Source: a virus. From it: a DNA stretch of 27,398 nt. Shown piece after piece: positions 1-27,398 of this stretch; positions within the stretch are counted from its first letter, which is position 1, and each line of letters begins with the position of its first letter. The notes beneath the pieces were generated by a model. It was not told where the DNA came from and did no database searches. It worked only from the letters and a program-made list of their open reading frames with translations. Position numbers and translations under genes: made by a program. The stretch is from positions 1 through 27,398 of the IMG/VR virus record IMGVR_UViG_3300035698_013530, one strand, 5' to 3'.

Positions 1-30
1 AAAGCACTAGCAAAAATAGACAACAATTAA
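1..30 (+). CDS. 3' end of an upstream gene (partial)
   Basis: Reading from base 1 gives nine codons (KALAKIDNN) and a TAA stop at 28-30, followed by an A/T-rich leader. Frame 2 stops at once and frame 3 runs only to base 44, so frame 1 is the best guess. Because the next gene is a polymerase lacking its exonuclease domain, this tail could belong to a separate 3'-5' exonuclease gene, but nothing in nine residues proves it. Confidence 0.35.
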   Translation, partial: KALAKIDNN

Positions 31-230
31 CTAATAATAAATAAGATGAATGTGTTTAATTTAATAGAAATAGAATGGAACTGTTACAATGGATTAATCA
101 TTTCATTATTGCACTTAAATCTAAATAACCCATGTATAGATTCTTCTCTGATAGGTATATATGTGTCGTCTCGTTTTCTATACATAGACATACTATTTTT
201 TTCATTTAAAATATTTGAAAAACCTTAATC
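31..230. other. gene-poor spacer upstream of the polymerase
   Basis: About 200 bases of very AT-rich sequence in an otherwise gapless gene cluster. A 60-codon plus-strand frame (46-228) and a 36-codon minus-strand frame (98-205) are open, but neither has convincing protein-like composition. AATATTTG (210-217) is one mismatch from the Bacteroidetes -7 element TAnnTTTG, but no matching TTTG lies about 20 bases upstream. It may be a leader or promoter region, or the scar of an insertion that split a polymerase gene. Confidence 0.4.
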
Positions 231-1622
231 ATGCCAATACACCCATTAACAATTGACGCATATAACCTGTTTCATAAAGGAATACTAGCCTTTGCTCGTG
301 CAGAAAGAGCAGGAATTCGTGTGGACTTAGACTACGTTACACGTAAATCTGAGGAACTCACAAATAAAATAGCATCCCTTGAAGAAGACCTACGAGACAC
401 TAAATTCTATAAGAAATGGAATAAGATGACCGAGAAGGAAGTAAACTACAATTCATCCACTCAACTTTCTAATTTCCTTTACAAAGAACTTGGAATAAAG
501 ATAAAGAAAGAAACAGCCAGTGGAAAAGGTGCAACTGATAAAGAGACACTGCAGAAGTTGAATATTCCGGAAATAGATATAATACTTGAAATAAGAAAGC
601 TAAAGAAAAACAGGGACACCTACCTCAAACCATTTATCAGGGAACAAGTCAATGGATACGTACATCCTTTTTTTAACCTCAACACCGTGGTAACTTTCAG
701 GTCCAGTAGTTCAAACCCGAACTTCCAGAATATTCCTAAAAGAGATGTAGAGTCAATGCAATTGGTCAGGCGAGCTATTTATCCAAGATTAGGGCATCAA
801 CTGCTAGAAGCCGATTATAATTCAATTGAAGTCAAAATCGCAGCCTGTTACCACAAAGATCCAACCATGTTAAAATATCTACATAATCCTAAGTCTGATA
901 TGCATGGAGATATGGTAAAGCAAATATTTATGATTGATGACTTTGATAAAACATTACCTTCACACAAGATTTTACGCGATGCTGCAAAGAATGGTTTTGT
1001 ATTTCCTGAGTTTTATGGTGATTATTATAAAAATTGTGCTGTAAGTATGGCTTGTGTCTGGGGGCAACTTCCTCAAGGGGGATGGAAAGAAGGTCAGGGA
1101 ATACCCATGGTAGAGGGAACATTAGCAGATCACATGATTTCCCATGGAATTAAGTCATTAAAACACTTTGAAAATCATCTTGAGAAGATAGAAAAAGATT
1201 TCTGGGAAAACCGGTTTCCTGTTTATGCTACATGGAAAGACAGGTGGTGGACTTTATATACGAAAAAAGGTTATGTTGACTCACTGACAGGATTTCGTTG
1301 TGGAGGAGTTATGAGGAAAAATGATGTTACTAATTACAGTATCCAGGGAAGTGCGTTCCATTGCCTGCTGTGGGCGTTCATTGAAATAGACCGAATTATG
1401 CAGGAAGAGAAGTGGGACTCCAGAATCATTGGTCAAATACACGATGCTATTATACTGGATGTGCATCCAGACGAGTTAGAGCATGTCAAACAAGTAATTC
1501 ATAGAGTTACCTGTGAAGATTTACCCAAGGCTTGGAAGTGGATTATCGTGCCTTTAGAGATAGAAATGGATTGCTCCCCTGTTGATAAAAGTTGGGCTGA
1601 GAAAAAAAAGATTGAGAATTAA
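231..1622 (+). CDS. DNA polymerase, family A, polymerase domain only
   Basis: Template-directed DNA synthesis at the phage replication fork. Family A motifs are present in order: motif A LLEADYNSIEVK with catalytic D195; motif B around R249 and K253, ending FYG at 261-263; motif C QIHDAIILD with catalytic D405. The first residues (AYNLFHKGILAFARAERAGI) match the thumb region that directly follows the 3'-5' exonuclease domain in full-length phage enzymes, so at 463 residues this is a polymerase domain without proofreading domain. An in-frame TGA at 216-218 rules out a longer N-terminus. The exonuclease may be a separate gene to the left. It leads the replication and recombination cluster. Confidence 0.93.
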   Translation: MPIHPLTIDAYNLFHKGILAFARAERAGIRVDLDYVTRKSEELTNKIASLEEDLRDTKFYKKWNKMTEKEVNYNSSTQLSNFLYKELGIKIKKETASGKGATDKETLQKLNIPEIDIILEIRKLKKNRDTYLKPFIREQVNGYVHPFFNLNTVVTFRSSSSNPNFQNIPKRDVESMQLVRRAIYPRLGHQLLEADYNSIEVKIAACYHKDPTMLKYLHNPKSDMHGDMVKQIFMIDDFDKTLPSHKILRDAAKNGFVFPEFYGDYYKNCAVSMACVWGQLPQGGWKEGQGIPMVEGTLADHMISHGIKSLKHFENHLEKIEKDFWENRFPVYATWKDRWWTLYTKKGYVDSLTGFRCGGVMRKNDVTNYSIQGSAFHCLLWAFIEIDRIMQEEKWDSRIIGQIHDAIILDVHPDELEHVKQVIHRVTCEDLPKAWKWIIVPLEIEMDCSPVDKSWAEKKKIEN

Positions 1623-1707
1623 TGAAAATAAATTGGATTTTGAGGTATTATTAAATAAATTTTTTGTATAATAGGGTAAATAACAGTATTAAACTAATAT
1701 TAAAATT
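1623..1707 (+). promoter_or_regulatory. possible promoter in an AT-rich gap
   Basis: This is one of the few gaps of more than 60 bases in the left arm. It contains TATAAT at 1667-1672 preceded by a T-run and TTTTG at 1638-1642. Spacing fits neither the sigma-70 consensus nor the Bacteroidetes -33/-7 consensus well. The gap ends in TTAAAATT just before the next ATG, the A-rich initiation context typical of Bacteroidetes. The promoter call is tentative. Confidence 0.25.
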
Positions 1708-2304
1708 ATGGAAACATTAGAAGAAAGAATTAAAGACATTGAAGATGCTTTTTGTTTTGCAATAAAAAAGCTTAAAGAAGAATTGAGGCAATCAACGCTG
1801 TTCAATCCATTTAAGGTCGGTGATTGGCTTATTGGAGAAGCTGATTGGAGCCCAGATTATCCCGTAAAAGCTACTAGATTTAACGGACGTACTGTTTATT
1901 GGGAAAGTAATGGAAGAGAGGAACATAATGCTTGGGAGAAAAACCGTGATAAATTGTATATGCGTCTTGCTACAAATGGTGAGATAGAAAAGTACTTGAT
2001 TGAAGAAGCTAGAAAAAGAGGGTTTAAAGATGGTTGTGTGCACGTGTGGAAACCTAGGGAAAGTGTTAAAAGAAAAACTATATTTCCGCTTTACTACAGT
2101 GCCGGGGATGATGATTTGGCTGATGCCGCTGGGTGTATAATTTATGATAAAACTGGATGGGCAGAAGTGGTTGAAGAGACAAAAAAATTGCCAAAAACTG
2201 TTGATGAATTAAGACAATTACTCATAGAGTTTAAGCATTTTGAATACAGTTGTAGTATTCTAGCTGATGCCGAAGAATTTCTTAAAGAAAATAAATATTT
2301 ATAA
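1708..2304 (+). CDS. hypothetical phage protein, 198 aa
   Basis: I do not recognise a function. The N-terminal 30 residues (EERIKDIEDAFCFAIKKLKE) are charged and probably helical. A central segment (EIEKYLIEEARKRGFKDG) resembles a short helical module common in accessory proteins of Bacteroidetes phages. The C-terminal part, with TVDELRQLLIEF, is again helical. No signal peptide or membrane segment. The ATG follows TTAAAATT. It is separated from the polymerase by an 85-base gap and followed 15 bases later by another small unknown gene, so it may start a sub-operon. Confidence 0.8.
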   Translation: METLEERIKDIEDAFCFAIKKLKEELRQSTLFNPFKVGDWLIGEADWSPDYPVKATRFNGRTVYWESNGREEHNAWEKNRDKLYMRLATNGEIEKYLIEEARKRGFKDGCVHVWKPRESVKRKTIFPLYYSAGDDDLADAAGCIIYDKTGWAEVVEETKKLPKTVDELRQLLIEFKHFEYSCSILADAEEFLKENKYL

Positions 2305-2319
2305 ATTAAAACTAAAATT

Positions 2320-2568
2320 ATGAAAAAAGTAAAAGCCGGATGGTTCGATAAATCAAAAAAAGGGTTTAGTTCATTAGATGATTTAATGCAATATAATGAA
2401 TTTGTAGGTTTTAAAGCTTTTGGAGCAAGATACATGATAACCAGTGTGTATAGGAGGTATTATGCCGTGCGTCCGTCTTCATTTTTTCACGCAGACCAAA
2501 ATATAGCCATAGGAAAATACATTATTTTTGATTCAGTAGAAGAATTATTAACTTGGATGATAAATTAA
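2320..2568 (+). CDS. hypothetical protein, 82 aa
   Basis: Small protein rich in aromatic and basic residues (GWFDK, ARYMITSVYRRYYAVR). No recognised motif, signal or membrane segment. The leader AACTAAAATTATG is the same A-rich type as its neighbours. It lies 15 bases after the 198-residue gene and 4 bases before the next, consistent with co-transcription. Function unknown. Confidence 0.7.
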   Translation: MKKVKAGWFDKSKKGFSSLDDLMQYNEFVGFKAFGARYMITSVYRRYYAVRPSSFFHADQNIAIGKYIIFDSVEELLTWMIN

Positions 2569-2572
2569 AATT

Positions 2573-2806
2573 ATGACAGAAAAAGATTTAAGATTACAGT
2601 ATCAATGTGACACAGGAAGTCCTATAAAAACAGGATTTGATTACACTATACATAAGCAAGAATTCAATGGCTCTGATTTAATAGCTTACATAAATTGGCT
2701 GGAAGAGAAATTGCTAATTAAATTAGATGAAACGGGAGATTCGGTAAGAACCATAAATCAAAAAGAATATGAATTACGAAAAAGACGTAGAAATCAGTCC
2801 CACTGA
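2573..2806 (+). CDS. hypothetical protein, 77 aa, Bacteroidetes-phage type
   Basis: Begins MTEKDLRLQYQCDTGSPIKT and includes LIAYINWLEEKL, a pattern I associate with short accessory proteins of Bacteroides-type phages (MTEK-LR-xYxxxTG then xYxxWLEEK). No enzyme motif. The C-terminus is very basic (RKRRRNQ). Its last 38 bases overlap the start of the next gene in another frame, so either the two are translated from overlapping mRNA or the next gene starts further in. Confidence 0.7.
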   Translation: MTEKDLRLQYQCDTGSPIKTGFDYTIHKQEFNGSDLIAYINWLEEKLLIKLDETGDSVRTINQKEYELRKRRRNQSH

Positions 2807-3263
2807 TCTCGACATTGAATGTCTTGATCAACCAGCTTTGATGTTAAAATACGGAAAACATAAGGCAGGAACGGACAAAGCCCTAGCTCTTGAAAAAGAG
2901 AAACTGGATTTAGTAAGAGCTGAAATAGATAAGCAGATCAGAGAGTCTCCGGAAGAATTTGGAATCACAACGAAGATAACAGAAACAGTTATAACAAATA
3001 CCATACTTGCCTCTGATGAGTATAAAGAAGCCTATAAGAAATATCTTGAAGTAAATTATGAGCATAATGTTGCTAAGAGTGTTGTGGATGCTGTATCACA
3101 ACGTAAAGATATGTTAGAGGCTTTGATAAAATTACATGGGCAACAATATTTTGCCGGTCCCTCAGTCCCAAGAGACATAGAGCAGGAAAGGGAGCGAAAA
3201 GAAAATAAAGTGGATGCTGGAATTGGCAAAACTTTTACCAGAAGAACGAGGAGGGAAAAATGA
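2769..3263 (+). CDS. UvsY-like recombination mediator candidate
   Basis: A 164-residue, mostly helical, highly charged protein with no cysteines beyond C19. The layout LDQPALMLKYGKHKA, then a long helical region (KEKLDLVRAEID), then ALIKLHGQQYFAGPSVPRD is one I recall from a widespread phage family placed beside ssDNA-binding and RecA-like genes and sometimes annotated UvsY-like. UvsY helps load the recombinase on gp32-coated ssDNA, and this gene lies two genes upstream of such an SSB. The start at 2769 overlaps the preceding gene by 38 bases; the next in-frame ATG would remove 24 residues including the conserved DIECLDQPAL, so the longer form is preferred. Confidence 0.6.
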   Translation: MNYEKDVEISPTDLDIECLDQPALMLKYGKHKAGTDKALALEKEKLDLVRAEIDKQIRESPEEFGITTKITETVITNTILASDEYKEAYKKYLEVNYEHNVAKSVVDAVSQRKDMLEALIKLHGQQYFAGPSVPRDIEQERERKENKVDAGIGKTFTRRTRREK

Positions 3264-3433
3264 TGAATATCATTTATATTATATTAGGGTTTTTCGGACT
3301 AGGCATTTTGGTATATACCCTGAGCAAAGTACAAATGAGAGCCTGGATTTATGTAATAGAAAAACATTTTGATTCAAAATTATTAAATAAATTATCAACT
3401 AAAATTAAACAAGATGACACAGAAAAAGAGTAA
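3260..3433 (+). CDS. small single-span membrane protein, 57 aa
   Basis: Starts with ATGATG overlapping the upstream stop and preceded by GAGGAGGG, and ends inside the SSB gene (20-base overlap). Residues 3-21 (NIIYIILGFFGLGILVYTL) form one clear membrane span, followed by a basic, charged cytoplasmic-like tail (KLLNKLSTKIKQDD). The family is not recognised. Filling an otherwise empty gap with coupled overlaps at both ends supports a real gene. A membrane protein between recombination genes is unusual. Confidence 0.65.
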   Translation: MMNIIYIILGFFGLGILVYTLSKVQMRAWIYVIEKHFDSKLLNKLSTKIKQDDTEKE

Positions 3434-4457
3434 TTTTCGTGGCAAAGTATGCCAAGATATTCAAAAAGAAAAAAGTGAATATGCTTCTTTTGGATACCTT
3501 AAAATGCCACAAGGGGTAAAGATGTATAACGTAGAAGGAAAAATTCGGGAAATAAAAATGGATATTATTCCCTACGAAGTAACTGATCCCAATCATCCTA
3601 ACAGAAACGATGCTGTGGGTATTGCCACAGTAGGTGATTTATGGTACAGGAGACCATTTAAAATACACAGAAATATAGGTGCAGAGGACGAAGCTGTAAT
3701 TTGTCCAAAATCAATAGGAAAAGCTTGTCCCATTTGTGAATACCAAAGAAAAAGGTTTAAAGAGGGAGCTGACAAAGATGAATTATCTGCTCTCCGTGCA
3801 AAGGACAGGAATTTATATGCAATAATTCCAATCGACTCAGAGAAACATGAAGAGGTTGTATATATTTGGGAAATGGCTAAGTCTTTATTCCAGGATACCC
3901 TGTCAGATGAAATTGAACTTGATCCTGAAAATGAGGTATTTCCTGACCTTGAAGAGGGTAAAACTCTACAGATAGCTTTAAAATGGAAGACTCTGGGGAA
4001 AAATACATATCCGGAAGCACGGTCTATTAAATTTAATAAGCGTGAACCTTATGATGAGTCTATTTTGGACGAGGTTCCTAACTTGGACGATATGCTTAAA
4101 ATACTTTCTTATGAGCAACTGGAAGCTAAGTTCTTTAACGATGAGGTTGAACCTGATGGTGGAAAATTACATGATGAGGAACCTGCAGAAGAATCTAAGC
4201 CGGCTCCTGAAAGAAAAAGAAAAGCAAAGCCTCTACGTGGAAGTCATTCTTCAACAGACAATCCTCCGGAAAAGGAAAAGGAAAAGGAAAAAGAAGCTCC
4301 TGTTGTTCGACGCAGGAGAAAGGTAGAGAAAACTGAGGATGCAGAAAAATGTCCACACGCACATAAATTTGGCACTGATTATGATCTTTTCTCTGAGTGT
4401 GAAACTTGTGAAGTTTGGCAGTCATGTATGGAAGAGAATGAAAAGGGGGAGGCGTAA
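3414..4457 (+). CDS. gp32-like single-stranded DNA-binding protein
   Basis: Coats ssDNA during replication and recombination. A basic N-terminus is followed by an OB-fold-like region with a zinc site (C97, C105, C108: CPKSIGKACPICE), as in T4 gp32-type proteins. After about residue 240 comes a low-complexity acidic and lysine-rich linker. The C-terminal end carries a second cysteine cluster (CPHAHKFG then CETCEVWQSC) that I have seen in related phage SSBs. At 347 residues it is slightly longer than T4 gp32 (301). It shares one base of its stop with the next ATG and sits directly upstream of the RecA-like region, as expected for a recombination complex. Confidence 0.85.
   Translation: MTQKKSNFRGKVCQDIQKEKSEYASFGYLKMPQGVKMYNVEGKIREIKMDIIPYEVTDPNHPNRNDAVGIATVGDLWYRRPFKIHRNIGAEDEAVICPKSIGKACPICEYQRKRFKEGADKDELSALRAKDRNLYAIIPIDSEKHEEVVYIWEMAKSLFQDTLSDEIELDPENEVFPDLEEGKTLQIALKWKTLGKNTYPEARSIKFNKREPYDESILDEVPNLDDMLKILSYEQLEAKFFNDEVEPDGGKLHDEEPAEESKPAPERKRKAKPLRGSHSSTDNPPEKEKEKEKEAPVVRRRRKVEKTEDAEKCPHAHKFGTDYDLFSECETCEVWQSCMEENEKGEA
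4268..4291 (+). repeat. hexanucleotide tandem repeat in the SSB linker
   Basis: Four perfect copies of GGAAAA in tandem, encoding an EK-repeat in the disordered linker of the SSB. The unit is a multiple of three, so copy-number change would alter linker length without shifting frame. Confidence 0.9.
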
Positions 4458-4810
4458 TGGCACTACTTAAAATCAAAACCAAGAGAGAAGGGTATAAGCT
4501 TGTGGGGGTTCAGATTCCCCCACAACAATACAACTATCTTGCTCTATACACTCTGGCAAAAGGTATTCCAAAGACAAAGATTTATAAAGAGGTCTTATAT
4601 AATTGGATTGATTCTCATGAAAAAAAAGAGCCTGTTAACATTTTATTACAAGAAATTATCTTCTTATTGAATACAAACTACGATAAACTGGCTGCTTCCG
4701 AGGATAACCTTATTTCACTATCTGATTATAAAGAAATAGTAAAAAAAGAACTAGAAGGTAAAAGCGTTTCAGATGAATGTATGGATTTAATTCTAAAAGC
4801 TATACAATGA
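4457..4810 (+). CDS. hypothetical, possible ribbon-helix-helix-like protein, 117 aa
   Basis: The N-terminal 50 residues fit a short basic strand followed by two helices (VGVQIPPQQYNYLALYTLAK, then PKTKIYKEVLYNWID), as in small ribbon-helix-helix DNA-binding proteins. The remainder is acidic and helical. Start and stop both overlap neighbours (TAATG before, ATGA after), and a GGGGGAGG run lies 6 bases before the ATG, though within the SSB coding sequence. It lies between the SSB and RecA-like genes and could regulate or assist them. The fold is a visual guess only. Confidence 0.7.
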   Translation: MALLKIKTKREGYKLVGVQIPPQQYNYLALYTLAKGIPKTKIYKEVLYNWIDSHEKKEPVNILLQEIIFLLNTNYDKLAASEDNLISLSDYKEIVKKELEGKSVSDECMDLILKAIQ

Positions 4811-5856
4811 TGCAAAGGACTAAAACAGACGAACCGATAAGCACACAGGTGAAGAGAAAAATAAGGACCCCTAAAGTAAAAAAGGAAGAGTATGAAGGTA
4901 ATTTTGGGACTATTATCAGCACCGGAAGTACTTTGTCTGACTTGGCAATATCAGGAGGGCGAATTCGTGGTGGGGGGATACCAGGTGGAATATTTATGGA
5001 AGTATTCGGACCTGAAAGTAGTGGAAAATCAGCACTCCTTTGTGAAATCGGAGGGGATATTCAACGTAAAGGGGGGCTTGTTCAATACCATGACCCTGAA
5101 AGTAGAATAGACCACCAATTTTCTCAAATGTTTGGGATATCCATAGACGATAAAAACTACCACCAACCCGATACCGTTACCCAAGTTTTTAAAGCAATAG
5201 ATGAGTGGAAACCTGAACCAAATGATAAACGGATTCATGGAATTATAGCCGACTCATTAGCTGCTTTAAGTACGGACATGGAAATGGAAAAGAAAGAGGG
5301 GGATAAAATGGGGGGTAGAAGGGGGAAAGAATTTTCGGAGGGTTTCCGGAAAGCTGCTCGTTTGATAAAGAGTAATAATTATTTGTTAGCTTGTTCAAAT
5401 CAGTTGCGGGATACCTTTGCTAAATTTGGTAAAAAAGAAGAAAGTCCCGGGGGACACGCTATTAAATTTTATGCCAGTCTTCGTTTAACCACAAGAATTC
5501 TCAAGTACATCACAAAAACTATAACTGTACACGGAAAAGAAGTTGAACGAGCAATGGGAGTTAACATTGAAATTAAAGTAGTTAAAAGTAGTGTTTGGAA
5601 ACCTTTAAGGACTGCTCCGTTAACTATTCTTTTTGATTATGGGATTGACGATATTCGTCAAAATCTCCAATACATAAAAGACTACACTTCAAACACTGTT
5701 TATACTCTTGGAGAAAATAAGCTTGGAAAGGGTATAGAAGAATCTATTAAAATGATAGAGGATGGTGGATTAGAAAAAGAACTCAGAGAACAAGTTATTG
5801 ATCTTTGGGAGAGTATAGAAAATAAATTCAAAATTGAACGTAAACCAAAAAGATAG
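4807..5856 (+). CDS. RecA/UvsX-like recombinase
   Basis: ATP-dependent strand-exchange protein forming filaments on ssDNA. Walker A is GPESSGKS (residues 68-75). The region corresponding to the catalytic glutamate of RecA reads HDPESRID (95-102). A Walker B-like strand is IIADSLAAL and the sensor region is CSNQLRD. Length 349 matches RecA (about 350). An upstream in-frame ATG at 4777 would overlap the previous gene by 34 bases; I chose 4807, where ATGATG overlaps the upstream TGA, the coupling arrangement used throughout this cluster. Flanking SSB, UvsY-like and resolvase genes support the role. Confidence 0.9.
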   Translation: MMQRTKTDEPISTQVKRKIRTPKVKKEEYEGNFGTIISTGSTLSDLAISGGRIRGGGIPGGIFMEVFGPESSGKSALLCEIGGDIQRKGGLVQYHDPESRIDHQFSQMFGISIDDKNYHQPDTVTQVFKAIDEWKPEPNDKRIHGIIADSLAALSTDMEMEKKEGDKMGGRRGKEFSEGFRKAARLIKSNNYLLACSNQLRDTFAKFGKKEESPGGHAIKFYASLRLTTRILKYITKTITVHGKEVERAMGVNIEIKVVKSSVWKPLRTAPLTILFDYGIDDIRQNLQYIKDYTSNTVYTLGENKLGKGIEESIKMIEDGGLEKELREQVIDLWESIENKFKIERKPKR

Positions 5857-5861
5857 AAATT

Positions 5862-5981
5862 ATGACAGCAACAAAAGGAACACCAAAAAGAGATGGTAGT
5901 GGTAAAGGAAAAAGAGAACAAGAGGGTAGAGGGGGATGTATTCCTACTAGAAAAACCGGTAAAGGCACAAACAAAAGATGA
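5862..5981 (+). CDS. small basic glycine-rich protein, 39 aa
   Basis: A short frame starting 5 bases after the recombinase stop with leader AGAAATTATG and ending in an ATGA overlap with the next gene. The protein is strongly basic (PKRDGSGKGKREQEGRGGC) and ends with PTRKTGKGTNKR. It has one cysteine and no hydrophobic core, so it is probably disordered and may bind nucleic acid. Short proteins with a similar RDGSGKG...GRGGC pattern occur in other phages, from memory. Its fit in the gap and coupling at its 3' end support a real gene. Confidence 0.65.
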   Translation: MTATKGTPKRDGSGKGKREQEGRGGCIPTRKTGKGTNKR

Positions 5982-6178
5982 ATATGAACCAGCCAAATGA
6001 TATCGTGATGGCCTTTGGAAATCCTGTAAAGTGTCAGGTTCCGACAGGGCAATGCAAACTTATTAAGAAAATAAGGGATGTAGGTACTATACTGGAAGAA
6101 TGGTCCGTTGAATACTTAGATGACGCGGATCATTATTATGACTTGTTAATTAAAAAGAATAGTAATGGAACGAACTAA
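5978..6178 (+). CDS. hypothetical protein, 66 aa
   Basis: Overlaps the previous stop as ATGA and overlaps the resolvase start by 14 bases. Composition suggests a small beta-rich domain: VKCQVPTGQCKLIKKI followed by EEWSVEYLDD and YYDLLIKK, as in short barrel proteins. No recognised family or catalytic motif. Co-translation with the resolvase is likely from the overlap. Confidence 0.7.
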   Translation: MNMNQPNDIVMAFGNPVKCQVPTGQCKLIKKIRDVGTILEEWSVEYLDDADHYYDLLIKKNSNGTN

Positions 6179-6713
6179 AACCACACCCGTCGCTACAATA
6201 CTCACTAACGACCCTAGTTTAACTGGTTGGGGGTATGCTGTCTTAGATCCGTTTGGTAAAATATATGCTTCCGGATGTATTAAAACTGCTCCTGAACACA
6301 AAAAACGCAGGATCAGGAAGTCCGACGACACTCAACGCAGAGCTAGTGAAATAATCAGAAAACTACTCTCTTTAATAAAACAATACGACGTTCAATATAT
6401 ATTAAGTGAATCTCCACACGGCAGTCAAAATGCCAGTGCTGCGGTTATGATTGGTTTAGTAGTTGGCATTACTCAAACAATGGCAGAGTGTCTTGATATA
6501 CCTATTGAGTATTATTCAGAGGGAGACGCCAAGAAATGTGCTTTAGGAAAGTTGTCAGCAGCTAAAAATGAAATGATAGAAGCAATGGCCGGTATCTACG
6601 GACACAAATGGAGAACAGGCACTAAGTATATTGACGAAGCCGTAGCAGACTCTCTTGGAGTGTATCATGTAGCAAGTGAAGAAAGTGTAATTTTTAAAAT
6701 GATGAGAAGGTGA
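6165..6713 (+). CDS. RuvC-like Holliday junction resolvase
   Basis: Resolves four-way DNA junctions. It has the RuvC/RNase H-fold acidic residues in order: D16 in NDPSLTGWGYAVLD, E82 in YILSESPHGSQ, and the C-terminal pair D157 and D162 in IDEAVADSLGVYH. Length 182 is close to RuvC (about 170). The ATG at 6165 follows the A-rich AAAGAATAGTA. Its stop overlaps the GTG start of the split Rad50 gene (GTGA). It lies between recombinase and break-processing genes, a complete recombination context. Confidence 0.88.
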   Translation: MERTKTTPVATILTNDPSLTGWGYAVLDPFGKIYASGCIKTAPEHKKRRIRKSDDTQRRASEIIRKLLSLIKQYDVQYILSESPHGSQNASAAVMIGLVVGITQTMAECLDIPIEYYSEGDAKKCALGKLSAAKNEMIEAMAGIYGHKWRTGTKYIDEAVADSLGVYHVASEESVIFKMMRR

Positions 6714-7780
6714 TAAAACAACTCAATATATCAAATTACCAAAGTCATAAGGACTCTGTACTTGACTTCGATCCTGGGGTCAATATAATTGTTGGAGAAT
6801 CTGACTCAGGCAAGACTGCTATTATCAGGGCACTCAGGTGGGTAATATGGAACAAGCCGACGGGCAATAGTATGAGGAGTTATTGGGGAGGTAAAACCTC
6901 AGTTGAACTTTTTACTGATGATGCTCACATTGTTCGTAGTAAGGATAAGGAAGAGGAATACATATTAGGAGATTCTCACTTTAAAGCTTTTCGCACAGAA
7001 GTACCGGAGGAGATCCAGAAAGCTCTTAATATGTCAGAAATTAATCTACAAAGACAGTTAGATCAACCTTTTCTCATATCTGAAACTGCCGGAAACGTAG
7101 CCAGTCATTTTAACAAAGTTGCTAAATTAGATCAGATCGACACAGGATTACAGAATATTAATAGTGCTATCAATCAACTCAATTCTATAATAGGTAAGGA
7201 AGCCGTAAAAGATAAACCGGCTACCGGACTCATTAAACAGATAAAGGATAAACAAATTGAACTGCTGAGTTTTGATTATCTGGAAAAGTATGAGATTGAG
7301 GTGGAGGTTTTGGAAGAGTTGGATAAGAGATATTTGTCAACTTTACAGAAGGAGACAAAACTTGAATCATTGATAAATGGCATCAATGAAATTTCTCCTC
7401 GAATCAGTGGCTTAGAAGAAACAGTAAGACTTGAAAAGCCTGTTAATAACTTGTTGATATTGTACGCTGATAAAGATAAGTTATTTAAACAACAGGGGAA
7501 TTTGATGTCATTGTTAGATGACTTTACAGATATTGGAGCTGAAACAGATAAACTCCAAATATTAACAGAACTTGAAAAACCTGTAAGTGATTTGTTAGAG
7601 TTGCACAGTAAGCTGTATATTGCCGAGAATGATGAAATAAAGCTCTCTGACGCACTTACTACTCTGGAGGGGGTAGACACATATATAGATAAGCTAACAA
7701 ACTCTATTATCGTCTTAGAAGTTGAATTTAAAGAGGGTATGGGCTCAACTTGTATTTTGTGTGGCAGTAAATTAAAATAA
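6710..7780 (+). CDS. Rad50/SbcC-like N-terminal half with zinc hook
   Basis: The N-terminal ATPase lobe of an SMC-type ABC ATPase: LNISNYQSHKDSVLDFDPG leads to Walker A GESDSGKT (29-36), and a Q-loop-like LQRQLDQPFL follows near residue 125. From about 155 onward the chain is predicted helical arm, including two related segments of about 40 residues with the core LEKPV-NLL / LEKPVSDLL. It ends with CILCG (C348, C351) only five residues before the stop, where intact Rad50 has its zinc hook at mid-protein. The signature and Walker B are absent and are found at 10693-11310. GTG start coupled to the resolvase stop. Confidence 0.85.
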   Translation: MIKQLNISNYQSHKDSVLDFDPGVNIIVGESDSGKTAIIRALRWVIWNKPTGNSMRSYWGGKTSVELFTDDAHIVRSKDKEEEYILGDSHFKAFRTEVPEEIQKALNMSEINLQRQLDQPFLISETAGNVASHFNKVAKLDQIDTGLQNINSAINQLNSIIGKEAVKDKPATGLIKQIKDKQIELLSFDYLEKYEIEVEVLEELDKRYLSTLQKETKLESLINGINEISPRISGLEETVRLEKPVNNLLILYADKDKLFKQQGNLMSLLDDFTDIGAETDKLQILTELEKPVSDLLELHSKLYIAENDEIKLSDALTTLEGVDTYIDKLTNSIIVLEVEFKEGMGSTCILCGSKLK

Positions 7781-7787
7781 TTATATT

Positions 7788-8162
7788 ATGGAAACAAAAA
7801 ATGCATTAATTACAGGAACTATGTTAGGAATAGAAGAGCATGGAATTTTAACATTCTCTCTTTATCTTGATTATGGAGGAAGTGGGCAGGCAGCTGGGGG
7901 ATTTAGTTTAGATACTCCTATTCATCAAGGAGACACTTTTATAAAAAGAATAGGAACAGCTGCTGGAATGTCTTTAATAATGAGAATAATTACAGTAGTT
8001 GGAGTTGAAAAATGGGAGGACTTAAAAGGAAAATATATTAGAATAAAAGGGGATTTCACTCAAATTCAAGCTATTGGAAATGTTATTAAAGATGACTGGC
8101 TTGACTTTAAACAATTTTTTGAAGAGATTAAGCCATTTATCCAACTTATTAAACCTGAATGA
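7788..8162 (+). CDS. conserved phage protein of unknown function, 124 aa
   Basis: Contains GTMLGIEEHGILTFSLYLDY, then GGSGQAAGGFSLDTP and VGVEKWEDLKGKYIRIKGD, ending with GNVIKDDWLDFKQF. I recall this glycine-rich pattern from many unannotated phage and mobile-element proteins, often outside Bacteroidetes as well. It looks like a small beta-rich domain, with no catalytic motif I can name. It sits between the Rad50-like N half and the Mre11-like gene, and is ATGA-coupled to the latter, so a link to that complex is possible but unproven. Confidence 0.75.
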   Translation: METKNALITGTMLGIEEHGILTFSLYLDYGGSGQAAGGFSLDTPIHQGDTFIKRIGTAAGMSLIMRIITVVGVEKWEDLKGKYIRIKGDFTQIQAIGNVIKDDWLDFKQFFEEIKPFIQLIKPE

Positions 8163-9076
8163 TGAAAAGAACTAGAAATATAAAAATACCTGATGCCATA
8201 CTTACGGGTGATTGGCACCTCAGAGAAGATGTACCTACTTGTTTTAAAGGTGATTGGGAAACAGAACAATGGGACAGCGTTGTATTTGTTGCTGATCTAC
8301 AAAAGAAATATAACTGCCCTGTATTACATGCCGGTGATTTATTTCATCATTGGAAACCTAGTCCTTGGTTATTATCAAAGTGTATTGAATTATTTCCTAA
8401 AGAGTTTCACACTATTTTCGGGCAGCATGACCTTCCCCAGCACAACCTTCAATTAGAACATAAATCAGGAATCAATACTTTAAGACAAGCAGGTATTGTG
8501 AAAGTGTTAGAAGGGTGTCATTTTGGACAAGAGCCTGATTCTGAAAAAAGTTCTTTCCTTGTTTTCAGTGAAAAATTTATAAAAGGAATTACAATGTGGC
8601 CTGAACATCATATTCTTGTCTGGCATCACCTCACATATCTTCAAAAACCATTTCCCGGAGCATCAGGAGGTATGGCAGAAGGTATACTGAGGAAATATCC
8701 TCAATTCGATTTGATTGTGACAGGAGATAATCATTGCTCGTTTACCATAGAATACAAAGGTAGAAGACTCGTCAATACAGGAAACCTGACACGACAATCT
8801 GCAGCTCAAATAGATTTCAAGCCCTGTGTTTGGCTCTGGTACGCAGAAGATAACTCCGTAGAACAGGTTTACCTGCCTATACAAGAGGGAGTAATATCTA
8901 GGGAGCATATAGATAGCAAGGAGCAAAGGAATGAGCGTATAGATGCCTTTGTAGAAGAATTACAGAGTGATTGGGAGTCTAATATGAACTTTGAGGATAA
9001 CTTGAAAAAATGCTTTATTAAAAATGACATATCAAAAGAAGTGCAATCTCTAATTTACCAAGCAATTGAAAAATGA
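8159..9076 (+). CDS. Mre11/SbcD-like metallophosphoesterase
   Basis: Probable nuclease subunit of the phage break-processing complex. Calcineurin-like metal motifs in order: GDWH (D18, H20), HAGDLFHH (D60), GQHD (88-91), WHHL (H156, H157), and GDNH (189-192) followed by VNTGNLTR. Two motifs differ from the usual GNHD and GHxH. Length 305 is shorter than SbcD (about 400), with a C-terminal helical, charged region after about 245 that could dock on the Rad50 arms. ATGATG start overlaps the upstream stop. Pairing with the split ATPase supports Mre11 over a generic phosphatase. Confidence 0.85.
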   Translation: MMKRTRNIKIPDAILTGDWHLREDVPTCFKGDWETEQWDSVVFVADLQKKYNCPVLHAGDLFHHWKPSPWLLSKCIELFPKEFHTIFGQHDLPQHNLQLEHKSGINTLRQAGIVKVLEGCHFGQEPDSEKSSFLVFSEKFIKGITMWPEHHILVWHHLTYLQKPFPGASGGMAEGILRKYPQFDLIVTGDNHCSFTIEYKGRRLVNTGNLTRQSAAQIDFKPCVWLWYAEDNSVEQVYLPIQEGVISREHIDSKEQRNERIDAFVEELQSDWESNMNFEDNLKKCFIKNDISKEVQSLIYQAIEK

Positions 9077-9293
9077 AAAGCTTTTAATTCCTTTAGTTTT
9101 AGAATTAAATGAGGATTTATTACCAGAAGAACAGTTAATAGGTATCAGAACAATAGGAATAAGGGAAGGATGTCACACTATAACCGGATATGTGGGCATT
9201 ATAAAAGACTTTTCGGGACTTAATAAAGTACGGAGCGGTAATTTAAAAGCAACTGAATACAGAGGTAAAAAATTAGGAAAATTATCAATATAA
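9066..9293 (+). CDS. hypothetical protein, 75 aa, TTG start
   Basis: The only start fitting this frame is TTG at 9066, overlapping the phosphoesterase end by 11 bases; no in-frame ATG occurs near. The protein reads as a small beta domain (LLIPLVLELNEDLLPEEQ, then HTITGYVGIIKDFSGL). No recognised motif. Position in a run of five short genes between the Mre11-like and Rad50 C-half genes is the only functional hint. Confidence 0.55.
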   Translation: MKNEKLLIPLVLELNEDLLPEEQLIGIRTIGIREGCHTITGYVGIIKDFSGLNKVRSGNLKATEYRGKKLGKLSI

Positions 9294-9302
9294 AACAACG
9301 AA

Positions 9303-9497
9303 ATGGAAATACTAAAAACTTTAAAACAATCAGTCCTTGCCGTTAATAAAATATTAAAGGACAGGGTAGAAACTATGGGAACCATAGAACTCCTACGCAA
9401 TACGCATCCTACGTATCGGGGGGATTATGCAAGAGACCTTTATAAGGAGAAGCGTATAACAAAAGAAGAAACTTTATTATTTATTAAAGTATATTAA
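9303..9497 (+). CDS. hypothetical protein, 64 aa
   Basis: Leader AACAACGAAATG after a 9-base gap. The N-terminal half is helical (MEILKTLKQSVLAVNKILKD); the second half has YRGDYARDLYKEKRITKEET, which resembles a short winged or helical domain. No recognised family. It abuts the next gene without a gap. Confidence 0.6.
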   Translation: MEILKTLKQSVLAVNKILKDRVETMGTIELLRNTHPTYRGDYARDLYKEKRITKEETLLFIKVY

Positions 9498-9683
9498 ATG
9501 ATTACTCCAATTGAACTCTTACAGGAAAAATTAAGTAGATTATGGAGTGCAAGACACCATTCTTTTAAAGCTGTGAAAGAAGGTAAAATTGATAAAGAAC
9601 TTCATGAAACACATGTCAAGAACCTTACACCTATAATTGAAAGTTATAAATTTGCTATTACAATGTTAAAAAAATACACATGA
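9498..9683 (+). CDS. hypothetical helical protein, 61 aa
   Basis: Starts directly after the previous stop and ends with an ATGA overlap into the next gene. Almost entirely helix-forming residues (LLQEKLSRLWSARHHSFKAV, then a second helix ending FAITMLKKYT), suggesting a helical hairpin. No recognised family. Composition would be compatible with a coiled-coil partner of the Rad50-like subunits, which is inference from position only. Confidence 0.6.
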   Translation: MITPIELLQEKLSRLWSARHHSFKAVKEGKIDKELHETHVKNLTPIIESYKFAITMLKKYT

Positions 9684-9868
9684 AAAATTATGACTTAATA
9701 ATTCAAATATTAATGGATTTGAAACGAGTAGGAACTTTTTACCAAAATGCAATTGAACTAGATTATTATTGCATTGATTCTATTACCGGGGAAGAATTTG
9801 AAAAAAGAATTGACACTGCACTTAAAAAAACAGAAAATGAAAAAACTAGACGAACAAGATTTACTTGA
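9680..9868 (+). CDS. hypothetical helical protein, 62 aa
   Basis: ATGA-coupled to the previous gene, and its last 32 bases overlap the next gene. Begins MKNYDLIIQILMDLKRVGTF and ends with a basic, charged tail (KRIDTALKKTENEKTRR). Likely helical. No known motif. Confidence 0.55.
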   Translation: MKNYDLIIQILMDLKRVGTFYQNAIELDYYCIDSITGEEFEKRIDTALKKTENEKTRRTRFT

Positions 9869-10079
9869 CTTGAAAAACGATATTGGCGAGGCTAAAACAA
9901 AAAAGTCTGAGTTAATAGGTCAAAAAAATGCCTTAATGAACCAATTAGAAAATGAGTGGGGTTGTAAAACTGTGGAAGAAGCTCAGAAGAAACTCAAAAC
10001 AATGGGTACTGAAATTGAGGGTATAGAAGATAAGATTGAAAAGGGTGTAGCAGACCTGCAGGAAAAATATAATGTGTAA
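9837..10079 (+). CDS. small coiled-coil protein, 80 aa, candidate Rad50 arm component
   Basis: I chose the ATG at 9837 over an upstream one at 9774, because 9774 lies deep in the previous gene and adds non-conserved residues. The protein is coiled coil in two segments: LLDLKNDIGEAKTKKSELIG to about residue 35, then a short turn with EWGCKTVEEA, then IEGIEDKIEKGVADLQEKY. From memory, similar 80-residue coiled coils sit just upstream of Rad50 C-half ATPases in other phages. It could supply part of the missing descending arm of the split Rad50. Family function is not established. Confidence 0.65.
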   Translation: MKKLDEQDLLDLKNDIGEAKTKKSELIGQKNALMNQLENEWGCKTVEEAQKKLKTMGTEIEGIEDKIEKGVADLQEKYNV

Positions 10080-10084
10080 TAGTT

Positions 10085-10696
10085 ATGAAACGTAGAAATT
10101 TTCTTAAAGGTATATTTGGAGCTGCCGTAGTGGTGGCTGTACCAATAGCAGTTGTAAATAGAATAGAACAATCTGAAATACGTCACGTCTCTGACAGGTT
10201 ACATGTAGCAGATAAACTTGGAACTATAATAAAACCAATTGATGAATCTATATTTAATTCTAATGATATTCTTTTTATTTATGATGAAGAAAGGTTAATT
10301 GGATATAGTAGGTTATTTGCTTTAAATTTTTACCAAGCTCCAGTTGATGTTTCTTTACTATACCCTCCGAAAGTATGGAATGGTAAAAGAAAGAACCTTA
10401 CTAAAAAGCATAAGAAAGGAAAAAAGATATATGAAATTGATTACCACCCTACATATCATAAGGGAAGTAAACAGTGGACTTTAGATGTTGATATGGTAAA
10501 TTGGGAAGTTGATCCTATGTTATTATTAGAAAACAATAAAATGCTTAATTGTTTAATTAAACACGGTAATATGAAAATAACAGGAGATATATATTTAACC
10601 TCTCATAGCCTATCTATTCCTATGTATGATGGAATATCAGGAATTGCTACTTTTGAGGGTAGTGGGGAATTAATAACTATATTAGAAAAAGGATGA
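10085..10696 (+). CDS. putative exported protein with twin-arginine-type signal, 203 aa
   Basis: N-terminus MKRRNFLKGIFGAAVVVAVP has the RRxFLK motif followed by a hydrophobic stretch (about residues 9-25), as in Tat signal peptides; no clear signal-peptidase site (AxA) follows, so it may remain anchored. The mature part has a very basic segment (KRKNLTKKHKKGKK, about 98-111) and a beta-rich end with MKITGDIYLTSHSLSIP and FEGSGEL. No enzyme motif recognised. It starts 5 bases after the coiled-coil gene and is ATGA-coupled to the Rad50-like C half, an odd place for an exported protein. Confidence 0.75.
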   Translation: MKRRNFLKGIFGAAVVVAVPIAVVNRIEQSEIRHVSDRLHVADKLGTIIKPIDESIFNSNDILFIYDEERLIGYSRLFALNFYQAPVDVSLLYPPKVWNGKRKNLTKKHKKGKKIYEIDYHPTYHKGSKQWTLDVDMVNWEVDPMLLLENNKMLNCLIKHGNMKITGDIYLTSHSLSIPMYDGISGIATFEGSGELITILEKG

Positions 10697-11310
10697 GTAT
10701 AACAGAACTAAGAAATAATCTGGAAAGGCTTAAAGGGCAGAAAATCCAGGTCAGGAAGTCTTTGGTAGAAATCAAGCAGGAATTTAGAGATGCTAGGAAA
10801 TCTTTACATCTGCATGAAAAAGCTAAAGAAATAATTCGAATTGTAGGATTAGAAACACAAACCAAATTACAATTTCACATTAGTAATATTACTTCCCTTG
10901 CTCTTGAGTCCGTGTTCCCGGATCCGTATGAATTAAAAGCTAATTTTATACAAAGAAGAAATAAAACGGAATGTGATTTAACTTTTGTACGGGATGAAAT
11001 GGAAATAGACCCGATTGAGGCTAGTGGTGTGGGAGCAATAGACGTTGCGGCATTTGCTTTAAGAATAGCCTCGTGGAGTATGAATGTTCCTCATACTAGG
11101 AATACAATTATTCTGGACGAGCCTTTTAGATTTTTAAGTAAAAATTATCAGGAACAGGCAAGTATTATGATAAAAGAAATAAGTCAAAAACTAGGGATAC
11201 AAATAATTTTGGTCACTCATGAGACTGCTTTAACGGAATCAGCAGATAAGATTTTTAATGTTTCTATAAAAAAAGGAGTCAGTAAAATAAAAACAGGCAG
11301 CACTACATAA
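10693..11310 (+). CDS. Rad50/SbcC-like C-terminal half
   Basis: Completes the ABC ATPase begun at 6710. Residues 1-65 form a coiled coil (LRNNLERLKGQKIQVRKSL). An ABC-signature variant follows: ASGVGAIDVAAFALRIAS with S111-G112-V113-G114 in place of the usual SGGE. Walker B is TIILDEPF with D142 and E143, and the H-loop is LVTHE with H176. Walker A is absent. At 205 residues it is a C-terminal lobe with only a short arm. Two N halves and two C halves would be needed for an active dimer. ATGA-coupled to the Tat-type gene. Confidence 0.87.
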   Translation: MSITELRNNLERLKGQKIQVRKSLVEIKQEFRDARKSLHLHEKAKEIIRIVGLETQTKLQFHISNITSLALESVFPDPYELKANFIQRRNKTECDLTFVRDEMEIDPIEASGVGAIDVAAFALRIASWSMNVPHTRNTIILDEPFRFLSKNYQEQASIMIKEISQKLGIQIILVTHETALTESADKIFNVSIKKGVSKIKTGSTT

Positions 11311-11333
11311 ATATAAAATTAAAAACAAATAAG

Positions 11334-11507
11334 ATGGAAAACCAAGAAGAAGAACTATTCATCGGAGCAATGATGCCTGAAGATTTAAAAAGAATATCAG
11401 CTACCACATACGCATTAAAAAATGACGTTATTGAACTGCAAAAAGAAGTTAAAAAACTTAAAACCCAAGTCTCAAAAGTTATTAGGGCCATTGAACTTTA
11501 TCCATAA
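11334..11507 (+). CDS. small coiled-coil protein, 57 aa
   Basis: Leader AAAAACAAATAAG before the ATG. The acidic start (MENQEEELFIGAMMPEDLKR) is followed by a heptad-like helix from about residue 27 (LKNDVIELQKEVKKLKTQVS). No known family. Good start context, absence of competing frames and position in a tandem series of small genes support it. Confidence 0.6.
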   Translation: MENQEEELFIGAMMPEDLKRISATTYALKNDVIELQKEVKKLKTQVSKVIRAIELYP

Positions 11508-11538
11508 TTAAAAAATTAAACAACTAACTAAATGAGAT

Positions 11539-11715
11539 ATGAAAAAAGTATTAGCAATTTGTAAAAAAACATATCCTGACGAAAACGATATGATAGGTTA
11601 TTGCGATGGGGAAATTGAACCATCAGAAGTTAAGATATACCACAAAGGCAGAAAGTATTTAGTATATCCCGACCATTGTGATAATAAATATTTTACTATT
11701 ATGAAAAAAAACTAA
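11539..11715 (+). CDS. hypothetical protein, 58 aa
   Basis: Begins MKKVLAICKKTYPDENDMIG and contains VKIYHKGRKYLVYPDHC, a small beta-strand pattern with three cysteines. No recognised family. Thirty-one bases of AT-rich spacer precede it and 13 follow. Probably one of the phage accessory genes in this stretch. Confidence 0.6.
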   Translation: MKKVLAICKKTYPDENDMIGYCDGEIEPSEVKIYHKGRKYLVYPDHCDNKYFTIMKKN

Positions 11716-11728
11716 CACCCATTGAATC

Positions 11729-12475
11729 ATGAAAACAGCAAAAGAACATATTATCAAAGATTGTAAAAACCCCGATACGGGTAAATTACCAACGTGGAAA
11801 TCCCTTGAAAAGCTCAATATAGCTTATGATTTAGATGGGGTTGAAAAATTAATGGAAGAATACGCCTCACAGAAGCCCGATCCTGTTATTAGCAGGGAGA
11901 GGATAATAGAATTGATAGATTCGTATTGGAAATTTGATGAGGATCAACAACATTTATCTTCATGGTGCAACAAACAAGATTTACTAAAGGTTATTTCCGA
12001 ACTAGCACCAGAGGGGGATGAAGAATGCGGAGTATATGTTATCTCAAGAGATGGAAATAATACAACTGTCTTTAAAAATGGTGAAAAACTAACTCCTTCT
12101 GAGGCAAAAGTATTTTACGGATGTAAATTAACTGATAAGGATAAGGCTGTTTTAGATAAAACTATGAAAGAATATTTTGATTCTATTAAGCAACCCCAAC
12201 CAGAACAGGATAAACTACAAGCATACCATTTAAATTGTGATGTTTGTGGTAAAACTTATTGGAGTATTTCTGCTTTTCCCGAACCACAATGGTGTGAGAA
12301 ATGTGTAAAAGAATATTTTGATATAAAAAGCGAACAGAAGCCAACGGATGAAGAGATAGAGAATAAAGCTAGTGACATTGCCGACCCTACATCTAAGCAT
12401 GGTTATCAAAGAGGGGAATGGTTAGGATTTAAAGAGGGTGCTAAATGGATGAGAGACAACCAAATAAATAAATAG
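11729..12475 (+). CDS. hypothetical protein with zinc-ribbon-like motif, 248 aa
   Basis: A modular accessory protein. The N-terminal part has KLMEEYASQK and RERIIELIDSYWKFDED, both familiar from Bacteroidetes-phage accessory proteins. A paired-cysteine module follows: NCDVCGKTYW, then WCEKCVKEYF about 25 residues later, likely a zinc ribbon. It ends with GYQRGEWLGFKEGAKWMRD, another recurrent phage C-terminal motif. No catalytic site seen. It may be a nucleic-acid-binding or adaptor protein. Two bases separate its stop from the next start. Confidence 0.75.
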   Translation: MKTAKEHIIKDCKNPDTGKLPTWKSLEKLNIAYDLDGVEKLMEEYASQKPDPVISRERIIELIDSYWKFDEDQQHLSSWCNKQDLLKVISELAPEGDEECGVYVISRDGNNTTVFKNGEKLTPSEAKVFYGCKLTDKDKAVLDKTMKEYFDSIKQPQPEQDKLQAYHLNCDVCGKTYWSISAFPEPQWCEKCVKEYFDIKSEQKPTDEEIENKASDIADPTSKHGYQRGEWLGFKEGAKWMRDNQINK

Positions 12476-12477
12476 AG

Positions 12478-12984
12478 ATGGGAGAGAAAAAAATAAGTGC
12501 AGAAGATATACTTGAGAAACATGGGTTTTACTCTGATATGTTTGTTGAAAATCCAGATGAGTATGAACAATTAATAAAAGCAGTTGAATACGCTCAGTCC
12601 TCAAAGGTGACAGACGAGCCAGCCGGACAGGTTGAGCAACAACCCGACAAGGGAGATACTACCGATAAGAAAATTATGATGAAGCATTGTTCTGATAATG
12701 GATTGCTTGGTATTAGGCTGGGTAAATCAATTCTTAATGCTATGCGCGAATACCATAGCACCAAGACACATGAAGAATCTATTGAGGATAGAGAAGTAAT
12801 TTATGAGGAAATAAGTGATGAGCATATAAGACTATTAAATGAGGCAACGATGCAGGATATTTACACAAAAAACTATCATTTATATAAATGTAAAAGATTT
12901 GGGATAACAAATGAAATGGTATCTGTTATGATGGTTAACTACGCAGAGCGATACCACAAAAGCAAGACTACGAAAGGAGTATAA
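12478..12984 (+). CDS. hypothetical accessory protein, 168 aa
   Basis: N-terminal ISAEDILEKHGFYSDMFVEN resembles short helical modules seen in other Bacteroidetes-phage accessory genes. A proline and glutamine-rich linker (EPAGQVEQQPDKGD) separates it from a helical C-terminal half ending VSVMMVNYAERYHKS. No recognised enzyme. It follows the zinc-ribbon gene by 2 bases, so the two are probably co-expressed. Confidence 0.72.
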   Translation: MGEKKISAEDILEKHGFYSDMFVENPDEYEQLIKAVEYAQSSKVTDEPAGQVEQQPDKGDTTDKKIMMKHCSDNGLLGIRLGKSILNAMREYHSTKTHEESIEDREVIYEEISDEHIRLLNEATMQDIYTKNYHLYKCKRFGITNEMVSVMMVNYAERYHKSKTTKGV

Positions 12985-13037
12985 AAACACTATCACCACC
13001 CACGACCTAAGCGAGAGAGACAGAGGAAGAAGAAAAA

Positions 13038-13379
13038 ATGAAACAAAGTACAGTCATAAATAGAGCATTAAGAGATTTGAAAATGATGGGTTTAATAGAC
13101 AATTATTACGCAAGTGAACTACGTCCATTATTAAATGCTATATTTGTTGCAGGATGGGAAGTTGGATATCACGAATCTCACCAAACAACTGCCAAAACAA
13201 TAGGGCAATATAATTTACAAGGTAAACTAGTAAACACCTATCCAAGCCTAAAAATTGCTTGTAAAAGAACAGGATTTAGTAAAAGTGGTATTATATATTC
13301 CATGAAGAATAATATACCGACAAGACAAAGATGGGTTTGGAAATACTTAGTTCTTCCCGATCTTGATTTACAAAGCTAA
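13038..13379 (+). CDS. NUMOD1-like domain protein without nuclease, 113 aa
   Basis: The N-terminal half (about 1-50) is helical, with NAIFVAGWEVGYHE. The C-terminal half fits NUMOD1, a DNA-binding module usually found beside homing endonuclease domains: IGQYNLQGKLVNTYPSLKIA, then TGFSKSGIIYSMK and RWVWKY. No GIY-YIG or HNH motif is present, and the gene is too short to hold one. It may be a regulator or a remnant of a homing enzyme. It is the last plus-strand gene, and its final 12 bases overlap the convergent minus-strand gene. Confidence 0.72.
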   Translation: MKQSTVINRALRDLKMMGLIDNYYASELRPLLNAIFVAGWEVGYHESHQTTAKTIGQYNLQGKLVNTYPSLKIACKRTGFSKSGIIYSMKNNIPTRQRWVWKYLVLPDLDLQS

Positions 13380-14126
13380 TATTAATATTATCACTGCCCC
13401 AATACCCGAAGTAATTTTCCAAAACTTCTTCTTTTTATCAGCTTTATTATAAGCATTTTCATACAACACAGCTTTTTCATTTGCATTCTTAACCACCTCC
13501 GATAAATTTTCCTTTTGTCTTTCACTTGATTTTAAACTTCTTTTAAAACTAAATGCTATGCTATCTGCATTACTGGTTAATAGCTCACAATTAATTAATT
13601 GGGCTTCTAAAGTAAATAATAGCCCGTGTAGCATTTGGTTCTCTAAAAAATCAGCGTGTATATTTTTTATTTGTGGTTCATTTAAAGGATATTTCTTTTC
13701 TCCTGCAAATGGGTACGCAATTTCATTGAGAAATTTGTATGAACTATCTGTCGGCATATTTAAAATCCATCCTGGTATGCCTGCGAGCTGTTGTCTAAGA
13801 CGTTTATTATCTTTAACTAGTATATGCTTCTCATCTTCTAAACGTGCTTTAGAAGCCTCTAAAAGCCGTCTGATGTTTCTTTCCTGATCCAATGAGTCTC
13901 TCAATGTCCTATTCCTTAAACTAAGAATATCATTTTGAAGATCGAGTCCTGTTACTCGTGCAAATAAATGATTTGCCTGTTCACGATTACATCCATTACT
14001 TACAAAGGAAATAATAAACAATGTAAATAATAATACAACTGTGATTGTTTTTATTCTACTTATGTTTTTTCCTATCCAATCTATCGACTGTCCGAGAAAT
14101 GCTGTAATTTTACTAATCCAATTCAT
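13368..14126 (-). CDS. membrane-anchored coiled-coil protein, candidate spanin
   Basis: A 252-residue protein with a hydrophobic segment at 28-44 ending VSNGC (C46), a long charged coiled coil (about 60-115), a middle domain, a second helical region, and a basic KKKKFWKITSG leading into a C-terminal membrane span that runs to the stop. If C46 is a lipobox cysteine, the layout is that of a unimolecular spanin, which links outer and inner membranes in Gram-negative phage lysis. The n-region is unusually long, so it could instead be a two-span inner-membrane protein. It lies downstream of the endolysin gene, which fits lysis. Confidence 0.65.
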   Translation of the reverse strand: MNWISKITAFLGQSIDWIGKNISRIKTITVVLLFTLFIISFVSNGCNREQANHLFARVTGLDLQNDILSLRNRTLRDSLDQERNIRRLLEASKARLEDEKHILVKDNKRLRQQLAGIPGWILNMPTDSSYKFLNEIAYPFAGEKKYPLNEPQIKNIHADFLENQMLHGLLFTLEAQLINCELLTSNADSIAFSFKRSLKSSERQKENLSEVVKNANEKAVLYENAYNKADKKKKFWKITSGIGAVIILILAL

Positions 14127-14138
14127 AATTTTTATGTT

Positions 14139-14912
14139 TTAAATCATAAATAATTTATTGTTTGTAAGGTTTACATTAATCACTTCAAAGTTACCATCCG
14201 AATTAGATTCAACTCTTGCACACCCCCAATTCCATTTATTTATTGGAGCATACTTAGGATGGGCATCTCCAAGATGCCCTGTTGACCAACAAGTAATATC
14301 TCTATCAAATGCGGGTTCTGTGTGTTGTGACGTCCTGTGGAGATGAGAACATAATGAACTGACGTGTGTTCGCAAATACAATGTACGTGCCGGATTAACA
14401 TTAGCGGAATGCATTTTTAATTCATGCCCATGAAATACAGCTAAACCACCAATATAAATTGTTCTTTGATCTTTGATGACTGTTACTCCGAGTTCTTTAC
14501 ACCCCATTACATTTTCAAATTCAAAATACGGCAATTTTAAAAATTCAGCACATTTACTAGTCATTGTTCTTTCATAACGCTCTTCATGGTTTCCTATCTT
14601 ATAATATATTGGAACATGAAAAATATCATTCAACTCTTTAATAAATACTTTGAATGCTTCTATTTCTTGCCAAAAATCCCTTTCTCTTGGATCTGGTTCA
14701 AATTTACTTAATTTATAGCAATCTATGATATCACCATTAAGCAAAATTGAATCTATCTTTTTAATAATACCATAATTCAATGCTTCTTCAAGTGCTGGTA
14801 TGTGATGATATGGCATATGAATATCTGATAGAATAAGAGTATTATGTAATTTTTTAGGTAGATGAAAGTTAATATATTCTCTTTCAAAACTTTTAGGTAG
14901 ATTAAATTTCAT
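14139..14912 (-). CDS. calcineurin-like metallophosphoesterase
   Basis: A complete metallophosphoesterase core: LSDIHMPYHH (D30, H32), LNGDIIDCYK (D61, D64), KIGNHEERYER (N108, H109), FHGHE, and CSHLHRTS. The N-terminus (NLPKSFEREY) resembles a widespread phage family often fused to, or preceded by, an HTH-like domain. Substrate unknown; homologues are annotated only as phosphoesterases. It is distinct from the Mre11-like enzyme at 8159-9076, whose motifs differ. Start overlaps the upstream HTH-like gene as ATGA. Confidence 0.87.
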   Translation of the reverse strand: MKFNLPKSFEREYINFHLPKKLHNTLILSDIHMPYHHIPALEEALNYGIIKKIDSILLNGDIIDCYKLSKFEPDPRERDFWQEIEAFKVFIKELNDIFHVPIYYKIGNHEERYERTMTSKCAEFLKLPYFEFENVMGCKELGVTVIKDQRTIYIGGLAVFHGHELKMHSANVNPARTLYLRTHVSSLCSHLHRTSQHTEPAFDRDITCWSTGHLGDAHPKYAPINKWNWGCARVESNSDGNFEVINVNLTNNKLFMI

Positions 14913-15133
14913 TTTATATAGTATTTAGTTATTTTAGCTGTTTTTCTATGACGTACTCCTAGCTTACCTTTATAAAATCTAATGTATGTCCTTGCATGTT
15001 CACTGCTATTAAAAAATTCAGATGCTTCTGCGTAAACTATACGTGATAGAGCTTTTATAGAAGTATTTGGAAACTTTTCCAAAATATCAAAAACAATCTT
15101 TTGTTTAATATCTGAATATGGTGTATTTCCCAT
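14909..15133 (-). CDS. HTH-like small protein paired with the phosphoesterase
   Basis: 74 residues: DIKQKIVFDILEKFPNTSIK, then ALSRIVYAEASEFF, then HARTYIRFYKGKLGVRHRK. This looks like a helix-turn-helix domain that I recall as fused to the N-terminus of, or encoded directly before, this phosphoesterase family in other phages, where it ends in a similar RxxIRxxRGxxGxR motif. Here it is a separate gene, coupled to the phosphoesterase by ATGA and to the endolysin stop by TAATG. A role in DNA or RNA binding is inferred. Confidence 0.7.
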   Translation of the reverse strand: MGNTPYSDIKQKIVFDILEKFPNTSIKALSRIVYAEASEFFNSSEHARTYIRFYKGKLGVRHRKTAKITKYYIK

Positions 15134-15600
15134 TAGTCTATAATATAATAATGTGCTAAATCCATAAATGTCTGATCATGTACACGAGTATCGTTATCCC
15201 AATCCCCTCCCCAACTTATAGCATGTGTAATTCTTCCCTGAGATTGGAGTACAGAAGCAATAGCTTTCACGTGCCCCGCAAAGTAATACATTCTATCTGT
15301 ATTTTTCCATTCAATCGGCCAAGGAACTGCATCCACAGCATTTGAAGGTAAAAGATTGTGATCTGATTTATTTATAGTGCCATCACAATATGTAACTACT
15401 TTACTTTTATCAACAATTTTCCATTTGCCATTACCGTTTTGTTTTCTTCCCTGTTTAAATAAATCAAACTGAAGTTGCTGACTACGCTGACCATACACAA
15501 TGGTATTATCAAATATCCGTATTACTTCTCTAAATACTGTTTGTAAATCTTGATGGGCAGTATCTAATTTACTTTGTGAACTACTTGAATAATTTGCCAT
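15133..15600 (-). CDS. endolysin, M15-type L-alanyl-D-glutamate peptidase
   Basis: Cleaves peptidoglycan peptides to release progeny. M15/VanY-like signatures: SDHNLLPSNAVDAVP (H81, D90), WGGDWDND (130-137), and MDLAHYYI (D147, H150), which together supply the zinc ligands and catalytic acid of the phage T5-type peptidase fold. Length 155 is close to T5 endolysin (137). N-terminal SQSKLDTAHQDLQTVFREV matches the family start. There is no signal peptide, so release needs a holin. Leader AATTAAAATTATG. Confidence 0.88.
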   Translation of the reverse strand: MANYSSSSQSKLDTAHQDLQTVFREVIRIFDNTIVYGQRSQQLQFDLFKQGRKQNGNGKWKIVDKSKVVTYCDGTINKSDHNLLPSNAVDAVPWPIEWKNTDRMYYFAGHVKAIASVLQSQGRITHAISWGGDWDNDTRVHDQTFMDLAHYYIID

Positions 15601-15611
15601 AATTTTAATTA

Positions 15612-16103
15612 TTAATTAATAGTATCAGTCATAAAATCTTTAGGCCACATTCGTAAAGAATATCCATCTGGTAATGGTACGAATTCTCCCCTTGAATTTG
15701 TTATAGTTGGGGAACCAAAATCATCTATTTTTTGATTCCCTTCCTTAGTTAATGCACGGGTATCATGCGAATTGAATGCCGTATATAAAAGAGCAGTGAG
15801 TCCAATTATACACATAATCACATTAAATATTTTCCCCCACTTAATATTCTTTTTAATTTCATTAGATATATTAGCTTTTTCCACCCCTTCATGAATCCCT
15901 ATATGCTTTGCTTTCCATTGGTTTAATTCTTTAACAGACCCGTTCTGTTGAGCAACTTTTAATGTGAGGTTGTCTATGGATGTACGCATATCTTTATTCT
16001 CAACCGTAATGAGATTGGTTATGCCTTGAAACATACTTTCAATAGTTGAAAATTGTGTTTCGTTTTTCTTGTCTATTAGATCGTATATTTCTTTATCATC
16101 CAT
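15612..16103 (-). CDS. single-span membrane protein, holin or XhlA-like candidate
   Basis: 163 residues: an N-terminal helical/coiled region (SIDNLTLKVAQQNGSVKELN) and one membrane span (about 93-112, IFNVIMCIIGLTALLYTAF), then a C-terminal tail with EFVPLPDGYSLRMWPKDF. The coiled coil plus single span resembles XhlA-type accessory lysis proteins. Position directly upstream of the endolysin in transcription order supports a lysis role, but holins are too variable to name from sequence alone. Confidence 0.6.
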   Translation of the reverse strand: MDDKEIYDLIDKKNETQFSTIESMFQGITNLITVENKDMRTSIDNLTLKVAQQNGSVKELNQWKAKHIGIHEGVEKANISNEIKKNIKWGKIFNVIMCIIGLTALLYTAFNSHDTRALTKEGNQKIDDFGSPTITNSRGEFVPLPDGYSLRMWPKDFMTDTIN

Positions 16104-16109
16104 GACATT

Positions 16110-16442
16110 TTATTTTTTAGTTAATGATTTATCTAATATAAAAAGCTCATATAAAGACATATTATCCCCGTTAATTTTCTTCTCTTTTTCAAGAGATTCT
16201 AATTTAGCTTTAATCATAACCGCAATTACATCCGGAATTTCAATCCCCTTTGTCAAATCCCCGTTTTTCCAACTTACCCTCCCATCAGGGAGTGCCTGCA
16301 TTCCACATTTTTTCCATTCGCTTTCTGAAAAACTCAAAGCACTTTTCAAATCTACAACCATCTTATAAGTAAGATAATTCTCTTCCTTTGGAAGTAAATT
16401 CATCATTGTAATCCGTTCTAAAACATTTAATTTAATTTTCAT
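16110..16442 (-). CDS. conserved phage protein of unknown function, 110 aa
   Basis: Begins MKIKLNVLERITMMNLLPKE and continues with DLKSALSFSESEWKKC, RVSWKNGD and a C-terminal helix ending SLYELFILDKSLTKK. I recall this layout (LNxxERxxxxxLLPKE...FSExE) from many unannotated phage proteins encoded between tail and lysis genes. No catalytic motif, membrane span or signal. Leader TTAAATTATTATG. Function unknown. Confidence 0.72.
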   Translation of the reverse strand: MKIKLNVLERITMMNLLPKEENYLTYKMVVDLKSALSFSESEWKKCGMQALPDGRVSWKNGDLTKGIEIPDVIAVMIKAKLESLEKEKKINGDNMSLYELFILDKSLTKK

Positions 16443-16458
16443 AATAATTTAATTTTAA

Positions 16459-18795
16459 TTAACTATTTACTGATGCTACTGTTACCGTAGGACTATCATC
16501 ATAAGCGATTCTAAAATTTTCTGCATAGGTTGTTGCATGGTAGGCATCAACCCACAATTCACAAGTATCCCCAGCAACCCAATCTTGTGTTATATCCTCA
16601 GACTTTGTGACATAACTTGTTGATGCTGTCTGTTGAGATCCCAGTGCAACTCCATTTCGATATATCTTAGCATAACTTTCAGGATCAGCTCCACCGGAAA
16701 CATATTTAATATCAAATAAGAATCGTTGTTCCCCAACAAGACCATGTGTAAGCGTTATAGTTTTTACTTTTGTATATGCTTCTACTGCTGAATTAACCTC
16801 TGCATCATGGCTATTTCTAATATTTACTGATGCAGCTTTATTTACTAATTGAGGAATATCCATTGCTTCTACCCATCCCCCCCAATTACTAAATATTAAT
16901 CCTTCTCCAAGATCAAAATTATTAAAATTTATAAGAAGTCCGTAATGTACATTTAATGTAGCCTGAGTAGTAATATCAGAATTTGCCCCCCCTACTACTA
17001 ATAAAGCATTCCCTTGACCATCACCAATATATGTTTCTCTTAAACGAGTATCCCCCCCATCGTACCCATGATAGTTTATATATAATATACCATGATCATC
17101 ATCTCTACTATTTTCTCTTATTTCTCCTCCGACCATTGCTATATTCTGGGTATATGAACCATCAGTGACAGCATTAGTACCTAATTCAGCAATACCTGTA
17201 GCTGTTAATGTACCTGCTTCAGTAACTCTAAATGGAGCAGAAGCCATAGTAGCATGCCCGGCCCAAAATCGAATATCATCTCCACCTGTGACTGCTGAAG
17301 ACATCCCAACTGTCCCCGCAGTATCTCTTATATAAGTTGCTCCAATCGTCCACCCACCTATTTCACCAGCAGATGCGTATATTGTCCCACTTAAATAAAC
17401 ATTACTAGAATACAATCCATACCCAGGATCAGCCGGCATTACAAGAGTACCGTCATCATAATTAGCTAAACTTGCTAAATTTCCAAGTTGCAATTTCAAA
17501 GAAGCTCCTGCCGTTGTCCAATCTGCATAAGAATCTACAACATCCAATACCCTTAGAAATGGATTGTCTGTATCCGTAGCACTCATATAAATACTAGAAT
17601 CTAAATTAGTATTAGTTGTGTGCCCAATGGCAACTACCTCATCACCGACTTCAAACACTCCAACATCATCATCCGCAGGAACCCATCCAGCAGTAGGAAT
17701 CAATTCAATAGTATAATCACTTGCATCTGCATCACTAACTTGTCTAACAAGGACTCGAACAACTGTTGTCCTATCTATATCAACTTTTTGAATTTTTACA
17801 ATAGCACCAACTGTAAAAGGGATAATTCCATTCCCCTCTGGATCTTCAAAAGTTAATATTTCTGCACCTTGCGTAGCATCTTCAATAGTAGCAACACGTC
17901 CAGCACCAGCACCAATTATTAATCCCCCATTTTGATAATGTAATTGATTTATGATTAATTCTGATACCGTTAAGCCTCCTCTGATAAACATATTTTCAAA
18001 TTCAGCATCCCCATCTGCTTGTATTTTCCAATTTGTGCCTTGAAAACCAGAAGTATAATTTGGTTCTCGGATATAACCCCCGCTTATGTTGACATTAAAA
18101 TCTCGAAACTCCAAAGTGCCTATACTAGATGTTCCAACCATGTCTACAAGAAAGCTATTATCACCTACTGCTGATATACTCATATAATCATCACCAGTAG
18201 CACCTTCATAAATATTAATTATCCCTGCCGTTGTGCTTTGGATGCCTACATCAATTACCGGTGAAGTTAGTTTAGTTGTAAAGGTAGGACTATCTGCCCT
18301 CACTGGTGCTCCTGTACCTGTTGAAGTTGTCCATATAGCATCCCCATCAGCATCACACACAAACATTTTACCTACTCCTGCATCAGTAGTGATTTTTAAT
18401 AATGGGGACGTTATCTTAGTTGTAAAGGTAGGATTATCAGAAAATACAATATTTGCCGAAGTTGTACCTGTTGTTCCTCCGGCACTGGTAAGATAATTAA
18501 GCCTTGCTGTCGTTGTTGTTAAACCTTCTAATATACCCAGTTCTGTTTCTGATACATTTACGGCACCAATTCCAATTTCACCTGTAAATGTAGGATCTGC
18601 TATTGGAGCGAAACCTGTATGACCTGCGGAAGCATAATCAAGTTGAGATAATGAAGCATGGGCAGTGGCTCCCGCCCCACCTTGGGCATCGCCGGGACTA
18701 CCTCCTCCTCCAATACCCCCAAGAGCAACTGTTATACTTTGTTGTCCATCTCTTCTGACAGGAATACCCGCTGTTTTTGTTATCGTTATACTCAT
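16459..18795 (-). CDS. tail fibre / receptor-binding protein
   Basis: A 778-residue, Gly/Thr/Ser-rich, beta-type protein, probably a trimeric fibre for host adsorption. The N-terminus has a glycine-rich stretch (GGIGGGGSPGDAQGGAGA), then repeats with the core PTFTTKITSP (two copies 48 residues apart plus a weaker third). The middle has a domain typical of tail fibres: IRGGLTVSELIINQ, SAGEIGGWTIGATYIRD, and FWAGHATMASAPFRVTEAGT. The C-terminal 100 residues look like a separate beta-sandwich (FLFDIKYVSGGADPESYAKI) that may contact the receptor. No pectate-lyase or depolymerase catalytic motif or intramolecular chaperone signature was seen. Starts one base after the upstream stop. Confidence 0.82.
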   Translation of the reverse strand: MSITITKTAGIPVRRDGQQSITVALGGIGGGGSPGDAQGGAGATAHASLSQLDYASAGHTGFAPIADPTFTGEIGIGAVNVSETELGILEGLTTTTARLNYLTSAGGTTGTTSANIVFSDNPTFTTKITSPLLKITTDAGVGKMFVCDADGDAIWTTSTGTGAPVRADSPTFTTKLTSPVIDVGIQSTTAGIINIYEGATGDDYMSISAVGDNSFLVDMVGTSSIGTLEFRDFNVNISGGYIREPNYTSGFQGTNWKIQADGDAEFENMFIRGGLTVSELIINQLHYQNGGLIIGAGAGRVATIEDATQGAEILTFEDPEGNGIIPFTVGAIVKIQKVDIDRTTVVRVLVRQVSDADASDYTIELIPTAGWVPADDDVGVFEVGDEVVAIGHTTNTNLDSSIYMSATDTDNPFLRVLDVVDSYADWTTAGASLKLQLGNLASLANYDDGTLVMPADPGYGLYSSNVYLSGTIYASAGEIGGWTIGATYIRDTAGTVGMSSAVTGGDDIRFWAGHATMASAPFRVTEAGTLTATGIAELGTNAVTDGSYTQNIAMVGGEIRENSRDDDHGILYINYHGYDGGDTRLRETYIGDGQGNALLVVGGANSDITTQATLNVHYGLLINFNNFDLGEGLIFSNWGGWVEAMDIPQLVNKAASVNIRNSHDAEVNSAVEAYTKVKTITLTHGLVGEQRFLFDIKYVSGGADPESYAKIYRNGVALGSQQTASTSYVTKSEDITQDWVAGDTCELWVDAYHATTYAENFRIAYDDSPTVTVASVNS
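18272..18438 (-). repeat. two PTFTTK direct repeats in the tail fibre gene
   Basis: A near-identical stretch of about 23 bases occurs at 18272-18294 and 18416-18438, 144 bases (48 codons) apart. It encodes PTFTTKLTSP and PTFTTKITSP; a diverged third copy (PTFTGEIG) lies near 18590. These are protein-level structural repeats within the fibre shaft, not a mobile element. Confidence 0.75.
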
Positions 18796-18796
18796 A

Positions 18797-21109
18797 TTAA
18801 CTTATAGTTTCTCTTGTGGATACTATTTCTACCATTGTTATTTGCATACTCTCCATCCGGTCATCATACTCTCCGTTAACAATATAAAATGCTTTGCTGC
18901 CTAAATGATCACTATATTTTATTAAATAACTATCTAATGTAAGCAAATAATCTACAGTATTTAACACACCTGTTATTTTTAATCTTGATTGATTGTACTG
19001 ACTGATAATAGATTGTGCTAAAAGATCAACATTTACCTTTGGGGAAGCTGGATTTCCCCCACTTCTTTTTAATCCGGAAATATTTGTTCCAATAGGGGAA
19101 GCAATTACTGACGAAAAAGCACCTCTGCTTGTTCCAAAAGAACCTGAGCCATTAGTACATTTTATATCTATTGCTTTTTCAGTTCTATAAGAGGCACTAT
19201 CCATAGAAGCAGATGCAATAATACCTGCATTACCTATTTCTTCCCCTGTTGAAATATCAATATATTGAACTTTTATATTTTTTAGTATCACATAATGTAT
19301 ATTATCTCTGTATCCATTAGGATGAACTTGTCCTACCATCCATGTATGAATATCATCTTTAATTTTAATAGTAATATCCCCATTTACTAAAGTGGGGGAA
19401 ACAATAGTACCATTATCTTCAACAGCAATATCTTTATATACAGTAGTCCAATTATTATTCATTTTGGTATCCTCTAATTCTGTATTTAATTCCGCAGTAG
19501 TCATATCTCTTTTAACCATTTGGAAACCCCAAAGATAACTCCCAGTTTCTCCTGTACTCCAAAAATTCCAATTTTTCCAATACTGAGTGCCAATTAAAAT
19601 ACTCACAGGAAGATAATATTGATTTATATTAACCCCTTCTGCTGGATCTTCTTCTTTAAATATATTAAGGCTGTTTTCTTTGGTTTGTAACCATACATCC
19701 ATAGAAAGTCTTAATTTTACATTTGTCCCTTGTTTTATTGTAGAATGAGGTATTGTGAGTGTTATGGTACCTCCTGAATCAAACAATGATATAAAAAATT
19801 GAGCATCTCCATTTTCAGTTTCTTTTACTGCTCCAAAGTGAGAAAACCCAAAAGCATCAGTCCAATTTTTATACTCTACAGTAGTATTTAAAAAATATTG
19901 TCCTGCTCTAAATGTTAAACCCCCCACACTTGTAGTAAATGCTCTATCAACCGTTAATGTTGTGTCAGTGGGTGTGGTTACTATTATTCTAGCAGATTCT
20001 CCTTCTACCACAATAGAATCCCCTATTCCCCAAAAACCATTTATAAAATTAGTGCCCGCACCTGCAAGAGTTGTGGTCCCATTAGTAGTTACTGTTCCTA
20101 CTCCTTCATGGGATGCTTGCATTGTGCCTACGGTATCCCAATTATCAGTATCATTAAAATTATAATGAAATCCTTGGTTGTTATACGGGTCATACGAAAT
20201 TTTAATTTTATTAAAAGGGGACATTACGTCTAACATAGAATTAGTTGCATTCCATTTAATATCGCCATTAGAAATATCTAAATATCCTCCCAAACTAACC
20301 ACAGTTTCAGTGAACGTATAACCAGGATGAAAAGTATACGATAATCCTTTTCCTGTATCATGTAAATTTATAGGGTCTACTATGTGCAATTCATTTGCCC
20401 TAAGTTTTAAAACTAATCCCAATCCACCAAAAATAGAATCTAAAACTTCTCTGCAAGACATTGGGACATCTTGTTCATCGTAATAATTATCGTTGTTAAT
20501 AGATAAACCTGTAAAAAGATTGCTAACCGCTGTATCTTCTATAAGTAAATCACTTGACATTCTAATATTGTCATATTTTGTTCCCAGCTTCCCAAAAATA
20601 TTAGTTAATACTGTTTGTATAGTTGTTAATCCTGTATATGCAATGCCTCCTTCAGTTTGACTATAAGATATTTTATCTAACACAGAAAGCCCATCATTAC
20701 AAACTAATGTGATAGGACTTCTTAACGGATAACTATAATTTTTATGATATACATCGGGGGACAAAAATCCTTGCCAAATTAGATCATCTCTACCTTCGCT
20801 GCTATCTTCTTCTACTCCATTGTATACTTTCACTATAAATTTCATAGGGTCATCCGTGAATAAATCAAGAAGAGTATCGTCCGACGTGAGTGCCATAATA
20901 GGTTGTGAAATAAGCTTAATTATTGCCCCCGTGCCTATTGTTGGTTTATAAACATCTTCAACATTTCCAGAAAATGATATCCGTAAAGGATCACCTGCAG
21001 CAAGTACGTCAGTCACATCCCCACTATAATCTTTTTCAAGAATATTAATAGTAGTTTGTGCCCCACTTTTACGGTAATATTCCGACCTATATTTTAATCC
21101 ATATGCCAT
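18797..21109 (-). CDS. tail tip / hub protein, 770 aa
   Basis: N-terminal 130 residues (GLKYRSEYYRKSGAQTTINI, ILEKDYSG, LIWQGFLSPDVYHKNY) match the start of tail proteins I recall from Bacteroidetes prophages, located after the tape measure. Further on, PMSCREVLDSIFGGLGLVLK resembles hub-domain modules of tail-tip proteins. A G/T-rich insertion near 330-390 (TTLAGAGTNF, GIGDSIVVEGE, TLTVDRAF) is a beta domain recurrent in phage structural proteins. No separate Dit gene is seen between the tape measure and this gene, so it may combine distal-tail and hub roles. Two bases separate it from the tape measure stop. Confidence 0.75.
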   Translation of the reverse strand: MAYGLKYRSEYYRKSGAQTTINILEKDYSGDVTDVLAAGDPLRISFSGNVEDVYKPTIGTGAIIKLISQPIMALTSDDTLLDLFTDDPMKFIVKVYNGVEEDSSEGRDDLIWQGFLSPDVYHKNYSYPLRSPITLVCNDGLSVLDKISYSQTEGGIAYTGLTTIQTVLTNIFGKLGTKYDNIRMSSDLLIEDTAVSNLFTGLSINNDNYYDEQDVPMSCREVLDSIFGGLGLVLKLRANELHIVDPINLHDTGKGLSYTFHPGYTFTETVVSLGGYLDISNGDIKWNATNSMLDVMSPFNKIKISYDPYNNQGFHYNFNDTDNWDTVGTMQASHEGVGTVTTNGTTTLAGAGTNFINGFWGIGDSIVVEGESARIIVTTPTDTTLTVDRAFTTSVGGLTFRAGQYFLNTTVEYKNWTDAFGFSHFGAVKETENGDAQFFISLFDSGGTITLTIPHSTIKQGTNVKLRLSMDVWLQTKENSLNIFKEEDPAEGVNINQYYLPVSILIGTQYWKNWNFWSTGETGSYLWGFQMVKRDMTTAELNTELEDTKMNNNWTTVYKDIAVEDNGTIVSPTLVNGDITIKIKDDIHTWMVGQVHPNGYRDNIHYVILKNIKVQYIDISTGEEIGNAGIIASASMDSASYRTEKAIDIKCTNGSGSFGTSRGAFSSVIASPIGTNISGLKRSGGNPASPKVNVDLLAQSIISQYNQSRLKITGVLNTVDYLLTLDSYLIKYSDHLGSKAFYIVNGEYDDRMESMQITMVEIVSTRETIS

Positions 21110-21111
21110 AT

Positions 21112-24108
21112 TTACATAAATGAATTTCGTGTTCTATTTTCATACTCTAAATAACCCTGTAATGAGCCATTTTCAAATCTAATTAAAACAGAGGAAAGTC
21201 CATTCTCCCCTGATAACCCAGAAGGGACAGGCGCACCTGCCGGTATAACTCTCTCACCGGATGTTAGTGCCGCAGGATATGAATCATTTGGAAAACCGGG
21301 GGGTACAGTACCGCCACGTGCCATATTAACCCCTTTAAATAAAAATTTCCAAAATGAATTATCCCCTTTTGTAAATCCACCGGCTACTTTTGCTAACCCA
21401 CCTGTACCCACTGACAACATATCCAAAAGCACAAAAAGAAATGCTTTAGCTGCTAACTGAGCAGCTATTCGTTTAAGACTATTTACTACAATATCCCCCA
21501 TTGCTTTCCAACCTTCTCCAATTGACATAAACATATTGGTAAAAACAGTTTGCACTTCAGACAAAGCAGTCTGTAGAGCTGCTAATTTTAAAATAGTGAG
21601 GTCTACTGCCTCTATTTGACTTTTTAAAGCGTCAAATTCAGCTTGCGTTCCCTCCCCTGATGCAGCTAATTGATTAAATGTATTTTGTAAAGCCATTAGT
21701 TCCCCATTAGCCAATGCTACCATAGTTTTAAATGTCCCAAACGTAGTATTCATTTGATTAAGAACATTTAAATTACGTTCTGACTCTTTGTTTGACATAA
21801 AATTAAATGGTTCTTCCGGAGTCCCCCCTTCTGGTCCGGGAGCTAATTTGTGCCCTAATAATCCAACGGCCTCTTTTATTTTTTCTATTGATATAGCATC
21901 TACTGCTGTATTTACTAATTTTACAGCTTTTGCTAATTGTTGGAATCGTTCATCTGCTATTGGTAAAGTAGTCCCCGCTAATTCTTTTACTATTGTATTA
22001 TATAAAGAAGTCTTTTCTTTTGCTGTGTCAAAATCTTTACCCATTAATTTCGTTAAACGATTGATGCGCAATTCACCATCTGCTAATTTGTCAAAAATGG
22101 CAACTATTTTCTCACTTTCAATCTGTAATTTTTTTTGTCTTTCAATTTCCTTTAACATAGGATCTACTGGAAAATTTTTAAGTACCGTTGCAACCTTTTT
22201 TAAAGCCTCTTCTGTACCTGCAATTTTAGTATTTACATTATCAAAATCCTTTCCAAATCCTATGGTTTTGCTAGTGATATAATCTGCAATTGCTTTTTTA
22301 TCTTTCACAATATCGGATTCATACCCCTTAACCGTAGTCCTTGCATTGAGTCCATCCCCTTTACCCTGCCATTTAGTAAGATTATTTAAATCTTCTTGTA
22401 AAGTTTTTTGTAGGTTTAAATATTTAACATCATCAGTAAACCAATTTCTTTGTAATGCTATTGTCTTTACACGATTATCTTTTAATATTTTTAATCTTTG
22501 TTCTAGTCCATTTTGCAGGTCTGCTAATTGAGGTTTATCCATTGCAAACGTAACAGACAACATATCTTTAAAATAAGATTCCTCTTCTTTAGATGATCTA
22601 AAACCAGCTTTAAGTTTTGTAATACGGTCTGGAATTTCCTCCATTTTCTTCATATACTTAACTAAAGCTACCGTTGCAACCGCAATAGCTCCTGCTACCA
22701 GCGTCCATGGACTCGTTAAAACAGCCCTTAACATTTTTGTGGCTCTTAAATTCATAACCATAGCCGCATCCATAGCAACCATATTTCCGGTCACACCTCT
22801 AATAATATGAGTTAAAAATATTAATCCTTTTCCAAGTCCCGTAACCAATGTAATTAATCCGGATAGACTATATCCTAAAAGACTTAATGCCATAGCAGCA
22901 GGACCTAACGCAGCAATAAAAATCAACCATTTAATCCTATTTCTTTTTTGAGCATCTGATAAAGTGTCAAAGTGTGCTATAACTCTCTCAAAGGAATTTC
23001 CTAATCTTTCGAACACAGGAAGCATAACCGTTGCCACAGTTCCTCCAAATTTAACTACACTCACCTGTGCCTTAGCTAACTGCACATTAAATCGTTGTTT
23101 AATTGTTTGTGAAGCTACCCTAAATGCTTCAGCAGCGGAACCCGTTGCTCTTGATATTGAGTAAAATATTTTTTTATTTTCTTCAAAATTCTTTCCTAAA
23201 ACATCTAAAACTCCTGACAACGCTCTTATATTAGGAAACACCCTGCCAAGAATTGTATTTCCGTATTCACTAGACAGACGTTCTAAGTCCATTAATACCT
23301 GTAATAATCCACCTTGTTTTATAGTTTTTCTAAGTTCGTCCGCAGATGTTCCCATGTATCTTAAAGCTTTTTCCGCATCCGAAGCTGGCTTTATTTTTTG
23401 AATTGATGTCAGTATTTGCCGTAATTGCATTGCAGCCGTAGTAGCTTTAGTACCTGTACGAGTCATTGAAGCCATGGCAGCCCCTACTTGATCAAATGTA
23501 ACTCCCATAGCAGCCGCAATAGGTAATACCATACCCATTGTAGAAGCCAATGCTGTAGCCTCTGACTTACCTTCCCTTACCGTTGCAGTGAGGACATCAA
23601 CAGCCCTTGCGGCACTAAGATTTTCTATACCAAAAGCGTTCATAGCAGATGTAACAATATCTGCAACTGCTTTAACTTCCCCTAATCCTCCGGCAGAAGC
23701 CTTTGCAGACATTTCCAATACTTCCATTGCTTCGGCACCTCTAATACCAGCGGAAGTGATAAAATATAAAGCATCAGCTAATTCTTTAGGCCCTTTCCCA
23801 ACTCTAGGGGCCATTTTTAATATATCTTTTCCCCAGGCATCTACCTGACTACGAGCAACACCCACTAATCCGATTACCTTAGATAGTGATGCCTCATAGT
23901 CAGAAGCCATTTTTACAGAAGCTTTACCTGCCATCACAATAGGAAGAGTAAGAGTAGCAAGAGATAGATACCCAAATGTACGCAACCTCTGTGACATCAT
24001 ATTTAAAGAAGTTATTGTATTCTTTTGGAATTTTGTCATTGCAGCGTTAGCAGTCACCAATCCTGCGGTGTTTACCCCTAAAGTCGCGTACATCGTGCCT
24101 ATATTCAT
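21112..24108 (-). CDS. tail tape measure protein
   Basis: Sets tail length and helps deliver DNA. 998 residues, long and largely helical. The PhageMin_Tail/TIGR01760-type region lies in the first third: SDYEASLSKVIGLVG, ADALYFITSAGI, and AAAMASMTRTGTKATTAAMQ. Hydrophobic segments at about 392-439 and 466-487, and another near 886-903, are typical of tape measures. It ends with MARGGTVPPGFPNDSYPAAL and TSGERVIPAG, a C-terminal motif common to many. At about 0.15 nm per residue, a known rule for such proteins, the tail would be roughly 150 nm. The start overlaps the chaperone stop as ATGA. Confidence 0.93.
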   Translation of the reverse strand: MNIGTMYATLGVNTAGLVTANAAMTKFQKNTITSLNMMSQRLRTFGYLSLATLTLPIVMAGKASVKMASDYEASLSKVIGLVGVARSQVDAWGKDILKMAPRVGKGPKELADALYFITSAGIRGAEAMEVLEMSAKASAGGLGEVKAVADIVTSAMNAFGIENLSAARAVDVLTATVREGKSEATALASTMGMVLPIAAAMGVTFDQVGAAMASMTRTGTKATTAAMQLRQILTSIQKIKPASDAEKALRYMGTSADELRKTIKQGGLLQVLMDLERLSSEYGNTILGRVFPNIRALSGVLDVLGKNFEENKKIFYSISRATGSAAEAFRVASQTIKQRFNVQLAKAQVSVVKFGGTVATVMLPVFERLGNSFERVIAHFDTLSDAQKRNRIKWLIFIAALGPAAMALSLLGYSLSGLITLVTGLGKGLIFLTHIIRGVTGNMVAMDAAMVMNLRATKMLRAVLTSPWTLVAGAIAVATVALVKYMKKMEEIPDRITKLKAGFRSSKEEESYFKDMLSVTFAMDKPQLADLQNGLEQRLKILKDNRVKTIALQRNWFTDDVKYLNLQKTLQEDLNNLTKWQGKGDGLNARTTVKGYESDIVKDKKAIADYITSKTIGFGKDFDNVNTKIAGTEEALKKVATVLKNFPVDPMLKEIERQKKLQIESEKIVAIFDKLADGELRINRLTKLMGKDFDTAKEKTSLYNTIVKELAGTTLPIADERFQQLAKAVKLVNTAVDAISIEKIKEAVGLLGHKLAPGPEGGTPEEPFNFMSNKESERNLNVLNQMNTTFGTFKTMVALANGELMALQNTFNQLAASGEGTQAEFDALKSQIEAVDLTILKLAALQTALSEVQTVFTNMFMSIGEGWKAMGDIVVNSLKRIAAQLAAKAFLFVLLDMLSVGTGGLAKVAGGFTKGDNSFWKFLFKGVNMARGGTVPPGFPNDSYPAALTSGERVIPAGAPVPSGLSGENGLSSVLIRFENGSLQGYLEYENRTRNSFM

Positions 24109-24536
24109 AACCCTGGATTATTAGTTTGTCTAAACCTCCTTGGAGGTCTATGTGTTAAATCTAATCTACTTCTTTCCTTTGCAACTCTCTTATTCTGCTG
24201 TCTTGCTATCCCTCCTAGAATCGCTTTCATTTCTTCTGTACTCTGCTTTTTAGGTTCTTTTATTTTTCCCAAATCCCAATCCAACATAAAATCCATTGGA
24301 TTCGTACTCTTCGTTCCTTTCTTACCATGAACACTAATTGTTAAATTGGTAAGAAGTGAACTTAAATAAGCTAACCTAAAATCATCCCTCCACTTTCCTA
24401 TCGGGTCTATCCTATCGTATGCCTCCCACTCACTTAGCTGTTTTGATGTCAAAACCTCTAGTAAGTAGTCCGGATGTTCTACTCCGATTTCTCTGCAGAG
24501 TCTGAACTGGAATTGTCGGCTGGGCCGACTTCGGAG
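24105..24536 (-). CDS. tail assembly chaperone, gpT-like part made by -1 frameshift
   Basis: Has no convincing start of its own: the frame is open from 24536 with no ATG in its first 40 codons (an internal TTG lies at 24452). Reading in the -1 frame from the slippery site gives FRLCREIGVEHPDYLLE and then LTSKQLSEWEAYDRIDPIG, the hallmark of lambda gpT-like extensions. Translated as a fusion with gpG residues 1-125, the product would be about 268 residues. The basic C-terminus (RPPRRFRQ) follows. In lambda, gpGT recruits tail tube subunits to the tape measure. Its stop overlaps the tape measure ATG as ATGA. Confidence 0.88.
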   Translation of the reverse strand, partial: LRSRPSRQFQFRLCREIGVEHPDYLLEVLTSKQLSEWEAYDRIDPIGKWRDDFRLAYLSSLLTNLTISVHGKKGTKSTNPMDFMLDWDLGKIKEPKKQSTEEMKAILGGIARQQNKRVAKERSRLDLTHRPPRRFRQTNNPGL

Positions 24537-24910
24537 TTTTTTATTATTGCCTCCTTATCCTCTTCAGTAATTGCATTTAACGCTTGTGCCGCATTGACAA
24601 TTTTCTCCAATTTTGCAGCACTCATGCTATTGCTTAATAGAGGAAAATCCCCTGCAGCAAGTAGTAACTTACCTTCCTCATCACATACCGTTACTACACA
24701 TAATTTTGCCCTAAAATTCTCGGTAACACTTTCAAATCCTGTTACAAGTCCTTTATTGTCTTTTACCTGTCTGAGAAGTGACTGTTCAAAACGATCTCTT
24801 TCTCCTCCGGTCATTTGCTTCACAAAAACAAAATTGTCTTTATCTAAATCTACTTTGACAACTTCAAGTTTTTCTTTTGTTAATAATTCTTTTCTGTTTA
24901 ATAATCCCAT
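24479..24910 (-). CDS. tail assembly chaperone, gpG-like
   Basis: 143 residues. The N-terminus (LEVVKVDLDKDNFVFVKQMT) and GGERDRFEQSLLRQVKD match tail assembly chaperones. The C-terminal tail is acidic, Ser-rich and disordered-looking (DNSSSDSAEKSE). It lies between the tail tube gene and the tape measure, where gpG-type proteins always lie. The slippery site A AAA AAC is at codons 124-125, so a fraction of ribosomes would shift to the gpT frame before this stop. Confidence 0.88.
   Translation of the reverse strand: MGLLNRKELLTKEKLEVVKVDLDKDNFVFVKQMTGGERDRFEQSLLRQVKDNKGLVTGFESVTENFRAKLCVVTVCDEEGKLLLAAGDFPLLSNSMSAAKLEKIVNAAQALNAITEEDKEAIIKNSEVGPADNSSSDSAEKSE
24515..24542 (-). promoter_or_regulatory. 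programmed -1 ribosomal frameshift signal
   Basis: On the minus strand the heptamer A_AAA_AAC (24542-24536) lies in the gpG frame as ATA AAA AAC. Six bases later there is a perfect 6-bp GC-rich hairpin, GTCGGC-CCA-GCCGAC (24529-24515). Heptamer, spacing and hairpin are all canonical. After slippage the -1 frame continues without stop for 143 codons into gpT-like sequence. Confidence 0.9.
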
Positions 24911-24939
24911 GATTAGTGATTTTAATTGTTTGTTAATAA

Positions 24940-24968
24940 ATAAAAAATAAAAATACCCTGATTAGGTA
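24940..24968 (-). terminator. possible weak terminator/attenuator after the tail tube gene
   Basis: On the minus strand TACCTAATCAGGGTA (24968-24954) can form a 4-5 bp stem, and a T-rich run (TTTTTATTTTTTA) follows at once. The stem is short, so it is a candidate only. Its position between the tail tube and chaperone genes would allow higher tube expression. Confidence 0.35.
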
Positions 24969-24977
24969 AAAATATGT

Positions 24978-25415
24978 CTACATTCCTAATCCAGCACTTT
25001 CGCCTGAATCAGTTTCGACTGGCCCGGTTATCTCAATAGTAACATTCATTGTGATGCGATCATCTGGACTAATATCCAAAGGTAGTTCATTAACCCAACC
25101 TTCAAATTCTACTGATGTATTATCGTCATCTGGCATATGAATTCTGTAATTACCAAGAGTGGAACTTTCAAAATCATCTTTAAAATCATCATACCCTGAA
25201 CGGGTAAAATTCATGTTTAAAACAACTGTTCCCCCATCTCTGAGACCTCCTATTTTCTCACGATAACCGTCAGTGGAATCCAAGGATGTACAATCAATTG
25301 TCTCCCTTGACATTCCAGGTCCTGCTATCGTATTCACTTCAGCAATGTTATGCCATGCTGCGGCAGACCATCGTTGAAATTTTGTACCTATTCCAGATAC
25401 AGCATTAGTACTCAT
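24978..25415 (-). CDS. major tail tube protein
   Basis: 145 residues, lambda gpV/phage-TTP-like: IAEVNTIAGPGMSRETIDCT, then SLDSTDGYREKIGGLRDGGT, then the YRIHMP strand, EFEGWVNELPLDI, and ITMNVTIEITGP. These fit the beta-barrel tube subunit with its GPG and DG turns. Order (terminator, tube, chaperones, tape measure) is the standard siphovirus layout. Start ATG preceded by a perfect AAGGAGG, rare in this window. The short acidic C-terminus (ETDSGESAGLG) is flexible. Confidence 0.9.
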   Translation of the reverse strand: MSTNAVSGIGTKFQRWSAAAWHNIAEVNTIAGPGMSRETIDCTSLDSTDGYREKIGGLRDGGTVVLNMNFTRSGYDDFKDDFESSTLGNYRIHMPDDDNTSVEFEGWVNELPLDISPDDRITMNVTIEITGPVETDSGESAGLGM

Positions 25416-25433
25416 ACATGCCTCCTTCTTTTT
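25416..25433 (-). promoter_or_regulatory. strong Shine-Dalgarno upstream of the tail tube gene
   Basis: AAGGAGG at 25427-25421, five bases before the ATG at 25415, in a non-coding gap. It is the only intergenic perfect match seen; other starts have A/T-rich leaders or stop-start overlaps. It fits a highly expressed structural gene. Confidence 0.7.
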
Positions 25434-25832
25434 TTATGCAGATCTTCTCTGCACATTAAAATTAATAATAAAGCGAGCATTACCGTTTTCATCCCAATCT
25501 AAGTGGGCGGGACCACTAGAACAGTAGATAACAGTATATAAAGTATCATTCCATGTCTCTTGTGCCCGGCCATGTAATGATGTCTTTATCAATTCAATTA
25601 AATTCCAACCAGTTACATAACTGGCATTTCGAACCCTTATTTGTACAGACGGACGCTCATAACCTTGATTTGTTAATCCAAGATCAGGTGCATGTCCGGA
25701 AGTATCAAATATTGTAACGCAATTCCTTGGGGTTTTTTCCTCTTTACCTATAAACAAATTAGTTTTAAAGGTTACATCAACGGTAGCATCTGCTACTAAC
25801 ATGTCTTTTATATCTACACTGCTTGCGTTCAT
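25434..25832 (-). CDS. tail terminator / minor capsid-like protein
   Basis: 132 residues: NCVTIFDTSGHAPDLGL then YERPSVQIRVRNASY and LIELIKTSLHGRAQE, the pattern of gpU/tail-terminator type and related 'minor capsid' proteins (aspartate-rich turn, then a PxVQIRVR strand and a helix). It precedes the tail tube gene in transcription, where lambda has gpU. No catalytic motif. Two bases separate it from the gp10-like gene. The exact role within the tail terminator group is inferred from order. Confidence 0.78.
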   Translation of the reverse strand: MNASSVDIKDMLVADATVDVTFKTNLFIGKEEKTPRNCVTIFDTSGHAPDLGLTNQGYERPSVQIRVRNASYVTGWNLIELIKTSLHGRAQETWNDTLYTVIYCSSGPAHLDWDENGNARFIINFNVQRRSA

Positions 25833-25834
25833 CT

Positions 25835-26380
25835 TTATCCTTTTATTTGTGCATTAACTGCAATTGCTTGTAATATCTTTTTACTGTTTCTTTTTAAAGA
25901 ATACTCAAACCATTTGGGACCGGCACCGACACGTGGTCTATACCATCTTTTCTTTCCGGGTCCTGGTCCATATCTCCAACGAGGCTTTAAATTCATATCA
26001 AGAAGTTCGTGAACAGCCGTCGCATAATTAGCACTATATCCAAGCATTAACATTATATTCCCTCCTGTAGACTGGGCTTTCACCATCCCTTGTATTTCAC
26101 TAATTGTCGAAGAATGATCTGACGACATTTTACTAGCTACTTCACTTTTAAATTTTGGATTCCTACCAACCCTAACACTTCTAGCAGTAACAGTAAAAAA
26201 AGATGCTTTTAAATTACCGTAATCTACCGGAGTCTTTGGAGAAGTTTTTTCCATATCTTTTCTTACTATAGCAGCTCCTAAAATCAGTCCCTTCAAACTT
26301 CTTCCTTTTATAAGTAATATTTCTTTATTAAGATTAGCCATGACCTCACGACCTCCCCTTAATGTATTTATGTTTGCCAT
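25835..26380 (-). CDS. HK97 gp10-like head-tail / neck component
   Basis: 181 residues: GLILGAAIVRKDMEKTSPKT then PVDYGNLKASFF (the conserved P-x-D-x-G-N-L-R/K-x-S core of gp10-like proteins), MLGYSANYATAVHE, and a C-terminal RPRVGAGPKWFEYS. These agree with HK97 gp10-type tail completion proteins. Its start overlaps the head closure gene by 13 bases. The GPGPGKKRWYRPR stretch is strongly basic and may contact DNA. Confidence 0.83.
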   Translation of the reverse strand: MANINTLRGGREVMANLNKEILLIKGRSLKGLILGAAIVRKDMEKTSPKTPVDYGNLKASFFTVTARSVRVGRNPKFKSEVASKMSSDHSSTISEIQGMVKAQSTGGNIMLMLGYSANYATAVHELLDMNLKPRWRYGPGPGKKRWYRPRVGAGPKWFEYSLKRNSKKILQAIAVNAQIKG

Positions 26381-26778
26381 CCTGTTAAATATGCTTTACG
26401 AACAAATTCTGTTGTAGACCTAATAGCAGGTACCTTTGTAAACTTCTTTATAATACAAAGTCCTGTATCTATTTGATAAGGATCATACCACTCACTACTG
26501 CTATCACCTTCACTAGCATTATAAAGATCCTCTAAATCAGACAATGTTCCTAAATATAATACACCATTCATGTCTACATCTTCCAATACATGTACGATTG
26601 CTTTAGAAACAAGTTGAGATCCATCATCGGATTGAAACATCTGTTGTTCCTCAACCCAACGACAATATATCTCTTCAGGATCACTAAAAGTATATCCTCC
26701 ATACCCATCAGCTACCGGACTAGCCCAATATACTGCTGTCTGTTTACATATTCGCGTTATAAAGGTTTCTATTCCCAT
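26368..26778 (-). CDS. head closure protein (Hc1-like neck protein)
   Basis: 136 residues: CKQTAVYWASPVADGYGGYT, then YCRWVEEQQMFQ, then SKAIVHVLEDVDMNGVLYLG and KFTKVPAIR. This is the usual shape of phage head closure proteins with the DGYGG turn and CRW strand. It is followed by the gp10-like gene and overlaps the adaptor stop (TAATG), as in standard neck operons. Confidence 0.8.
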   Translation of the reverse strand: MGIETFITRICKQTAVYWASPVADGYGGYTFSDPEEIYCRWVEEQQMFQSDDGSQLVSKAIVHVLEDVDMNGVLYLGTLSDLEDLYNASEGDSSSEWYDPYQIDTGLCIIKKFTKVPAIRSTTEFVRKAYLTGWQT

Positions 26779-27155
26779 TAGTCAAAACTTGTTATAGCTT
26801 TCATGCTAGCTAATTTTTTACCTACATTTGCCATCTTTCCTGACGTATCTATTACCTTTACCATCTGTCCATATGAAGTGGATTCTAAATCCTTACTCCA
26901 ATAACCGGTATATTTTACAGATGCTCCGTCTACCTGTTCTTCACTGGTTTGTCTGTGAAGTGTACTGGCTATTAAATGTGCCGTAAGCCATGTTTCAATA
27001 TCTCGTAATTGGACAGCAGTCATGGATGAATCTGAACTAAACACAGAATCTAATAATCTACTAGCTGTCCCAATAAAGGTATCTACCACTATACTGGACA
27101 CCGTGCATCCGTCCAATATCTGTAATACCTCTGATGCTGTTGTTCTTGCTGCCAT
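26778..27155 (-). CDS. head-tail connector adaptor
   Basis: 125 residues, all-helical start (TASEVLQILDGCTVSSIVVD, then FIGTASRLLDSVF), then LRDIETWLTAHLIAS and a C-terminal TSYGQMVKVIDTSGK. The helix-rich core followed by an extended YGQxxxxxDTSG tail is typical of gp6/gp15-type connector adaptors under the portal. Order next to head closure supports it. Confidence 0.82.
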   Translation of the reverse strand: MAARTTASEVLQILDGCTVSSIVVDTFIGTASRLLDSVFSSDSSMTAVQLRDIETWLTAHLIASTLHRQTSEEQVDGASVKYTGYWSKDLESTSYGQMVKVIDTSGKMANVGKKLASMKAITSFD

Positions 27156-27182
27156 TTTTTATACCCTTTCTTTAAATTTATA

Positions 27183-27398
27183 TTATTCACCGGCTCCCGG
27201 TTCTGTTTTACTTGGCATGTTTTTTAATTGATTAAAATCACCTATTGCCAAACCATGATTCCATGTTGTCATAGCGGCAACACCACTTGCACCATCATAA
27301 CCAGAATAATACATAAATAACTCATCATCTGGATATGTGTCTCTTTGTATTGTCTTAGTTAGAACTGTTGGAGTATCCAAGTAAAGATTATCCCACGA
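27183..27398 (-). CDS. C-terminal part of a capsid-side structural gene (partial)
   Basis: The frame runs off the right edge; the readable C-terminus starts SWDNLYLDTPTVLTKTI, includes RDTYPDDELFMYYSGYDG and ends with NMPSKTEPGAGE. An internal TTG at 27380 is not the true start because the frame stays open to the window end. A gene directly before the connector adaptor in transcription is usually the capsid or a head decoration protein, so this may be the end of the major capsid or another head protein; the sequence does not let me choose. Confidence 0.7.
   Translation of the reverse strand, partial: SWDNLYLDTPTVLTKTIQRDTYPDDELFMYYSGYDGASGVAAMTTWNHGLAIGDFNQLKNMPSKTEPGAGE

Follow-up and report, generated by a model that had tools for sequence, protein, structure and literature searches.

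Mre11-Rad50/SbcCD complexes of archaea, bacteria and phage T4 (gp46/gp47) have in common with the module described here the ABC ATPase motifs, a long coiled-coil arm, a CxxC hook, a calcineurin-type nuclease partner at the base of the coil and a role in recombination. Unlike in these complexes, Rad50 of the module is encoded by two genes broken at the hook, the helix of the C-terminal half is short, the signature reads SGGGA/V, without the Glu of LSGGE, and a third small subunit is predicted to dock on repeated sites of the arm. To our knowledge, in all known arms of the Rad50/SMC type a single chain contributes both strands of the coiled coil, without a covalent break. The recombinant catalytic domain of P. 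furiosus Rad50 (1f2t, 1f2u, 1ii8) likewise forms one ATPase lobe from two polypeptides, and its separate A and B chains are among the best matches of the two phage halves. It is reportedly an engineered construct from which most of the arm is missing, whereas the phage split is natural.

Mre11/Rad50 fusion proteins, e.g. Mimivirus R555, represent an unusual viral architecture of the same complex, and the fusion of Bacillus phage 0305phi8-36 reportedly lacks one P-loop segment of SbcC (PMC3175470). Compared with the phage module, proteins of the R555 type represent the reverse of a split: Mre11 is fused with Rad50, and there is no small subunit. In jumbo phages, DNA polymerase III alpha is split into standalone proteins which are thought to reconstitute the activity (PMC7824862); the enzyme is a different one and has no repeated-subunit element. 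For a split Rad50 or SbcC nothing was found in the literature, subscription journals and preprints being outside our coverage. The module is also present in an isolate, Bacillus phage vB_BboS-125, with an N-half ending in CPLC (gp32), a C-half (gp35), a 78-aa coil protein (gp34) and an unannotated Mre11-like ORF. In PHROGs, gp32, gp35 and gp34 belong to families 16465 ('exonuclease'), 15167 ('ATPase') and 18563 (unknown), annotated as unrelated proteins, and their complex is undescribed in the literature we found.

In this study, we analysed an entire virus record of 27,398 bases (hereafter the window), which probably covers only part of a larger genome. We consider it likely that its module specifies a phage Mre11-Rad50 nuclease with a segmented Rad50 and a coil-docked arm. 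This reading is derived from sequence, without data on the complex; the activity and the copy number of the coil protein are inferred.

Two genes for the two halves of Rad50

The original prediction described a Rad50/SbcC split into two genes, 6710-7780 with Walker A and a zinc-hook CxxC and without Walker B, and 10693-11310 with signature, Walker B and H-loop and without Walker A. Exactly this partition of motifs is seen in the sequence (Table 1) and the same split recurs in 159 contig clusters, so that the observation was correct but understated.

Table 1. Features of the module and their positions in the window
Feature	Position	Strand	Basis or remark
Rad50 N-half: ATPase N-lobe, ascending arm helix, C-terminal zinc hook	6710..7780	+	356 aa, GTG start
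Walker A GESDSGKT (N29-36)	6794..6817	+	sequence; Lys35 in 175/181 homologues
Q-loop Gln116	7055..7057	+	178/181 homologues
Arm repeat 1 (N192-233)	7283..7408	+	unit profile match; 47-residue periodicity
Putative unit-0 docking residue E195, partner C-half K14	7292..7294	+	charge swap 4/4, p 9.4e-8
Arm repeat 2 (N238-282), putative docking residues E242, V245	7421..7555	+	periodicity, couplings, charge swaps, unit profile
Arm repeat 3 (N285-329), putative docking residues E289, V292	7562..7696	+	periodicity, couplings, charge swaps, unit profile
Putative third coil docking residue E337, just below hook	7718..7720	+	couplings, charge swaps
Zinc hook CILC (C348, C351), last part of N-half	7751..7762	+	both Cys in 180/181
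Mre11/SbcD-like nuclease	8159..9076	+	305 aa; Metallophos E 5.9e-6; 101/103 modules
Coil subunit, predicted helical hairpin of ~80 aa	9837..10079	+	102/103 modules; charge swaps with N arm; hairpin couplings
Rad50 C-half: short descending helix and C-lobe	10693..11310	+	205 aa
C-half descending helix (C1-58), predicted antiparallel partner N142-200	10693..10866	+	coupling ladder; helix in L138 model
ABC signature SGVGA (C111-115)	11023..11037	+	G112 and G114 in 162/163
Walker B TIILDEP (C138-144)	11104..11124	+	D142 and E143 in 163/163
H-loop His176	11218..11220	+	His in 131/163; Asp in 28

Pfam AAA_23 matches the N-half (E 7.9e-16), and Pfam SMC_N is found in the window in two pieces, the N-half covering profile positions 2-51 and the C-half positions 135-219. 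The best PDB sequence matches are the N-terminal chain of archaeal Rad50 for the N-half (1us8_A, 1f2t_A) and its C-terminal chain for the C-half (3qkr_B, 1ii8_B). At the level of fold, the N-half model (pLDDT 89) matches Rad50 N chains (9a9j_A, 3qkr_A) and predicts a long helix of ~200 residues terminating at the hook, and the C-half matches Rad50 C chains (1f2u_B, TM 0.78 by target). For one structure prediction the alignment was rebuilt with the GenBank rows left out. The coil and C-half of relative L138 were folded as a read-through of the stop (TAG as Gln), solely for secondary structure and the fold of the C-lobe; the link between them is artificial. In 177 of 181 N-halves the CxxC lies no more than 30 aa from the C-terminus. 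Given the conservation of the motifs in 181 N-halves and 163 C-halves, chance is far from an adequate explanation.

Distribution and gene order

All four parts (N-half, Mre11, coil and C-half) occur together in 159 of 210 contig clusters, 152 of which have them in the order of the window, N, Mre11, coil, C; the neighbourhood search that had been suggested for co-occurrence of the halves thus came out in favour of the split. The module is real and widespread among a large group of uncultured viruses. Across the 210 clusters no ORF matches both Rad50 halves, and a fused single-chain relative, sought among the fetched loci, was not found. An ordinary Rad50 carries its two lobes and its two coil strands on a single polypeptide; here each contig has two genes instead. 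Split in every contig and fused in none, the protein is therefore a Rad50/SbcC variant rather than an ordinary member. A complete Rad50 elsewhere in the phage would have refuted the split. None is present in the window, where AAA_23 has a single above-threshold match, and 20 related contigs of 54-101 kb have one such match each, always in a reading frame of 300-380 aa; these records are not certified complete.

Between the halves the window contains, as predicted, the Mre11-like gene and about seven further ORFs, whose membership had been left undecided. Only Mre11 and the coil gene are conserved, in 101 and 102 of 103 modules; the coil protein, which had not been singled out before, belongs to the module, and the remaining genes, present in 19 of 103 relatives at most, do not. 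Some relatives have mobile-type genes (HNH/AP2) inside the module. Such genes would fit an SbcC gene broken by insertions or assembly errors, yet we give this explanation practically no credence: the split is identical in 159 divergent contigs, both parts have their own starts and stops, the catalytic residues are near-invariant and an intact copy elsewhere was not seen.

Predicted assembly of the halves and Mre11

Inter-protein couplings were computed from 146 paired sets, a small depth for DCA (Meff about 143). The N-half and C-half couple in an antiparallel ladder, N146-202 with C3-52 (I150-I48, L157-H41, I178-L24, V198-I3, E202-R7). T36 at Walker A of the N-half couples with V113 at the signature of the C-half, and P120 at the Q-loop with T175 at the H-loop. 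Mirror-tree correlations are 0.65-0.74 within the module as compared to 0.49-0.65 with RecA and SSB. As far as co-variation can tell, the antiparallel coiled coil of Rad50 that joins both lobes is present here, formed in trans. Together with the conserved motifs and synteny, couplings at contacts of the Rad50 type support the predicted assembly of the two halves, as obligate partners, into one ABC ATPase unit, whose activity is inferred.

The halves could instead be two unrelated SMC-like ATPases of a defence or transporter type, as the C-half matches MADS mad3 (4e-10) and the N-half matches AriA (1.5e-11) along with numerous other ATPases of defence systems. This we regard as very improbable, because the motifs are complementary, each half lacking those of the other, the N-half ends in a zinc hook, an Mre11 partner and a recombination neighbourhood are present, and the N-C couplings are strong at Rad50-type contacts.

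The family profile of the Mre11-like protein matches solved Mre11 structures (4hd0, 1ii7) with E 2e-7, the single sequence only weakly (0.005). Its putative phosphoesterase metal ligands D18, H20, D60, H90, H156 and H192 are essentially invariant; the window and many relatives have Q89/D190 in place of N89/H190. C-terminal residues V295/I299/I303 couple to K43/I48 of the C-half and G146/I150 of the N-half. Gene linkage and co-variation, at contacts expected for Rad50, thus support the predicted partnership, in which Mre11 sits at the base of the coil; nuclease activity is inferred.

Arm repeats and the coil subunit

The arm of the N-half has a period of 47 residues with 2, 3 or 4 repeats per protein, and N-half lengths fall into classes near 265, 311 and 356. 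Residue numbers of the coil protein count from the TTG at 9774; numbers counted from the ATG at 9837 are lower by 21. Couplings within it follow a hairpin pattern (i+j 124-128). Towards the N-half, I37 couples with V245 (z 12.7) and K41 with E242 (z 8.2), and the pattern repeats at E289 and E337. The highest control values are 7.7-9.5; K41-E242 alone falls inside this range, and its weight comes from charge swaps, not from its z. In 7,314 charge tests between coil and N-half, coil41 gives the three strongest pairs, with N242 (p 3e-11), N337 (6e-8) and N289 (7e-7). Acidic coil41 is found at 13 tips, which are 13 separate changes on the tree, and in these independent lineages N242, N289 and N337 are mostly basic. 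Charged cases are reversed in 9 of 10, 8 of 10 and 9 of 10, respectively; adjacent residues differ. The unit-0 site N195 does not track the coil (p 1) and swaps with residue 14 of the C-half (4/4, p 9e-8). Phylogenetic noise in the charge scans is not negligible, with p as low as 2e-8 for a control pair. The residue behind this pair, coil46, heads most of the control lists and resembles a clade marker; the signal does not come from scattered single changes. Lag-47 autocorrelation of the coupling block did not separate the coil from the controls, which show the same, and the repeat-collapsed DCA was clean for two repeats and dominated by conserved columns for three. Altogether, co-variation supports antiparallel docking of a coil hairpin on the N-half arm, with a site every 47 residues and the C-half helix at the lowest equivalent site.

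These data would also be compatible with a two-piece Rad50 in which one coil copy per arm sits on any equivalent repeat, e.g. as a sliding or regulatory clip. This arrangement accommodates all evidence for trans assembly, and arm repeats are more similar within a protein (22% identity) than between proteins (15%), so that a change at a single contacted site could be carried to the other sites by partial concerted evolution. We consider it unlikely, though not negligible: at merely 22% identity, all three sites are nevertheless reversed in most charged cases, and most of the ~200-residue helix would be left without a partner. We judge it reasonably likely that the descending strand is a non-covalent stack of hairpins, one per 47-residue repeat, that the repeats set the arm length and that subunit-wise assembly or dismantling is possible. 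Of the 2+2+2 complex originally envisaged, the halves and Mre11 stand; a composition of only two Rad50 pieces is probably not the full picture, since most of the descending arm seems to come from the coil protein.

In PDB, PHROGs, NCBIfam and PADLOC the coil family has no meaningful relative except phrog_18563, which is matched by the BboS-125 copy. Descent of the coil from the C-half or the N arm was considered, and the profile comparisons were not significant (probability 10% and 6%). An equivalence of coil I37/K41 with C-half I3/R7 was dropped; the charge data fit K14-E195 better, and we therefore do not claim that the coil is homologous to the C-half helix.

Proposed mechanism

The N-half, with N-lobe, ascending helix and hook, and the C-half, with short descending helix and C-lobe, would form one ABC ATPase in trans, with Mre11 docking at the base of the coil. 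The C-half helix would occupy the unit-0 site and coil hairpins would dock antiparallel on the higher repeats. With one copy per repeat, as we infer, identical small proteins would stack as far as the zinc hook in place of the descending strand that this Rad50 lacks, and the repeat number (2, 3 or 4) would set the arm length.

A natural Rad50 in pieces with a modular arm separates the roles of heads, arm and hook. By omitting subunits or varying the repeat number, a segmented arm would allow a test of how ATP hydrolysis is transmitted from the heads to the hook. A large family of unannotated phage genes would gain a function, and the scattered annotations 'exonuclease', 'ATPase' and 'hypothetical protein' would be explained as one complex. 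The complex may process double-strand ends so that the phage genome can be repaired and replicated through recombination, a role inferred from the established biology of Mre11-Rad50 and from the recombinase, SSB-like, RuvC-like and polymerase genes in the neighbourhood of the module.

Rad50 is encoded by two genes flanking an Mre11-like gene

The window takes in an entire virus record (27,398 bases), which is probably part of a larger phage genome and carries a replication and recombination block running into split-Rad50 genes. As first noted, the Rad50 motifs are distributed over two genes, whose products are here termed N-half and C-half. Pfam SMC_N matches as two pieces, the N-terminal one in the N-half gene and the C-terminal one in the C-half gene, and the best PDB sequence matches divide likewise, being Rad50 N-terminal chains for the N-half and Rad50 C-terminal chains for the C-half.

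Features of the phage record, by position
Feature	Position	Strand	Remarks
DNA polymerase I-like gene	231-1622	+	replication/recombination block
gp32-like SSB	3414-4457	+	replication/recombination block
RecA/UvsX recombinase	4777-5856	+	replication/recombination block
RuvC-like resolvase	6165-6713	+	replication/recombination block
N-half	6710-7780	+	Walker A, Q-loop, terminal CILC
Mre11-like gene	8159-9076	+	calcineurin-like phosphoesterase, Mre11-related
Coil gene	9837 (ATG)-10079	+	shares bases with another small ORF
Signal-like protein gene	10085-10696		between coil gene and C-half
C-half	10693-11310	+	signature, Walker B, H-loop
Second calcineurin-like phosphoesterase	14139-14912	-	weak YaeI-like match; among minus-strand genes near structural block

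Scans of IMG/VR with the C-half, the N-half and the Mre11-like family gave several hundred loci, and a single scan of GTDB genome contigs gave 25 further loci. The latter lie in MAG bins labelled Bacteroidota, Ignavibacteriales, Planctomycetota, Treponema, Clostridia, Thermoplasmata, Nanoarchaeota and others, and are probably phage contigs within those bins. Collapsing all loci left 210 non-overlapping clusters. The two halves co-occur: 159 clusters contain N-half, Mre11, coil and C-half genes, 152 of them with the genes arranged as just listed and all on one strand. Most of the other clusters that were inspected stop at a contig edge. No ORF in the 210 clusters matched both Rad50 halves. A complete Rad50 elsewhere would have refuted the split, but each of 20 related contigs (54-101 kb) has exactly one above-cut-off AAA_23 match, in an N-half-sized frame, and therefore no second, full Rad50 was seen in them.

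It had been left open whether the intervening genes belong to the complex. In the 103 relatives that carry the complete four-gene set, the Mre11-like gene has a homologue between the halves in 101 and the coil gene, which had escaped the first reading as a separate item, in 102; every other intervening gene has one there in at most 19, which speaks against their membership. In many relatives the coil gene lies immediately before the C-half gene and runs into its start (4-base overlap in 16), and the lengths of coil and C-half are nearly constant. Bacillus phage vB_BboS-125 (NC_048735.1) has the same set: gp32 is an N-half ending in CPLC, gp34 a 78-aa coil and gp35 a C-half, with an open Mre11-like frame in the unannotated gap 22,411-23,417.

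Some arrangements differ. In one MAG contig (L243, 7884-8759) the N-half directly follows the C-half, a reversed order. In the linear record of Microbacterium phage Magritte (OR553905), about 93 kb separate the N-half-like from the C-half-like gene; the N-half is without the terminal CxxC, and the two stretches examined gave no coil homologue. HNH/AP2-type, homing-like genes occur as insertions within the module of vB_BboS-125 (8407-8979 of locus L005) and of a second locus (L003, 6380-6913); such insertions are a possible route by which the Rad50 gene was first split. The product of the gene between coil and C-half begins MKRRNFLKGIFGAA, a twin-Arg or membrane signal-like sequence, and has homologues in 9 of the 103 relatives, 6 of these within the module.

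Co-variation supports assembly of the two halves in trans

For co-variation, 146 paired sets (effective number 143) were evaluated with a script of our own for Gaussian direct-coupling analysis. Among the strongest N-C couplings are I150-I48, L157-H41, I178 with L24 and F31, V198-I3 and E202-R7. They form an antiparallel ladder (i+j about 194-209), which by co-variation is the Rad50 coiled-coil base built from two proteins. In the head, N-half T36 (Walker A) couples to C-half V113 (signature), a contact expected across the ATP sandwich, and a further coupling links P120, close to the Q-loop, with T175 at the H-loop. N-C couplings reach z maxima of 12-13, as compared to 7.7-9.5 for RecA or SSB control blocks. 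Predicted assembly of the halves in trans is thus supported by co-variation. Mirror-tree correlations are 0.65-0.74 within the module (highest for N-C) versus 0.49-0.65 with RecA and SSB; linkage alone could contribute to this mirror-tree result.

Mre11 V295, I299 and I303 couple to C-half K43/I48 and N-half G146/I150. In known complexes the root of the Rad50 coil is where Mre11 docks with its helix-loop-helix, as is well established (PMC3175470), and the coupled residues fall at this same docking site.

A small coil protein is inferred to dock on the arm repeats

The AlphaFold2 model of the N-half (pLDDT 89) has a head (1-137) and a nearly continuous helix (140-343) stopping at the hook. Since the descending helix of the C-half comprises only about 55-60 residues, most of the ascending helix is without a partner. 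The arm contains repeats of 47 residues: autocorrelation is highest at 47, and 94 follows as the next best of the matching diagonals. Walker A-to-hook spacings fall into classes near 265, 311 and 356 (16, about 109 and 8 proteins; a few are longer), matching the 2, 3 or 4 copies found with a unit profile; our phage has three.

Coil residues are numbered from TTG 9774 (minus 21 for numbering from the ATG). Coil I37 couples to N-half V245 (z 12.7) and K41 to E242 (z 8.2), and these couplings recur at the equivalent sites a repeat further up (V292, E289) and two further up (E337). Of the 7,314 coil-N charge pairs in an unbiased scan, the three best were coil41 with N242 (p 3.3e-11), N337 (6.1e-8) and N289 (6.7e-7). 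Coil41 is acidic in 13 phages, by parsimony on a C+Mre11+RecA tree through 13 separate changes, and their N-halves are 16-42% identical to each other. Counting charged residues only, N242 is basic in 9/10 proteins with acidic coil41 versus 1/95 with basic coil41, N289 in 8/10 versus 5/80 and N337 in 9/10 versus 4/64. N195, the equivalent position one repeat below N242, remains acidic in 9/9 with acidic coil41 and swaps instead with C-half K14 (4/4 reversals, p 9.4e-8). As N242, N289 and N337 follow coil41 and N195 follows C-half residue 14, co-variation places the C-half helix on the lowest docking unit and the coil on each higher one, the top unit lying directly below the hook.

Within-coil couplings (L58-A70, S45-E82, A40-I84, L30-L95) suggest an antiparallel helical hairpin; the model of one homologue (L138) has two helices with a break at a conserved Cys. 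We infer that several coil copies sit on one arm at once, because it is otherwise hard to explain how three separate N-half residues change with one coil residue. Partial homogenisation of the repeats is the chief rival explanation: its signal is real, as repeats are 22% identical within a protein versus 15% between proteins, but this effect is small, and occupancy by several copies remains our inference.

A variant of Mre11-Rad50

The phage complex meets the Mre11-Rad50 criteria on motifs, hook, arm and partner, but Rad50 is a single polypeptide there and two genes here; because it fails on this point, it is filed as a variant. That it works like Mre11-Rad50, processing ends for replication that depends on recombination, is an inference from the protein family and the neighbouring genes. 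PHROG already holds the two halves as separate families without a connection between them, and no published description of the split complex or the coil subunit was found in the open-access literature.

Conservation is extreme at C-half residues 86-98 (IQRRNKTECDLTF; 98% for R89 and E93), a motif with no known function recognised. Residues 89 and 190 of the Mre11 metal site take two linked states, either N89/H190, the classical Mre11 pair, or Q89/D190, the pair of our phage; D190 is present in every listed Q89 protein and is also found with N89. At C-half residue 176 the H-loop His is replaced by Asp in 28 of 163 relatives (e.g. L165, L181, L194) with Walker B kept, many of them in the context DEPFKHLKG...MVSDERIxREDI.
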